This document shows positions 1 to 49,073 of a stretch of DNA of 49,073 bases, one piece after another; within the stretch, counting starts at the first letter, position 1, and every line of letters begins with the position of its first letter. This DNA is from a virus: positions 1 to 49,073 of the IMG/VR virus record IMGVR_UViG_3300044922_000436; one strand, given 5' to 3'. Below the pieces are notes generated by a model. It saw only the letters and a program-made list of their open reading frames with translations, searched no databases and was not told where the DNA came from. A program made the position numbers and the translations under genes.

Positions 1-57
1 TATCAATGTCTCAATTCAAGAAGGCGGCTCATCGACGCTTAACGGCTGCGAGATTTA
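1..57. repeat. Terminal overlap, copy 1 (circle junction)
   Basis: Bases 1-57 are identical to bases 49017-49073. Joining the copies keeps the reading frame of the tail gene that runs off the right edge and re-enters on the left. This indicates a circular or circularly permuted genome written with a short overlap. Inference: most likely an assembly overlap rather than a true phage terminal repeat, because it lies inside a coding region. Confidence 0.95.
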
Positions 58-856
58 TTATGACAAGCTCGCGCTGTTTACTGAGCAATCAACGCAGATG
101 TGGGCTGTCGTTTCTGACCCTAAGCAGAATGCGTTAGGCCAGGTGCTAAGACAGACAGGGACGAAAGCCCCTTGGTCTGTGCAGCAATATGGCTCAGGCG
201 ATATTCTCTTTTTAGCGTCTTCCGGCATTCGCTCGATGAAGGCGAGAGATATTTCGAACTCTGCAGCTGTGTCTGACATTGGCTCTCCGATTGATGATTT
301 AGTCAGAAGCATCCCAGAGAATGACCGCGTTTATTGTCGCTCAGTGCTGGAGCCAATTGTCGGGCGCGTCTGGTTCGCTTTCCGCAGGAATATCTTTCTG
401 CTCTCATTCTTCCCAGGCCCTAACATCACTGCTTGGTCAAATTTCAAAGTGGACTTTGACATTGAATATATTGTCGCATGCGGCGACAGGCTCTTTGTTC
501 GCTCTGGCAATGACCTTTATCTCTATGGCGGCGTGACGGGCGAAGAATACGACACATGCCAAGTTGAGGTGCGGCTTCCTTTCCTAGACGGCTCAAAGCC
601 TGGTCACATGAAGATGTTTCAAGCCATTGACGCAACAGTCACTGGCACATGGCAGATTAAGATGGCCTATGACTTCGACAACCCTGATGCTGAGGAAGAT
701 GTCGCAACGGTCACAGCGCCAACATGGAATAAAGGACGCTATGAGCTGACAGGCTTTGCGTCGCATATGTCATTGAGGTTCTACAACAATACTGCAGAGC
801 CAGCTGTCGTCAGTAATGCAGCGATTCACTACAACATGGCTCAAGACAGTGACTAA
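1..856 (+). CDS. Tail nozzle-like protein, C-terminal part (continues from 47857-49073)
   Basis: This is the 3' part of a gene that starts at 47857 and crosses the circle junction; codons here begin at base 2. After removal of the 57-base overlap the whole gene encodes 671 residues. The C-terminal part is rich in beta-type, aromatic segments (for example MWAVVSDPKQ and DRVYCRSVLEP). Such segments resemble the tail nozzle/stabilisation proteins of podoviruses (T7 gp12 or P22 gp10 type), which extend the tail tube below the head-tail adaptor. The family call rests on gene order and overall character rather than on one decisive motif. Its stop overlaps the start of the acetyltransferase gene. 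Confidence 0.65.
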   Translation, partial: INVSIQEGGSSTLNGCEIYYDKLALFTEQSTQMWAVVSDPKQNALGQVLRQTGTKAPWSVQQYGSGDILFLASSGIRSMKARDISNSAAVSDIGSPIDDLVRSIPENDRVYCRSVLEPIVGRVWFAFRRNIFLLSFFPGPNITAWSNFKVDFDIEYIVACGDRLFVRSGNDLYLYGGVTGEEYDTCQVEVRLPFLDGSKPGHMKMFQAIDATVTGTWQIKMAYDFDNPDAEEDVATVTAPTWNKGRYELTGFASHMSLRFYNNTAEPAVVSNAAIHYNMAQDSD

Positions 857-1364
857 TCTAGAGACAGCAGCGCCTCTGCGCATCAGCCCCCGCAAAGTCC
901 CATCAGGGCTAAATTTCCGCATGGCTGAGACAACTGACATCCCTCAGCTGCTGCCTTTGGCAAAAGAGTTCTTTGAGCTCTCGTCTTTTTCGCGCATTGG
1001 CATTGAGTATTCAGAGGCTAATGTCGAGAAATATCTCACGTTTTTACTGGACAATATGTTCGCGCCATCTTTGTTGGCTTTGGTGGGCGACGATGTTGTC
1101 GGATGGTGCCAATTTCAGTATGATGCGAGCGCTTTCAAGAAGCCTGTTGCTGTCTTGAATCAATTATTCGTGACGAAGAAATATCGTCGCACAGTCATTG
1201 GTCGCATGCTGCTTTCGACTGCAATGGAAATTGCTAAGGATGAGCAAGCATGTGCCTTCATCGCACCCGTCAATTCTGGGTCTGCGCATATTCACAGCCT
1301 GGGAAATCTCCTTGCTAAAGGCGGGTTCAAGATGACGGGCTTCATAATGAGCAAGGAGCTCTAA
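849..1364 (+). CDS. GNAT-family N-acetyltransferase
   Basis: Predicted acetyl-CoA-dependent N-acetyltransferase of about 171 residues; the acceptor is unknown. The acetyl-CoA-binding motif A is visible as LFVTKKYRRTVIGRMLL, where the usual R-x-x-G-x-G/A reads R-x-x-V-x-G, and the preceding strand (VAVLNQLFV) fits the fold. The start is uncertain. GTG at 849 gives an 8-base overlap with the tail gene; ATG 816 overlaps it by 41 bases; ATG 921 would cut into the first beta strand. It sits between the nozzle gene and the ejection-protein genes, a place where several podoviruses carry GNAT genes. A role in modifying a virion or host protein is inference. Confidence 0.75.
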   Translation: MTNLETAAPLRISPRKVPSGLNFRMAETTDIPQLLPLAKEFFELSSFSRIGIEYSEANVEKYLTFLLDNMFAPSLLALVGDDVVGWCQFQYDASAFKKPVAVLNQLFVTKKYRRTVIGRMLLSTAMEIAKDEQACAFIAPVNSGSAHIHSLGNLLAKGGFKMTGFIMSKEL

Positions 1365-1365
1365 G

Positions 1366-2040
1366 ATGGGCATGGGCGGTGGCGGCGGTGGTGGCCAAGA
1401 CATGGGCCAGTTTTTCCAAATCATGCAGGCTCAACAGGCGCGTGATGAAGAGAACAGAAGGCAGCAGCGCATTGAGGGTGGGCGTAAGCTCATTGACCAG
1501 CAGTTCGATTTATTCAAGAAAAACCCTGCATTCTTTGACCGTTATCGCAACGGCATCACTGACTATTATCGCCCTCAAATCGACAGCCAATACTCTGGCG
1601 CTAAGCGCAATCTGACCTTCCAGCTTGCAGATGCTGGGACCTTACGCTCGACAGCAGCGGCTGACTCAACGGCTGATTTAGCGCGTCAAAATGATATGAA
1701 TCTTACCTCGATGAATGCCAAAGCTGACTCAGCTGTTGGTGATTTACGCAATCAAATTGCGTCGAATAAAGATACAGCGATTAATCAGCTGATGTCGACT
1801 GAAGACCCAAGCATTGCAGCAAACACTGCATTGAACGGCATTGCGAATATTCAATTAGCTAAGCCTGACTTATCTCCTCTTGCTAATCTTTTCAGCACTG
1901 CAGCGATTGGTGGCGCAAATGCTGTGAAGGCTTGGCAGCAAGGCGGCGGTGGCGCAGGTGGTCTTGGTTTTGGTGGGAATGAGAGTGCTGGTCCTGGTGG
2001 CGGCACAATGGGTAAAAGCCAAGGCGGCTTTATCGGCTAA
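1366..2040 (+). CDS. Putative internal virion/ejection protein, Gly-rich ends
   Basis: A 224-residue protein with no recognised enzyme motif. It begins with a seven-glycine run and a Gln/Arg-rich helical stretch (about residues 15-45). The core is helical and Ala/Asn-rich, and the tail (about 185-224) is Gly-rich. Composition and position, first of four similar low-complexity proteins behind the tail nozzle gene, match the internal or ejection proteins that podoviruses deliver with their DNA. It starts one base after the acetyltransferase stop, so the two are probably translationally coupled. A homologous layout (poly-Gly start, Gln-rich helix) recurs in the gene at 10368-11201. Confidence 0.55.
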   Translation: MGMGGGGGGGQDMGQFFQIMQAQQARDEENRRQQRIEGGRKLIDQQFDLFKKNPAFFDRYRNGITDYYRPQIDSQYSGAKRNLTFQLADAGTLRSTAAADSTADLARQNDMNLTSMNAKADSAVGDLRNQIASNKDTAINQLMSTEDPSIAANTALNGIANIQLAKPDLSPLANLFSTAAIGGANAVKAWQQGGGGAGGLGFGGNESAGPGGGTMGKSQGGFIG

Positions 2041-2051
2041 GGAGTTAAGTC

Positions 2052-2759
2052 ATGGGTATGGCCGCAAGTATGCTGGGGACAGGCGCGAATATGGCTGGCA
2101 CCATTATGGAGTCGAATGCCAAGAAAAAATCGCAGAAACAGCAACAAGACAATCTAAATAATTGGTATCTGCAGCAAGCGATGTTTCGTAATCAGGAAAT
2201 GATGCGGCAGAGAGATTTAGGCTTCAAGGCAGGTACCGCATTTCGTGATAATCTCTATGACACTGCAGGCGGTTTGGCTCAGGCTTCGCAGCAGCAGAAA
2301 GAGCAGGAGAGACTGCAAGGCGCTTACGCTGCTGGCACATCAGCTTCTGAATATGCGCAGCCTGCGTCTGATGCTTCAATTCAAGCAGGCTCTCAGCGCG
2401 GTGCTTTAGCTGGTCAATCAGGTGGTGATGGTGAGTTTAGAACTGACCTAGCACGTCGATTGAATAACGCTGCAGGCGATGCGCGCAATCGGATTGCCGC
2501 TCTTGCGACGATGAACTCTTACGGCGACTCGCAATATGGCCTTGGCAATGTTGTGCCAATGGGCTTTCAGCAAGCTGGCTGGGACATCAACAAATTTAAC
2601 AATTTTAGACGCGGGTCTCTGCAGGCTTATGGCGTTGAGAAAGCAATTGAGCCTGTGCAGGTTCAACATCAGGGCTCAGCAGGCGCTATGGGCGCGAAAG
2701 CTGCTGGCGGTCTGTTGAGTGGCCTTGCTGGAGCTGGTGGCGGTGGAGGAATGTTCTAA
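2052..2759 (+). CDS. Putative internal virion/ejection protein
   Basis: A 235-residue protein, Ala/Gly/Gln-rich and mostly helical, with no catalytic motif. Residues 1-20 are small and hydrophobic. A Lys/Gln-rich stretch (KKKSQKQQQD) follows, and the C-terminus ends in a glycine run. AAGGAG at 2039-2044 provides a ribosome binding site. Its stop overlaps the next start as TAATG (2757-2761), so translation is coupled. By position and composition it belongs to the block of candidate ejection proteins; function beyond that is unknown. Confidence 0.55.
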   Translation: MGMAASMLGTGANMAGTIMESNAKKKSQKQQQDNLNNWYLQQAMFRNQEMMRQRDLGFKAGTAFRDNLYDTAGGLAQASQQQKEQERLQGAYAAGTSASEYAQPASDASIQAGSQRGALAGQSGGDGEFRTDLARRLNNAAGDARNRIAALATMNSYGDSQYGLGNVVPMGFQQAGWDINKFNNFRRGSLQAYGVEKAIEPVQVQHQGSAGAMGAKAAGGLLSGLAGAGGGGGMF

Positions 2760-3805
2760 TGGCGACTCTTGGCGTTAGATGGGGCGCGACTCCAGACATC
2801 AGCGGCTCAATGCAATCATTGGGCGCATCTTTAGCAGGCGCTGTTAGCCCAAACACAAACTCCAGAGCAGCGCGTGACGCTGCCTATATGGAGTCATTGC
2901 AGCACCATAATCAGGTTTATGATAATCAAGCTCAGAAGCTCGCTGCAGAAACAGCGGCGAAACAGCAGGAGCTTGATTTTGCAAATCAGCAAAACAATCG
3001 AGCTCAGACGGCTGCTGATGTTGCTTGGCAATCTGCAGATGCAAAGATGGCCCCTGCAGGGATTGGCGTCCTTCCCAGACTAAATCCCGCAATCGTCAAA
3101 TATGACGCAGACTCAAACGCTGCTAGAGAGCATTTCAAATACGCTTATGGCAGCGGAGACGGTAGCCCAGAATCTCGCGCTAAAGCTGCGAAAGAGCTTT
3201 ATCCGATGCCTGTGCCTGTTGAAACAGGCAGCGCAAAAACGAGCAAATTGCAGCTTAGTAAGAACAAAGACTCATATCTTAAAGAAGGCCCTAATGGTCC
3301 TGAGTGGGTGCCAATTAAAGGTCAGCCTGTCACTAACAACAATCAAGAAGGGCTTGATGCTGCCACACGCGCTCTTGATGCTTACACTAGCCTTGAAAAA
3401 GGCGGCGGCGTTGGTCCCGTTGTTGGTGGTTCAGTCGGTCGCACGCTTGGGCATTTCTTTGGCACTGATAACGAAAAGCTGCGTGAAGAGTATGAAGCAG
3501 CACGCAGCAAGCTCATCCTGATGGAGCGTCAAAGAATGATGAAAGGTCAGGGCGCTGTATCGGATAAGGATGCCGCGCAGATTGAAAATATGTTTCCAAA
3601 GTTCAACGCAAACGACCCACAAGTTGGTATTCGCACACTGACAGAGATGAAGAAGCGTCTTTCAAACGGCGGCAACTTGCTTGATGCAGGGACGGCACAA
3701 CCAGAAGCTCCGTCTTCTGGAGGAATAGCGCCAGGAACAGTCATGGATGGCCATCGTTATCTGGGGGGCAATCCAGCTGAGCCTAGTTCATGGGAGCCAG
3801 AATAA
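2759..3805 (+). CDS. Putative internal virion protein with C-terminal GHRYLGG-type motif
   Basis: A 348-residue protein. It has a helical, Gln/Ala-rich N-terminal third (about residues 45-95, coiled-coil-like) and a central region with ALDAYTSLEKGGG. It ends in DGHRYLGGNPAEPSSWEPE, a short terminal peptide style seen at the ends of many phage internal or ejection proteins. No enzyme motif was seen. Start and stop overlap both neighbours (TAATG at each end), tying it to the same translational unit. Role in DNA ejection or the internal core is inferred from context. Confidence 0.6.
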   Translation: MATLGVRWGATPDISGSMQSLGASLAGAVSPNTNSRAARDAAYMESLQHHNQVYDNQAQKLAAETAAKQQELDFANQQNNRAQTAADVAWQSADAKMAPAGIGVLPRLNPAIVKYDADSNAAREHFKYAYGSGDGSPESRAKAAKELYPMPVPVETGSAKTSKLQLSKNKDSYLKEGPNGPEWVPIKGQPVTNNNQEGLDAATRALDAYTSLEKGGGVGPVVGGSVGRTLGHFFGTDNEKLREEYEAARSKLILMERQRMMKGQGAVSDKDAAQIENMFPKFNANDPQVGIRTLTEMKKRLSNGGNLLDAGTAQPEAPSSGGIAPGTVMDGHRYLGGNPAEPSSWEPE

Positions 3806-5871
3806 TGGCTGGACCTTGGGAGAAGTTTCAAGGCGTAACGCCTGCACCTACTACTCCACCCGACTCCGCTCCTCGCGGTCCTTGGGAGAAGTTTCAGCAG
3901 CAGGCTATTCCTCAGACGCCAAGAGAGAAAGCGAAAGCCTATCTTGACGCGCATCCAGATGCGCAGCCAGGCACGCTTTCCTCATTAGCCAATAAGGTAG
4001 GTCAAGGCTTCACATTCGGTTTCGCTGATGAGGCGGCAGCAGGTTTATCTGCAATTAAAGACACGATTAAGCATGGTGGAAGCCTGCGAGATAATTACGA
4101 CCTTGAGCATGCAATGCAGCAGGAGCTGCTTGACCGCGCTGGTAAAAAGACAGGCGCTGCTGGGATTGCAGCTGAAGTTGTTGGTGGGATTGGGTCGGGT
4201 TTGGGGGCTGCTAAAAACGGCGTGACCCTACTGAAAGCTGGGCAGGGCCTTCTTCCGACGATTGGTCGTGGTGCTGCAGAAGGTGCGATTTATGGGGGCC
4301 TGACAGGCGCGGGAACTGCTGACCAAGGGAACAGACTTGAGGGCGCTGCTAAAGGCGCGGGATTAGGTGCGGTTGGCGGCGCTGTTGCACCTGCCGTTGT
4401 TGAGCTTGGCTCTCGCGTTGGCAGCGGCGCACTTTCTGGCTATCGCGCTTGGAGAGACCCAAGAGGATTTGCTCAAGAGCAACTAGCAAAGACGGTCGAG
4501 CGTTCTGGTAGGACAGCTGCTGACCTTCAGAATGAATTGCTGCAAGCGCGGCAAGCTGGGCAAGGAAACTATGTTCTGGCTGACGCTTTAGGAGACTCTG
4601 GTCAGAAGCAACTTGCTGGAGCTGTCAAACTCCCTGGCTCTGCTAAGCAGACAGCTATTGATGAACTCGCTGCAAGAAACTCAGGAATGGGTCGTCAGGT
4701 TGGCGGTTTTGTTGATGAAGCCTTCAACACGCATGGAAATACAGCGCAAGAATATATTGACTTGATGGAAGCTGCGCGCAGTCGCGCAGGGGATGTTCGC
4801 TATGACGCGGCACGCGCCTCAGCTGGTCCTGTTGATTTAAACCGCACGCTCTCGACGCTTGAAGATATTCGAGACCCTGCAGGCGTCCTCAGCAATCCGA
4901 CAGCTGGTCAAAGCGTTGCTCCAGGTGGTGTTGAGCGTGCAGCTCAATTAATCGGGCGTGAAGGTGTTGGCCCAACAGACGCTGCTGATTTTAGCGTCTT
5001 ACTCGATACGAAACGCCAGATTGGGGACATCTCATCTGAAGCTCAGCGTGCTGGGCGCAATTATGAGGCAAGCCAGGTTGGTCGTATTAATAGCGCTCTT
5101 GATTCAGCTTTGTCTGACGCTTCTCCTGGTTATCGCCGCGCGAATGATACTTTCTCACGCATGTCGCGCCCAATTGAGGCTGTTGAAGAAGGGCAGCGTG
5201 CAGCGGTCAGAGGGCGCTCTGCTGACACAATCAACACCTTCAATCAGATGGAGCGTCCTGGTCAGCAAGGGTTTCGTGTTGGCTATGCTGACAAGTTGAA
5301 TGAAGCTCTTGGAGGCCCGACGGTTGGTCGTAAATTAAATGACATGCTGGTTGGTGACGCAGCTGATGAGATTGCTGCATTAGCAACGCCTGGCAAGGCC
5401 GACCTTTTAAATGAGCAGCTGCAGCGCGCAAAGACGATGGTTGGCACAGGCAATCAGGCGCTGGGTGGTTCACCTACTGCAGAGCTCTTGGGGCAACAGG
5501 CAGACCTTGAAACAACGCTGCCAGTTATGAGTCAAATTGCTCAAGGGAACCTATTGGGCGCTGCAAAGCAGTTTGCGTCGGCTCTTGGTTCTGGGGCGAT
5601 TGGCGACCAAGAAGCTGTCAGAAACAACCTTATTCCAATGCTGATGAGTAAGGCTGGAGGGCTCGACTTGAGCAGTCTCATGCAAGCTGTTCAAGCAAGT
5701 CAGAGAGCAAGACAGACTTTCTCCAATGACCTTGGTCGAGGCGCTGTCACTGGCATCCTTCCAGCAATCATGTCTGAGCTTGGTGGTCGTCAGCCTCCTT
5801 CCACTGTGAATGTGACGCCTGAGAGCCAAGAGGCTTTCATCAATCGCGCTCGCCTCTATGGGGGAAGATGA
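3805..5871 (+). CDS. Putative large ejection protein with two PWEKFQ repeats
   Basis: A 688-residue protein starting at ATG 3805 (TAATG overlap). An in-frame ATG at 3790 would lie inside the previous gene and is less likely. The N-terminus carries two copies of GPWEKFQ (about residues 3-9 and 25-31), a motif common at the start of phage injected or internal proteins. A long region with Gly/Ala-rich hydrophobic segments follows (about residues 115-220, possibly membrane-interacting), then a helical remainder. No transglycosylase or protease signature was found. Inference: the largest of the ejected proteins, possibly helping form the envelope channel. Confidence 0.6.
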   Translation: MAGPWEKFQGVTPAPTTPPDSAPRGPWEKFQQQAIPQTPREKAKAYLDAHPDAQPGTLSSLANKVGQGFTFGFADEAAAGLSAIKDTIKHGGSLRDNYDLEHAMQQELLDRAGKKTGAAGIAAEVVGGIGSGLGAAKNGVTLLKAGQGLLPTIGRGAAEGAIYGGLTGAGTADQGNRLEGAAKGAGLGAVGGAVAPAVVELGSRVGSGALSGYRAWRDPRGFAQEQLAKTVERSGRTAADLQNELLQARQAGQGNYVLADALGDSGQKQLAGAVKLPGSAKQTAIDELAARNSGMGRQVGGFVDEAFNTHGNTAQEYIDLMEAARSRAGDVRYDAARASAGPVDLNRTLSTLEDIRDPAGVLSNPTAGQSVAPGGVERAAQLIGREGVGPTDAADFSVLLDTKRQIGDISSEAQRAGRNYEASQVGRINSALDSALSDASPGYRRANDTFSRMSRPIEAVEEGQRAAVRGRSADTINTFNQMERPGQQGFRVGYADKLNEALGGPTVGRKLNDMLVGDAADEIAALATPGKADLLNEQLQRAKTMVGTGNQALGGSPTAELLGQQADLETTLPVMSQIAQGNLLGAAKQFASALGSGAIGDQEAVRNNLIPMLMSKAGGLDLSSLMQAVQASQRARQTFSNDLGRGAVTGILPAIMSELGGRQPPSTVNVTPESQEAFINRARLYGGR

Positions 5872-6659
5872 TGCAATTAGACCCCAAGCAGCTTCATCAA
5901 TACCTGCTTCAGCATGGCGCTAGTTCAAATGAAGCTGCGATGCTTACAGGCATGGCTGGCGCAGAGTCGAATTATAACCCGACGACTTCGCATGATGGCG
6001 GCACTGGTTATGGTTTATGGGGTCATCGCAATGAGCGCTGGCGTGCTATGCAGCAGCTCTCAGGCGCTCGATATCCTGCTTGGCAGCAGCAAGCTGATTA
6101 TGCTCTGCGAGAGCTCCATGACAAGAACATGCCGACCTATCAAGGCATGGCGTCAAGAGCTTTAGCTGCAGCGTTATCACCTGCAGATGTTACGCGTGCA
6201 GGAATGCACTTCGAGCGTCCTGTTGGATACACGGCAGCGCATCCAGAGTTAGGACATAATTACTCAGGACGCCTCGCGCTTGTTACGCCTTACGCTGGTG
6301 GAGGTGCGGCAGGTGGCGCAACGCCGACAGCTATCGCATCAGCTGTTACGCCAGGCGCTGAAGCGCCAATGGAAATCGCCCCTCCCCCAATGCCAGAAGC
6401 TGAAGGCCCTGACGCTCCAGAGGCCATGATGATGGCTGATGCTGGCGGTGGTTCTCCTGGCTTTGACGCGACAGACCTTTCAGCAATGCAGCAGCCAATG
6501 AATGCTGATTTTGAGATGACTGATGCGACAGGCGGCGCTGGTCAATCAATCCATCAGAAAGCTGCGATGCGTAAGCAGAAGGTTGCTGAATTAACGACGC
6601 CATTAGGCCAGCTCTTCAATGAAGAAGTGATTGGACAGGCAGGAAGGCAAAGAGCATGA
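5868..6659 (+). CDS. Virion tail lysozyme-like protein (first copy)
   Basis: A 263-residue protein with an N-terminal lysozyme-like fold. The helix MLTGMAGAESNYNP supplies a candidate catalytic Glu33, followed by GTGYGLWGHRNERW (about 46-58), the pattern of the phage tail lysozyme family that locally cleaves peptidoglycan during DNA entry. The C-terminal half (about 140-235) is Pro/Ala/Met-rich and probably unstructured. It overlaps the previous stop (ATGA) and is followed by a second tail-lysozyme gene, so the pair may be an old duplication that has diverged. Confidence 0.65.
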   Translation: MMQLDPKQLHQYLLQHGASSNEAAMLTGMAGAESNYNPTTSHDGGTGYGLWGHRNERWRAMQQLSGARYPAWQQQADYALRELHDKNMPTYQGMASRALAAALSPADVTRAGMHFERPVGYTAAHPELGHNYSGRLALVTPYAGGGAAGGATPTAIASAVTPGAEAPMEIAPPPMPEAEGPDAPEAMMMADAGGGSPGFDATDLSAMQQPMNADFEMTDATGGAGQSIHQKAAMRKQKVAELTTPLGQLFNEEVIGQAGRQRA

Positions 6660-7825
6660 AGCGCGGCGGTGGTTTTGATTATCAGAGCGTTGCTCCTCTT
6701 TATAATGACCTTGTTCAACGGGGCTTCTCGCCAATTCACGCTGCAGCTATTGCTGGCAATTTCGCGCATGAAGCTGGGCCAAAAGGTCGCATCGACTACG
6801 GCATCAATGAAATCAAGCCAACAGTTAAAGGGAGTCGCGGTGGTTACGGCGCTGCTCAATGGACAGGTCCTCGTCGTGTTGGCTTAGAGCAATTTGCGAA
6901 AAAGAACGGGCTCTCTGTGAGCGACCGTGAGACGCAGATGAAGTATTTCGACCAGGAGCGCTCTGGCGCTGAGAAAGGCGCATTTAATCGCCTGCAGAAA
7001 ACAGGTGATTTGAACTCTGCAACGAAGTCATTCATGCAGAATTATGAGCGTCCAAGAGCTTCAACTGCAAACCTTGCAAATCGTCAGCATCATGCGCAGG
7101 AGATTTTAGCGCGTGGTCAGCGCGGTGATTTTGGCACTCCTGATGGTCAAACGCAGCTTGCAAAGAATGATGCGCCAATGCCGCCATCACGCCCTGCAGA
7201 TTTGCAAGCAGGTGGCCCACAGCAAGCGCCTATGCAGATGGCGCAGAACAACGCGCCACCTCAAGGCAGCGTCTTAAACCGCATTAATCCAAAAGACCCA
7301 TCAGGTCCTTTGCTGCCAGAGACTGCTAAAGGTTATTTTGAGCAGCGGTATGCTGAAGGAGCTCCTCAGCAGCAAGCGCCTCAAACATTAATGTCACAAG
7401 CTGATGCGCCAATGCCGCCATCACGCCCTGCAGACTTATCACCTGCACCTGTGCAGATGGCTGACACGCCTCTTCCTCCTTCGCGTCCTACATCATTCAG
7501 TGCGCCTCCTGCTCCTGTGCAAATGGCTCAAGTGCATCAAGCGCCATCATCAGGAATGAATGCAATGCTTGCAGAGCCACAAGGTGGTATGGGCGGCGTT
7601 GAAGGAATGGCAGCGGGAATGTCGGCTCCTGCGCAAATGTCACCTGAGATGATGAACCCGCAAGCAATGGCAGGACAGCCTGCAGAGTTTGGTGGGCTTG
7701 GTGGTTTATTCGCTGATGCCTTCATGCCTGAGATGCCGCAGTTTGCTGATGCTGGTGGTGACTTTGGCGGCGGCGCTGGGATGGATTTTGGTGGAGGTTT
7801 TGACCTAGGGAGCTTGTTTGGATGA
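6656..7825 (+). CDS. Virion tail lysozyme-like protein (second copy) with Pro-rich tail
   Basis: A 389-residue protein. Residues about 8-140 form a phage-tail-lysozyme-like domain with AAIAGNFAHEAG (candidate catalytic Glu39) and GGYGAAQWTGPRR (about 62-74). The rest is Pro/Met/Gly-rich and repetitive: PMPPSRPADL occurs twice and PLPPSRPTSF once. At DNA level this includes a perfect 33-base direct repeat. The expected role is local peptidoglycan degradation by the virion, with the Pro-rich tail acting as a flexible linker or docking segment. It overlaps the genes on both sides (ATGA). Confidence 0.65.
   Translation: MKRGGGFDYQSVAPLYNDLVQRGFSPIHAAAIAGNFAHEAGPKGRIDYGINEIKPTVKGSRGGYGAAQWTGPRRVGLEQFAKKNGLSVSDRETQMKYFDQERSGAEKGAFNRLQKTGDLNSATKSFMQNYERPRASTANLANRQHHAQEILARGQRGDFGTPDGQTQLAKNDAPMPPSRPADLQAGGPQQAPMQMAQNNAPPQGSVLNRINPKDPSGPLLPETAKGYFEQRYAEGAPQQQAPQTLMSQADAPMPPSRPADLSPAPVQMADTPLPPSRPTSFSAPPAPVQMAQVHQAPSSGMNAMLAEPQGGMGGVEGMAAGMSAPAQMSPEMMNPQAMAGQPAEFGGLGGLFADAFMPEMPQFADAGGDFGGGAGMDFGGGFDLGSLFG
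7168..7434 (+). repeat. 33-base direct repeat pair inside the second tail lysozyme gene
   Basis: Bases 7168-7200 and 7402-7434 are identical over 33 bases and encode the repeated DAPMPPSRPAD segment of the Pro-rich tail. The codons are identical as well as the amino acids, which suggests a recent duplication or ongoing gene conversion. Confidence 0.85.
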
Positions 7826-8664
7826 GCCAGAAAGAGTTCTTCGACGACATTAGACGCACAGTATTTGGCGGCTCAATGACAGCTGCTCAAGTTGCTGGTG
7901 TTACGAAGATTATTGAATATCGAGACACGCAATATCGCGGAGTCACGAATAATCAATTGGCTTATATCCTTGCGACAGCATTCCATGAGACCGCTAGAAA
8001 ATGCGCGCCATGCACTGAATATGGCTCTGCAGCTTATCTTAAATCGAAAAAGTATTTTCCTTATGTTGGCCGTGGCTTGGTGCAATTAACCTGGAAGGCG
8101 AACTATGAGCGATATGGAATTTCTAATCCTTCTGATGCTCTCACCTGGCCTACTGCCCTTCATGTTTGCTTCGACGGAATGGTGACAGGTAAATTCACAG
8201 GGAAGAAGCTCAGTGATTACATCTCTGGCTCAAGTGTTGATTACATTGGTGCTCGTCGCATTATTAACGGCACTGATAGGGCGTCACTTGTAGCAGGATA
8301 CGCAAAATCATTTCAAAGCGCATTGAAACTCTGGCAGCCCTCAGCAAAGCCAGTTGTGCGTCAGCAAAAAGAAAAAGGTTTCTTTGATAGCATTGGTGAT
8401 TTCTTTGGCCTTGGCGGCGAAGAAGAGGCAGCAACAAATGCTGCGCCAATGCCGCCGCCAGTTCCAGCAGTTTTGACAGGTGAAAAAGGATACATTTTAG
8501 CTGCAATTACAGCTGCTGTTGGCGCATTGGAATTGGTGCCATGGCAAGATGTCGTCGCCCACCCCGACACTGGCATGAGCCTTGTCATCACGGCGGTAGG
8601 AACTGCCGTGGCTCGGGCCGTCCTGCCTAAATGGATACAGTTTTTTGTGTTGAGGGGCGCATGA
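7822..8664 (+). CDS. GH19-like endolysin with hydrophobic C-terminus
   Basis: A 280-residue predicted muramidase/chitinase-fold endolysin. The N-terminal domain shows ATAFHETARK (candidate catalytic Glu56), then KKYFPYVGRGLVQLTW (about 76-91), the hallmark of GH19-like phage lysozymes. After a short Pro-rich linker, two hydrophobic stretches near residues 217-236 and 250-268 could anchor or export the enzyme, as in membrane-tethered endolysins. There is no classical signal peptide at the N-terminus. It overlaps its neighbours by ATGA. Expected role: degrade the cell wall at lysis. Confidence 0.8.
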   Translation: MSQKEFFDDIRRTVFGGSMTAAQVAGVTKIIEYRDTQYRGVTNNQLAYILATAFHETARKCAPCTEYGSAAYLKSKKYFPYVGRGLVQLTWKANYERYGISNPSDALTWPTALHVCFDGMVTGKFTGKKLSDYISGSSVDYIGARRIINGTDRASLVAGYAKSFQSALKLWQPSAKPVVRQQKEKGFFDSIGDFFGLGGEEEAATNAAPMPPPVPAVLTGEKGYILAAITAAVGALELVPWQDVVAHPDTGMSLVITAVGTAVARAVLPKWIQFFVLRGA

Positions 8665-9101
8665 ATAACCTAGCAGAAATTTTTCGCAACGCTATTCAAG
8701 CTCACCCCTTGATGCAGCATGTCCTCGACGCTGGCGCGCTTGGGCCTATGCCAACAAACATGATGCCTGCGCCACCGCGACCTGGGCCGTATGAGGGCGA
8801 TGGTTATCAGCGCTATAATAGCCCAGAGCGAAAATCGTCTGGTTTCTACGGTGAGGTTGGACAAGGCAAACACCCTGTGACTGAATTTAGTTTAGGCGGC
8901 GACGGTGGGGTCATTCAGCATCCTTCTATCTTTCAAGGAATGACAGGCAAACAATTACAGTCTGTTTTAGATGAAGCGAATGGTGGAAGACGTTTTCCGC
9001 AATCTATCGCAAATCAAGCAATGAATGCTGCGCAAGACCGCGTTGCCCAAGGTCTTTCGCCGTTTTGGAATGAAGCTCAAGATATGCGATTTTCTCGATG
9101 A
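8661..9101 (+). CDS. Hypothetical protein, lysis-region
   Basis: A 146-residue protein that I do not recognise. ATG 8661 overlaps the endolysin stop (ATGA) and is preferred over an in-frame start at 8631. The N-terminal 25 residues could form an amphipathic helix. A Pro-rich linker (MPAPPRPGP) follows, then a mixed domain containing FYGEVGQGKHP and LDEANGGRRFPQ. There is no signal peptide or membrane segment. It lies between the endolysin and a four-helix membrane protein, so a lysis-related or virion role is possible but unproven. Confidence 0.55.
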   Translation: MNNLAEIFRNAIQAHPLMQHVLDAGALGPMPTNMMPAPPRPGPYEGDGYQRYNSPERKSSGFYGEVGQGKHPVTEFSLGGDGGVIQHPSIFQGMTGKQLQSVLDEANGGRRFPQSIANQAMNAAQDRVAQGLSPFWNEAQDMRFSR

Positions 9102-9859
9102 ATAATTTTCAGTCATACAATTTCGCCGTCGCTATCGTAACGCTCTGCGTCGTGTCTTATTATTTTGGAACTTTAGCTCGGCGCTATATTCCCGAAAGCG
9201 CGGCAGGTCAGCAAGCAATCGAAGCTGTAAGATTTATCTCAGTTCCGCTTTTGCTTGTCTCGGCGGTCACGATGGCGATGATGCTTTTCACGGCAAGGCA
9301 ATCCTTCAACGCAAAGCAAGACCTTGTGAATGAAATCGCTGGCGCGTCTCTCCAGCTCGACCGAGTTTTGACTTATTACGGCGGCGATAAAGCGCTTCAC
9401 GCTCAAAGTGAGTTTAGGGAGTATCTGCAATATCTCCTGCAGGATAAAGACGCTATTTGGAAGCTCAAAGACCGCCAGGATGTTGAGCCATTTGCTAGGG
9501 ACATCCAGGCCCTGCCAATTCCAGCAAAAGATACGGGCGTTGCTGTATCCACGAAACGCTTTGCGCTCGATTTAATGGGTAAGATTTCACAAGATCGTTT
9601 TATGTTAGGCACGCTGAACAGCAAAATCATTTACCCGGCCACATACACGCTTTTAGCAATCTGGCTTTGTGTGGTATTTAGCTGCATGGGCGCAACGGCC
9701 CCTTTGTTTAACCCTTGGGTTTTTTGGTTTGGCTGCGTTGCGGCGGGTTGTGTTGGTTCAATCTGTTTCATCGTCGCGGAATATCAAACATCGACGGCGG
9801 GATTTATCACGCTCGACGCTTCACCCTTTGAAATGGTACTAAAGGAAATAGGAGAATAA
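9098..9859 (+). CDS. Four-helix membrane protein, DUF4239/bestrophin-like
   Basis: A 253-residue membrane protein with two transmembrane segments near the N-terminus (about 8-26 and 46-66). A soluble helical loop (about 70-180) starts with TARQSFNAKQDLVNEIAGA, and two further membrane segments lie at about 187-205 and 210-230. This 2+2 layout and the loop sequence resemble DUF4239 (bestrophin-like) proteins. No separate holin was found near the endolysin, so this protein may provide membrane permeabilisation; superinfection exclusion is an alternative. Both roles are inference. It overlaps the previous gene by ATGA. Confidence 0.6.
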   Translation: MNNFQSYNFAVAIVTLCVVSYYFGTLARRYIPESAAGQQAIEAVRFISVPLLLVSAVTMAMMLFTARQSFNAKQDLVNEIAGASLQLDRVLTYYGGDKALHAQSEFREYLQYLLQDKDAIWKLKDRQDVEPFARDIQALPIPAKDTGVAVSTKRFALDLMGKISQDRFMLGTLNSKIIYPATYTLLAIWLCVVFSCMGATAPLFNPWVFWFGCVAAGCVGSICFIVAEYQTSTAGFITLDASPFEMVLKEIGE

Positions 9860-9861
9860 CT

Positions 9862-10059
9862 ATGGCTGACCCTAAAACAGGCTCCGGCACGTCTGCGCCT
9901 AAAGTTTCCGCAACAAGCGACAGCTACGCAAACCTTCCTGGCGTTGAAGCGACTGTCACGCCTGGTAAAGGCTATGGGGCAGAAGCAACAATTCGAGACA
10001 CTGACAAGCGTAACGGTAAGGCCCGTTGTTTAATGAATATTCCAGCAGCGAGGGCTTAA
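9862..10059 (+). CDS. Small hypothetical protein
   Basis: A 65-residue protein, Gly/Ala/Thr-rich, without membrane segments or known motifs. AAAGGAAATAGGAG lies just upstream of ATG 9862 and gives a strong ribosome binding site. The next gene begins directly after its stop. Its position in a tightly spaced row of virion genes supports it being real; function unknown. Confidence 0.5.
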   Translation: MADPKTGSGTSAPKVSATSDSYANLPGVEATVTPGKGYGAEATIRDTDKRNGKARCLMNIPAARA

Positions 10060-10356
10060 ATGTCATTAGGAAATCTCATGTCGGGTGCGCTCGACATCTC
10101 ATCAATACTGCAAGGGCTTGCTGCTAGTGGCGGCAATGTCATCATTGTGAACGCTGGCGGCGGCGAAGGCCCTGAGCTTCCCGCGATGGAAGAGCCAGTG
10201 CCGCCAATTCCTGCACCTCCAATGGGCGCAGTTCCTCCAGGTCCTCCACCAGTTGGGCCTGATGTAGAAGAACCAGTTGAAGACGCTGCCGAAGGTGGCG
10301 TTGAAGAACCAGCTGACATGATGGGCGCTGCTAAAGCTGCCCTGCTAAAGAAATAA
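10060..10356 (+). CDS. Small Pro-rich hypothetical protein
   Basis: A 98-residue protein. It has a short hydrophobic N-terminal segment (about 12-32, ISSILQGLAASGGNVIIVNA) and a Pro/Glu-rich remainder with PPIPAPPMGAVPPGPPP. Composition resembles the low-complexity tails of the lysozyme and portal proteins in this genome. It starts immediately after the preceding stop codon. Probably a structural or accessory virion component; no specific family recognised. Confidence 0.5.
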   Translation: MSLGNLMSGALDISSILQGLAASGGNVIIVNAGGGEGPELPAMEEPVPPIPAPPMGAVPPGPPPVGPDVEEPVEDAAEGGVEEPADMMGAAKAALLKK

Positions 10357-10367
10357 GGAGATAGGTC

Positions 10368-11201
10368 ATGGGCAGTGGCGGCGGCGGTGGCGGCGGTGGC
10401 ATGCAAATGATGATGATGATGCTGATGATGCAGCAAATGGAGGAGCAGAAGCGTCAGCAAGAAGCTCAAATGCGCGCTCAGCAATTAGCAGCATCTCAGA
10501 AAGCTGAAAATCAAAACTATCAGCGTTATCAGGACCAGATTACAGCCCAGAATAAGAAGGTTGGTGGGCAATGGGATTTGTATAATGCTAATATGGATAA
10601 AATCTTAAAGCTCAATCCAGGCTATAACGCCAATAAGCGTTACACCTTTAACGGCTATACGGTTAATCCAGAATACAAGAAGTCGATGTCTCAGAGTGAG
10701 GCTGACAATAACACTGACTTGCTGAATAAGTGGTATTCAGACCTCGACCGTCAGTCGCTCGATGACTACAACATGGCCAAAAGCCAATATGACGCATCGA
10801 AGACCTGGCTTGCTGATGTTCAGGCACAGAAAGACGCAGAAGGTCGCGTCCTTGGCAATGCCCCTGCAGGCACATGGGGCGCAGGCGGCGGCATGGTCTC
10901 TGGCGGTGCTGGCGCTGATGCTGAGCAAGACCCTAGTGGCGGCGCTGCTGGCATGAACATTGGCTCTGGTGGCGCTAATCCAGACATCTACAATATCGCT
11001 GGTGGGCCATCCTCTGCAGGAGCGTCAAGCTCAGGCGGTTTGGCTGGCTCTAATGTCGGCATGGGCGGGGGCCTTTCTGGCTCAGGCTTCCTTGGCGACT
11101 CTGGAGGTCCTAGCAGTTCGCTTGCTGGCATGATGGGTCAAGCCATCGGCGGCGGCATGGGTCAGAACAACAAACAAGGTGCAGGAACTAGCATCTTTTA
11201 G
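10368..11201 (+). CDS. Gly- and Met-rich putative virion protein
   Basis: A 277-residue protein. It begins with a poly-Gly run and a Met/Gln-rich helix (about 13-50), continues as a helical domain with Tyr-rich segments (about 90-150), and ends in a long Gly/Ser-rich tail (about 165-270). The architecture mirrors the protein at 1366-2040, so both are candidate internal/ejection or minor tail proteins. AAGGAGATAGGTC supplies the ribosome binding site. It is the last gene of the plus-strand late unit; a terminator follows. Confidence 0.55.
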   Translation: MGSGGGGGGGGMQMMMMMLMMQQMEEQKRQQEAQMRAQQLAASQKAENQNYQRYQDQITAQNKKVGGQWDLYNANMDKILKLNPGYNANKRYTFNGYTVNPEYKKSMSQSEADNNTDLLNKWYSDLDRQSLDDYNMAKSQYDASKTWLADVQAQKDAEGRVLGNAPAGTWGAGGGMVSGGAGADAEQDPSGGAAGMNIGSGGANPDIYNIAGGPSSAGASSSGGLAGSNVGMGGGLSGSGFLGDSGGPSSSLAGMMGQAIGGGMGQNNKQGAGTSIF

Positions 11202-11422
11202 TTGCTGACTCTTGCTGATTTAGTCAGCAATATTCGGTCGGTTTTGTCGGTTAATAGCGGCCTCTGGCAGGGTGTTTTGTCCACTCTGCCGGGGGCTTTT
11301 TGCTGTAGTAGGCTGTATCTAAACTAAAACGACTAAACTGACAGAGACTACCAATTTGCCCTTAACCGGGTATCGGTATAGTCCGTTTAGTCGCATTTGT
11401 TGGCTGGCCTTTTCTTTTAGTT
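11202..11422. promoter_or_regulatory. Gap between convergent operons with repeated GTCGG/AGTCG sites
   Basis: Besides the terminator, this 221-base gap holds GTCGG at 11237-11241 and 11246-11250 on the plus strand. It also holds an inverted pair CGACTAAAC (11330-11338) and GTTTAGTCG (11385-11393). TTGCCC at 11357 and TATAGT at 11378 vaguely resemble promoter boxes, but the spacing is 15. No gene is seen. The AGTCG-type sites recur in other gaps of the genome. Confidence 0.45.
11266..11301 (+). terminator. Rho-independent terminator of the late plus-strand unit
   Basis: GGCAGGGTG (11266-11274) pairs with CACTCTGCC (11282-11290) in a 9-bp stem containing one G-T pair and a 7-base loop. A G-run and CTTTTT (T5 at 11297-11301) follow. 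It lies about 65 bases after the last plus-strand gene and faces the end of the minus-strand unit. Confidence 0.7.
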
Positions 11423-11914
11423 TCAGTAGTTTAGCGTTTCTGTCGGAGAGCAGCCTACTTCTTGTCTGCCATTGATTGGGTGACTCATAGCTGACTCTCT
11501 AATTCTCCGACGCCCATAATAATTATAGACTGCTGTCGTATGGTCACGCCTTATGGCGTCGCCAATGCGTGGGAAGCTCGCACCTAGTTCGTCCCTGGCT
11601 CTTTTGACAAATGCCTTTCTGGCATTAACAAGCTCTTTGGCCCTGCCAGGGCCGACGAGGTCATTGGGGGTTATTCTGAAGGTCAGGCAGACATCGAACA
11701 TCAGAGCCTTGAGGCTGTCAGGCATCGGGGGAACTTTGAACCGCTGCTCTGGGGTGAATAGGGTCGGCTGGTAGGGCAGGACAAAGTCAACGCGTGCTCT
11801 TGAGGGCTGCGTCTTTCGAGCTTTTGGCGGCCTTGCTTTTTTCTTGCGGTTTGGGGGCCTTGCTTTTTTCTTGCGGTTTGGGGGCTCATAACCCGCGTAC
11901 GGAATAAGCTGCAT
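11423..11914 (-). CDS. DnaA domain IV-like DNA-binding protein
   Basis: A 163-residue protein. Residues about 66-137 match the DNA-binding domain IV of the replication initiator DnaA: ELVNARKAFVKRAR (helix), PRIGDAIRRDHTTAVYNYY with the diagnostic RDHTT (123-127). There is no ATPase domain, and the total length is about a third of DnaA. The N-terminus holds a tandem PPNRKKKAR repeat, a very basic arm. GGAAAG before ATG 11914 is the likely ribosome binding site. Inference: binds DnaA-box-like sites, either to recruit or compete with host DnaA or as a regulator; many phages carry such stand-alone domains. Confidence 0.75.
   Translation of the reverse strand: MQLIPYAGYEPPNRKKKARPPNRKKKARPPKARKTQPSRARVDFVLPYQPTLFTPEQRFKVPPMPDSLKALMFDVCLTFRITPNDLVGPGRAKELVNARKAFVKRARDELGASFPRIGDAIRRDHTTAVYNYYGRRRIRESAMSHPINGRQEVGCSPTETLNY
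11831..11884. repeat. Perfect 27-bp tandem duplication
   Basis: Bases 11831-11857 and 11858-11884 are identical and directly adjacent. They encode two PPNRKKKAR copies in the basic N-terminal arm of the DnaA-like protein. Being in frame and perfectly conserved, it looks like a recent slip-type duplication. Confidence 0.9.
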
Positions 11915-11924
11915 TTTCTTTCCT

Positions 11925-12236
11925 TTATTGGCATTGATTGTATGGAGCTGGTGGCGTCTCTAAATCGACGCAGCGCTTCGTGATTTCATTGCCCTTTAGC
12001 GTGCAATAGCTCGTCCATTTGCGCGAATACTCACCCCATGCCTTGCAGTCGCCAGGAAGCGGTTTATTGCCCTGGTAGTAGCACTGGCCTGAGATGTATT
12101 TGGTTTTGAGAGATAACTTCCATGTGAAGTGCTTAGCTTCGCACTCTTTCATTGAGTCGAATGCTTCGCGGTATTTTGTCGTTTCCCAGCTATGGCCAGA
12201 AGTCGACAAGTAGATGATGAGAAGAACGTATTTCAT
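11925..12236 (-). CDS. Small Cys-rich exported protein
   Basis: A protein of about 103 residues starting MKYVLLIIYLSTSGHSW, a short hydrophobic signal-like N-terminus. The mature part has six cysteines and many aromatic and basic residues, suggesting disulfide bonds in the periplasm. An in-frame GTG at 12245 would add three residues. No clear ribosome binding site is visible. It lies downstream of a strong terminator, so it may have its own expression signal. Candidate lysogenic-conversion or exclusion factor; family unknown. Confidence 0.5.
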   Translation of the reverse strand: MKYVLLIIYLSTSGHSWETTKYREAFDSMKECEAKHFTWKLSLKTKYISGQCYYQGNKPLPGDCKAWGEYSRKWTSYCTLKGNEITKRCVDLETPPAPYNQCQ

Positions 12237-12249
12237 GTGCTGCACTCGT

Positions 12250-12277
12250 AAAAAAGACGGGGCAATTACGCCCCGCC
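12250..12277 (-). terminator. Rho-independent terminator of the minus-strand unit
   Basis: Read on the minus strand, CGGGGC (12275-12270) and GCCCCG (12263-12258) form a stem around GTAATT. A T-run follows (A-run 12250-12255 on the plus strand). This is a textbook intrinsic terminator at the end of the repressor-to-small-membrane-protein series. Confidence 0.85.
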
Positions 12278-12284
12278 AAGTGTC

Positions 12285-12319
12285 CCGCCAGAAAGGGAGG
12301 AAATGACTTTTTCTGGCGG
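12285..12319. repeat. 10-bp perfect inverted repeat (second hairpin)
   Basis: CCGCCAGAAA (12285-12294) and TTTCTGGCGG (12310-12319) are perfect reverse complements with a 15-base loop. It lies directly after the stop codon of the small membrane protein and before the intrinsic terminator on the minus strand. It may protect the mRNA 3' end or reinforce termination. Confidence 0.7.
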
Positions 12320-12463
12320 TTACCGATTGAGGGCTGTGAGAAAAATCATCATCGCTGTTGAGACTGATAGGACCGAATAAGTGGCGACCATCAGCCAGCC
12401 ATCAGTGAAGGCTAAGCTGACAAGCAGCAAAGCCAACACGATGCAAAGCAACGGCAACATCAT
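12320..12463 (-). CDS. 47-residue two-helix membrane protein
   Basis: A short gene of 47 codons. It overlaps the upstream stop (ATGA at 12463-12460) and ends at 12320. The translation begins MMLPLLCIVLALLLVSLAF and continues through DGW to a second hydrophobic stretch (VATYSVLSVSTAMMIFL). Two transmembrane helices joined by a tight turn are the size and shape of small phage membrane effectors such as holins or inhibitors. Location at the end of the recombination operon, not beside the endolysin, makes the holin role uncertain. Confidence 0.6.
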   Translation of the reverse strand: MMLPLLCIVLALLLVSLAFTDGWLMVATYSVLSVSTAMMIFLTALNR

Positions 12464-12897
12464 TCTTCTAAGCGTCCAAGAGCGTTTTGAATCGCTTCTT
12501 GCACATCAGTGCGCGGCAGCGGCTTCAAGCCTCTTGGAGGTTTGATTTCTTCAGCAGCTGCAATTTTCAGCTCTGTCTTTTTCTTGAATGAAATATCGAC
12601 AGAACCTTCATCGCGCTTCTGCTTGAGATAATCAGCAGCGAATGTTGCTGCGAAGAGCTCATAATTCGCGCCATCGATGTGACTGTCTAAATGGTCAGGA
12701 GTCGAAAAACTGCGAGCGTTTTTGACACAAGCCATGATGACAGCAATCTCATAAGGATGAATATGACGACCAAGGCGAAGAGAGCTAAGGTCTGCAATGA
12801 GCTGGAAATTGTCTTCAATCCCACCATAGTTCATGCCTCTTTCGTCAATGACATCCTGCGCCATCTGAAGGAGCACTTTTGGGCTTAAATTACTCAT
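12460..12897 (-). CDS. DUF6378-like phage protein
   Basis: A 145-residue protein. The N-terminal domain (about 1-95) has the pattern DVIDERGMNYGGIEDNFQLIADL, then AVIMACVKNARSF and HLDSHIDGANYELFAATFAADYL. This is the Rg-x-x-YG / DS-x-x-D arrangement of the DUF6378 phage family, whose biochemical role is not established. The C-terminal 50 residues are charged and probably flexible. GGAGGT about nine bases before ATG 12897 is a strong ribosome binding site. It sits between the methyltransferase-like gene and the small membrane protein. Confidence 0.7.
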   Translation of the reverse strand: MSNLSPKVLLQMAQDVIDERGMNYGGIEDNFQLIADLSSLRLGRHIHPYEIAVIMACVKNARSFSTPDHLDSHIDGANYELFAATFAADYLKQKRDEGSVDISFKKKTELKIAAAEEIKPPRGLKPLPRTDVQEAIQNALGRLEE

Positions 12898-12903
12898 TAT
12901 TTT

Positions 12904-13452
12904 TTACCTCCATTGTAAGGCCATAGCGTCAGCTACGCCTTGATAAGTTCTGCTGCGTTCTTTCCATCGGTCGGTGCTTGGCGGCATCCGATGCACTCTA
13001 TTTTCCCGCCCATCGACGATGTCTGTCGGCGTTAGTTTCGGCAGGTTTTTCAGCCACAAGCATGTTGCTTTCGTCTCTCCATGACCAAACATCCACGGCT
13101 GAATAATCTGGTCGGGTTTGCGTATGCGCGACGAGATGATGCTGACGGGGTTCTCTAAGGCGATATGTTGGATTGGGGCGTCGAGCAGAAGACGCACAAA
13201 CTCCAGCGCCTCTCTCTGCTCTTCGACTTTATCCTTGAACCATCTCGCCCCTGAGATTGCGAGATGCGTGCATGGTGGATGAGCAATCATTGCATCCCAG
13301 CCATCATGCAGCACTTCGCGCACATCGCCTTTGATGTGAAACTCACTGGCGTCTTCCGCGTCGAGCAGGTCACAAGACCACGCGTCAGCACCTCTCTTTC
13401 GAAAGGCGTTGCGAACAGCGCCAGAAAACTCACAAGCGACGAGGACTCGCAT
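12904..13452 (-). CDS. Cytosine-C5-methyltransferase-like phage protein
   Basis: A 182-residue protein starting at ATG 13452, coupled to the upstream stop (TGATG). It shows the order of C5 DNA methyltransferase motifs: VLVACEFSGAVR near the start (motif I-like), AHPPC (PPC at 59-61, catalytic Cys61) and ALENP (100-102, motif VI-like). A conserved tail follows (IQPWMFGHGETKATCLWL, then RWKERSRTY). It is about half the usual enzyme length and lacks an obvious target recognition domain. It may methylate phage DNA, or be a divergent SAM-binding relative; activity is not proven by sequence. Confidence 0.65.
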   Translation of the reverse strand: MRVLVACEFSGAVRNAFRKRGADAWSCDLLDAEDASEFHIKGDVREVLHDGWDAMIAHPPCTHLAISGARWFKDKVEEQREALEFVRLLLDAPIQHIALENPVSIISSRIRKPDQIIQPWMFGHGETKATCLWLKNLPKLTPTDIVDGRENRVHRMPPSTDRWKERSRTYQGVADAMALQWR

Positions 13453-13964
13453 CAGAATGGTGTGTCGTCGCCGCCAACAGGTGAAAACACAGAAGACGGC
13501 GATGACTTGCCATCCATGCGTTCGCCATCGCGCACGATCTGAAGATGGTTGAGGCCGAAGCTGACGCCTTTGTTGCCTGAGACAGCCCAAGCAAAAGGCT
13601 TGATGTCAGCGCGCACGATGACGCCAGGATAAAGACGGTCGAGGTCTAAGAGAGGCTCGACGTTCTCATCGACGATGCCAGGCTTCTGCTTTGACCAAGG
13701 GGAAATATAGACTGTGCCAGCATAGCCAGCGTAGTCCTTCTCACTACCGTCTCTGAAAGGCAGCTTCAGACCTGCAGGAACCTTGCCGTCAAAACGCTCT
13801 TTAGCTGCAGCTTCACAAGCAGCCTTTAACTTCGCAAACTCAGGCGTCTTTTGCGCAGCTGCAGAGAAAAGCAGCGAGCATGAATAGACTTCTGGCCCAC
13901 CCTCAGACCGTGGTCGTGGAGTAATCAGCGAGGGGAAAGATAATATTGCTTCAGGTGTAATCAT
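13452..13964 (-). CDS. DUF2815-like single-stranded DNA-binding protein
   Basis: A 170-residue protein of the DUF2815 type, regarded as a phage ssDNA-binding protein. Visible features are the N-terminal LITPRPRSEGGPEVYSCSLL strand region, YPGVIVRADIKPFAW and GVSFGLNHLQIVRDG. It ends in GGDDTPF, a close mimic of the acidic tip (DDIPF) by which SSB proteins recruit partner enzymes. It lies next to the DUF2800 nuclease, the usual partner in phage replication/recombination cassettes. AAGGAAC before ATG 13964 is the likely ribosome binding site. Confidence 0.8.
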   Translation of the reverse strand: MITPEAILSFPSLITPRPRSEGGPEVYSCSLLFSAAAQKTPEFAKLKAACEAAAKERFDGKVPAGLKLPFRDGSEKDYAGYAGTVYISPWSKQKPGIVDENVEPLLDLDRLYPGVIVRADIKPFAWAVSGNKGVSFGLNHLQIVRDGERMDGKSSPSSVFSPVGGDDTPF

Positions 13965-14005
13965 TTAGAAGTTCCTTTTTGTCTTCCTTGGGATAGTTGT
14001 CTCAG

Positions 14006-15181
14006 TCAGGAGTCATAACCGACTAAAACGGGCTTAAAAACAGACGCAGGCGTGATACTCTTTACCTCTTCACGCTTATCGTCTGCCTTCACTAAGGTCG
14101 TCCCAGAGGACTCCTTGGTGACTAATGGCTCCAATGCTTTCACATCGACGCCGTTTTTCTTTAAAATCTTTTCCATTTGTGTTGGTGAAATCAGCTCAGT
14201 CTTGAATGCGCCGTCAAAATCACCAAACGCAGCAGCTGCTAAATCCTCATCCATCCACTTACGAATGCCGCGCTTGGCAACGAGCTTCCAGCCAGGAACT
14301 TCAGCGCCATTCTTTAGCAGTTCCTCAGCGTGCAAGCGCACTTTTGAAATCCATGCAGAAATCAATTCTGCTTGGTCCATAATAGAAGAAATCTGTTCTG
14401 GCGTTAGGTCCTGGGGCGCTGGCGGTGCTGGCTTGAAGGTCATCTGTGCTGTCTCCAACGCTTTGTTGTGAAGAGCTCCACACTCTGCCATGCGCACGCA
14501 GAATTTGCAGTGGTCTCCTGGTTTTTCTGATGTATCTCCTGCGCCAATGCGTTTGATTGCTGGCTCTAAAACATCCTTCGCCCATCTCGTCAGCTCCGAT
14601 AGTAAAATTACATGAGACTTCACTGGTTCTGTCAGGCTTCGTGGCTGCACGATAACCAGACGGATTTTCAGTGGCATCTCGCCAAGCTGGTCGAGAGCGC
14701 CCAGCGCGTAAATCAGCAGCTGAGGGCTTGTGGGCTCAACATCAACGCGACCATATTTGAAGTCGACAACAGTCAGCTCACGCGTTTCTGCTCTGTAGGC
14801 TAAGAGGTCAGCTGTGCCTGCTACAGGCTCAGGCATAGGCTCAGGGTCATAATACCAATCAAGAGAAACGCGACGCTCAACAGCAAAGATATCAGCGCCA
14901 TCACGCAGCATCTCAGCAAAGTTTGCATAAGACTGCGCATGCTCAATCATCTCCTCGTTGATGAGGACTTGCTCACCATCAACCTCGATGAAAACAGGGA
15001 TTTCCTTCCCTGCAATCATCAGCTCAGCAACGGCATGCGCTGCTGTGCCTTCTCTTGCGTATTCTGATGACTTACGCTCAACGCCTCGCGTTAGCGTTAC
15101 CGATGCAGGGCATTCAATCCAGCGGGATGCTGATGATGGTCCTGCATCGACATGCTTCACTTCACTTGTTTTCGCACTCAT
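14006..15181 (-). CDS. DUF2800 nuclease, Cas4/AddB-like with four-Cys Fe-S pattern
   Basis: A 391-residue PD-(D/E)XK nuclease. Starting at ATG 15181, Asp125 (GTADLL) and Asp140-Phe-Lys142 (VVDFKYG) form the active-site core, preceded by EGTAAHAVAE with His49. Cys24 plus Cys225, Cys228 and Cys234 give the one-plus-three spacing of Fe-S 'staple' nucleases such as Cas4 and AddB. DUF2800 proteins are associated with phage recombination and replication cassettes alongside DUF2815, SNF2 and PolA. An earlier in-frame start (15211) would lie further inside the HNH gene. The last codons contain a TTTTAGTCGG motif. Confidence 0.8.
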   Translation of the reverse strand: MSAKTSEVKHVDAGPSSASRWIECPASVTLTRGVERKSSEYAREGTAAHAVAELMIAGKEIPVFIEVDGEQVLINEEMIEHAQSYANFAEMLRDGADIFAVERRVSLDWYYDPEPMPEPVAGTADLLAYRAETRELTVVDFKYGRVDVEPTSPQLLIYALGALDQLGEMPLKIRLVIVQPRSLTEPVKSHVILLSELTRWAKDVLEPAIKRIGAGDTSEKPGDHCKFCVRMAECGALHNKALETAQMTFKPAPPAPQDLTPEQISSIMDQAELISAWISKVRLHAEELLKNGAEVPGWKLVAKRGIRKWMDEDLAAAAFGDFDGAFKTELISPTQMEKILKKNGVDVKALEPLVTKESSGTTLVKADDKREEVKSITPASVFKPVLVGYDS

Positions 15182-15674
15182 TAAAGAACTCCCCAAAAGT
15201 ATCTCGGACATATTTTTTATAGGCCGTATAAGCCTCTTCTACTGTAGCAAAACTCCCAAGATAGCTGCTGCATGCGCGCGCTTGATATCTACCTTTTGAT
15301 ATTCTCACCCCTCTTGGCAAAGATCGTTTACGATTAGGAGTATTCATTTGATTTTGAGCGTTAGTAGCAAGCCTTAAATTGCAAATGCGATTATCTGATT
15401 TATTCTGGTTAATGTGGTCGATTTGCTTAGATGGAAATTCACCAAACTGGTAAAACCAGGCAAGTCGATGAGCAGAATACATCTGCCCATCAATCTTTAT
15501 CTTCCGATATCCTTCTGAGTTGATACGCCCCGCAACTTGGCCAATCTTAACTGCTGAATGCCTAGTATCTAACCAGGCAAAATCACCAGTTGCTGCATCA
15601 TAGGAAAGGACCTCTCTCAGACGCTCTTGAGTTATTGCTGCTCTGTAGTTTGGTCGGGATGTCTTAATACCCAA
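15162..15674 (-). CDS. HNH endonuclease with AP2-like C-terminus (putative mobile)
   Basis: A 170-residue protein. ITQERLREVLSYDAATGDF leads into AHRLAWFYQFGEFPSKQIDHINQNKSDNRICNLR in two linked stretches, the HNH core with DHIN and the N-x-x-x-N-L-R end. A C-terminal AP2-like DNA-binding part follows (RGVRISKGRYQARACSSYLG). Such free-standing HNH-AP2 genes behave as homing-type mobile genes. The gene looks more AT-rich than its neighbours. No ATG precedes the conserved start; TTG 15674 is used here, overlapping the upstream short gene by 43 bases. It also overlaps the DUF2800 start by 20 bases. Confidence 0.75.
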   Translation of the reverse strand: MGIKTSRPNYRAAITQERLREVLSYDAATGDFAWLDTRHSAVKIGQVAGRINSEGYRKIKIDGQMYSAHRLAWFYQFGEFPSKQIDHINQNKSDNRICNLRLATNAQNQMNTPNRKRSLPRGVRISKGRYQARACSSYLGSFATVEEAYTAYKKYVRDTFGEFFNECENK

Positions 15675-15811
15675 TTTGCAGTCTCCGCGTCCTGTTGCAC
15701 TCTCTGCATGTATTCTGCAGTCCTGAAGTCGTGGAAGAGTTCTGGCTCTGTCTTTGGTTTATCTGCCTTGAACTCTTTCAGCGCTTTGACAATGTCATCA
15801 ATCAAGCTCAT
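15632..15811 (-). CDS. 59-residue acidic hypothetical protein
   Basis: A short gene not overlapping any larger one on its own strand over most of its length. It starts at ATG 15811, overlapping the upstream stop by 14 bases, and encodes 59 residues beginning MSLIDDIVKALKEFKADKP. It looks helical and charged, without Cys or membrane segments. Its 3' end runs into the HNH gene, which may have inserted here and altered the end. Function unknown. Confidence 0.5.
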   Translation of the reverse strand: MSLIDDIVKALKEFKADKPKTEPELFHDFRTAEYMQRVQQDAETANWVLRHPDQTTEQQ

Positions 15812-16274
15812 GGGTCTTTAACTCCTCTGCGATTGCTGGGAATTTATCGGCAGGGATTTCATGGACTTTGCCCACTCCTTCGCCATACCGTTTGAGAATA
15901 GCGTCGACCTGCGCCTTGCCGCCTGGCGCTAAGTAGATGTCCTTAAGCTGCGCAAGGACTGCTGTTTTAACAGCTTCCAGCTTTGGGTCGTCTTTCTCAA
16001 CCGTCAAAACTAACTCAGGAGCCTTCTCTTTCCTAGCCTTTTTCGGGGCTTTCACCTCAACGACCTCATCAATCATCGCCTTAATATCGAGGGTGAAGCC
16101 CTGCTCTGCTAAGCGGTCTTCCAGGTGCTGGCGTAAGGAGTCGAGGTCCACAGCTGCGAGGATGTCGCTAGGGTCCATCTCAGGCACGACGCCTAATTCT
16201 TCGCACCATTCCTGCAGCTGGCGCTTAAAATCGCGCATGTTGATTGCTGTGATTGTGACTTCAATATTGGCCAT
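15798..16274 (-). CDS. Helical hypothetical protein of the recombination module
   Basis: About 158 residues from ATG 16274, with GGAG eight bases upstream; the alternative start at 16289 lacks a ribosome binding site. The N-terminal half is helical and acidic. The middle (about 70-95) is Lys/Ala-rich, and the C-terminus reads LAPGGKAQVDAILKRYGEGVGKVHEIPADKFPAIAEEL in two joined stretches. This is a helical C-terminal pattern common in phage proteins next to recombination genes. It overlaps the SNF2 helicase stop and the next short gene, so translation is coupled. I cannot assign a specific function. Confidence 0.55.
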   Translation of the reverse strand: MANIEVTITAINMRDFKRQLQEWCEELGVVPEMDPSDILAAVDLDSLRQHLEDRLAEQGFTLDIKAMIDEVVEVKAPKKARKEKAPELVLTVEKDDPKLEAVKTAVLAQLKDIYLAPGGKAQVDAILKRYGEGVGKVHEIPADKFPAIAEELKTHELD

Positions 16275-17616
16275 CTTTTTTAGCTCCATCTAGTAATTCT
16301 GCGATTTCGTTTGTTTTACGCGCAATGATATCCATTACTCTGTCGTCAATGGTGCCAGTGGCGACCATGTAACGAGCGAGAACACCGTCTTTCTGTCCTA
16401 TCCTGTGAATGCGAGCTGCAAATTGCAGGTTATTTCCAGGCGTATAATCAGCCTCTACAAAGAAAACATCTCTGCAGCTGTTCTTCTCGTTGATGAGCGT
16501 CAGGCCAGTTGCTGCTGCGTTATTGCCAATGAAGACCCTGCACTTTGGGTTATTCAAGAAAGCATCAACTGCCTTGCCGCGCATGACGCTTGAGTCGCGC
16601 CCGTCAATCTTTGCAGGGCTAAACTCAGCAAGCGTCTTGTAGAGATAGTCAATCACTTTGATATGGTGCGCATATAGCAGCACCTTATGCGTCCCGTCGC
16701 CCAAGTAGCCTTGAATATAGTGCGCTGCAGCTGTCGCTTTGGCGAGACCCAGCGCGGCGCGCAGCTTCGAGATGTGTTCATCAGAACTCTGAAGAGCTTT
16801 AATGACTTCATCATCTGACATCCCTGTTTTCAATATATCTGAAAGCTCTTTGACGAGCGTCAGCCCTTCAAGAGATGGCTTGATTGGCAGCGTCACAAAC
16901 TGCAAAGGTGGCAGCTCAGGAAGGCACTCTTTCTTAGTCTTACGAAAGAAGAAGTCCTTCGTGCGCTCTCTCAATTCCTCAAGGTTCTGAGAGCCCATAA
17001 TCACCCGCACAGGCTGCGATGCTGCGAACTTGCGCTGAGCCACAATGCAATAGCGGTTCTCAAAGTCATGCAGCTGCATCACAAAGCCATTCTTCTGGGT
17101 GATGAGATGCGGCGCTAGATATTTGAGATGGGTGAATATTTCCGATGCATTGTTAGGAGCTGGCGTGCCAGATAATGGGATGACCTTCTTGGCGTGCGGG
17201 GCTAAGATTTTATAAATCGACTTCGTGCGATTAGCTGAAGGGGTCTTAAGCAGGTGCGCTTCATCCAGCACAAGCGCGTTGATATCACCCCATTCAACGA
17301 AGAACTTTGCGGTTAAATCGCCTAAGCTGAATTTGTCATAGTTGACGATGTAGATGCCCATCTCAGCCATCTTCATCTGTGGCGTCCACTGGTAGGAATA
17401 AGGGCCATTAGGCCACCACTTCTTCAGCTCACTACGCCACACAAGGCAGACGCTTTTAGGCGCAACGATAATGACGCGCTGAGCGTTTATCTCTTTGAGA
17501 TATTCGATGACAACGCGTGACTTGCCGAGCCCCATCTCCATAGAGATAAAGGTTGAGCCTGCTTTGTGGAGCTGATTAACAGCCTCTCTCTGATAATGCC
17601 TAAGCGGCGCTGTCAC
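16261..17616 (-). CDS. SNF2-family helicase/translocase
   Basis: A 451-residue superfamily 2 ATPase. Motif I is MEMGLGKS (27-33, Lys32), motif Ia-like VAPKSV, motif II DEAH (118-121), motif III SGTP (149-152), motif V region GNNAAATGLTL and motif VI ARIHRIGQ (401-408). The order, spacing and HRIGQ ending are typical of compact phage SNF2 proteins found with DUF2800 and PolA. Expected role: ATP-driven translocation on dsDNA in phage replication or recombination. It overlaps the RuvC-like gene by 17 bases. Confidence 0.85.
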   Translation of the reverse strand: MTAPLRHYQREAVNQLHKAGSTFISMEMGLGKSRVVIEYLKEINAQRVIIVAPKSVCLVWRSELKKWWPNGPYSYQWTPQMKMAEMGIYIVNYDKFSLGDLTAKFFVEWGDINALVLDEAHLLKTPSANRTKSIYKILAPHAKKVIPLSGTPAPNNASEIFTHLKYLAPHLITQKNGFVMQLHDFENRYCIVAQRKFAASQPVRVIMGSQNLEELRERTKDFFFRKTKKECLPELPPLQFVTLPIKPSLEGLTLVKELSDILKTGMSDDEVIKALQSSDEHISKLRAALGLAKATAAAHYIQGYLGDGTHKVLLYAHHIKVIDYLYKTLAEFSPAKIDGRDSSVMRGKAVDAFLNNPKCRVFIGNNAAATGLTLINEKNSCRDVFFVEADYTPGNNLQFAARIHRIGQKDGVLARYMVATGTIDDRVMDIIARKTNEIAELLDGAKKDGQY

Positions 17617-18076
17617 GATTTTTCTCCATCAGCCAGTAATCGAGCATCAAAAGTGCGTCTGCACGGTTGTGGTCTTTTGCTCGCTCTAGTCCTGTAACAG
17701 TTGGGTAAAGACGCATTGCTGTGGCTCTGGTCTTCCCCTTCACTTCTGGGTCTGACGCTTTACCTGCCAGCCCATAACGCTTCTTCCATTTTTGTGGCGT
17801 CAGTCGCTCTGTTCGTATTCCAGCACACGCCAAAACCGACATAATGACGCCGACGCTGTAAGCAAATTTCCACCCACTCGTTGCTGATTGCCCTGGGCGT
17901 GGCCCAACCAGTTCAACGACTGCGATGTCAGGCTGCAGCTCGACAACAAAGTCATAGAACGCACGCGGCACAACTCCACCGTCAGCGACAGGCAAATCCC
18001 CGACATAAACACCGTCAGGAGTTTTGACAGCGTAGCTGCCAGAGACAGCTCCTGGGTCTATCGAAAGCAGCTTCAT
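17600..18076 (-). CDS. RuvC-like Holliday junction resolvase
   Basis: A 158-residue RNase H-fold endonuclease starting MKLLSIDPGAVSGSYAV (Asp7). VVEL follows (Glu55), and the C-terminal DHNRADALL supplies Asp135 and Asp140. These are the acidic metal-binding residues of RuvC-type resolvases. ATG 18076 overlaps the upstream stop (ATGA); a longer in-frame extension upstream is a shadow of the previous gene. In context with the SNF2 helicase, SSB and DUF2800 nuclease it should resolve branched phage DNA during replication/recombination or before packaging. Confidence 0.8.
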   Translation of the reverse strand: MKLLSIDPGAVSGSYAVKTPDGVYVGDLPVADGGVVPRAFYDFVVELQPDIAVVELVGPRPGQSATSGWKFAYSVGVIMSVLACAGIRTERLTPQKWKKRYGLAGKASDPEVKGKTRATAMRLYPTVTGLERAKDHNRADALLMLDYWLMEKNRDSAA

Positions 18077-18297
18077 TTCTTCCTCAGCTGCGAGACCTTG
18101 GAGATGACGCCTTCCTCTTGCGCTATCTGCACAAGCGTAAGCGCCCAATGGCCTGGCATCGAGGAGCGCTTGCGCCACCCCTCTAAGCATGCCAATGGAG
18201 GCGGCTCGATGCCGCGCTGCGATATTTTCTCTCGAAGAACTTGGATGCCGCCAAGAGTCTGGATGAGCTCTTTCAAGCGCCAATCGGTCGATGACAT
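18073..18297 (-). CDS. Small Cro-like helix-turn-helix candidate
   Basis: A 74-residue protein with LKELIQTLGGIQVLREKISQ followed by ACLEGWRKRSSMPGHWALTLVQIAQEEG. The pattern of a Gly-Gly turn and W-x-x-R-x-x-x-P-x-x-W resembles short Cro-like DNA-binding proteins that sense duplex turns with two helices. ATG 18297 is chosen because the CGACCAAA leader motif then lies 15 bases upstream, as in other units; ATG 18309 is the alternative. It is the first gene behind a promoter-like site, opposite the repressor unit, fitting a lytic regulator. Confidence 0.55.
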   Translation of the reverse strand: MSSTDWRLKELIQTLGGIQVLREKISQRGIEPPPLACLEGWRKRSSMPGHWALTLVQIAQEEGVISKVSQLRKK

Positions 18298-18339
18298 TAT
18301 TGCACTCATTGATTTGGTCGTTTCTTTAAGACTACATAG

Positions 18340-18354
18340 CCGACAAATTGTCAA
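18340..18354 (-). promoter_or_regulatory. Promoter -35/operator-like site of the recombination unit
   Basis: On the minus strand TTGACA (18354-18349) is immediately followed by ATTTGTCGG. The plus strand here reads CCGACAAATTGTCAAG, similar to the blocks at 20929-20941 and 22678-22690. No convincing -10 box is seen at 16-18 spacing, so the promoter call is tentative; the shared GAC-N5-GTC operator shape is the stronger signal. Confidence 0.45.
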
Positions 18355-18361
18355 GGAAGGG

Positions 18362-18577
18362 TTAAGGCTTAATATATTTAGCGAGCTCTCCCAATGCTCT
18401 TATCTTAATCGAGCATTGTTCATCCTCTGATTCAATGCCCCAAGATTTAAAAAAGGCGTCCCAATCTGGTATGGTGCAATCACATATGCTGCCAAAAAGT
18501 AATCGACCAGCATCACCAATCATTACACTTTCTACTCTCGCCTTGACCATTTCTTCAAATTCTTTCCTACCAACCAT
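18362..18577 (-). CDS. Small hypothetical protein coupled to integrase
   Basis: A 71-residue protein, mixed and slightly acidic, with no recognised domain. Its ATG at 18577 overlaps the integrase stop (TGATG), so it is translated with the integrase. Two internal Cys (ICDCTIPDWDAF) and several Trp suggest a small folded protein. Possible recombination cofactor; unknown. Confidence 0.55.
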   Translation of the reverse strand: MVGRKEFEEMVKARVESVMIGDAGRLLFGSICDCTIPDWDAFFKSWGIESEDEQCSIKIRALGELAKYIKP

Positions 18578-19596
18578 CAGTCTTCCCTCGCATCCACTGC
18601 AGCTTTTGCTGCTCCTGGGATATATTTCGCATAATGTTTCATAACGATGCCGACGCTGTCGCCTAAGACTTCAGCAATTGCAACAAGCGGCACGCCGCGT
18701 TGAGCTGCTAAGGTCGCAAAGGTGCGGCGCAAATCATGCGGATTGATATGAGACCAAGGCGTTGCTCGCGCCCAGACCTCATAGGCTTTGCGAATGTCTG
18801 TTGGAGCGTCAAGAACATAATCGCTCTGACGCTCAGCATACATGCGCTGCATAATTGGCATTAAACGCTTAGAGATAGGCACTAAGGCTTTACGCTTATT
18901 ATGCGCCTGCTCGCCTTGCTGGCTAAAATTAATATGCCCAGCAACAAGGTCCACTTGGTCCCACCTCAAGCGCTCAATCGCTGTCTTGCGCGCTGCTGTA
19001 TTTAACGCGATGACAACAAAGCGTGAGAGCTTCGTCAAGCGTGGCAAGCCATCGCTCAGCGCTAAAGCTGCAGCATGGAAGGCGCGCTCTTCTTCGTCAT
19101 TAAGATATGCTTCGCGTGGCGCTGAGCTGCGAGGAAGTTCGATAAATGGCACCTCATCACGCTTAATGAGCTTATGCCGTTCTGCATAACTAAACACAGC
19201 GCGAAAGGCCCCAAGCTCACGACGCATTGAGCCATCAGATACCCGACGCCTGCGCTTATAGGATTCAAGACGCACGTCAGAAAGCTCCGCAATCCTAAGC
19301 TCACCAAACTCTCTGCTGATAAATCCTAAATAAACATACTGAGATTTGGTGACACCTTTGGACTCCAAAGACGACTTATAACGAGCAATGAGGTCATTGA
19401 TTGTCGGCTGCAGAAGCGTTTCTTCAATGTGGCGCTGGCCTGTCAGGAACCCTGTGAAAACAGCCTCTGCTTCAAGGCGATTGTTCGTCCTTGTCGAGAG
19501 GCGTTTCGAGTAGTGTCTGTCAGCGCCTTTTTCGCTCCAGCGTATTTCCCAGACGCCTTTAGCGTTTCGTTCAAGTCTCGCAGTGTCGAGTGACAT
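18577..19596 (-). CDS. int: Tyrosine recombinase integrase
   Basis: A 339-residue phage integrase that should insert the circular genome into the host chromosome at an attachment site. The N-terminal arm-binding part (about 1-55) starts VWEIRWSEKG; a core-binding domain spans about 62-155; the catalytic domain carries Arg203 (NTAARKTAIERL), Lys236, His287-x-x-Arg290 (HDLR) and Tyr322 (KHYAKY). The usual second His (LGH) is Asp313 (LGD), a tolerated variant. GGAGAAA eight bases before ATG 19596 is the ribosome binding site. It overlaps the excisionase-like gene by 154 bases. Confidence 0.93.
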   Translation of the reverse strand: MSLDTARLERNAKGVWEIRWSEKGADRHYSKRLSTRTNNRLEAEAVFTGFLTGQRHIEETLLQPTINDLIARYKSSLESKGVTKSQYVYLGFISREFGELRIAELSDVRLESYKRRRRVSDGSMRRELGAFRAVFSYAERHKLIKRDEVPFIELPRSSAPREAYLNDEEERAFHAAALALSDGLPRLTKLSRFVVIALNTAARKTAIERLRWDQVDLVAGHINFSQQGEQAHNKRKALVPISKRLMPIMQRMYAERQSDYVLDAPTDIRKAYEVWARATPWSHINPHDLRRTFATLAAQRGVPLVAIAEVLGDSVGIVMKHYAKYIPGAAKAAVDARED

Positions 19597-19760
19597 GATA
19601 GGGTTTCTCCATCTATGTATTTCATCAGGTCGGTTTGTCGTATTCTCACAGGGCGACCAGGGATGAAGGGGAGCTTCCCTTCTGCTCTCAACCTAGCAAC
19701 CGTCCTGTCAGACACTCTCAGTATCTCTGCTACTTCAGACTGCAGGAGAAGTTCTTTCAT
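19443..19760 (-). CDS. Excisionase-like helix-turn-helix protein
   Basis: A 105-residue protein. Residues 1-52 form a MerR/HTH_17-type winged helix: LLQSEVAEILRVSDRTVARL then GKLPFIPGRPVRIRQTDLMKYI, the classic excisionase or AlpA layout. The remaining 50 residues are encoded in the alternative frame of the integrase start and look unconserved. ATG 19760 overlaps the repressor stop (ATGA). Expected role: bend attachment-site DNA and direct excision. The C-terminal half may be dispensable. Confidence 0.75.
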   Translation of the reverse strand: MKELLLQSEVAEILRVSDRTVARLRAEGKLPFIPGRPVRIRQTDLMKYIDGETLSCHSTLRDLNETLKASGKYAGAKKALTDTTRNASRQGRTIALKQRLFSQGS

Positions 19761-20230
19761 TTCTTCTTCTCTGCAGCATCAATCATCTCACCAATCTTCG
19801 TTGCTAATGCTAATGGGACAATCTTGTTAATCCTCAGCAGCACAGCGTCGATGCGGTCTCCCACCATCTTAATCTCAAACGAGGGGTTCTCCCTCTCTAT
19901 CGTCGACCCAACCATTGCCGGGGCGAGCTCTTCTGCTCTCTTACCCAGCACCTCACAAATCTTCTTGAATGTGCGGGGCTCTGGGAACTGTCGGCCTTTG
20001 ACATATTGAGAAATTCTGTCCCGACCGATGACGATTTCGTAGCCTGTGCGGGGGTCTTCCTTGGTCTCGTTAAAGACCTCCCGCGCAAGGTCGCTTTGGC
20101 TCATGTCTGCATCAAGCAGGGCTTGATAGAGGCGCTTGCCAAATTCTTCGCGCTCATCGTGAACTAAGGGCGCAGATATCTTACCGAGGGGCTTTTTATG
20201 CGCCATGCGGCGCTTTGCGTTATTCGACAT
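19757..20230 (-). CDS. XRE-family repressor-like regulator
   Basis: A 157-residue protein with a lambda-repressor-like helix-turn-helix (about 30-103). LYQALLDADMSQSDLAREVF and GRDRISQYVKGRQFPEPRTF are separated by an unusual insertion of about 15 residues between helix 2 and the recognition helix. No LexA-type cleavage domain is present, so induction would not use classical self-cleavage. ATG 20230 is preceded by GGAGTG; an upstream TTG frame is not used. It heads the repressor-excisionase-integrase unit. It is the best candidate for the prophage repressor; the palindrome GGACGATATGTCC just upstream may be its operator. Confidence 0.7.
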   Translation of the reverse strand: MSNNAKRRMAHKKPLGKISAPLVHDEREEFGKRLYQALLDADMSQSDLAREVFNETKEDPRTGYEIVIGRDRISQYVKGRQFPEPRTFKKICEVLGKRAEELAPAMVGSTIERENPSFEIKMVGDRIDAVLLRINKIVPLALATKIGEMIDAAEKKK

Positions 20231-20251
20231 GGTTTGCACTCCATTACGCGT

Positions 20252-20264
20252 GGACGATATGTCC
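20252..20264. promoter_or_regulatory. GGAC-N5-GTCC palindrome before the repressor gene
   Basis: GGACGATATGTCC lies about 22 bases upstream of the repressor start. GGACGA (20270) and GGACATTCC (20288) half-sites are close by. It matches GGACATTTTGTC and GGACGATTTGTC inside the duplicated promoters at 20.93 and 22.68 kb, suggesting one operator family and autoregulation. Confidence 0.45.
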
Positions 20265-20340
20265 TGGGGGACGATAAAAGCAACTTGGACATTCCTATGC
20301 CCTCCTGTCAGTAGAGTTATCAATAAGTTAGGTGATTGGG

Positions 20341-20868
20341 TTAGTAGTGGGTGCTAAACATGCGGGGCGTATAGCTCTGACCCGCCTGATTGATTCCCTG
20401 GATGGTATTTGCCCACATGGCCTGATTCAGCGGGATATTCTCGACAGCATTGGCTAAGCGGCGTTGCTCCTGAGCTGCGGCGTATTGTTGCTGGGCATTA
20501 GCAAGCTGGTTCTGTCTCCAGGTGCGCTCTTCGAGCTTAGCGACATGGAAGGGCTTTCCAGCAAGAACAGCCTTCTGGGTCTCCAGCATGCGCAGCAGAT
20601 AAGCGTTGTCCATTGGGCCAAACTGAGCTGCCAGCTTGTTGTTCATCATGCAGCTGGTGAAGACGACTGACTTTTCATAAGTCGTGATGCCATTGACCTT
20701 TGCATTGCAAGCATCAGCAGCTTGGTCGAATGGGGCCTTCTCGGCTGGCTGCTCAGTGCCAAAGATATCTTCCAGGAAGTCTCCAGCATGCGCCTGAGCA
20801 ATCGGCTGAGCAATCACAGTGATTGCAAGAGCGGCGAATAAGTTGATGAGGGTTTCTTTAGGGTTCAT
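20341..20868 (-). CDS. Exported hypothetical protein (conversion gene candidate)
   Basis: A 175-residue protein with a clear signal peptide: ETLINLFAALAITVIAQPIAQAHAGD, cleavage expected near AHA (about residue 28). The mature part is Gln/Asn/Ala-rich and helical with a pair of cysteines (CNAKVNGITTYEKSVVFTSC) likely forming a disulfide. GGAGAAA precedes ATG 20868. It is transcribed from a consensus promoter with an operator-like overlap. Likely made in the lysogen and acting in the periplasm, such as exclusion of other phages; unproven. Confidence 0.6.
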   Translation of the reverse strand: MNPKETLINLFAALAITVIAQPIAQAHAGDFLEDIFGTEQPAEKAPFDQAADACNAKVNGITTYEKSVVFTSCMMNNKLAAQFGPMDNAYLLRMLETQKAVLAGKPFHVAKLEERTWRQNQLANAQQQYAAAQEQRRLANAVENIPLNQAMWANTIQGINQAGQSYTPRMFSTHY

Positions 20869-20874
20869 TTGGTT

Positions 20875-20941
20875 TCTCCATTTCGGCGGTCTTGGTCGGT
20901 GCCGATGTTGTGATAATAATCATTATGGACATTTTGTCAAG
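20875..20941 (-). promoter_or_regulatory. Promoter-operator block, copy 1
   Basis: On the minus strand TTGACA (20940-20935), a 16-base spacer and TATTAT (20918-20913) form a strong sigma70-type promoter. GGAC-N5-GTC overlaps the -35 box. The leader holds TCGGCACCGA (20905-20896) and CCGACCAAG, ending at the ribosome binding site GGAGAAA. The block is nearly identical to 22625-22690 (four differences including one indel). A TTTTAGTCGG site lies just upstream of the -35 (20959-20950). Confidence 0.8.
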
Positions 20942-20966
20942 TGATATAGCCGACTAAAATGACTTA

Positions 20967-21683
20967 CTATAACCCTATGCAAGTGCCGTTTTTAACAACA
21001 ATGTCAGAAACAAGATCTCCCTTGAGGTCATAATAGGCGTAAACAACCTTAACGCCTTTCGGTAGAACGACTTTCATAAAATCTGCTATATCCTTTTCTT
21101 TTGCTAAATTTGTGCAGATTTCCTGTTTTATATCAGAGCCAAAATTGTCAGGGACTTCCTCTTTCATTACTAGAAGATTGTTCTTGTATGTTATTGTTTT
21201 ACCGTCTGCGACAGCATCAACAAGAGTCGTGTATTCATCGAGCTTTTTTGGCATATTCTTTTTAGCTCCAATAGCCATCTGATTTACAGCCTGGATTACT
21301 TCTGAATCTGTGGAGTAGTTATTTTTCTCTGCGCTAATAACGGCGCGAGTTACTCCATAACCAAGCGCATATCCCCCACCAGCTGATAGAGCTTTTCCAC
21401 CAAAAGCTGCGACAACGGCGACAGCGGCTATTGATAGTGTCTTTGCTTTATCAAACGAGAAATTATTTCGAGCGTAGTCAGCAATCTTTGAGAACAAAGC
21501 TACTATGCCCTTCAATATAAAGAGCATTGTTGTCCACCCTATAATAACTCCGAATACTTTACCTATCCAAAATGCTGCACTTCCAGCTGTTAAGAATGTG
21601 TTGTCGTATGGATGAGCTACCAATTCAGCTGCTATTGTTACTGCTGATAGTATTAAGATTGAGTTGCGTTCTTTGATAACCAT
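20967..21683 (-). CDS. Membrane protein with periplasmic domain (conversion gene candidate)
   Basis: A 238-residue protein with hydrophobic segments at about 8-20, 32-65 and 83-112. A soluble C-terminal domain follows (about 120-238), containing KKLDEYTTLVDAVADGKTITYKNN and two Cys. AGAGGAGA gives a strong ribosome binding site before ATG 21683, and it follows the protease-like gene by 14 bases, forming a two-gene unit. The region looks more AT-rich than the structural genes. Function unknown; pairing with a ClpP-like exported protein suggests a joint envelope role. Confidence 0.6.
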   Translation of the reverse strand: MVIKERNSILILSAVTIAAELVAHPYDNTFLTAGSAAFWIGKVFGVIIGWTTMLFILKGIVALFSKIADYARNNFSFDKAKTLSIAAVAVVAAFGGKALSAGGGYALGYGVTRAVISAEKNNYSTDSEVIQAVNQMAIGAKKNMPKKLDEYTTLVDAVADGKTITYKNNLLVMKEEVPDNFGSDIKQEICTNLAKEKDIADFMKVVLPKGVKVVYAYYDLKGDLVSDIVVKNGTCIGL

Positions 21684-21697
21684 TTAAGTATCTCCTC

Positions 21698-22618
21698 TTA
21701 GTTATTGAAGGCCCAAGCCTTACCGTCGAATGTTTGGCTGAATACTTCGCCACTATCCCAATCTGTGCAGGAGCGATGATCTTTGTTTTCTAGTGATGTT
21801 CGGCAAATGTAACGGCTTTTGACCGTCTTATTGTCAGTCTGCATGTCAACAACCACCGCGACGACACTATTATTTTTGTCGTTGTAAACTACTGATGTCT
21901 GACAATGGATCTTGGTGCAGATATTATTTGATAGAACTCTACCAAACTGGCGCTCTGATGTTTTAAATGACCATGAGATATATTTCTCCCATTCTGCGTT
22001 TTTTTGGCCCGTTGTAGTCTTACCCAAACTAGCAGTCTGGGTTTTGTTGTTCTTCGTATAGTCATCCACCGAAACACCCATCATCTTCAAATCATCGCTT
22101 GATAGCCACGCCATATCATTTGGTGGTGTGTTCTCAATACGGTCAACGATGTCTGGGCTGACCCCCCACTTTGCAGCCGCTCTTGCCATTGTTCGGGTCG
22201 CGTCTTTAGAATATTCGTTAGCGACTCCTTGGCCGTTAGACGCGCTATGGACGCCAATATGCGCGTTCACATCTGCTGCTTTTATGTTTCCTGCGGCAAA
22301 TACCAAGAAGCAAGCAGAGGCGCAGTATTCGTTAGGGAGCACAAAAGTTCTAATGTTGTAATTTCCGATTGCGTTGGCGACCATAACGCCTTCATTAATT
22401 AACCCGCCTGGACTGTTAAGAAATACAGCAGTTACACGCTTACCAGCCGAACGCATTGCCTCAATCTTTGAGGTAAACGCGCGTGCTGTTCCAGGTGTAA
22501 AATCCCCATCAAAGTTGATGGCATAGTCACCGCTATCAAATCGGAACTCATTTAAGGTTGCCGCGCTTACAGCTACAGGCGTTACTGCAATCACTGCAGC
22601 TATAATTAGTTTTTTCAT
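21698..22618 (-). CDS. Exported ClpP/crotonase-fold serine protease-like protein (COG3904-like)
   Basis: A 306-residue protein starting MKKLIIAAVIAVTPVAVSA, a signal peptide cleaved near residue 19. An upstream extension to 22672 lies in the promoter and is rejected. The ClpP-like fold shows FLNSPGG (67-72), the nucleophile elbow CASACFLVFAAG (Ser101) and AHIGVHSA (His120 or His124). This order is typical of COG3904 periplasmic proteins. The C-terminal part (about 200-306) carries extra Cys pairs. It likely cleaves or binds a periplasmic target in the lysogen; substrate unknown. First gene of a two-gene unit. Confidence 0.7.
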   Translation of the reverse strand: MKKLIIAAVIAVTPVAVSAATLNEFRFDSGDYAINFDGDFTPGTARAFTSKIEAMRSAGKRVTAVFLNSPGGLINEGVMVANAIGNYNIRTFVLPNEYCASACFLVFAAGNIKAADVNAHIGVHSASNGQGVANEYSKDATRTMARAAAKWGVSPDIVDRIENTPPNDMAWLSSDDLKMMGVSVDDYTKNNKTQTASLGKTTTGQKNAEWEKYISWSFKTSERQFGRVLSNNICTKIHCQTSVVYNDKNNSVVAVVVDMQTDNKTVKSRYICRTSLENKDHRSCTDWDSGEVFSQTFDGKAWAFNN

Positions 22619-22624
22619 CTTAGT

Positions 22625-22690
22625 TCTCCATCTCGGCGGTTTGGTCGGTGCCGATGTTGTGATAATAATCATTATGGACGATTTGTCAAG
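22625..22690 (-). promoter_or_regulatory. Promoter-operator block, copy 2
   Basis: Near-duplicate of 20875-20941. On the minus strand TTGACA (22689-22684), a 16-base spacer, TATTAT (22667-22662), TCGGCACCGA and CCGACCAAA, then GGAGAA before ATG 22618. The operator-like GGACGATTTGTC overlaps the -35 box. It should express the protease-like and membrane-protein genes. Confidence 0.8.
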
Positions 22691-22847
22691 CTATATTCGC
22701 AACAAAAGCGACTAGTGGCTCTCCTGCCCTGCAGCCCCAACATCTAGCGGCTTGACCGTTAATGGCTTCTAAAGCATTTTGCCTAATTGTCTGATTTGTT
22801 GTCTGACAATGTCACATCTACCGACCTTTTAGATGGAGTGCGCCTAA
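22691..22847. promoter_or_regulatory. Divergent control region, lysogeny versus early plus-strand genes
   Basis: A gap of 157 bases with no gene. On the minus side CGACTA (22709-22714, TAGTCG reading left) precedes copy 2 of the promoter. On the plus side ATTGTC (22786-22791) and GACAAT (22805-22810) form an inverted repeat. CCGACC (22821-22826) and GGAGTG before ATG 22848 follow. I cannot place a confident plus-strand -35/-10 pair, but early transcription very likely starts here. Confidence 0.5.
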
Positions 22848-23048
22848 ATGAAGGAATATGCCCTTACTATCAATGAGAAAGACTGCACAGCTCTTTTCCG
22901 CAGCCTGCTCGAATACGACAAAATCTTACGCCTTTCTGCGATTCGTGACAGCGTCTTAGTATCAGCTGAGCTCTACCGCGTCAGGGACCTCCAGGAGCGC
23001 CTCAGCCTCATTCACTGGTATCCCAACAATGAAGAAGACGCAGCATGA
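22848..23048 (+). CDS. Small hypothetical early protein
   Basis: A 66-residue, slightly acidic helical protein (LVSAELYRVRDLQERLSLIHW) with no known motif. It is the first plus-strand early gene, behind GGAGTG, and overlaps the PP-loop gene (stop at 23048, next start 23045). Small first genes of early units often act on host machinery, but nothing in the sequence shows this. Confidence 0.55.
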   Translation: MKEYALTINEKDCTALFRSLLEYDKILRLSAIRDSVLVSAELYRVRDLQERLSLIHWYPNNEEDAA

Positions 23049-23842
23049 TGCGCGTTATCTCTTTGGGCGCTGGCGTCCAATCAACAACCCTCGCTTTAAT
23101 GGCTGCATATGGTGAGATAAGCCCAATGCCAGACTGCGCTATTTTTGCTGATACAGGTTGGGAGCCTGTAGCTGTATATGAGCATTTAAATAGATTACGT
23201 CAGGTATTGCCATTTCCTGTTCATATTGTTTCTGCTGGCAATATTAGAAATGACATTTTAGCTAACGCAAACTCAAATACTAAGCGTTGCGCTGCTATTC
23301 CGTGGTTTACTGAAAACGGCGGGATGGCACTTAGACAATGCACTTCTGAGTATAAAATAACACCTATTCTCAGGAAGCAAAGAGAGTTGCTCGGTTACAA
23401 AAAAGGCCAGCGAATACCCCCAAAGAGTATAGAAGTCTGGATCGGCATTTCGACTGACGAAATTCAACGCATGAAAGAGCCGCGCGATAAATGGCAAACT
23501 CATAGATGGCCGTTAATTGATGCAAGAATGAGCCGTAGAGATTGCATATCGTGGCTCAAATCACACGGCTGGAACGCCCCAAAATCTGCTTGCATAGGCT
23601 GCCCATATCACTCTGATGCGATGTGGCGAGACATGAAGGATAACGACCCTGTTTCGTGGGCAGATGCCATTGAAGTAGATACCGCAATCAGAAATAGGCA
23701 ATCTTCTAGCGGTCTTAAATATAAGCCTTTTATGCACCGGAGCCTCAAGCCATTAAACGAAGTTGACCTGTCAACACCGGTTGACCGCGGGCAAAAAGAG
23801 TTCGGCTTTATGCAAGAATGCGATGGAGTGTGCGGATTATGA
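23045..23842 (+). CDS. PP-loop ATPase, PAPS-reductase/DndC-like
   Basis: A 265-residue protein with VISLGAGVQSTTLALM at the N-terminus, a PP-loop nucleotide-binding site. IFADTGWEPVAVYEHL and a Cys-containing C-terminal part (SACIGCPYHSDAMW) follow. This is the phage version of the adenine nucleotide alpha-hydrolase family that includes PAPS reductase and DndC. Additional Cys residues (KRCAAIPW, LRQCTSEYK) could bind an Fe-S cluster. It might take part in sulfur or nucleobase modification of DNA or tRNA; the reaction cannot be told from sequence. Start at 23045 or 23048. Confidence 0.75.
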   Translation: MMRVISLGAGVQSTTLALMAAYGEISPMPDCAIFADTGWEPVAVYEHLNRLRQVLPFPVHIVSAGNIRNDILANANSNTKRCAAIPWFTENGGMALRQCTSEYKITPILRKQRELLGYKKGQRIPPKSIEVWIGISTDEIQRMKEPRDKWQTHRWPLIDARMSRRDCISWLKSHGWNAPKSACIGCPYHSDAMWRDMKDNDPVSWADAIEVDTAIRNRQSSSGLKYKPFMHRSLKPLNEVDLSTPVDRGQKEFGFMQECDGVCGL

Positions 23843-24120
23843 GCCACGATAAAGCATCAGCACTGCAGGTCACGCTCTTCCTGGAAGACGCGATGACAGA
23901 CCTCGCCACCAACATCAGAGACCATGAGCTCTGCCCTGAGTGCGCAACAGCAGCCTTCATTGCAACGCTTGTCAGGTCAATTGAGGTTGGCCTCATTAAA
24001 CAAGCTGAAGATTATTCAGACGAAGAGAAGCAGCGCCTTCCCTACTTCACAGAAGCTGCAGAATCATTCTTCTACAATCAACGAGACAATGACGATTTTG
24101 ATTGCATAGGGACTGCATAA
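23839..24120 (+). CDS. Small acidic hypothetical protein
   Basis: A 93-residue protein from ATG 23839 (ATGA overlap with the PP-loop gene; an earlier in-frame start at 23818 is less likely). It is acidic and helical, with a CPEC pair near residue 32 and an aromatic/acidic end (FFYNQRDNDDFDCIG). CPEC might bind metal with the later Cys. No family recognised. It lies directly before the replicase and is probably co-expressed with it. Confidence 0.5.
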   Translation: MSHDKASALQVTLFLEDAMTDLATNIRDHELCPECATAAFIATLVRSIEVGLIKQAEDYSDEEKQRLPYFTEAAESFFYNQRDNDDFDCIGTA

Positions 24121-24154
24121 AAGTCGATTTTAATTACTGACAATACCGACCAAA
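24121..24154 (+). promoter_or_regulatory. Leader element AAGTCG-N12-GACAAT-N-CCGACCAAA before the replicase
   Basis: AAGTCG (24121-24126), twelve bases, GACAAT (24139-24144), one base, CCGACCAAA (24146-24154), then 14 bases to ATG 24169. The same parts with the same spacing appear before the fibre operon at 29241-29274. CTGACA might be a -35 box but no clear -10 follows. Probably an operator or phage-specific control site. Confidence 0.5.
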
Positions 24155-24168
24155 CAAAGAGAATTATT

Positions 24169-27100
24169 ATGAACATACTAACATTCGACCTTGAGACATC
24201 AGGGTCAAAGCCAGAGTTTGCACTTCAATCATGGCGTGCGCCACACGACGCCCACATCACATCGCTTGTGTGGATGCACAACGGCACAACGCATGGCGGC
24301 CTTAATCCGACTAAAGATGATTTCATAAATATGCTCATCTATGCACAAGAGAACGACTGCACGATTGCAGGATGGAATGTGCAATTCGATGTTCAATGGC
24401 TCATTGCGTATGGACTTGAAGATGAAGTTTTCAAATGCAAATTCATTGATGGAATGCTGCTTTGGCGTCATCTCACTATTGAGCCAGAATATGAAGCAAC
24501 AGGCTCACGCAAGAAGTCATATGGCCTTAAGGCAGCGGTTGCTGAGTTCTTACCAGCATTTAGTGATTACGAATTAGACATCGACTTCCACGACCCATCG
24601 CCAGAAGCACGCGCTAAGCTACATGAATACAATATTAGCGATGTTAAATTCACTGAGCATCTCACGCTTAAATTCTACAATGAATTATCGAAGAAACAGC
24701 AAACAGCTGCACGCATTGAAGCCGAGTGCATTCCTCTCATAGCTGCTGCTAACTATCACGGCATGGTCGTTGATGTTCCTGCAGTCGAAGCGCTTTGCGC
24801 TAAGCTAGAACAAACTGCAGAACAAAAACTCGCAGAGCTCGCGCCTTATGGCGTCACAGAAGAAATCATTCGCTCACCTGCAAAGCTCTCTAAGCTCCTG
24901 TTCGATGATTGGGGCCTACCACCACAAGGAACAACAGACACAGGCGCACGTTCAACAGATAAGTCAGCACTCCATGAGCTCTCGCTCATTGACCCAAAAG
25001 CTAAAACGCTCAGGGAATATCGTGAAGCCCTCAACAATAAAACAAAGTTCGCGCAAACAATTCTTGAGAGCGCTGCATATAACGGCAACTCAACCACACA
25101 CCCTCAAGCAATTATATTCGGCACATATTCGGGCCGTCTTACATACGCGTCTAATCAAGGCCGTGGCAAAGAACTTAGACAGACAGGCTTTGCAATCCAT
25201 CAGATGAAACGCGGTGCTGAATATCGCGCTGCAATTAAAGCGCCTGATGGATTTACGATATTAGAATTTGACGCCGCAGGTCAGGAGCTGCGCTGGTTTG
25301 CCTGCGCCTCTAAAGACCCAACAATGCTCAAGCTCTGCATGCCTGGGCAAGACCCTCACGCTTACATGGCAAAACAAATTGGGCCTGATGTTGAGCGACA
25401 AATGGGCAAATTGTCTAACTTATCCTTACAGTATCGGACCTCTGCAAAGAAATTGCAGCAAGTCGCGCGCGTTCAATACAACATCCCTATGACGCTCAAG
25501 GAAGCTGAGCACATCCATGCAACATATCAAGACGCCTACTCTCAAGTGCCAGTATTCTGGAAATCACAAATTGCTAAGGTCAAGCACGCCAAATATGTTG
25601 AGACTTACGCTGGTCGACGTGTCAGCGTCGATGGTGATTGGAGTGGCAATCACGCATGGTCTATGGGCAGCACTGCCATCAACTATCGCATTCAAGGCAC
25701 AGGCGCAGACCAGAAATACCTCGCACTCGCAGTCATCAAGCCATATCTCAGACAGATAGGAGCACGCTTCGCATGGGACTTACATGACGGCATTTATCTT
25801 TATGTGCCTGATGACAAAGTCCAAGAGGCTGCAGAACAAATCAAATTATCGCTCGATAATCTTCCTTATAAATCAGCATGGGGCTTTGAGCCTCCAATCC
25901 CTCTCCCTTGGGATTGTAAGTCAGGCAAGTCATGGGGTGAATTAAAGGAATATAAATTTAACGAGGCTGACACCCCCGACCAAGAAGGTGCCAGCCTCTC
26001 AATCGCCCCTACTCTGCAGCCCGATGGAGTTCAAGGCCGTGAGCGCCTGGGTGATTTATCTACCTCAAATAAAGCATCACCCCAGCTAGTTCAAGTTGAC
26101 TTCCGTCCACAGCGCGAAGCTGCGCTCGAAGTCGCCCTTCAGTTTGCCAGTGCAGGGATTAAGACTTTCCCCTGCCAGGCAGACAAGAAGCCAGCCCCTG
26201 GCTTTATGAATTGGGAGAATGCTGCATCATCTGACCCTGACCAGCTGCGCCAATGGTTCCTCACAGACTACAGGGACACAGCTGCAATGGTCGGCATGCC
26301 TTGTGGCCCCAATAATCTCGTCGCAATCGACCCTGACAGACCAAAGCCTGAGAAGGGGAAGACAGCTGATGGCCTGGTCTTATTCAAGAACCTCGTCCAT
26401 GAGCTCAGCATCGACCTCACAGGCGTCCCAATCATTAAATCGCCATCTGGTGGTCAGCACTATATTTTCTCACAACCACAAGATGCACGCTTTGGCTGCG
26501 CCACTGGCTCACTTCCTGATAATGTCGATGTCAAAGGGGATGGTGGCTACCTCATAGCATCAGGCTCACGCAGAGCTGATGGCCTCGCCTATGAGCAAAT
26601 GCCTGGCACGCCATCACTCATTGAGTCATTCAAAACAAACACAATCCCAGCAATGCCGCTCCAGCTCAGGACAATCATCGGCACACGCAAAGAGCGCCTA
26701 TCAGCCCCTAACAATGAGACAGAACGCCTCGATTGGCATCTCTTAGCAGAAGCCCTCAGCCCTCAGAATATTCCTAACGATGCTACATTTGATTCACGCG
26801 ATGAATGGGTCTCAATGGCGCATGCGATTTATGGAGCATCATCAGGACAGGATTGGGGCCGTAAGGAATGGCTCGCATGGAATGCCAGACGCCAGCAGTC
26901 GCCCAATGAGCCAGAACGCGTATGGGACACGATTAAACCAGCAGAAGTCAGAGCTGGCTCAGGATACATCAAGGCGCAGCTCTTCACGCGCAATCGCACT
27001 GAGCTCCTAGAACGCATCGCAAATGCTGAAGCTGGCAATCTCTTCACCAAGGTCGTCGGAGATGAGGGTCAGAGTGATAGCCCAAAGCTCGATGATTTAA

Positions 27101-28209
27101 TTAAAGGCCCTAGCCCATTCAAACGCATTAACGCTTGGGATATGCCTCCTAGACAATTTGTCTATAAGAAGCATTACATCAGGAAGTTCATCTCAGCATC
27201 CATCGCGCCTGGAGGCGTTGGCAAATCAACAGTCGCAATTGCTGAAGCTGTCGCAATGGCCACAGGTAAGGACATCCTTGGTCATGCAGTCACTGAGCCT
27301 CTCAAGGTCTGGTATTGGAATGGCGAAGACCCATTCGATGAGCTGCAGCGCAGGTTCCTTGCTGTTATCCAGCATTTTAACCTGACCAATGAGGACATCG
27401 AGCTCCTTGAGGAAAACCTGTTCTTCGACTCAGGGCGTAATCTTGAAATCAAGATAGCCTTCCAAGAGAAGAACGGCACCAAAATAGCAGCGCCTGTCGC
27501 TAACAAGCTCAAGCAGTGGATTGAGGAGAATGAGATTGATGTCGTCATCATCGACCCATTCGTCAGCAGCCACTCAGTCTCTGAGAATGACAATAATGCA
27601 ATCGATGTCGTCGCTAAGGCATGGGCTAAGATTGCAGATGTCACCAATTGCGCAATCGACCTTGTCCACCACGTCAGAAAGACGAATGGCCAAGAGGCCA
27701 CAGTCGAGGATGCACGCGGCGCTTCTGCCCTCCTAGCAGCAGTCAGGTCAGCACGCGTCTTTAATGCTATGAGCGCTGATGAAGCCGCACGCTCAGGCGT
27801 CCATAACCAAAAGCTCTATTTCAAAGAGGACAATGGTAAGGCCAACCTAGCACCAGCAGCTGCAGCAGGATGGTATAAGATTAGCGGCGTTGACCTGCCA
27901 AATGGCGATAGCGTCGCAACTGTCAATGTCTGGCAGTGGCCAAACATCCACGACCAGGTCACAGATGAGGACCTGGTCGAAATTCAGAGACGCTGCAAAG
28001 CTGATGAGCCAAGCGAAAGCAGCCAAGCAGCTGATTGGGTCGGACATGTCGTAGCAGATGTCATGGGGCTCAATGCAGGTGACAAATCGGACAAAGCACG
28101 CATCAAAGAGCTTCTGAAGGTATGGCTGAAGGAAGGAAATTTATGCGTGAAAACGGCATGGAATGCTCGCCAAGGGAAGCCAAAAAAGGTTATAAGCAGT
28201 CATACGTAA
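24169..28209 (+). CDS. Fused replicase: 3'-5' exonuclease + family A DNA polymerase + PrimPol + RecA-fold helicase
   Basis: A 1346-residue single chain. Exonuclease (about 1-175): FDLET (Asp7, Glu9), WNVQFD (Asp74), YNISD (Tyr154, Asp158), DEDDy type. Family A polymerase (about 180-595): motif A DAAGQELR (Asp368), O-helix RQMGKLSNLSLQY with Arg410, Lys414, Leu418 (E. coli Phe762 position) and Tyr422, motif C LHDG (His539, Asp540, normally HDE). Linker about 596-645. PrimPol (about 646-830): DPD (Asp721/Asp723), SPSGGQHY (His764), VDVKGDGGY (Asp787). PriCT-like domain about 853-940. Helicase (about 985-1260): Walker A APGGVGKST (Lys1019), Walker B VVIIDP (Asp1129), HHVRKT. Priming, unwinding and synthesis are joined in one polypeptide. 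Confidence 0.93.
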   Translation: MNILTFDLETSGSKPEFALQSWRAPHDAHITSLVWMHNGTTHGGLNPTKDDFINMLIYAQENDCTIAGWNVQFDVQWLIAYGLEDEVFKCKFIDGMLLWRHLTIEPEYEATGSRKKSYGLKAAVAEFLPAFSDYELDIDFHDPSPEARAKLHEYNISDVKFTEHLTLKFYNELSKKQQTAARIEAECIPLIAAANYHGMVVDVPAVEALCAKLEQTAEQKLAELAPYGVTEEIIRSPAKLSKLLFDDWGLPPQGTTDTGARSTDKSALHELSLIDPKAKTLREYREALNNKTKFAQTILESAAYNGNSTTHPQAIIFGTYSGRLTYASNQGRGKELRQTGFAIHQMKRGAEYRAAIKAPDGFTILEFDAAGQELRWFACASKDPTMLKLCMPGQDPHAYMAKQIGPDVERQMGKLSNLSLQYRTSAKKLQQVARVQYNIPMTLKEAEHIHATYQDAYSQVPVFWKSQIAKVKHAKYVETYAGRRVSVDGDWSGNHAWSMGSTAINYRIQGTGADQKYLALAVIKPYLRQIGARFAWDLHDGIYLYVPDDKVQEAAEQIKLSLDNLPYKSAWGFEPPIPLPWDCKSGKSWGELKEYKFNEADTPDQEGASLSIAPTLQPDGVQGRERLGDLSTSNKASPQLVQVDFRPQREAALEVALQFASAGIKTFPCQADKKPAPGFMNWENAASSDPDQLRQWFLTDYRDTAAMVGMPCGPNNLVAIDPDRPKPEKGKTADGLVLFKNLVHELSIDLTGVPIIKSPSGGQHYIFSQPQDARFGCATGSLPDNVDVKGDGGYLIASGSRRADGLAYEQMPGTPSLIESFKTNTIPAMPLQLRTIIGTRKERLSAPNNETERLDWHLLAEALSPQNIPNDATFDSRDEWVSMAHAIYGASSGQDWGRKEWLAWNARRQQSPNEPERVWDTIKPAEVRAGSGYIKAQLFTRNRTELLERIANAEAGNLFTKVVGDEGQSDSPKLDDLIKGPSPFKRINAWDMPPRQFVYKKHYIRKFISASIAPGGVGKSTVAIAEAVAMATGKDILGHAVTEPLKVWYWNGEDPFDELQRRFLAVIQHFNLTNEDIELLEENLFFDSGRNLEIKIAFQEKNGTKIAAPVANKLKQWIEENEIDVVIIDPFVSSHSVSENDNNAIDVVAKAWAKIADVTNCAIDLVHHVRKTNGQEATVEDARGASALLAAVRSARVFNAMSADEAARSGVHNQKLYFKEDNGKANLAPAAAAGWYKISGVDLPNGDSVATVNVWQWPNIHDQVTDEDLVEIQRRCKADEPSESSQAADWVGHVVADVMGLNAGDKSDKARIKELLKVWLKEGNLCVKTAWNARQGKPKKVISSHT

Positions 28210-28215
28210 GTCATT

Positions 28216-28318
28216 GATCCTCACTTCCTCACTTCAGGTGAGGTGAAGTGAGGATCTAACCTCCTCACCTCACCTTATATAGGTGAGGAGGTAGGTGAGG
28301 TGAGAACTCAAGGTGAGG
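28216..28318. repeat. GGTGAGG/CCTCACC repeat and palindrome cluster, candidate origin or operator
   Basis: Nine copies of GGTGAGG-type heptamers in about 100 bases, on both strands. They form nested hairpins: GATCCTCACTTC (28216-28227) with GAAGTGAGGATC (28245-28256); CCTCCTCACC (28260-28269) with GGTGAGGAGG (28282-28291); CTCACCTCACC (28264-28274) with GGTGAGGTGAG (28294-28304). TATATA lies in the middle loop. It directly follows the replicase stop. Iteron-like origin, replicase binding site or transcription control are possible. Confidence 0.75.
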
Positions 28319-28331
28319 AAAACTGCAGGAA

Positions 28332-28775
28332 ATGGCTAGACCGCAGTGGCGAACGCCAGCGAAGGATTATCCCAAGAGGATGCCTGAGAATTTTTGGATG
28401 CTGGAGCAGCGTCGTGTGAAGATGCACGACCTGTCGCGCATGCCGCAGTGCGTGGCTACAGCGCGAAGCACTGGGCAGCGGTGTCGTTGCGTTCGTGTGC
28501 TTGGGTCAGACTATTGCGTTAAGCATGGCGGCTCTGGACATATCAAGGAACGCATTCAGCGTTTGGGTGGGCCTGTTGTGCGAGCGAAGTCTGTGCCGTC
28601 TCTGAGACACCAAAATCTCAAGAGACGACTAGAGATTGAGACTTACTTGCATGACATGGCGAGTAATGCTCATGTTGAGCATATGTCTAGACAGTTGAGA
28701 ATAGAGCTGGCTTCATTGCCTTTGGGGGCGCGAGCACGAAAATACATGAAATGGCTGGAGGGCAGAAGTGTCTGA
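28332..28775 (+). CDS. Cys/His-motif hypothetical protein (HGG type)
   Basis: A 147-residue basic protein. The motif CVATARSTGQRCRCVRV then YCVKHGG gives Cys40, Cys51, Cys62 and His65. This is a small putative zinc-binding knuckle, common in phage proteins near small terminase genes and ending in HGG. The C-terminal half is helical and basic, suggesting nucleic acid binding. An in-frame ATG at 28380 is an alternative start. It is followed by an 8-base overlap with the possible small terminase, so the two may work together. Confidence 0.6.
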   Translation: MARPQWRTPAKDYPKRMPENFWMLEQRRVKMHDLSRMPQCVATARSTGQRCRCVRVLGSDYCVKHGGSGHIKERIQRLGGPVVRAKSVPSLRHQNLKRRLEIETYLHDMASNAHVEHMSRQLRIELASLPLGARARKYMKWLEGRSV

Positions 28776-29022
28776 AAACAACGACTTAGAAGCACTCGAC
28801 TTAAAAGGGCTTGCAATCGAGACGCTGCGCCAAGTGTGCTTGGACAAGGGCGCTCCAGCGCAATCCAGGGCGGCTGCAGCGCGTTCTATTGCGGAAATTG
28901 TGGGTCTGTTGGGCAAGAATGCTGAGATTATCAGCGACACATCAGCCAAGGACCTGAGCTCGATGACAGCTGCAGAACTCGATGCTGAAATCAAACGCAT
29001 CAGCAAAAGAGTCACCAACTAG
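28768..29022 (+). CDS. Possible small terminase subunit
   Basis: An 84-residue helical protein starting at GTG 28768, with GGAGGG five bases upstream. It reads LKGLAIETLRQVCLDKGAPAQSRAAAARSIAEIVGLLG and ends MTAAELDAEIKRISKRV. The Ala-rich 'rAaAa' helix followed by an acidic coiled segment is a pattern often found in short TerS-like proteins. The large terminase is 11 kb away, beyond the fibre genes, so the call rests on composition and the absence of a better candidate. It could also be a small DNA-binding regulator. Confidence 0.45.
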   Translation: MSENNDLEALDLKGLAIETLRQVCLDKGAPAQSRAAAARSIAEIVGLLGKNAEIISDTSAKDLSSMTAAELDAEIKRISKRVTN

Positions 29023-29282
29023 ACCAGCAACCCACCCCCTGGCCCTTGATTTCATTGGGAATACCATTACCTATATTAGGTATATCGACCCCTGGGGTGG
29101 GGGTTTGCCTGGGGGAAAAGGGCCTGGGTCCTGGGACTTTTGCGCGCGACCGCCCTCCGGCCTCCCCCGCGAAGAGGTGCGAATGCTCTGGCGGCACCCC
29201 CGCGAAAATTCCACTAATTTTAAACATCCAAAGCGCTCCTAAGTCGTCTATAACGCTCGACAATGCCGACAAAATCGGCTAG
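29023..29282. promoter_or_regulatory. GC-skewed non-coding region before the fibre operon
   Basis: About 300 bases without a supported gene. It contains ACCTATATTAGGT (29069-29081, palindromic), ACCCCTGGGGT (29089-29099, palindromic) and a long G-rich, then C-rich stretch (29090-29200). AAGTCG-N12-GACAAT-N-CCGACAAAA (29241-29274) follows, with the hairpin GCCGA/TCGGC (29265-29279). Position after a possible small terminase makes it a candidate packaging site or late promoter region; neither is proven. Confidence 0.45.
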
Positions 29283-29319
29283 TCCACATAGGCGCAGACA
29301 GAACCTGCGTTCATGTGGA
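29283..29319 (+). promoter_or_regulatory. Hairpin covering the ribosome binding site of the fibre gene
   Basis: TCCACAT (29283-29289) pairs with ATGTGGA (29313-29319), and inside it CGCAG (29293-29297) pairs with CTGCG (29305-29309). The right arm includes the first part of TGGAGGG, the ribosome binding site of the GTG start at 29328. When folded, initiation should be hindered, so long-fibre translation may be controlled. Confidence 0.6.
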
Positions 29320-29327
29320 GGGCTGCT

Positions 29328-32300
29328 GTGGCGCGCTTAACTAAGCTGTTCTCGTTCAAGAACTTTGCTGCCACTCGCCCTAATTCACCTCTTCCTGGTG
29401 CTGACGTTGACAACGAGTTTGCGGAGGTCCGCAAGGTCGTCAATGAGATTGATGGTGAGCTGAAGACAGTCCGGCGTGCAGACGGCGCTCTTCACAATGG
29501 GATTGTTACGAAGGACAGTCTTGAGCCTGGTCTTCTTGACCAGCTGACGACGCCGATTCAGCAGGCTGTTGCGAATGCAAAGTCTGCAGGCGCGCAGGGC
29601 GCTAACCAGGCGATACAAGAGGCTAATCGGGCTCTTAAGTTTGCCGCTGATGCTGAGTCATCGGCGCAGCGTGCGCTTGCTGCGGAGCAAGCGACTCTTG
29701 CGAATGCTCCAGGCGCTTTGAAGGATATTGCTGACGCAAAGACAGCTGCGACTGCTGCTGCGAAGGATGCGAAAGACGCTGCAAACGATATTTTCAATAG
29801 TTTGAGCGGCGCGGTTAGTTCTGCTGATTTATCTGCGAAGTATGCAATACTTTCTGAGTATTGGGCTGAATGGATGGGAGAGGCGAATACGCCTGGCGAC
29901 CAGACCATTCCTCCGAATATTCTTGCTGAGATGAAGGTCACTGGCGACCATTGGAGCGCCAGGTGGTGGAGTAATCGCGCTGCGAATGCGTTTGGGCAGT
30001 TAACGTCTCTTTATCTTGGCGTTCATCCTGACCATAACGCAGCGACAGCTGCGAGTACGCAGCTACCCCCAGCTGCTGGAAGTATTTATTATAATTCGAC
30101 GCAGAATAAACCATTTCTATGGACGGGCAGCGGCTGGCAACCGTTTTGGTCTCCGCAAAAAGCTATTACGACGACGTTGTATTATAAGGCGACTGCTGGT
30201 CAGACGTCGTTTGATTTAAATATTTCTGACCTTTACGCCAATTCTTTTAAGATGGATGCGACTGACCCTGAGCCCTTATCGGTTCATGTTAATGGCGTCT
30301 TGTTGTTTCCGACGCCTCCAGCGCCGACGCCTCCTGCCCTGCCAGTGAAGGGGGATTACACGGTTGACCCGACGACATCGATTATCACGATGTCTGAGCC
30401 TCTTCCGATTAATTCGGTTGTTAGCATTGATGTGCTGACGCCGCGAGATAAGTTTGCTGTTGGTAGCGTGAATTTCCATGCGCTGCTGAGTTTAGACTTA
30501 GACCCTGTAACAAAAGCTCCAGGCCAACTCGATGGCGTTAAGAAGCAGTTTATTCTGACGCGAGTTGACGGGAAGGCTTTGGCGATTGGCGGCTCTGAGG
30601 AATTATTCGTCTCGGTTGATGGCGTTATTCAGCAGGCTGGGATTGATTATAATGCTGCTGGCGCTCGGATGACTTTTACTGAGGCTCCTAGCGCTGACGC
30701 CAAGGTTTGGGCTTTATGGATGGAGCCTGGCGGGTCTGCTGGCGGTAAGGGCGTAAATCCACCATCCCCGCCGGAAGATTTGCATTCCAATCGTTATGGC
30801 TGGCTTCCTGGCACTGGCGGCGTTTGGGATGATAATCGCGGCGAGATGCATTCTGTTGCGAATGTTGCTGCGAGATTAGCGCTGAAAGACCCAGAGCAAT
30901 TAGTCCCTGGCTCGATGGTTTATGAAAGAGACAGCCATGACATTTGGGTTTATACGCCAGGAACTACTGCCAATCCTGCTCTGACAACGAGTTGGACGAT
31001 GGCGTTGAAGGGCCATCCGACCGATAATATTCTGCGTTCGCTTAATTACGACCCATCGAAGCCAAACAGCATGGCGTGGGAAGATAATCGCGACATCATG
31101 GAAACGGTTAGTGCTGAAGCTGATCTTTATAATCCTGCTGTTCTTCCTCCGAGTCATTTAGCTGTTGGCAAGCTGGTTTATGTTCGCGCTACTGGTCAGC
31201 TTTGGGAATGTTTGGTTGATGGCGCGGCAGGCACAATCACGAATACGATTGCTGATTGGAAGCCATTAGGCGGCGCTGGCGTCACTTTTGTGGGAAGAAT
31301 CGGCAATCTTCCTGACCCAGCTGTGAAGACAATTCCTGACGGGTCGCTGTTCATGGTCAATTTGGACTTGAATGGCAAGGAATATCATCGTCTTTATGTG
31401 TTTGATGCGACAGCGACGAATGCAGCTGGCGTTGTTGGAATTTTTCGCTCATGCGCGCCGCGTGATTTTTTAAAGAATTTACGGGCTGACCCTGACCAAG
31501 GATTTGATGCTGAACCTGGCGATTTCCAAGTTACTTTGGAGAATGGTCATAAGGAACTGAAGGTTCAGGACGCTGCAGCTGCATGGCAGACGGTGTATTC
31601 TGAAGACTTGGTGAAGCAGTGGATTGCAGCTGGCAATTTATTCCAAGGCACTGCAGAGGATAAGGGCCACGGCACTGTTGGGTCGATTGATTTAGATAAG
31701 CTGCCAGCCCAAAGCGCCTTGGGCATTACTGATGCAGGCCATTATTATATTTATGTTGGTTTAGCTGGAAAGGTTATTGCGCCGAATGATATTGGCGGTG
31801 GGCCGTCGAATATTGATGGCGCGAAGCTGAATGTTGGCGATTGGATATTGGTTGCAAATACAGGAACGTCTGCTGCTCCTGTAATGAAATACACCCATGT
31901 GCCTGGAGATTTGCTGGCGAAAAGTCGCGGCGATAATCTTTATGGATTGAACCCTTGGGCTGCTGGCGCTTATGAGGCTGGAAGCCTCGTTGTTTATAAT
32001 GGCGATGTTTACAAGGCGTCTCAGGCTGTATTGACTACTGATGTCGCGCCTGGCGCAGCTGTTGTCGCTCCTGCCGTGAATCCTTGGGCGAAGGTGAATA
32101 TTTCTGGCGGCGTTAAGACCGTTGCGGCTGATGCTAACCTCCCGGCCACGGCGGCGAATGGGGCTGTTTATCTGGTTTTGTCCAGCGCCAAGGCGGGTGG
32201 CAAGCAGGCGCTCTATAGCTGGGATACCGCATCCAATAAATGGCAGGCTTTAGGGGGGAGCGGTGTGCCTCTCGACCTGACGGGCGGCAAGAAGCTCATA

Positions 32301-32801
32301 AATTACGGCACGCCAATCGGCACTGTCATTACATACGCAGGCAAGACACTGCCTGCTGGATATCTTCTCTGCGACGGTTCAACCTTCGACGGCACGATCT
32401 ACCCAGAGCTTCAGAAGGCTCTTGGCGGCACTGTATTGCCTGACCTTCGCAGCCAATTCATTCGCGGCGCGGCGAACCTCGCAGCGGTCAACTTCACGAA
32501 GCACGGCGCGACAACTGCACGCCCGACAACGCCTTTCACGGGCGTCACCAACCGGACGGGCGCACACTCCCACGGCTTGAGAACGGGCCGTTATGCGAAC
32601 TTCGATGTAGGTGGCGGCGCGCGAGCGATCAACAATCTGAACGGCGTCGACTATGAAGTTTACCTGGGCGATACGTTATCGAATGGCGCTCACGAACACA
32701 CCGTCAGCATAAACTCTGGCGGCGATGCCGAAACTGCGCCCCAACACGTAATACTTGCCTATTTAATTAAAGCTGATGACATCGGAGTTCATGGACTGTG
32801 A
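29328..32801 (+). CDS. Long tail fibre protein with C-terminal collar domain
   Basis: A 1157-residue fibre. GTG 29328 is the start (GGAGGG six bases upstream); an ATG at 29313 is part of the leader hairpin. The N-terminus (FSFKNFAATRPNSPLPGADV then DNEF, and RRADGALHNGIV) is of the virion-attachment type. A long Ala-rich coiled coil follows (about 85-165), then mixed beta regions with one CBM-like module (near residue 880-920). A C-terminal tail-collar domain is visible: PIGTVITYAGKTLPAGYLLC, LPDLRSQFIRGA and two His-rich GAHSH/GAHEH segments. Expected to bind host surface sugars. From about 32.1 kb the base composition turns GC-rich, indicating a swapped tip. Confidence 0.85.
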   Translation: MARLTKLFSFKNFAATRPNSPLPGADVDNEFAEVRKVVNEIDGELKTVRRADGALHNGIVTKDSLEPGLLDQLTTPIQQAVANAKSAGAQGANQAIQEANRALKFAADAESSAQRALAAEQATLANAPGALKDIADAKTAATAAAKDAKDAANDIFNSLSGAVSSADLSAKYAILSEYWAEWMGEANTPGDQTIPPNILAEMKVTGDHWSARWWSNRAANAFGQLTSLYLGVHPDHNAATAASTQLPPAAGSIYYNSTQNKPFLWTGSGWQPFWSPQKAITTTLYYKATAGQTSFDLNISDLYANSFKMDATDPEPLSVHVNGVLLFPTPPAPTPPALPVKGDYTVDPTTSIITMSEPLPINSVVSIDVLTPRDKFAVGSVNFHALLSLDLDPVTKAPGQLDGVKKQFILTRVDGKALAIGGSEELFVSVDGVIQQAGIDYNAAGARMTFTEAPSADAKVWALWMEPGGSAGGKGVNPPSPPEDLHSNRYGWLPGTGGVWDDNRGEMHSVANVAARLALKDPEQLVPGSMVYERDSHDIWVYTPGTTANPALTTSWTMALKGHPTDNILRSLNYDPSKPNSMAWEDNRDIMETVSAEADLYNPAVLPPSHLAVGKLVYVRATGQLWECLVDGAAGTITNTIADWKPLGGAGVTFVGRIGNLPDPAVKTIPDGSLFMVNLDLNGKEYHRLYVFDATATNAAGVVGIFRSCAPRDFLKNLRADPDQGFDAEPGDFQVTLENGHKELKVQDAAAAWQTVYSEDLVKQWIAAGNLFQGTAEDKGHGTVGSIDLDKLPAQSALGITDAGHYYIYVGLAGKVIAPNDIGGGPSNIDGAKLNVGDWILVANTGTSAAPVMKYTHVPGDLLAKSRGDNLYGLNPWAAGAYEAGSLVVYNGDVYKASQAVLTTDVAPGAAVVAPAVNPWAKVNISGGVKTVAADANLPATAANGAVYLVLSSAKAGGKQALYSWDTASNKWQALGGSGVPLDLTGGKKLINYGTPIGTVITYAGKTLPAGYLLCDGSTFDGTIYPELQKALGGTVLPDLRSQFIRGAANLAAVNFTKHGATTARPTTPFTGVTNRTGAHSHGLRTGRYANFDVGGGARAINNLNGVDYEVYLGDTLSNGAHEHTVSINSGGDAETAPQHVILAYLIKADDIGVHGL

Positions 32802-34246
32802 CAAAGCAGCTTGTAGTTCACGACAGCACCACGAACACCCTTGAGGCGTTAGATCCAAACAACGCAACTGCGGTGGCTATTCCTGCGTTTGCCATAGGCA
32901 ATGTGCTACCCGCTGCTGGGCAGGCAGTTGGCGAAGGGTTTTTGGTTTCGCCAACCAAGACAGCATATCTATGGGATGGCGCTAAGTGGGTGCCTATCGT
33001 ACCTGCCGCGCTTATCACCTACCCAACGGACGCCGCGTTGCTGGCTGACAAGGCGCAGCCTCCTGGGTCATACGCCCTCGCCATTTCGACCGGGAATTTG
33101 TATTCGGTTCGCGCTGACGGCGTTTGGCGGCGGGTTGGTGTTCGTGTCTACGCGACCCAGGCCGATATGACCGCTGACACGACGGCAGTCCTTGGCGACA
33201 TGGGTTTCGCCACTGACACGAAGACACATTACACTTACGACGGCGCGGCGTGGGTGCGCCTCGGCGGCCCCATCATCACTCTTGGCGCGACCCTGCCTGC
33301 GACGGGTTTCGCCACTGGCGACTTCTTCTTCGACACCGCCAAGCAGCTTTTGTATGTGCGCACCGCCACGGCATGGGCTTTAGCCAGCGGCAGCGGCGTG
33401 AAGGTGTTTGCTAACACGACCCTCTTTCCGGCAGCGGCGGCGGGTAAGGTGGGCGATACCTACTTCGATGTCGCCAACAAGATGTTGTGGGTCGTTGAGG
33501 CGGACGGCGTGGCGGCGAAGCCCCTGGTCGTCACCAGTGCGGCCGCGGGTAAAAACCGCATCATCATGTCCGACCCTACGGGCAAACTCTTTGAAGGCCG
33601 CTCCTTCCCGATCCCGGTAGCTGCAGACAATGGAAAAGTCCTCGCTGTCGATGCTGCGAACAACTGGACGCTGATCGACCCCGGCCCGAAGACCTACACA
33701 TCGGAAATCGCCAACGGCAACTGGTATCTTGAATGTTCGGGCTTCCACTTCTCCAAGTGGTTCGAGATTTCCGCTGGTTTTTGCTCGGGTCGCGGAAATT
33801 GGGATCCTCTGTTCCACATGGCGATCGACGGAACTGACATAGTGTGGAACACCGCCAGCCTTCTTGGTCACTACAACATGCTCCAATCGGGCCTGTCTGC
33901 TGGGGCGAATTGGGGAAGCGCAACAGTCAATGGTTGGTCGCGCAAGACGCAAGCCCACGGCCAGCAATTCAATAGCGGCCTCCCGATGTCGATTGGCGTT
34001 GTTACGGGGCAGGCCTCGGGTAACATCTATGCCTCCTTCACTTTGCGCGGTCATTGCCGTGGCGGCGACCATTGGGTGCTGGGCTGGCAGGGGAGTTTCA
34101 TTTCCGATGACGGCACGCCAATGTCCATCGTGGGCGATACCTCTTTCGTGAAGGTGGGCGCTGCGACGAAGCTGGCCTTCCTTGCCCGAACGGGGAACAC
34201 TGACCGCGACAGCATTTATGGCCGCATGGTTGCGAGGGGAGAATAG
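32798..34246 (+). CDS. Fibre-associated protein with repeated W-rich modules
   Basis: A 482-residue protein starting at GTG 32798 (GTGA overlap). The N-terminal half repeats a 'display' pattern, for example TAYLWDGAKWVPI, NLYSVRADGVWRRV, THYTYDGAAWVRL and LLYVRTATAWALA, about every 50 residues. The C-terminal part (about 290-482) looks like a separate beta-rich tip domain with His/Trp-rich segments. The DNA is more GC-rich than surrounding fibre genes and continues the composition of the previous gene's 3' end, so both were probably acquired together. Likely a receptor-binding component. Confidence 0.65.
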   Translation: MTKQLVVHDSTTNTLEALDPNNATAVAIPAFAIGNVLPAAGQAVGEGFLVSPTKTAYLWDGAKWVPIVPAALITYPTDAALLADKAQPPGSYALAISTGNLYSVRADGVWRRVGVRVYATQADMTADTTAVLGDMGFATDTKTHYTYDGAAWVRLGGPIITLGATLPATGFATGDFFFDTAKQLLYVRTATAWALASGSGVKVFANTTLFPAAAAGKVGDTYFDVANKMLWVVEADGVAAKPLVVTSAAAGKNRIIMSDPTGKLFEGRSFPIPVAADNGKVLAVDAANNWTLIDPGPKTYTSEIANGNWYLECSGFHFSKWFEISAGFCSGRGNWDPLFHMAIDGTDIVWNTASLLGHYNMLQSGLSAGANWGSATVNGWSRKTQAHGQQFNSGLPMSIGVVTGQASGNIYASFTLRGHCRGGDHWVLGWQGSFISDDGTPMSIVGDTSFVKVGAATKLAFLARTGNTDRDSIYGRMVARGE

Positions 34247-34248
34247 CG

Positions 34249-34503
34249 ATGAGCACGCAAGCGATGGCTTTAGCTAAATGGCTTCCAGACATCGAAAGCC
34301 AAACGCCTAATAACGGCGATGTCGTTCAAGTCTTGGCGGTGCCAGTGAACGAATCACCAACAACGCAATTTACGCCAATGGGCGGCGGCGGGGGTGGAGG
34401 CGCAGCTTTACCTCGCGCAACTGCTGCAGGGCAGTTCATGCTTGCAGGCAATGGGCCAACATTTAATCCCACTTGGGGCGATGGCGACGCAGGAAGATAT
34501 TAA
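34249..34503 (+). CDS. Small Gly-rich fibre-region protein
   Basis: An 84-residue protein with a central seven-Gly run (GGGGGGGAA) and an ending FNPTWGDGDAGRY. It begins two bases after the previous stop. It lies between two fibre-associated genes. Perhaps a linker or a remnant of a larger fibre; no domain recognised. Confidence 0.45.
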   Translation: MSTQAMALAKWLPDIESQTPNNGDVVQVLAVPVNESPTTQFTPMGGGGGGGAALPRATAAGQFMLAGNGPTFNPTWGDGDAGRY

Positions 34504-34516
34504 GGAGAATTAGGTT

Positions 34517-35620
34517 ATGACATCCATAGTCCAAATAAAGAGACGCATTAACGGCACCGCTGGTTCGCCATCAACTACAGGCGCAAAAGAAGGCGAACTC
34601 GCCCTTAACTTCCCAAAAGCTGCTGGCGCAACAGATAAGCCTGAGCTTTGGGCGTATGACGGCGTTGCATACCGCCAGGTGAATCCTGACGTTACTGTAA
34701 ATGTTGGCACGGCTGCACTAACAAGCACTGGCGCGGCTGGTTCATCAACGGGCATTGGCGCTGCGTGGACGGCCCTGACACCAAAGCCAACGGGCTCAAT
34801 TACAATCGCCACGTATGGCGGCACAGCCTATGTGAAAACAGGTGCAGGTGCCGCTGACGGCGATTGGACTGCGCTTGGTTCCGCAACGGCGTTTGCTTCT
34901 GCAGCTGAAATTCATGCAGGCACCGACACAGCGAAGGCTATTAACTCCGCAACGCTGCGCGGCGAGACGCGCAATGCAGCGAACGCAACGCCTGCAAATG
35001 ATGCTGATTATATTCCGCGTCTTGGTTCAAACGGTCGTTTAGCTGATGGATTTATTCCCAAAGCAACTGATGCTGAGGTGCTTGCTGGCACGCTTGATAC
35101 GAACTTCATCACGCCGCAGCATTTGCAGTCGCGTATTACAAATGCTCCGAATGCGACCCCTGCGACTGATGCGCGCAAGCTCGTTATGCTTGATTCAACA
35201 GGTAAGATTGCAGCGGGATTTCTTCCAGCGGGGGCGTTGAACTTTGCTGGCGCGTTTGATCTGACGGTCGCCAAGCCTGCAACGCTTGCGCCAGTTCCTA
35301 AAGCTGGCGATATGTTCACGGTTTCCAAGACAGGAACGATGGAAGCTAGCTGGGCCGCTGTTATGGCGACTCTGACGGCTGGCGCAGCTGTTACGCAAGG
35401 CGACATGCTGATTTGGGACGATGTCGCAAAGAAGTTTCATCACATTGCGAACGTCGTTGATACGAGCGGCTTTGTGTCGAAGGCTGGCACTTCAGTAATG
35501 GCGGCAGATGCGAAGTTGAACTTTGCAACAACGCCTCCAGTTGCTGGCGCGACCATCTTAGATGGCGGTGCAAATCACCCTATCGTCGATAATGTGACGA
35601 TTAATTGCGGCACTTACTAA
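34517..35620 (+). CDS. Tail fibre/structural protein
   Basis: A 367-residue protein with AAGGAGAA before ATG 34517. The N-terminus (IVQIKRRINGTAGSPSTTGA then KEGELALNF) resembles the start of phage fibre proteins that read 'qiKrrt...G.P..l..GELa.N'. The middle has repeated ATP-A/DAD-x-IP segments (NATPANDADYIPRL, NATPATDARKLVML) and LADGFIPKATDAE. Ala/Thr/Gly-rich throughout and without enzyme motifs. A component of the fibre complex, possibly the adaptor to the virion. Confidence 0.65.
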   Translation: MTSIVQIKRRINGTAGSPSTTGAKEGELALNFPKAAGATDKPELWAYDGVAYRQVNPDVTVNVGTAALTSTGAAGSSTGIGAAWTALTPKPTGSITIATYGGTAYVKTGAGAADGDWTALGSATAFASAAEIHAGTDTAKAINSATLRGETRNAANATPANDADYIPRLGSNGRLADGFIPKATDAEVLAGTLDTNFITPQHLQSRITNAPNATPATDARKLVMLDSTGKIAAGFLPAGALNFAGAFDLTVAKPATLAPVPKAGDMFTVSKTGTMEASWAAVMATLTAGAAVTQGDMLIWDDVAKKFHHIANVVDTSGFVSKAGTSVMAADAKLNFATTPPVAGATILDGGANHPIVDNVTINCGTY

Positions 35621-35630
35621 GAATAACTCC

Positions 35631-35642
35631 GCGCATATGCGC
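35631..35642. repeat. 12-bp perfect palindrome GCGCATATGCGC
   Basis: A perfect palindrome in the 39-base gap before the repeat-fibre gene, five bases before its ribosome binding site AGGAGAGAG. Might form a small hairpin affecting translation or be a protein binding site. Confidence 0.6.
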
Positions 35643-35659
35643 AACTAGGAGAGAGTCAT

Positions 35660-37003
35660 ATGACTTCACGGATTCAGTCCCTTCGCAGTTCGACAAAAGG
35701 AGCGCGCCCACCCGCTGGGCGTGCAGTTGGCGAACTCTATACAAATTTCCCCGATAAACAGATTGGCGTTGTTGGCCCAACAGGCAACATCGATTTAGTT
35801 CCTGTCCGTTTCTTCTCAGAAACAGCTGATTATGCGATTGGCGATTTGGTTGCGCGTGGCGGGGATATTTACCGCGCTGCTGTTGCTGTGACAGCTGGCG
35901 CATGGGATGGGACGAAGTGGACGGATATTGTCCATGAGTCTGATAAGCATCATGGCGTTGCGTTATTTGATGCGTCCAAGTCTTATTTGAATGGTGAGCT
36001 AGTCGCCCATAACGGCGATATATGGATGGCGAATAGCGTCGTTGCAGCTGGGGCGTTTAATCCTACTGCATGGACGCTGAAAACATCAGCTGTTGGCGTT
36101 GTTCAATTTGAAGCGACCAAAAACTATCTCAAAGACCAATTAGTTGCTTATCAAGGCAAGATTTATCGCTCTATGGCGGCGTGGACTGCAGCTGGTTGGG
36201 ATGCGACGAAGTGGGAAGACATCAACATCAACCCATTGACGGGCATCCAGCCTTTTGATGCGACGAAGGCATATGCGAAGGATGACCTCGTTAGCAGCGC
36301 TGGCAAGATTTACCATGCCAAGCACGCTGTTACGGCGGGAGCATGGAAGCCTGCTGATTGGCAAGACATTAACATCAATGTCACTGATGTCGTCACAGCT
36401 TTTGATGCGGCAAAGGCATATGTTCAAAATGATTTAGTTGCGACGGGTGGCAAGATTTATTCAGCCAAAGCGGCTGTTCCTGCTGGCGCATTTAACGCAG
36501 CGCAATGGAATGAGATAGGCGCGACAACGCCGCACCCCATCACAGTATTCGATGCGACGAAGGCATATGCTCTTAACGACATCGTGATTAACGCTGGCAA
36601 GCTCTATTCGGCAAAGGCGGCGATTGCTGCTGGCGCATGGGATGCGACGAAGTGGGAAGCATATGCCCGATTAGACACAACTCAATCGTGGACAAAAGCG
36701 CAGCGTGGCGTCCCTGTTGTAACGACGGGCGCGATGGATTTTGCGCTATCGAATAACTGGACGCTTGCATTAACTGGCGCGATGACATTAGCCGCCCCGA
36801 CGAATTTAGTTGCGGGTCAATCTGGCGTGATTGTTATTACGCAAGCAGCGACGGCTGGAACGCTTGCTTATAACGCTGTGTGGAAGTTTGAAGGCGGGAC
36901 GAAGCAAGATGTGACAGCAGCGGCGAACGCTGTTGATGTGTTAGCGTATTATGTTGAAAGCGCAACGAGAATTACGGCAAAATTGATTAAGGGGTCTGCA
37001 TAA
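35660..37003 (+). CDS. Tail fibre with six CBM5/12-like repeats
   Basis: A 447-residue protein starting with the same fibre-type N-terminus (RIQSLRSSTKGARPPAGRAV then GELYTNF). About residues 50-340 are six tandem modules of 40-50 residues with the pattern FDATKAYAKDDLV-x3-GKIY-x-AK-x-AV-x-AGAW-x4-W. This is the carbohydrate-binding module type (family 5/12-like) with conserved Tyr, Gly-Lys-Ile-Tyr, Ala-Gly-Ala-Trp/Phe and final Trp. The C-terminal 100 residues are a beta-type domain (TGAMDFALSNNWTLALTGAM). Strong ribosome binding site AGGAGAGAG. Predicted to bind surface polysaccharide by avidity. Confidence 0.8.
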   Translation: MTSRIQSLRSSTKGARPPAGRAVGELYTNFPDKQIGVVGPTGNIDLVPVRFFSETADYAIGDLVARGGDIYRAAVAVTAGAWDGTKWTDIVHESDKHHGVALFDASKSYLNGELVAHNGDIWMANSVVAAGAFNPTAWTLKTSAVGVVQFEATKNYLKDQLVAYQGKIYRSMAAWTAAGWDATKWEDININPLTGIQPFDATKAYAKDDLVSSAGKIYHAKHAVTAGAWKPADWQDININVTDVVTAFDAAKAYVQNDLVATGGKIYSAKAAVPAGAFNAAQWNEIGATTPHPITVFDATKAYALNDIVINAGKLYSAKAAIAAGAWDATKWEAYARLDTTQSWTKAQRGVPVVTTGAMDFALSNNWTLALTGAMTLAAPTNLVAGQSGVIVITQAATAGTLAYNAVWKFEGGTKQDVTAAANAVDVLAYYVESATRITAKLIKGSA

Positions 37004-39378
37004 TGATAGTCCCCGGTTCAGCTAATCCTTTATTGCTTGCGGGTGGCGCGGCGACTGTATCTGGCGTTAATAGGTCGTTGCGGTTTCGTGGTAGCGCGTC
37101 TGCTTATTTGAGTAGGACGTTTGGAACGCCAACTAATTCTGTTCAATGGACTTATAGCGCGTGGGTAAAGATAAGTAATTCATCAGCAACTCAAATTCTT
37201 ATTGGCTATTATGTTAATGCCTCGACCCCTTTTGAATATTTATATTTTGACCCGCCAGATGGGCGATTAAAATATGTCTGCGCTTCAACTGGAGGTGTAA
37301 ACAATTTAACAAAACAAAGCAGCGCAGTTTATAGAGATTTTTCTTCGTGGTATCATATCACCCTTCAAAAAAATGCAGCGGCTAATTCAAGCGTTAATGC
37401 TGTTAAGATTTATGTCAATGGCGTAGAGATTACTAATTGGGCTGTAAATTCATACACAGCAAATCAAGCATCAATTCCTGATAACATTAACACAGCCAGC
37501 AAAAAAATTACTCTTTTTGGCTTTGATGCTGCGGCGGGCGGCGGCGGTAATCTTGATGGGTATGCAACAGACATTAACTTCATCGACGGCCTAGCATTAG
37601 ACCCTACATCATTCGGCCAATTCAATGCGACTACTGGCGTCTGGGAAGCTAAATCATACACAGGCGCGTATGGGACGAATGGCTTTAAGCTGGATTTCTC
37701 TGACAATACGACAACGACGACGCTGTGTCAGGATAAGTCAGGCAACAACAACCATTGGACGCCTAATCAGATAAGCCTAGCGAATGATGCTACTTATGAC
37801 AGCATGATTGATGTCCCGCCTGTATATGGCTTAACCGCTGATGTGCAGCCGAGGGGGAATTATGCGACATTTAATCCATTATTAGACTGGCACACAAACG
37901 GGAGCAATTTTACACTTTCAAGTGGAAATCTTCATGTCTCAGAACCATCGGCAACTACATATGGTTCTGTTGCATCTACAATCGCTACATCTTCTGGTAA
38001 ATGGTATTGCGAGATAACTGCAACTACAGTAGGCGCTTCTCAATTTACTAATATTGGAATTACATCGACAACATCTACAGCTGGTTATCCTGGGCAAACT
38101 GCTACAAGCTATGGGTACCAAGCGACCGCACGAAAAGTCAATAATGATATTGGTTCCGCATATGGTGCGACTTATACTTCTGGCGACATTATCGGCATTG
38201 CATTTGATGCTGATGCTGGAACATTGACTTTTTATAAAAATGGAACAAGCCAAGGAACGGCATTTACGGGCATACCTTCTGGGTCATATTATTTCGTCGT
38301 AGGCGATTTTGCTACGTCGCAATCAAGCGCATTTAGTGGCAATTTCGGCCAACAGCCCTTTAAGCATACCCCGCCATCCGGTTTCCGCAGCTTATGCTCA
38401 ACCAATCTGCCAGAACCGTCGATTGTTAATGGCGCGGCGCATATGGCTGTTACGCTCGACACAGGCGCGAATATCCTCACAGCGGCGCAAGCTAAAGCGC
38501 CAAAGGAATTAATCTGGATTAAAGACAGGGCGAATGCGAATAATCATCAGCTAATAGATGTTGTTCGCGGCGCTAATGCTGTTCTCCAATCAAATACGAC
38601 TAGCACAGAAACGACTTACTCTGCCCCTGCTGGAAACTCAGTTGCGTGGCAATGGAAAGGCGGCAGTTCGACAATTCCTACAGGCGGGACGATTACGCCG
38701 ACAGGCGCAAGCGTTAATGCCGCTGCGGGGTTTAGTGTTATTGGTTATACGGGCAACGGCGTTGCTGGTGCGACTGTCCCTCACGGATTAGGCGCTGCAC
38801 CAAGTATGTTGATTATAAAGGCAAGAAATTTCGGAGGCGCAACAGACTGGCCTGTTTATCATTCAAATCTAACTTCTGCGGCTTACGCAGTGTTTTTAAA
38901 TACAACAGGCGCGCAAAGTAATGCCGCGCCTTGGTGGAACAGCACATCACCAACGTCATCCGTTTTTTCAATAGGAACGCCGGGGCAAGCAATAAATAAT
39001 TCAGGCACAAACTACGTAGCCTACTGCTGGACGCCTATTGCGGGATATAGTTCCTTTGGAAGCTATACGGCAAATGCAAGCACTGATGGCCCTATGGTTT
39101 TCACTAATTTTAGGCCAAGGTTTATTTTATTGAAAAATACAACAAGAAGTTTGGACTGGATTAGTTATGACAGTTCCAGAGATTTATATAATACTGAAAC
39201 ACAGCAGCTTTATCCAAATCTTAGCGTTGTAGAAGCAGCTGGCGCAAATATAGATTTTTTATCTAATGGATTTAAAATAAGAGCAGGAAGTGGTTTGGGC
39301 ATTAATAACACATCTGGCGATGTTTACATCTACGCCGCCTTCGCGGAGTCTCCGTTTAAATTTGCATTAAGCCGTTAG
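37003..39378 (+). CDS. Large receptor-binding protein with LamG-like, SPRY-like and DUF7483-like regions
   Basis: A 791-residue protein overlapping the previous stop (TAATG). Residues about 20-210 resemble a concanavalin/LamG lectin domain (SVQWTYSAWVKIS, WYHITLQKN, VKIYVNGVEI). About 300-460 resemble a SPRY domain (GKWYCEITATT, FTNIGITS, GDIIGIAFDADAGTLTFYKN). The remainder (KELIWIKDRANANNHQLID, ATVPHGLGAAPSMLIIKAR) matches the DUF7483-type domain often found in aquatic phages. All are surface-recognition folds, so this is a strong candidate for the host-range determinant. Confidence 0.75.
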   Translation: MIVPGSANPLLLAGGAATVSGVNRSLRFRGSASAYLSRTFGTPTNSVQWTYSAWVKISNSSATQILIGYYVNASTPFEYLYFDPPDGRLKYVCASTGGVNNLTKQSSAVYRDFSSWYHITLQKNAAANSSVNAVKIYVNGVEITNWAVNSYTANQASIPDNINTASKKITLFGFDAAAGGGGNLDGYATDINFIDGLALDPTSFGQFNATTGVWEAKSYTGAYGTNGFKLDFSDNTTTTTLCQDKSGNNNHWTPNQISLANDATYDSMIDVPPVYGLTADVQPRGNYATFNPLLDWHTNGSNFTLSSGNLHVSEPSATTYGSVASTIATSSGKWYCEITATTVGASQFTNIGITSTTSTAGYPGQTATSYGYQATARKVNNDIGSAYGATYTSGDIIGIAFDADAGTLTFYKNGTSQGTAFTGIPSGSYYFVVGDFATSQSSAFSGNFGQQPFKHTPPSGFRSLCSTNLPEPSIVNGAAHMAVTLDTGANILTAAQAKAPKELIWIKDRANANNHQLIDVVRGANAVLQSNTTSTETTYSAPAGNSVAWQWKGGSSTIPTGGTITPTGASVNAAAGFSVIGYTGNGVAGATVPHGLGAAPSMLIIKARNFGGATDWPVYHSNLTSAAYAVFLNTTGAQSNAAPWWNSTSPTSSVFSIGTPGQAINNSGTNYVAYCWTPIAGYSSFGSYTANASTDGPMVFTNFRPRFILLKNTTRSLDWISYDSSRDLYNTETQQLYPNLSVVEAAGANIDFLSNGFKIRAGSGLGINNTSGDVYIYAAFAESPFKFALSR

Positions 39379-39386
39379 GTAAATAC

Positions 39387-39896
39387 ATGCCAACAGGTCG
39401 TTTCCATCAAGATATGTCAGGAACAAAAATAGCAATGCTAACATTGCTAGAGAAAACTGACGAAAAAACAAAAAATGGAAGTTATAAATATATTGTTAAA
39501 TGTGATTGTGGCAACGAAAAAACTGTAGCTTATTGTCAAATAATAAGTGGCAAAGCAAAATCATGTGGGTGTTTGCAACTTAGAAAAGGCAAAGATAGTC
39601 CTAATTTTAAGCATGGTCGTAGCGGAACGAAAGAATACGATCTTGAATTACATATGAAGAGAAATTATGGAGTGAATTTTTCCGATTATGATAAAATGCT
39701 TAAAAAGCAAAATGGAGGTTGCGCCATATGCAAATCTCCAGCACCTAATCATCACAAAAAACGCTTAAATATTGATCACTGCCACATTACTGGCAGAGTT
39801 AGAGGGCTTCTCTGTGATGCGTGCAATAGAGCTTTAGGTTTATTTAAAGATAGCCCTGATATAATGTTGAAAGCAATTTCATATGTATCAGAATAA
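39387..39896 (+). CDS. Endonuclease VII-like HNH protein (AT-rich insertion)
   Basis: A 169-residue protein. The N-terminus (about 30-66) has KCDCGNEKTV and SCGCLQLRKGK, a small Cys-rich zinc-binding part. The C-terminal half matches recombination endonuclease VII: YDKMLKKQNGGCAICKSPAP, LNIDHCHITGRVRGLLCDAC, NRALGLFKDS. The gene is conspicuously AT-rich compared with flanking tail genes. Family members may resolve branched DNA or act as homing endonucleases. Position between fibre and fibre-associated genes, away from replication genes, favours the mobile explanation. Confidence 0.8.
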   Translation: MPTGRFHQDMSGTKIAMLTLLEKTDEKTKNGSYKYIVKCDCGNEKTVAYCQIISGKAKSCGCLQLRKGKDSPNFKHGRSGTKEYDLELHMKRNYGVNFSDYDKMLKKQNGGCAICKSPAPNHHKKRLNIDHCHITGRVRGLLCDACNRALGLFKDSPDIMLKAISYVSE

Positions 39897-39932
39897 AACC
39901 CTTTCAAATACTCCCTCGCAAGGTAATCACTC

Positions 39933-40466
39933 ATGTATATTTTAGACGGCAAACCCCTTCGCATAGATGCCCCCTTTCAACACGGCGACATTGTTTATCC
40001 TCCGAATTGGCTGCGCTTATCTAGCGAAGCTGACAAAGCAGCAATTGGCATACATTGGGTTGATGACCAACCCCGTCCAAACGACGCTTTCTACTGGGTG
40101 ACGGATAACAATGACGGCACATTCACAAAGACGCCGAAAGACCTTGCTCAACTCAAAGAGCAATATGTCGAGCAAGCAAAGCAGACAGCGCATAGCCTAT
40201 TGATGGAAAGCGATTGGCTTGTCCTTCGTGAGGTTGAAGAACCCGGCAAGCTCCCTGCCGACATCAAGACATATCGCCACGATGTTCGGGAATATTCTGG
40301 CACAAGAGAAGCTGAAATAAACGCTTGCGCTGATGTGCCAGCATTGGAGGCTCTCGTTAATGCAGAAACATATTGGCCGATGACGCCAAAAGAGCGCGCT
40401 AAGAGAGAAGCAATGCGCGCCCATCATGTGACGGGCAAAGGCGATTTAGGGGTCAAAAGAGTTTGA
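39933..40466 (+). CDS. Putative tail fibre assembly-like protein
   Basis: A 177-residue protein. The N-terminus (FQHGDIVYPPNWLRLSSEAD, AAIGIHWVDD) and the middle (LLMESDWLVLREVEEPGKLP, IKTYRHDVREY) recall proteins that follow fibre genes in many phages and are thought to help fibre folding or carry a short tail-region domain. It lies after the receptor-binding gene, separated by the endonuclease insertion. Its stop overlaps the TTG start of the terminase gene (TTGA). Function by context only. Confidence 0.5.
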   Translation: MYILDGKPLRIDAPFQHGDIVYPPNWLRLSSEADKAAIGIHWVDDQPRPNDAFYWVTDNNDGTFTKTPKDLAQLKEQYVEQAKQTAHSLLMESDWLVLREVEEPGKLPADIKTYRHDVREYSGTREAEINACADVPALEALVNAETYWPMTPKERAKREAMRAHHVTGKGDLGVKRV

Positions 40467-42025
40467 CCGACGACTTACGCTATTTGACAGCTTTAAAGCG
40501 GAGGCGCGCTGCATTAAGCGCGAAAGACGATTTGCTGTCTTTTGCGCGTTTAATGATGCCAAAGCAGGATGATCACGAAAATCCTGATGTCTCTGAGTAT
40601 CAAGTCGCAAAGCATCATCGCGTCATCACTGCAGCTCTTGAAGAGGTTGAAAAAGGCAATATGCGTCGCCTTATCATCAACCTTGGTCCAAGGCATGGAA
40701 AGAGCCAATTAACATCACGCCTTTTCCCTGCATGGTATTTGGGGCGCAATCCCAATCATTCGCTTATTCTTGGCACCTATAACGAAAAGTTCTCATGGGA
40801 CTTTGGTCGTGATGTGCGCGCATTAATTCAAGACCCGATTTATTCGCAAATCTTCCCAGAGGTTAGCCTCCTTGCAGGTGCAGCGTCAGTTGACCGCTTA
40901 GAGACTGTGCAGAAGGGCAAGATGTTCTTTGTTGGTCGTGGCGGCTCTCTTACAGGTCGCGGCGGTCATGGTCTTATTCTTGATGACCCGATTAAAGACC
41001 GCGTTGAGGCTGATAGTCCGACAACGCGTGAGAAGTTGTGGTCCTGGTTTAATCAGGTTCTTAAGACGCGTTTGCTGAGCAGCACAGGTTGGATAGTTTT
41101 GATTCAGACCAGGTGGCACGAAGATGACCTAGTTGGTCGTCTGACTGACCCGATGAACTCTTGCTATTCTGCGTCTGAAGCTAAGAAGTGGCGCATTATC
41201 GACTTGCCTGCTCTTGCGAAAGAAAAAGATGTCCTTGGGCGAAAAGAAGGTGACGCTCTCTGGCCTGAGCGTTTCCCTGTCTCATTCTTGCATGAAATGC
41301 GGGAAGCTGACCCTAGAGGCTTCCAAGCTCTTTATCAGGGAAGTCCGACGCCTGAGAAAGGCAACTTTTTCGATGGTGACAGAATACGTGTTTATTCTCG
41401 TCCTACTGACCGCCCTCCTAATGACAGTCTACGGTTTTATATCGCTTCTGACCATGCTGTCTCCGTAAAGCAGGACAGAGATAAGACTTGCCTTCTGCCT
41501 GTCGGCGTTGATGAGCATGACAACATCTGGATTATGGATGACGTCGTTTGGGGTCGTTATTCGACTGACATTGTCGTTGAGAAGATGATTGACCTGATGG
41601 CGAAGTATAAGCCCCTTTATTGGTGGGCTGAGCGCGGTCACATCTCCAAGTCAATTGGCCCCTTCCTTCGCAAGAGAATGCTGGAGCGTGGCACATTCTG
41701 CACAGTTGATGAGATTGTGCCTGTTATGGATAAGATGAGCAGAGCGCAATCGATGCAGGCGCGCATTGCGATGGGGAAGGTTTATTTCCCGTCTTATGCT
41801 CCTTGGTATCAGGAAGCGCGTGACCAGTTGTTGAAATTTCCGCACGCCGCGCATGACGACTTAGTCGACGCAATGGCGTATATAGGTTTGGGATTAGCCA
41901 AGCAGGTGAGAGCCAGACCGATTAAAGCGGTCAATAAAGGTCCGCAGGCTTACACTCTTGGATGGATTAAGAAACAAACGCGCGATGCTGAAAAAGAACA
42001 GCAAGCGCGTCATGGGGGTTGGTGA
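40463..42025 (+). CDS. terL: Terminase large subunit
   Basis: A 520-residue DNA-packaging motor. Walker A is LGPRHGKS (Lys80), Walker B LILDD (Asp174, catalytic-side Asp175), and the coupling region LIQTRWHEDDLVG. The C-terminal RNase H-fold nuclease shows YIASDHAV (Asp near 330), IMDDVVW (near 360) and HDDLVDAM (near 465). It cuts concatemers and drives DNA into the prohead through the portal. The start is TTG 40463, overlapping the previous stop; the first ATG would remove about 30 conserved residues. Its stop overlaps the portal start (TGATG). Confidence 0.92.
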   Translation: MTDDLRYLTALKRRRAALSAKDDLLSFARLMMPKQDDHENPDVSEYQVAKHHRVITAALEEVEKGNMRRLIINLGPRHGKSQLTSRLFPAWYLGRNPNHSLILGTYNEKFSWDFGRDVRALIQDPIYSQIFPEVSLLAGAASVDRLETVQKGKMFFVGRGGSLTGRGGHGLILDDPIKDRVEADSPTTREKLWSWFNQVLKTRLLSSTGWIVLIQTRWHEDDLVGRLTDPMNSCYSASEAKKWRIIDLPALAKEKDVLGRKEGDALWPERFPVSFLHEMREADPRGFQALYQGSPTPEKGNFFDGDRIRVYSRPTDRPPNDSLRFYIASDHAVSVKQDRDKTCLLPVGVDEHDNIWIMDDVVWGRYSTDIVVEKMIDLMAKYKPLYWWAERGHISKSIGPFLRKRMLERGTFCTVDEIVPVMDKMSRAQSMQARIAMGKVYFPSYAPWYQEARDQLLKFPHAAHDDLVDAMAYIGLGLAKQVRARPIKAVNKGPQAYTLGWIKKQTRDAEKEQQARHGGW

Positions 42026-44367
42026 TGGTTGGTGAGCCTGGATTGATGACAGAAGGCCCGATGGACGGTCTCGACCCGATGGCGCTTGATGCTGAAGGCC
42101 CAACGCCAGAGGGTGAGAAAGTCGTCGACCGCGACAATCCAGAACCAACTGAGCAGCGCAAAGCGCTTGTCGACTCTTTATCCAAAATGGTCAAAGAGGC
42201 GAAAGCGCATTGGGATAAAACCTTTAAGGACATGGAGAAAGACCAGCGCTTTTGTGCTGGCGAGCAATGGCCTTCAGAGACGAAGGCTGCAGCGTTTAAT
42301 GATGATTTTGATGACCGTTATGTCGCCAATATCACGCTTCGTCATGTCCAGCAGAAAGTCGCTGCGCTCTATGCAAAGAACCCGAAAGCCGTCTGCCGTC
42401 GTCGTCAGAAGCTGTTAGCGACGACTTGGGACGGGTCGATGCAGACGCTTGCGAAAGCGCAAGAAGTTATGCAGCAGCAACAGATGGCGCAGCAGGCGAT
42501 GATGGCGATGGGCGCGTCATTAATGACAGGCGCACCTCCTCCAGGAATGCCAGGCATGGCTCCCCCGCCTCCTGGTCCTGATGGGATGCCAGGAGCTCCT
42601 GCTCCAATGCCGATGCCGCCAATGCCACCTGACCCTGTTGCGGTTCAAGAAGCGCAGATGGTTATTGAAGAAGCAAAGCAGGTTAAGCAGCAGATTGACC
42701 AAGCGAATAAAATCGCACGCACGCTTGAGCTTCTTTATGAATATGAGATTTCAGAGCAGCAGCAGCCATTCAAGTCGATGATGAAGATGGTCATTCGGCG
42801 CGCTGCGACATCTGGCGTCGGCTGGGTGAAGTTGGGCTTTCAGCGCATTATGGGCAAAAACCCTGATTTTGACTCACGCATTGCTGATGTTCAGCAGCGT
42901 TTGTCGACTTTGGAGCGCATCAGTGCCGACATTGCTGACGGTGAGGCTGATGTCGATTCAGCTGAAGCTGAGCAATTGCAGCTTCTTTTAGCTGACATGC
43001 AGAGCGACACTGACATGGTGGTGAGAGAGGGATTGATACTCTCTTATCCAAAAGCGACTGCAATTATCCCTGACCCGCGTTGCGTGCAGCTGCGTGACTT
43101 CCTTGGGTGCGATTGGGTTTGCGAAGAGTTTATGATGACTCCGAATGAAATCCAAGAGACCTATGGCGTCGATGTCGGCAAGGATTTCGTCGCTTATAAT
43201 CGCATTGACACAGGCACAGACTATGAGCGCGCACGCGCTGTCTGGTCGACAGGAACCTTCTCAGACGATGCGCATATCTCCGATGGGGATAGTGAGAGTG
43301 CGCTTGTCTGGGAAGTGTATAATAAGAAAGATGGTCTCGTTTATACGCTTTGCGACGGCTACAAGGACTTCCTTCGTCGCCCAGCACAGCCAGAGTTCTA
43401 TACTGACCGCTTCTGGCCTTGGTTCTTGGTCGCGTTTAACGAGTTAGACGGCAAGGTCTATCCTCCGTCAGATGTTAAATTAATGCGCCCAATGCAGCTT
43501 GAGCTTAACCGTTCAAGACAAGGCATGCGCGAGCATCGCTTCGCTAACCGTCCTAAGATGGTTTATGCTGAGGGATTGCTGTCAGAAGATGACTTGGACG
43601 CACTGAAGAACCACCCGATTAATGCTCTCATCTCTGTTTCTGGCCTTCAGCCTGGCACAGACATCAAGACAGTTGTGCAGCCTCTTTCTGGCTCTCCGCT
43701 TGACCCTAATCTCTATGAAGTCAACCCAATCTTCCAAGACATGATGCGTGCTGTTGGCGACCAAGAAGCCAATCTTGGCGGCACTTCTGGTCAAACAGCG
43801 ACAGAGACGAACATTGCGCAGTCATCGCGTGCTTCAGCTCTTGGCTCTGCAGTTGATGATATTGATGAGACATTGACGGGCATCGCACGCGCTGCAGGCC
43901 AAATCCTTCTCCTCAATGTTTCTGAAGAGACTGTGAAGTCGATTGTTGGTCCTGGCGCTATGTGGCCGACATTGACGAAGGCTGAAGTGTCAAAAGAGTT
44001 GATGCTTGAGATTGAAGCAGGTTCTTCTGGTCGTCCTAATCAGGCGCAAGAGCTGCAGAATTTTGAGCGTCTTTCACCAATTCTCATGCAGCTTCCTGGC
44101 ATTAATCCTGTCGTTCTTGCGAAGGAAGCGATTAAGCGCCTTGATGACCGCATTGATGTCGAGGCTGCAGTTGCAGAGGGCTTGCCATCTATTCAGTCAA
44201 TGAATGGTGGCGGTGGAGCTCCGCAGATGGGTGCGCCTGGTCCAATGGGTGGACCACAAGCTCAAGGTCCACAAGGTGCGAACAATGCGCCAAAGCCTCC
44301 ACCACCAAGCCCATCGTCCCCATCTCCTAAGCCACAAGGTGCGCCTCAAGGTTTAATGGGGACTTAA
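42025..44367 (+). CDS. Portal protein
   Basis: A 780-residue portal, large like the P22-type portals with a long helical barrel. Landmarks are FCAGEQWP near the N-terminus, the aromatic region WVKLGFQRI, KLMRPMQLELNRSRQGMREH and the barrel helices near the C-terminus (LGGTSGQTATETNIAQSSRA). An unusual Met/Gln/Pro-rich insertion lies at about residues 148-207, and the C-terminal 60 residues are Gly/Pro-rich. ATG 42025 is chosen over upstream TTG/GTG codons because of the TGATG coupling with the terminase. It forms the DNA entry ring of the head. Confidence 0.88.
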   Translation: MVGEPGLMTEGPMDGLDPMALDAEGPTPEGEKVVDRDNPEPTEQRKALVDSLSKMVKEAKAHWDKTFKDMEKDQRFCAGEQWPSETKAAAFNDDFDDRYVANITLRHVQQKVAALYAKNPKAVCRRRQKLLATTWDGSMQTLAKAQEVMQQQQMAQQAMMAMGASLMTGAPPPGMPGMAPPPPGPDGMPGAPAPMPMPPMPPDPVAVQEAQMVIEEAKQVKQQIDQANKIARTLELLYEYEISEQQQPFKSMMKMVIRRAATSGVGWVKLGFQRIMGKNPDFDSRIADVQQRLSTLERISADIADGEADVDSAEAEQLQLLLADMQSDTDMVVREGLILSYPKATAIIPDPRCVQLRDFLGCDWVCEEFMMTPNEIQETYGVDVGKDFVAYNRIDTGTDYERARAVWSTGTFSDDAHISDGDSESALVWEVYNKKDGLVYTLCDGYKDFLRRPAQPEFYTDRFWPWFLVAFNELDGKVYPPSDVKLMRPMQLELNRSRQGMREHRFANRPKMVYAEGLLSEDDLDALKNHPINALISVSGLQPGTDIKTVVQPLSGSPLDPNLYEVNPIFQDMMRAVGDQEANLGGTSGQTATETNIAQSSRASALGSAVDDIDETLTGIARAAGQILLLNVSEETVKSIVGPGAMWPTLTKAEVSKELMLEIEAGSSGRPNQAQELQNFERLSPILMQLPGINPVVLAKEAIKRLDDRIDVEAAVAEGLPSIQSMNGGGGAPQMGAPGPMGGPQAQGPQGANNAPKPPPPSPSSPSPKPQGAPQGLMGT

Positions 44368-44380
44368 GGTGTGGTATGGA

Positions 44381-44401
44381 AAGTCGGTTTTAATGTCTAA
44401 C
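44381..44401 (+). promoter_or_regulatory. AAGTCG-N12-AACAAA element before the scaffold gene
   Basis: AAGTCG (44381-44386), twelve bases, AACAAA (44399-44404), followed at once by the ribosome binding site AAAGGAG. Same parts and spacing as at 24121 and 29241, but without the CCGACC part. Confidence 0.4.
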
Positions 44402-44415
44402 AAAGGAGCCTAAGA

Positions 44416-45477
44416 GTGCAAGGCGACGATACATTTCAAGAAAGTTCAGCCCCCGTTGAGTCAACGACTCCAGCGGTTGAGCCTTCTATTACTCCGGCAA
44501 CGGAGTCGCAATCCTCTGAGACGGCGGTTTCAGAGTCTGGTGAGCAAACCAAGGAGAGCCTTCTCGATGCTGTGCAGAAAGTGGTGGCGACCACTGAAGA
44601 GCCGACTGTCGAGGGGGATAAAGCCAAGGAAGATGCACCTAAAGAACTAAAGCCAGAAGAAGGGGAAAAGGAAGAAGACGACGAGTCAAACACAGAGACT
44701 GAATCTTCAGCGAATGAGGAGGTGCCAGAAAGTGTGCCTGCTCCTATCAAGAAGAAACTCAGAAAACTGCAGAAAGAAGCTCTCAAATACAAGCATGAAG
44801 TTGAGAACTTAAAACCTTCTGCAGAAATCGGGCAGCAACTTCAGAATTATGCGAGCTCAAATAATCTTTCATCGGAAGATGTCGTATTCGCTCTCGACCT
44901 CGCCTCTATGGTGGCTCGAAACGACTATGAAGGCTTCTATAAGGTTATCTCGCCTCTAATTCGGCATGCTCAAGAAGTCACTGGCGTTGTTCTGCCGCAA
45001 GACCTGCAAGGCATGGTCGAGCAGCAGCAAATGACCCCCCAGGCGGCTCAAGAGTTTGCGCGAACCCGCTTTGAGCGTGCTCAATACGAAAACCAAGCAA
45101 GACAGATGCAGCAGGTCCAAGAGACCCAGCAAGTCGGTCGTGTGAAGGATGATGTGCAGCGCTCAGTCTCAGCATTTGAACAGCGTCTCGCCGCTCAAGA
45201 CCCCGACTATAAGGCAAAAGCCGACGCCGTCAGGCGTGCAGCACAAGCAATGCTCTTTGAGCGTGGTGGTCGCATTAACAATCAGCATGAAGCCCTGCAA
45301 ATCGTGCAGGCTGCTTATAATGAGGTTAATGCTCAATATCGCCGCATCAAGCAGCCTGTTCGTGCAACTGCACCAACTCCTGGCTCGTCAAATCCACAAA
45401 CCCCACCAGCGCGTTCAGCTCCGAAGAACCTAATGGAAGCAGTTCTTTCGGGCTTAGCAAAATCGCGCGCTGGCTAG
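44416..45477 (+). CDS. Scaffold-like acidic coiled-coil protein
   Basis: A 353-residue protein from GTG 44416 with AAAGGAG seven bases upstream. The first 110 residues are very Glu/Ser/Thr-rich. The centre (about 115-150, KKLRKLQKEALKYKHEVENL) and a Gln-rich stretch (about 205-245) are helical coiled coils, and the C-terminus is basic and Pro-containing. This composition and the place between portal and capsid genes are those of phage scaffolding proteins, which guide prohead assembly and are later removed. Confidence 0.8.
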   Translation: MQGDDTFQESSAPVESTTPAVEPSITPATESQSSETAVSESGEQTKESLLDAVQKVVATTEEPTVEGDKAKEDAPKELKPEEGEKEEDDESNTETESSANEEVPESVPAPIKKKLRKLQKEALKYKHEVENLKPSAEIGQQLQNYASSNNLSSEDVVFALDLASMVARNDYEGFYKVISPLIRHAQEVTGVVLPQDLQGMVEQQQMTPQAAQEFARTRFERAQYENQARQMQQVQETQQVGRVKDDVQRSVSAFEQRLAAQDPDYKAKADAVRRAAQAMLFERGGRINNQHEALQIVQAAYNEVNAQYRRIKQPVRATAPTPGSSNPQTPPARSAPKNLMEAVLSGLAKSRAG

Positions 45478-45512
45478 TCGTCTTTGGCGGCTAACTAATA
45501 GGACTTAAGCAA

Positions 45513-46619
45513 ATGGCTTTTTCAGCTGGTGAAATTGCCAACATCGCTAATGCGGCGTTGGATTACTACTTAAACAAGGGCGACACCTTCAAGCAGTCGC
45601 TTCAGAAGCGTCCTTTCTGGGATGCTCTTGAGAGCAAAGCAAAGACCTTCCCAGGCGGCAAAGGCGACATCAGCCTTGCAGTTGAAGGTGACTTTGGCGC
45701 TGGCGGCACTAACGACAGCATCAAGGGCTACACCCATGATGACAAGGTGAACTTCTTCACGCCTGCTAACATCAAGCGTGCGAACTTCACATGGCGCGAG
45801 CATCACATCGGCCTCACGATGACGCACACCGAACTCAAAATCGACGGCATCTCTGTCGTTGATACGAATGGTGAGCGCACATCGAACCACTCACAGCGTG
45901 AGCTGACGGTCCTTGTGAACTTGCTTGAAGACAAGCTGTTCGCTCTTGGTGAGCAATATGCTCGCGGCATGAACACGCTCGCTTATGGTGACGGCACTGC
46001 TGACCCGAAAGCTCTTGCTGGTCTTGGCGCTCTTGTTCGTCCTAATCCAGTTGCTGGCACTGTCGGCGGTTTGGATTCAGTTGCCAACAAATGGTGGAGA
46101 AACAGAGCAAGGACTCAGGCGTATCAAACGGCTGTTACTGCTACGCCAGCTCTTGCGGGTCACGGCGGCGATGCTGTTCAATCGAATGTTGCTGACGGCG
46201 GCGCTCTCGCTCAAGTCCTGCAGTTCGAATATCGTCAGCTGACCCGTTACGGCGGCAAGCCTACTGCAGCTTTCTGTGGTTCTGCCTTCCTCGACGCTCT
46301 TGAGAAAGAGCTGCGCGCTAACGGCATCTACACGCAGACGGGCTTTGCTTCTGGTTCGACCGACATCTCTGTTGGCAAGTTGAACTTCATGGGAACTGAG
46401 TTCGTTTACGACCCAACTCTCGATGACATGAACCTGTCAAAGCGCTGCTATTGGCTCGACATGAAAAACATCAAGCTGATGAAGATGGACAACGAATGGC
46501 GCAAAGACCATACGCCTGCCCGTCCTGCTGACCAGTTCATCCTTTATCGCTCGATCACATCGACGGGCGCTATGGTTGCGCAGCAGCTCAACAGCTCGCT
46601 GGTCATCGACATTAAATAA
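45513..46619 (+). CDS. Major capsid protein
   Basis: A 368-residue protein following the scaffold gene. It begins AFSAGEIANIANAALDYYL and contains a long strand region (ANFTWREHHIGLTMTHTELK) and the P-domain-like GGKPTAAFCGSAFLDALEKE. It ends RSITSTGAMVAQQLNSSLV, a HK97-fold coat protein type. An AGTCG site sits in the 35-base gap before it, and a strong stem-loop follows it, as expected for a heavily expressed gene. The assignment rests on order, size and the fold-like sequence pattern. Confidence 0.85.
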   Translation: MAFSAGEIANIANAALDYYLNKGDTFKQSLQKRPFWDALESKAKTFPGGKGDISLAVEGDFGAGGTNDSIKGYTHDDKVNFFTPANIKRANFTWREHHIGLTMTHTELKIDGISVVDTNGERTSNHSQRELTVLVNLLEDKLFALGEQYARGMNTLAYGDGTADPKALAGLGALVRPNPVAGTVGGLDSVANKWWRNRARTQAYQTAVTATPALAGHGGDAVQSNVADGGALAQVLQFEYRQLTRYGGKPTAAFCGSAFLDALEKELRANGIYTQTGFASGSTDISVGKLNFMGTEFVYDPTLDDMNLSKRCYWLDMKNIKLMKMDNEWRKDHTPARPADQFILYRSITSTGAMVAQQLNSSLVIDIK

Positions 46620-46640
46620 CGAAATTCTTTGCGTTGTGTC

Positions 46641-46709
46641 GCACTCCACGACGCGGAGAAAGAGGTCGGCATTAACCCCTAGGTCTGCCGACCTCGCCTA
46701 GTCGGAGTG
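46641..46709 (+). promoter_or_regulatory. Structured intergenic RNA element after the capsid gene
   Basis: CACTCC (46642-46647) pairs with GGAGTG (46704-46709), enclosing a perfect 8-bp stem AGGTCGGC (46663-46670) / GCCGACCT (46687-46694). No T-run follows, so it is not an intrinsic terminator. It may set the 3' boundary of capsid mRNA, allowing partial read-through. TAGTCG (46699-46704) overlaps the right arm. Confidence 0.6.
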
Positions 46710-46733
46710 TGCAATTGAGTGTGAGGAATCAAA

Positions 46734-47150
46734 ATGCACTTTGTTACTTGTAGTGTGAGACTTGCTGGCGACATGCGCATGGAAGTTGTGCGCGACGCTT
46801 TCAATCCTGTCTCCTATCCAGAAGTTGAAATCCTTCGTTATCTCCACGGTGATGACGCTGTCCTTAATGTGAAGGCGATTGCTGAAGTTGAGCAATCAGC
46901 GAAGGAAGAGAAAGAGCGCCTTTCTCTTAAATACGGCACTGTCAATGTCGAAACGGTTTTCCCTGGCAAGAACCCCCAGATGGAAATGAAGATGCCAAAA
47001 GCATCTATCGACCCTGACCAAGCGTGGAAGAGCCCACTGGACAAAGAGATTGTCGGTTTTGATTTAGACCCGACTCCTGCGCCAGTGCCGCCCAAAGCTA
47101 AGCAAACCAAAGCCAAAGCGGTCGTCGAAGAGAACCCTTTCGCTGAATAA
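46734..47150 (+). CDS. Hypothetical head-region protein
   Basis: A 138-residue protein with an N-terminal alpha/beta part (EVVRDAFNPVSYPEVEILRY then LHG) and a Pro/Lys-rich flexible C-terminus ending ENPFAE. GTGAGGAATC lies before ATG 46734. It is placed between the capsid and adaptor genes, where head decoration or small connector proteins are often encoded, but no family is recognised. Confidence 0.55.
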   Translation: MHFVTCSVRLAGDMRMEVVRDAFNPVSYPEVEILRYLHGDDAVLNVKAIAEVEQSAKEEKERLSLKYGTVNVETVFPGKNPQMEMKMPKASIDPDQAWKSPLDKEIVGFDLDPTPAPVPPKAKQTKAKAVVEENPFAE

Positions 47151-47164
47151 CAAGGACCACTGAG

Positions 47165-47857
47165 ATGGCTGTCGAGACGCTTGCAAATCTAGTTGAAGAT
47201 GTTCGTGCTGAAGCTGGGCATGCGTTGACGCCATCTCAGGGCCTTAACTCTGAAAAGACGCTTAAGAAATTAATCGCTCGCACAGAGAAGGAACTCTGGA
47301 CAGCGTTCACCTGGCCAACCCTGATGATACGGGCTCAGGTCGTTGTGCAGAAAGACCAATTCCGCGTCGCTTATGCCGCGCAGCTTCCATACGACCAGAT
47401 TAGAGAAGCCTATTGGTGCGCCACAGGCTCAGACCATTTTGTTAAGATGGACTATGGCTTTGCAGAGGATTGCATCAAGGCTGATGGCACGAACTCGACA
47501 GCTTCGCCAACAGTGCAGCTCTGGGAAGATGACGGCGCTGATGACACTCTTTTCAGAATTTGGCCGACGCCTTCTGTGAATGGCTATGTGCGTTTTCGTG
47601 GCATGCGTCCTCTTAACGCTCTCATCAATGACGATGATTATTGCACGCTTGACCCAACACTCATCACCCTGCGCGTTTCCGCTGAGCTCTTAACGAGAGC
47701 TAAGGCTGAGGATGCTCAGACGAAGATGCAGAGCTTTCAGCGGCATCTTCAAAAGCTCCTGGCGATTAAAGTCTCTGATAAGCACAAGGTTTCGACCTTT
47801 GGCTCGATGAGAGGCTATCGCTCGCACTTTAATCGTTCGCAGCGGTTTGTTGTCTGA
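47165..47857 (+). CDS. Head-tail adaptor (P22 gp4/T7 gp11-like position)
   Basis: A 230-residue protein. It has a helical N-terminus (SEKTLKKLIARTEKELWTAF then TWPTL), a beta region with LFRIWPTPSVNGYVRFRGM and a C-terminal helix (LRVSAELLTRAKAEDAQTKM). This helix-beta-helix layout is common to the head-completion/adaptor proteins that bind below the portal in podoviruses. Its stop overlaps the nozzle gene start (TGATG), fitting the adaptor-then-nozzle order. Confidence 0.7.
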   Translation: MAVETLANLVEDVRAEAGHALTPSQGLNSEKTLKKLIARTEKELWTAFTWPTLMIRAQVVVQKDQFRVAYAAQLPYDQIREAYWCATGSDHFVKMDYGFAEDCIKADGTNSTASPTVQLWEDDGADDTLFRIWPTPSVNGYVRFRGMRPLNALINDDDYCTLDPTLITLRVSAELLTRAKAEDAQTKMQSFQRHLQKLLAIKVSDKHKVSTFGSMRGYRSHFNRSQRFVV

Positions 47858-49073
47858 TGCCTTATTTCTTAGTCGAGAACTTCAAATCTGGCCTTGATGT
47901 CCGCAAGAGCATTTTGACAGCTCCTGCAGGGACTTTGACGCGTTTAATTAATGCGGCGATTACGCCTGGCGGTGAGATTAAGAAGCGCAAAGCATTCAAG
48001 AAGGTCGCAAACCTTACAGGAACATTTGGCCTCGCCGCTCTTGGCACAAAGCTGGTTGCTTTCACGAAGGATGTGCAGACGCCAAATCCTGGCATCAAAG
48101 ACCCTGTATCAGGCGCAACGATTACTGATGTGACGCTTGAATATCATCGTATTCCGAATAAGTCGCCAACATCAGTTATGACTGACTATGATGTGTTCGA
48201 CGGCAAGCTCTATCTTGTCATGTCAGACCCGTCTCCGACGCCTCCAGCCGATGCCGACTCTGGTCCAGCGCTTCCAACGCCTGTGCCTGAGAATGAGCCT
48301 TATCTGCAGACTAAAGACAATTCTATCTATGTCTGGCGTCAGGGCACTTGGAATGAGTGGGCAGCGACAAAGCGCGTAGGCTCTCTTCCTGCGCGTGGCT
48401 ATACTGGCGATTGGTATAAACCCGCAACTGACGGTCAATGGTATAAAATCTCTGGCAGCGATTGGGTAAAGCAGACCTCACAGCCTACATCTTCAGAAAC
48501 ACAAACAACAGGCCCTGCGCTTCCTTCTAATCAGATGGAAGATGTCGTCTATTTTAATTACAACGACAACAAAAACTATGTGACGAAGAATCGGGCCTGG
48601 GTCATTTACACGCCCCCGCACACTGTCGCCACTTTGCCTAAAGGCTACAAGGACGGTGAGGCGTTTAAAAATACGACAGACGGTAAATTCTATAAGTGGC
48701 AAACGAGTAAATGGGTCGTTTGGGCCTCAAGCATAAAAGACAAAAACCCGCATTATTACTTTGATGACCGTGAGAAGGTTAATGACCAATTCACGCAGAA
48801 CCTAGACCTGACATGGGAATGGTCGACTAAGGTCAATCCAAACAAAGACACCTATCAGCCGACCGAAGGTGCTGGGATGGGTTATTTTGTTAGGGCCTAT
48901 AAGTCGAAGCTCTACTGTGTTGGAGACAAATATCTACGCTTTTCAGCAGTTAATAATGGCTTTCTCTGGGAAGCAGCGAGTGACACGAACGACAATAGTC
49001 GAGATGGCGCTGGCAATATCAATGTCTCAATTCAAGAAGGCGGCTCATCGACGCTTAACGGCTGCGAGATTTA
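47857..49073 (+). CDS. Tail nozzle-like protein, N-terminal part (continues at base 58)
   Basis: Starts at ATG 47857 and runs off the window; after the 57-base overlap it continues to 856, giving 671 residues in one frame. The N-terminus YFLVENFKSGLDVRKSILT with GGEIKKRKAFKKVANL is typical of podovirus nozzle/stabilisation proteins. Residues about 128-290 hold Trp/Tyr-rich modules (SIYVWRQGTWNEW, GQWYKISGSDWVK, GKFYKWQTSKWVVW) resembling small carbohydrate-binding repeats, likely inserted at the tail tip. Confidence 0.7.
   Translation, partial: MPYFLVENFKSGLDVRKSILTAPAGTLTRLINAAITPGGEIKKRKAFKKVANLTGTFGLAALGTKLVAFTKDVQTPNPGIKDPVSGATITDVTLEYHRIPNKSPTSVMTDYDVFDGKLYLVMSDPSPTPPADADSGPALPTPVPENEPYLQTKDNSIYVWRQGTWNEWAATKRVGSLPARGYTGDWYKPATDGQWYKISGSDWVKQTSQPTSSETQTTGPALPSNQMEDVVYFNYNDNKNYVTKNRAWVIYTPPHTVATLPKGYKDGEAFKNTTDGKFYKWQTSKWVVWASSIKDKNPHYYFDDREKVNDQFTQNLDLTWEWSTKVNPNKDTYQPTEGAGMGYFVRAYKSKLYCVGDKYLRFSAVNNGFLWEAASDTNDNSRDGAGNINVSIQEGGSSTLNGCEI
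49017..49073. repeat. Terminal overlap, copy 2 (circle junction)
   Basis: Identical to bases 1-57. Together the copies mark the arbitrary opening point of the circle; see the nozzle-like gene. Confidence 0.95.

Follow-up and report, generated by a model that had tools for sequence, protein, structure and literature searches.

Phage context and domain organisation of the replicase gene

The window, that is, the whole stretch of 49,073 nucleotides that was analysed, covers the greater part of a temperate tailed phage, as judged from its gene content. It encoded an integrase, a repressor-like protein, a RuvC-like resolvase, a DNA methyltransferase, an exonuclease, a DNA helicase, a terminase, a portal-like protein and a major head protein, and tail and endolysin genes were also present. 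The nearest relatives of the replicase helicase were found on alphaproteobacterial plasmids and in a Rhizobium phage, which suggests that the host was an alphaproteobacterium.

The features of the replicase locus are listed in Table 1. The gene was translated into 1346 amino acids without a stop codon, confirming the uninterrupted 1346-codon frame described in the initial annotation, and the frame is real. A homologue of the same build, L001, was found on a contig from another metagenome.

Table 1. Coordinates of the replicase gene, its domains and the adjacent repeat array in the window.
Feature	Position	Strand	Evidence
Exonuclease-PolA-PrimPol-PriCT-RepA helicase-winged helix replicase	24169..28209	+	Open frame, Pfam, fused homologue L001
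3'-5' exonuclease domain, residues ~1-175	24169..24693	+	DEDDy motifs, phrog_17, AlphaFold model vs 1kfs
Family A DNA polymerase domain, residues ~176-598	24694..25962	+	PF00476, model, motif positions
Linker, residues ~599-644	25963..26100	+	24% identity to L001, predicted disordered
AEP (Prim-Pol) domain, residues ~645-840	26101..26688	+	PF09250, profile match to pRN1 ORF904
PriCT_2-like helical region, residues ~841-945	26689..27003	+	PF08707, weak in window, 9e-9 in L001
RepA/AAA_25 RecA-fold helicase domain, residues ~986-1265	27124..27963	+	PF13481, Foldseek RSF1010 RepA
C-terminal winged-helix-like domain, candidate iteron binder, residues ~1266-1346	27964..28206	+	Model secondary structure, L001 HTH matches
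Iteron-like array with two long hairpins, candidate replication origin	28216..28321	.	Repeat counts, folding, shuffles

The Pfam search gave matches to DNA_pol_A (residues 215-591, E 7e-44), Prim-Pol (residues 656-813, E 3e-24) and AAA_25 (residues 983-1173, E 2e-40), so the proposed order of PolA, AEP and RecA-fold helicase was right. The PriCT-like domain, also proposed before, was below the threshold in the window protein (PriCT_2, residues 873-931, E 1.4e-3, score 19.4 bits, cut-off 22 bits), but exceeded it in L001. The exonuclease had no Pfam match of its own, and residues 1-605 were covered by phrog_17, a profile of 1445 positions in which PolA occupies 670-1246. The DEDDy exonuclease motifs were D7-x-E9, D74 and Y154-x3-D158, and D7, E9, D74 and D158 were invariant in 20 relatives. 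The polymerase contained motif A (D368), motif B (R410-K414-L418-Y422) and motif C (H539-D540). From the spacing of motif B, L418 is the equivalent of residue 762 of E. coli Pol I, making this a Leu762-type enzyme; PolAs of this type are slower and more accurate and have been linked to the phage life cycle (PMC6302109). The AEP motifs were D721-x-D723 (DPD), SGGQH at residues 760-764 (SGGxH ending in H764) and D787, and the helicase carried the Walker A motif GGVGKST and D1129 of Walker B. All the catalytic motifs sought in the 1346-residue protein, including the exonuclease, PolA, AEP and Walker sets of the initial annotation, were present.

The AlphaFold model of residues 1-617 (pLDDT 87, pTM 0.86) was disordered past residue 600, aligned with the Klenow fragment 1kfs at TM 0.74, and matched whole Klenow-type enzymes in Foldseek at TM 0.74-0.76. 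The model of residues 600-1346 was less certain (pLDDT 72, pTM 0.45), probably because of linkers. The best Foldseek match of its helicase part was RSF1010 RepA (1nlf, TMt 0.80), and a profile of this half of the protein matched pRN1 ORF904 structures (E 1e-9) and, by sequence, RepA. In the model, the last 80 residues formed three helices and a beta hairpin, a winged-helix pattern, and the C-terminal region of L001 gave weak matches to ArsR-type HTH models. The linker between polymerase and primase had a pLDDT below 50 and contained no ATG, GTG or TTG, nor was an internal start with a ribosome site found in it. Separate translation of the PrimPol-helicase from an internal start was rejected, as the first Met was inside the AEP domain and lacked a ribosome site.

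The L001 frame was 1339 codons long, had the same domain order, and its product was 50% identical to the window protein. Identity was 58% in the exonuclease, 66% in the polymerase, 24% in the linker, 59% in the AEP, 42% in the PriCT region, 29% in the RecA fold and 18% at the C-terminus. The contrast between the two conserved enzymes and the linker indicates that selection keeps both enzymes and leaves the linker free. On this comparison the PolA-AEP pair is the conserved core, and the helicase end of L001 has diverged or been exchanged; origin recognition therefore need not be common to both proteins.

Repeat array behind the stop codon

The initial annotation included neither the C-terminal winged helix nor the origin-like array on the 3' side of the gene. 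Directly past the stop codon, seven copies of AGGTGAG were present on both strands as overlapping inverted repeats, forming the most repetitive place of the 49 kb window. None of 500 dinucleotide shuffles had as many repeats as the 250 nt that follow the stop codon, and the array as single-stranded DNA folded into two long hairpins (folding z -5.9). The GC-skew minimum was at 26.8 kb, about 1.4 kb off the array, and is weak evidence for an origin there.

In 30 of 51 non-redundant helicase relatives, no other part of the locus was as repetitive as the 250 nt past the helicase stop codon; from the 67-248 background windows per locus, we would expect fewer than one such case by chance. The repeats varied among relatives (for example GTGGAGCA, GTGGCGCA, GTGACGCA, GTGGTGC and GTGCGGC) and had the common core GTGNNG. 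In a frequent layout, the first copy was inverted about 5 nt past the stop codon and direct copies followed at about +28, +38 and +48. Behind 82 stop codons, related loci included, the strict consensus GTGNNGSA was seen 238 times against 23.6 expected. It had no copies behind the stop codon of the window, whose core, GTGAGG, lies outside the strict consensus and is thus a variant.

This layout looks like that of an iteron origin whose neighbouring gene encodes the protein recognising it, as with SaPI Rep and SCCmec Cch2, whose origins are directly 3' of the helicase gene (PMC7581432). Plasmid pRN1 requires a 100-nt stem-loop just 3' of orf904 (PMC4234260). Because arrays were found in the same place behind 30 of the 51 relatives, the gene and its 3' flank together look like one self-contained module of initiator, replicase and origin. 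The two strong hairpins would also suit a transcription terminator, or a regulatory site bound by a protein, instead of an origin; however, a T run was absent after both hairpins, the copies were iterated seven times, and comparable arrays of other sequences stood behind the stop codons of most relatives, so we regard this explanation as unlikely.

Comparison with known replication proteins

The nearest counterpart in function is the helicase-AEP-PolB protein GP55 of lactococcal phage 1706, for which four activities in one chain were shown biochemically in 2025, and which its authors termed unprecedented (PMC12205980). Both are phage proteins of about 1300 amino acids that unite helicase, AEP, polymerase and 3'-5' exonuclease, in a phage with little other replication machinery. 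However, GP55 has its helicase at the N-terminus, PolB at the C-terminus and an aHD in place of PriCT, whereas the window protein begins with the DEDDy exonuclease and family A polymerase and ends with the RepA helicase and winged helix. The window protein is thus, from its domain content, an independent assembly of unrelated parts that would work like GP55 without being a member of its family. The initial annotation had put this order forward as one not known to be described in phages. No described phage protein of this order was found, but the same four activities were already known from GP55, so the novelty lies in the family A version and the order, not in the concept. A protein joining exonuclease-PolA to AEP-RepA was not found in the open-licence papers searched, and may be described elsewhere.

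Fusions of AEP and RepA are known in phages (PMC5862659). Residues 645-1346 are the same kind of protein as the PrimPol-helicases, such as pRN1 ORF904, phage AEP-RepA proteins and the primase of Rhizobium phage RHph_X2_26 (31.7% identity over residues 654-1315). Unlike the window protein, none of the PrimPol-helicase relatives examined had an attached family A polymerase. Apicoplast PREX also unites PolA, exonuclease, primase and helicase in a single chain. Its order is primase-helicase-exonuclease-PolA and its primase is of the TOPRIM type, whereas the window protein has PolA first and an AEP primase. The Pyrovirus 3173-type PolA is likewise a viral PolA-helicase fusion, but the fused domain is an N-terminal DUF927 and no Prim-Pol has been reported (PMC10423840). 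SaPI Rep and SCCmec CCPol-MP/Cch2 resemble the window in having an initiator helicase whose gene is directly followed by iterons and, in SCCmec, an A-family polymerase in an operon with the helicase; they differ in that the proteins are separate and CCPol primes through MP, with no AEP domain (PMC7581432). In Alachuavirus Xp15 and Acinetobacter phage HHU4, a PolA homologue (29-30%) adjoins a PrimPol-helicase gene, but these are two genes with the primase first, and the helicase is of the DUF5906 type (a profile match for Xp15).

Proposed replication module

We consider it fairly probable that the gene and the array are the self-contained module by which a temperate tailed phage replicates. The C-terminal winged helix would bind the iterons directly 3' of the gene, and the RepA-type domain, as its modelled fold suggests, would assemble as a hexamer at the array and open and unwind the DNA. 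The AEP and PriCT region, in which the motifs are present, would then prime on the exposed strand, and the tethered proofreading family A domain, with its motifs and modelled fold, would extend the primers. Whether the same chain recognises and opens the origin, primes, unwinds, extends and proofreads, so that gene and array are a complete replicon, is a more tentative proposal that we put somewhat below even chances. If it is true, 24169-28330 would replicate autonomously and require no more of the host than SSB, ligase and topoisomerase.

The initial annotation had also proposed that priming, unwinding and synthesis are coupled at a fixed stoichiometry, a coupling that we infer, with GP55 as the precedent. 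If a RepA-like hexamer is formed, each assembly would hold six polymerases and six primases, and the fixed stoichiometry would mean a 1:1:1 ratio within each chain rather than a single copy of each at the fork.

An alternative is that the translated protein is cut by a protease or that its domains act apart, giving functionally a PolA and a separate PrimPol-helicase. The linker is disordered and poorly conserved, the cultured phages Xp15 and HHU4 hold the two as separate neighbours, and in one helicase relative, L087, a short, unfused PolA gene lies directly before the AEP-helicase gene in the same order. Primase-dead and polymerase-deleted mutants of GP55 complement in trans, but deletion of the polymerase domain of GP55 impairs the helicase, showing coupling in a comparable protein (PMC12205980). 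The fusion has moreover been kept between two proteins that are only 50% identical, and we judge this explanation to be rather improbable. It is even less probable that the PrimPol-helicase half initiates and does most of the synthesis, with PolA serving repair or recombination and carried by chance. PolA was absent from 28 of 30 records carrying relatives of this helicase, which means that elements with a PrimPol-RepA module replicate without PolA. On the other hand, the polymerase domain was the most conserved part of the two fused proteins, and its exonuclease and Leu762-type motif B were intact, as in replicative phage PolAs (PMC6302109).

Multifunctional phage replicases were already known; this protein, with coupling presumed, adds a family A build and an attached candidate origin module that had gone unremarked. 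The module described here would be a second, independently evolved packing of the replisome core into one chain, with a family A in place of a family B polymerase. With a proofreading A-family enzyme, a primase, a helicase and a candidate origin in 4.2 kb, the question of a minimal replisome becomes directly testable, and the protein is a candidate enzyme for primer-free isothermal DNA amplification. From the conserved iteron arrays that follow the helicase gene, replication origins can be predicted for dozens of phages.

Distribution and origin of the fusion

The two fused sequences, both metagenomic and one of them (L001) on an 18.9 kb fragment, were the only ones obtained. Nearly all PolA relatives were unfused, as would be expected if two genes had been joined by an assembly chimera, a sequencing error or a frameshift artefact, but a contig of another metagenome shared the fusion and its register at 50% identity, which ruled this out, leaving it a negligible probability, and the unfused relatives mean a derived fusion. 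In all other relatives PolA was unfused, in line with the two-gene arrangement that the initial annotation had set against a single-chain replicase, but L001 had the same domain order in one frame. Viral contigs (with the whole protein, the fused pair, PolA, AEP and helicase as queries), genome contigs, phages and plasmids were scanned, and L001 was the sole further fusion found, although distant fusions can escape contig scans by short peptide patterns. None of 50,697 phage records contained the full architecture, and no place in them covered 80% of the protein. These comparisons mark the fusion as rare and derived.

In about 50 further records, the frames homologous to PolA matched neither an AEP nor a helicase. 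In the PolA tree, the window protein and L001 were sisters (SH-aLRT 89, not starred) nested in unfused lineages, which is most simply explained by one derived fusion. Each of the 31 unfused-PolA records scanned had a separate gene for a DUF927 helicase. The DUF927 protein, of about 930-1035 amino acids, was found in 31 of 32 records scanned, the exception being L001, where its absence may reflect the incompleteness of the fragment; the window had no DUF927 gene. The DUF927 proteins of two records, L007 and L008, also matched a LigD-type AEP, weakly and under the curated cut-off. Prim-Pol was found in 3 of 50 records, namely L001 and two distant records in which it is a gene of its own. These distributions suggest that the fused lineage lost the AEP-DUF927 primase-helicase and gained Prim-Pol-RepA, and we infer a non-orthologous displacement together with the fusion. 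A single fusion event would have occurred in a PolA lineage otherwise using a separate AEP-DUF927 primase-helicase, the PrimPol-RepA gene replacing that protein and being joined to PolA through a flexible 45-residue linker. The comparison thus shows a route by which an AEP-DUF927 primase-helicase may be displaced by a PolA-joined PrimPol-RepA module.

For the helicase half, 429 loci were found and 80 were kept; none of the 80 had a PolA fusion, all being free helicases or AEP-helicases. In L005 (by sequence inspection) and in a Microvirga plasmid, the same helicase was combined with a Toprim primase, and replication modules of this type are, on the evidence of such combinations, exchanged freely.

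Arrays and GC skew at the replicase gene

Iteron-like arrays with a GTGNNG core were found immediately 3' of the stop codon of the RepA/AAA_25 helicase gene in most relatives and in the window, and the repeat sequence varied from phage to phage. These arrays are candidate replication origins. The Table lists examples; others exist.

In the stretch 23045-28209, the GC skew of the replicase gene was negative (-0.05, and -0.23 at third positions), in contrast to nearly all other plus-strand genes, and the cumulative skew reached its minimum at 26.8 kb. A PAPS reductase-like gene was located shortly upstream of the replicase gene.

Relatives of the replicase halves

In contig L087, a short PolA gene without exonuclease was directly followed by a PrimPol-RepA gene; the gene order is shared with the replicase, but the genes are unfused and the PolA is a different one. 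Contig L005 encoded a replicase-type helicase domain (39% identity) fused to a zinc-finger/Toprim-like primase, whereas the primase in the window is AEP. Many PolA relatives carried inserts of ~300 aa. The insert of L004 preceded the RLTY motif, and its ends were intein-like (CVTGDVEV...VTGNT).

Table. Coordinates of the arrays and genes
Feature	Record	Position
Array behind helicase stop codon	window	28216-28321
Array behind helicase stop codon	L135	after 7155
Array behind helicase stop codon	L140	after 7152
Array behind helicase stop codon	L139	after 7107
Array behind helicase stop codon	L083	after 10122
Array behind helicase stop codon	L107	after 7128
Array behind helicase stop codon	L156	after 1534
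PAPS reductase-like gene	window	23045-23842
PolA without exonuclease	L087	3870-5164
Primase-helicase fusion	L005	7179-9194
PolA with insert	L004	7953-10811
PolA with insert	L024, L027, L029-L034, L053, L056, L064, L068, L075

Follow-up and report, generated by a model that had tools for sequence, protein, structure and literature searches.

A 9-bp iteron array behind a phage replicase gene as a likely replicator and predicted target of the winged-helix tail of the helicase

The viral record IMGVR_UViG_3300044922_000436, analysed over its whole length of 49,073 nucleotides (the window), carries a dense cluster of short repeats directly behind the gene of a multidomain replicase. We consider it highly likely that this array is a phage replicator of 9-bp iterons, and that the helicase whose gene directly precedes it binds it through a C-terminal winged helix. 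Comparison with related loci indicates that the cluster is almost certainly a docking site for the DNA-reading helicase tail, and it is probably also the start point of replication, which follows less directly than the binding does. The first 58 bases of the window (1-58) recur identically at its end (49016-49073), and the record therefore probably represents a whole genome of ~49,015 bp that is circular or has redundant ends.

The repeat array and the replicase

The array occupies positions 28216-28318, as the first-pass annotation had located it, and starts 7 nt behind the replicase gene. Counted as the hexamer GTGAGG (CCTCAC on the other strand), nine copies were found, at 28219 (-), 28227 (-), 28238 (+), 28248 (+), 28263 (-), 28268 (-), 28283 (+), 28295 (+), and 28313 (+), in the order < < > > < < [TTATATA] > > >. 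The nine copies had been described as heptamers; that number holds for the hexamer, whereas exact GGTGAGG occurs six times in the array (four on the + strand, two on the - strand) and nine times across the entire window. Nowhere else in the record are short repeats so dense: no other hexamer in the window reaches nine copies per 120 bp, and 60 first-order Markov sequences of equal length gave at most five hexamer copies per 120 bp. The iteron 8-mer is confined to the array, which holds all six of its genome copies.

Three inverted repeats with 12/12 matching arms were identified: a left one built of iterons (28216-28256, arms 28216-28227/28245-28256), a central palindrome around CACCTTATAT (28259-28292, arms 28259-28270/28281-28292), and an alternative one (28264-28304, arms 28264-28275/28293-28304). 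The earlier description of three perfect inverted repeats nested round TATATA thus stands for their number and perfection, but they are alternative pairings among neighbouring iterons and only the last two enclose TATATA. Both DNA strands were predicted to fold much more stably than shuffles (z -6.3 and -7.1). Among phage records, none with DNA closely related to the repeat region was found, and an exact 17-mer of the array, searched in IMG/VR, gave a single match in an unrelated place.

The replicase gene (24169-28209, + strand) encodes 1346 aa, in which Pfam, structure models, and motifs read by eye distinguish an exonuclease-like N-terminus, a PolA polymerase, a PrimPol, a RepA/AAA_25 SF4 helicase, and a winged helix. 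The N-terminal exonuclease motifs, FDLETSG, GWNVQFDVQWL, and YNISDVKFT, were read by eye. Pfam placed DNA_pol_A at residues 215-591 (E 6.6e-44), where Klenow/Taq matches were also obtained, Prim-Pol at residues 656-813 (E 3.4e-24), and AAA_25 at residues 983-1173 (E 1.7e-40), the last being a RecA-type helicase core (27115-27687, + strand). A structure model of residues 942-1346 (pLDDT 93) showed the RecA core followed by a separate C-terminal domain, and the best PDB match of the core was RSF1010 RepA (1nlf, TM 0.81 on target length), ahead of DnaB/RecA-like chains.

The C-terminal domain, at about residues 1263-1346 (27955-28206, + strand), is the predicted reader of the array. It was modelled as three helices with a beta-hairpin wing, and winged-helix proteins were among its structural matches. 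Foldseek with the isolated domain gave no confident PDB match (best E 0.05), a second structural look gave Z under 7 (RecQ/BLM, PadR, MarR, FtsK gamma), and no Pfam model fitted the tail convincingly. Because these structural scores are weak to middling, we claim only "winged helix" for the tail.

Only one full-length relative with the complete five-part architecture was found in IMG/VR (locus L003). In the window, a phosphoadenosine phosphosulfate reductase-like gene (phrog_424, 23045-23842) lies just upstream of the replicase, and the first rightward gene behind the array (28332-28775, + strand) encodes a small basic protein with a CxxxHGGSG motif. L003 has a similar small protein downstream (about 7950-8400), and a protein annotated HGGxSTG on a Microvirga plasmid (NZ_CP141051, 24330-24605) also resembles it.

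Arrays beside related helicase genes

Homologues of the helicase half, standalone or fused to a primase, were found in alphaproteobacterial plasmids, prophages, and viral contigs. Four plasmids, L003, and the locus L007 have a repeat cluster directly behind the gene, with a different motif in each. For a systematic test, 142 non-redundant helicase loci were searched, over the 220 nt that follow the helicase stop, for an 8-mer present three or more times. Such an array was present in 114 of them (80%), compared with 79 of 4180 control windows (1.9%) and 1.1% of shuffled sequences, and at 103 of the 142 loci the array region outscored every control window of the same locus. The median distance from the helicase stop to the first iteron was 6 nt.

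The loci have the motif form RSTGNNGCA in common, with most variation at positions 5-6; the window motif is GGTGAGGAR. The layout <..>>..<..> was seen in 42 of 103 arrays, against 7.6 expected under orientation shuffling, and a perfect inverted repeat of at least 8 bp in 85 of 102 arrays, against 2 in shuffles. Frequently, a single reversed copy lies within a few nt of the stop, two or three tandem copies spaced 8-11 nt follow, and then come at least one reversed copy, a palindrome whose centre is TATA-, TTTA- or GTA-like, and more forward copies. Conservation of the repeats in relatives, which the first-pass annotation had proposed as a check, thus extends to position and layout, but the repeat sequence itself changes.

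The arrangement is not universal. In the Rhizobiaceae/Brucella clade (L084, L089, L150, L153, L155, L158, L159, L164, L168, and L174) no array was found near the helicase, despite the same helicase and tail, and a search of the whole L084 record found none anywhere. At L071, L151, L162, and L163, a cluster with the family's type of motif lies at a greater distance behind the gene, as far as about 1.4 kb. The Microcystis phage Mae-Yong1326-1 (L016) has an array of ACTGGCGCA at about 140-330 nt past the stop codon of the helicase gene, and given this cyanophage the helicase-array arrangement may reach past Alphaproteobacteria. The contig L396 (IMGVR_UViG_3300047529_000004) has a tandem repeat of 27-bp period at its start (2-288).

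L003 and the window are 63% identical in PolA and 57% in PrimPol, but only 32% in the helicase and 19% in the tail, and the array motif of L003 differs, suggesting that the array goes with the helicase and not with the polymerase. A scan with the divergent L003 helicase matched its own contig alone, so the arrangement was not extended to that helicase branch.

Co-variation between the helicase tail and the iterons

To relate the protein to its repeats, a co-variation table of 103 loci and 358 columns was made, with six odd motif calls excluded and four motifs, the window's included, set by hand. The results showed that motif distance followed C-terminal distance when ATPase distance was given (partial Mantel r 0.26, p<0.001), and did not follow ATPase distance when the C-terminus was given (r -0.001). 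Co-variation peaked between residue 1286 and motif positions 1-2, between 1334/1337 and positions 5-6, and between 1336 and positions 8-9. Q1286 goes with GG in 82 of 86 loci, R1286 with AC in 13 of 14, and R1336 with CA in 75 of 77; residues other than R at 1336 go mostly with AA/GT/AG, K1334 with G, E1337 with C, and M1337 often with T. In the model, residues 1334-1337 sit at the tip of the wing, and 1286 belongs to the loop preceding the second helix.

In the window, the codon of Q1286 (28024-28026, + strand) is predicted to specify positions 1-2, and the wing codons R1334, Q1335, G1336, and K1337 (28168-28179, + strand) include those predicted to specify positions 5-6 (1334/1337) and 8-9 (1336). 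With GGTGAGGA as its iteron, the window fits the code at 1286, 1334, and 1336, and it is the sole K1337 locus with A at motif position 5.

The links were also seen in 46 disjoint pairs of nearest relatives, in which no locus was reused. The 1286 link (p 7e-8) and the 1336 link (p 1e-7) were each the best of 358 columns, and for motif position 6 residues 1337 and 1334 ranked first (p about 5e-4), while motif position 5 had no significant link with residue 1337 in the 46 pairs. In 55 held-out loci, the code was correct more often than the nearest relative at positions 1-2 (42 versus 27), 5-6 (26 versus 11), and 8-9 (48 versus 41), and it was also better than a majority rule; Fisher tests on this set gave p 5e-9 and 2e-6. 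These scores are probably lowered by motif calls kept in the held-out set that look mis-registered (TCTCCACCT, TTTGCCGTG, and CCTCCGCAA).

These results are good evidence, at the level of sequence, and strongly suggest that the helicase tail reads the array across the family. For the window itself, we infer the same reading from family membership and residue fit. The first-pass annotation had proposed a replicase-bound site, and the co-variation over 103 loci with the held-out set strongly supports it; the PrimPol-helicase portion that had been named as the binder belongs to the same chain, but the predicted reader is the C-terminal winged helix (about 1263-1346) and not the PrimPol or the helicase core.

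Origin function, other readings, and known systems

Binding alone would also suit an operator, in which the tail binds the array solely for transcription control, either of the genes behind it or of the tail's own operon, and replication starts elsewhere. Any binding would yield equal co-variation, and the array ends 13 nt ahead of the next ORF, with late genes beyond. We nevertheless regard this reading as improbable, because the array sits behind the gene and not at the operon start, the window has no further copy of the 8-mer, not even on the upstream side of the operon, and the downstream genes vary across relatives while the array stays by the helicase. Operators do not usually take the form of long multi-copy arrays that contain a hairpin. 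Much less likely still is that the palindromes end the replicase operon as a transcription terminator or an RNA element: RNA-strand hairpins directly after the stop codon are strong (z -4.9), but the + strand has neither a T-run nor a terminator call here, no Rfam family was matched in the array region, and RNA structure leaves the tandem direct copies (8-11 nt spacing) and the protein co-variation unexplained.

Repeat arrays mark packaging (pac/cos) and partition sites too, and many of the relatives are phages or phage-plasmids. However, the large terminase gene of the window is 12 kb off, the array adjoins the helicase in most loci, and its specificity follows the helicase tail, for which a terminase or ParB would not account, so a site of this kind is very unlikely. 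That the array is low complexity, or that the co-variation reflects shared ancestry, is the least likely explanation of all. The motifs are G-rich and sequences on a tree share changes, but control windows and shuffles did not produce comparable clusters, and the signal, which peaks in the C-terminal domain, persists both among nearest pairs with no shared locus and in the held-out set. Moreover, in several pairs with 77-91% identical ATPases the motif and the code residues differ together.

For the preferred reading of the array as a replicator, we propose that several replicase copies would dock on the array by their tails, and base recognition would fall to the wing and residue 1286. The ring helicase, of RepA-like type, would then load itself at the central hairpin/TATATA, where the DNA would open, and the primase and polymerase of the same chain would begin synthesis. 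Origin function is suggested by analogy: in the systems already known, a C-terminal reader belongs to a replication initiator, and the iterons downstream of it to an origin (PMC7581432, PMC6092414). Tail binding could serve regulation as well.

GC skew near 28.2 kb had been put forward as a check. The detrended minimum of the window, at 27867, agrees with it, but relatives in general do not: in 17 replicons the minimum was weakly closer to the array than random (p 0.05), and over 111 loci there was a slight step in the opposite direction at the array. We therefore rejected GC skew as general support for the origin; it holds for the window only, and counts for little because it is absent in relatives generally. 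Some module-bearing plasmids also have repB/repC genes and may thus possess an origin besides the array. The Microvirga plasmid NZ_CP141051.1 (L178) carries repB/repC genes together with a primase-helicase-array module; one replicon may serve maintenance and the other lytic growth.

More tentatively, and with slightly more doubt than belief, one chain might combine a near-whole replisome (proofreading polymerase, primer synthesis, and helicase) with a code-like origin reader whose origin sequence is set by a few winged-helix residues, the tail and array spreading and diversifying together as a swappable specificity module that gives many orthogonal origins across alphaproteobacterial phages. 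In the literature searched, no described origin was found for this alphaproteobacterial phage/phage-plasmid group, a large one for which a concrete initiation mechanism is proposed here, and the residue-to-base table can serve to find origins in phage genomes that lack annotation.

Initiator helicases of this fused kind, followed by iterons, have precedents on other helicase types in SaPI Rep, SCC Cch2, and P4 alpha. In SaPI Rep and SCCmec Cch/Cch2, the C-terminal domain of the helicase recognises short iterons directly downstream of the gene, a self-loading model has been put forward, and for SaPI/PICI origin function has been demonstrated (PMC7581432, PMC6092414). Like these proteins and P4 alpha, the window replicase joins a helicase and a predicted dsDNA-binding C-terminal domain in one chain, iterons lie directly 3' of the helicase gene (in the window and about 80% of the 142 relatives), and the C-terminal domain appears to set iteron specificity, judging from co-variation and held-out prediction. 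The helicases of SaPI Rep and Cch/Cch2 are of the DUF927 and D5/Primase_Cterm types, whereas that of the window is of the RepA/AAA_25 RecA type; in PICI origins two iteron sets flank an AT-rich stretch, whereas those of the window stand on either side of a palindrome whose centre is short and TATA-like. We found no residue-level code reported for the SaPI/SCC/PICI readers.

The P4 alpha helicase belongs to superfamily SF3. P4 alpha has a primase, a helicase, and a winged-helix origin reader in one chain and an origin with repeats (PMC4234260). The window replicase likewise fuses primase, helicase, and winged helix and has a repeat array, but P4 has a TOPRIM primase, a helicase of another superfamily, and no PolA. 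In proteins of the pRN1 ORF904 and Bordetella phage BPP-1 type, PrimPol, helicase, and winged helix also share one chain, and in pRN1 a stem-loop region directly behind the replication gene is essential; the helicase there is SF3, iterons are absent, and specific binding could not be detected (PMC4234260). The window resembles pRN1 in having PrimPol and winged helix in the chain and a stem-loop just downstream of the gene, and differs in its RepA/SF4 helicase and iterons. A reader that co-varies with iterons, as in the window family, has counterparts in PLE RepA_N and geminivirus Rep, whose folds are unrelated to the window's protein. In these RepA_N/ori and Rep/iteron pairs, the DNA-binding part of the initiator co-varies with or matches the iterons (PMC8263062, PMC12548392).

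No RepA-type helicase with its own iteron-reading tail was found described in the literature searched, which mostly left out subscription papers. The window resembles the IncQ plasmid RSF1010 in its RepA-type helicase fold (1nlf) and in its iterons and hairpins, and the plasmid homologues bear the RepA-family name. RSF1010 uses a separate RepC for the iterons and RepB' for priming, whereas in the window the predicted reader and the primase are fused to the helicase. Iteron reading would thus be joined here to a RepA-type replicative helicase, whose RSF1010 counterpart requires a separate initiator.
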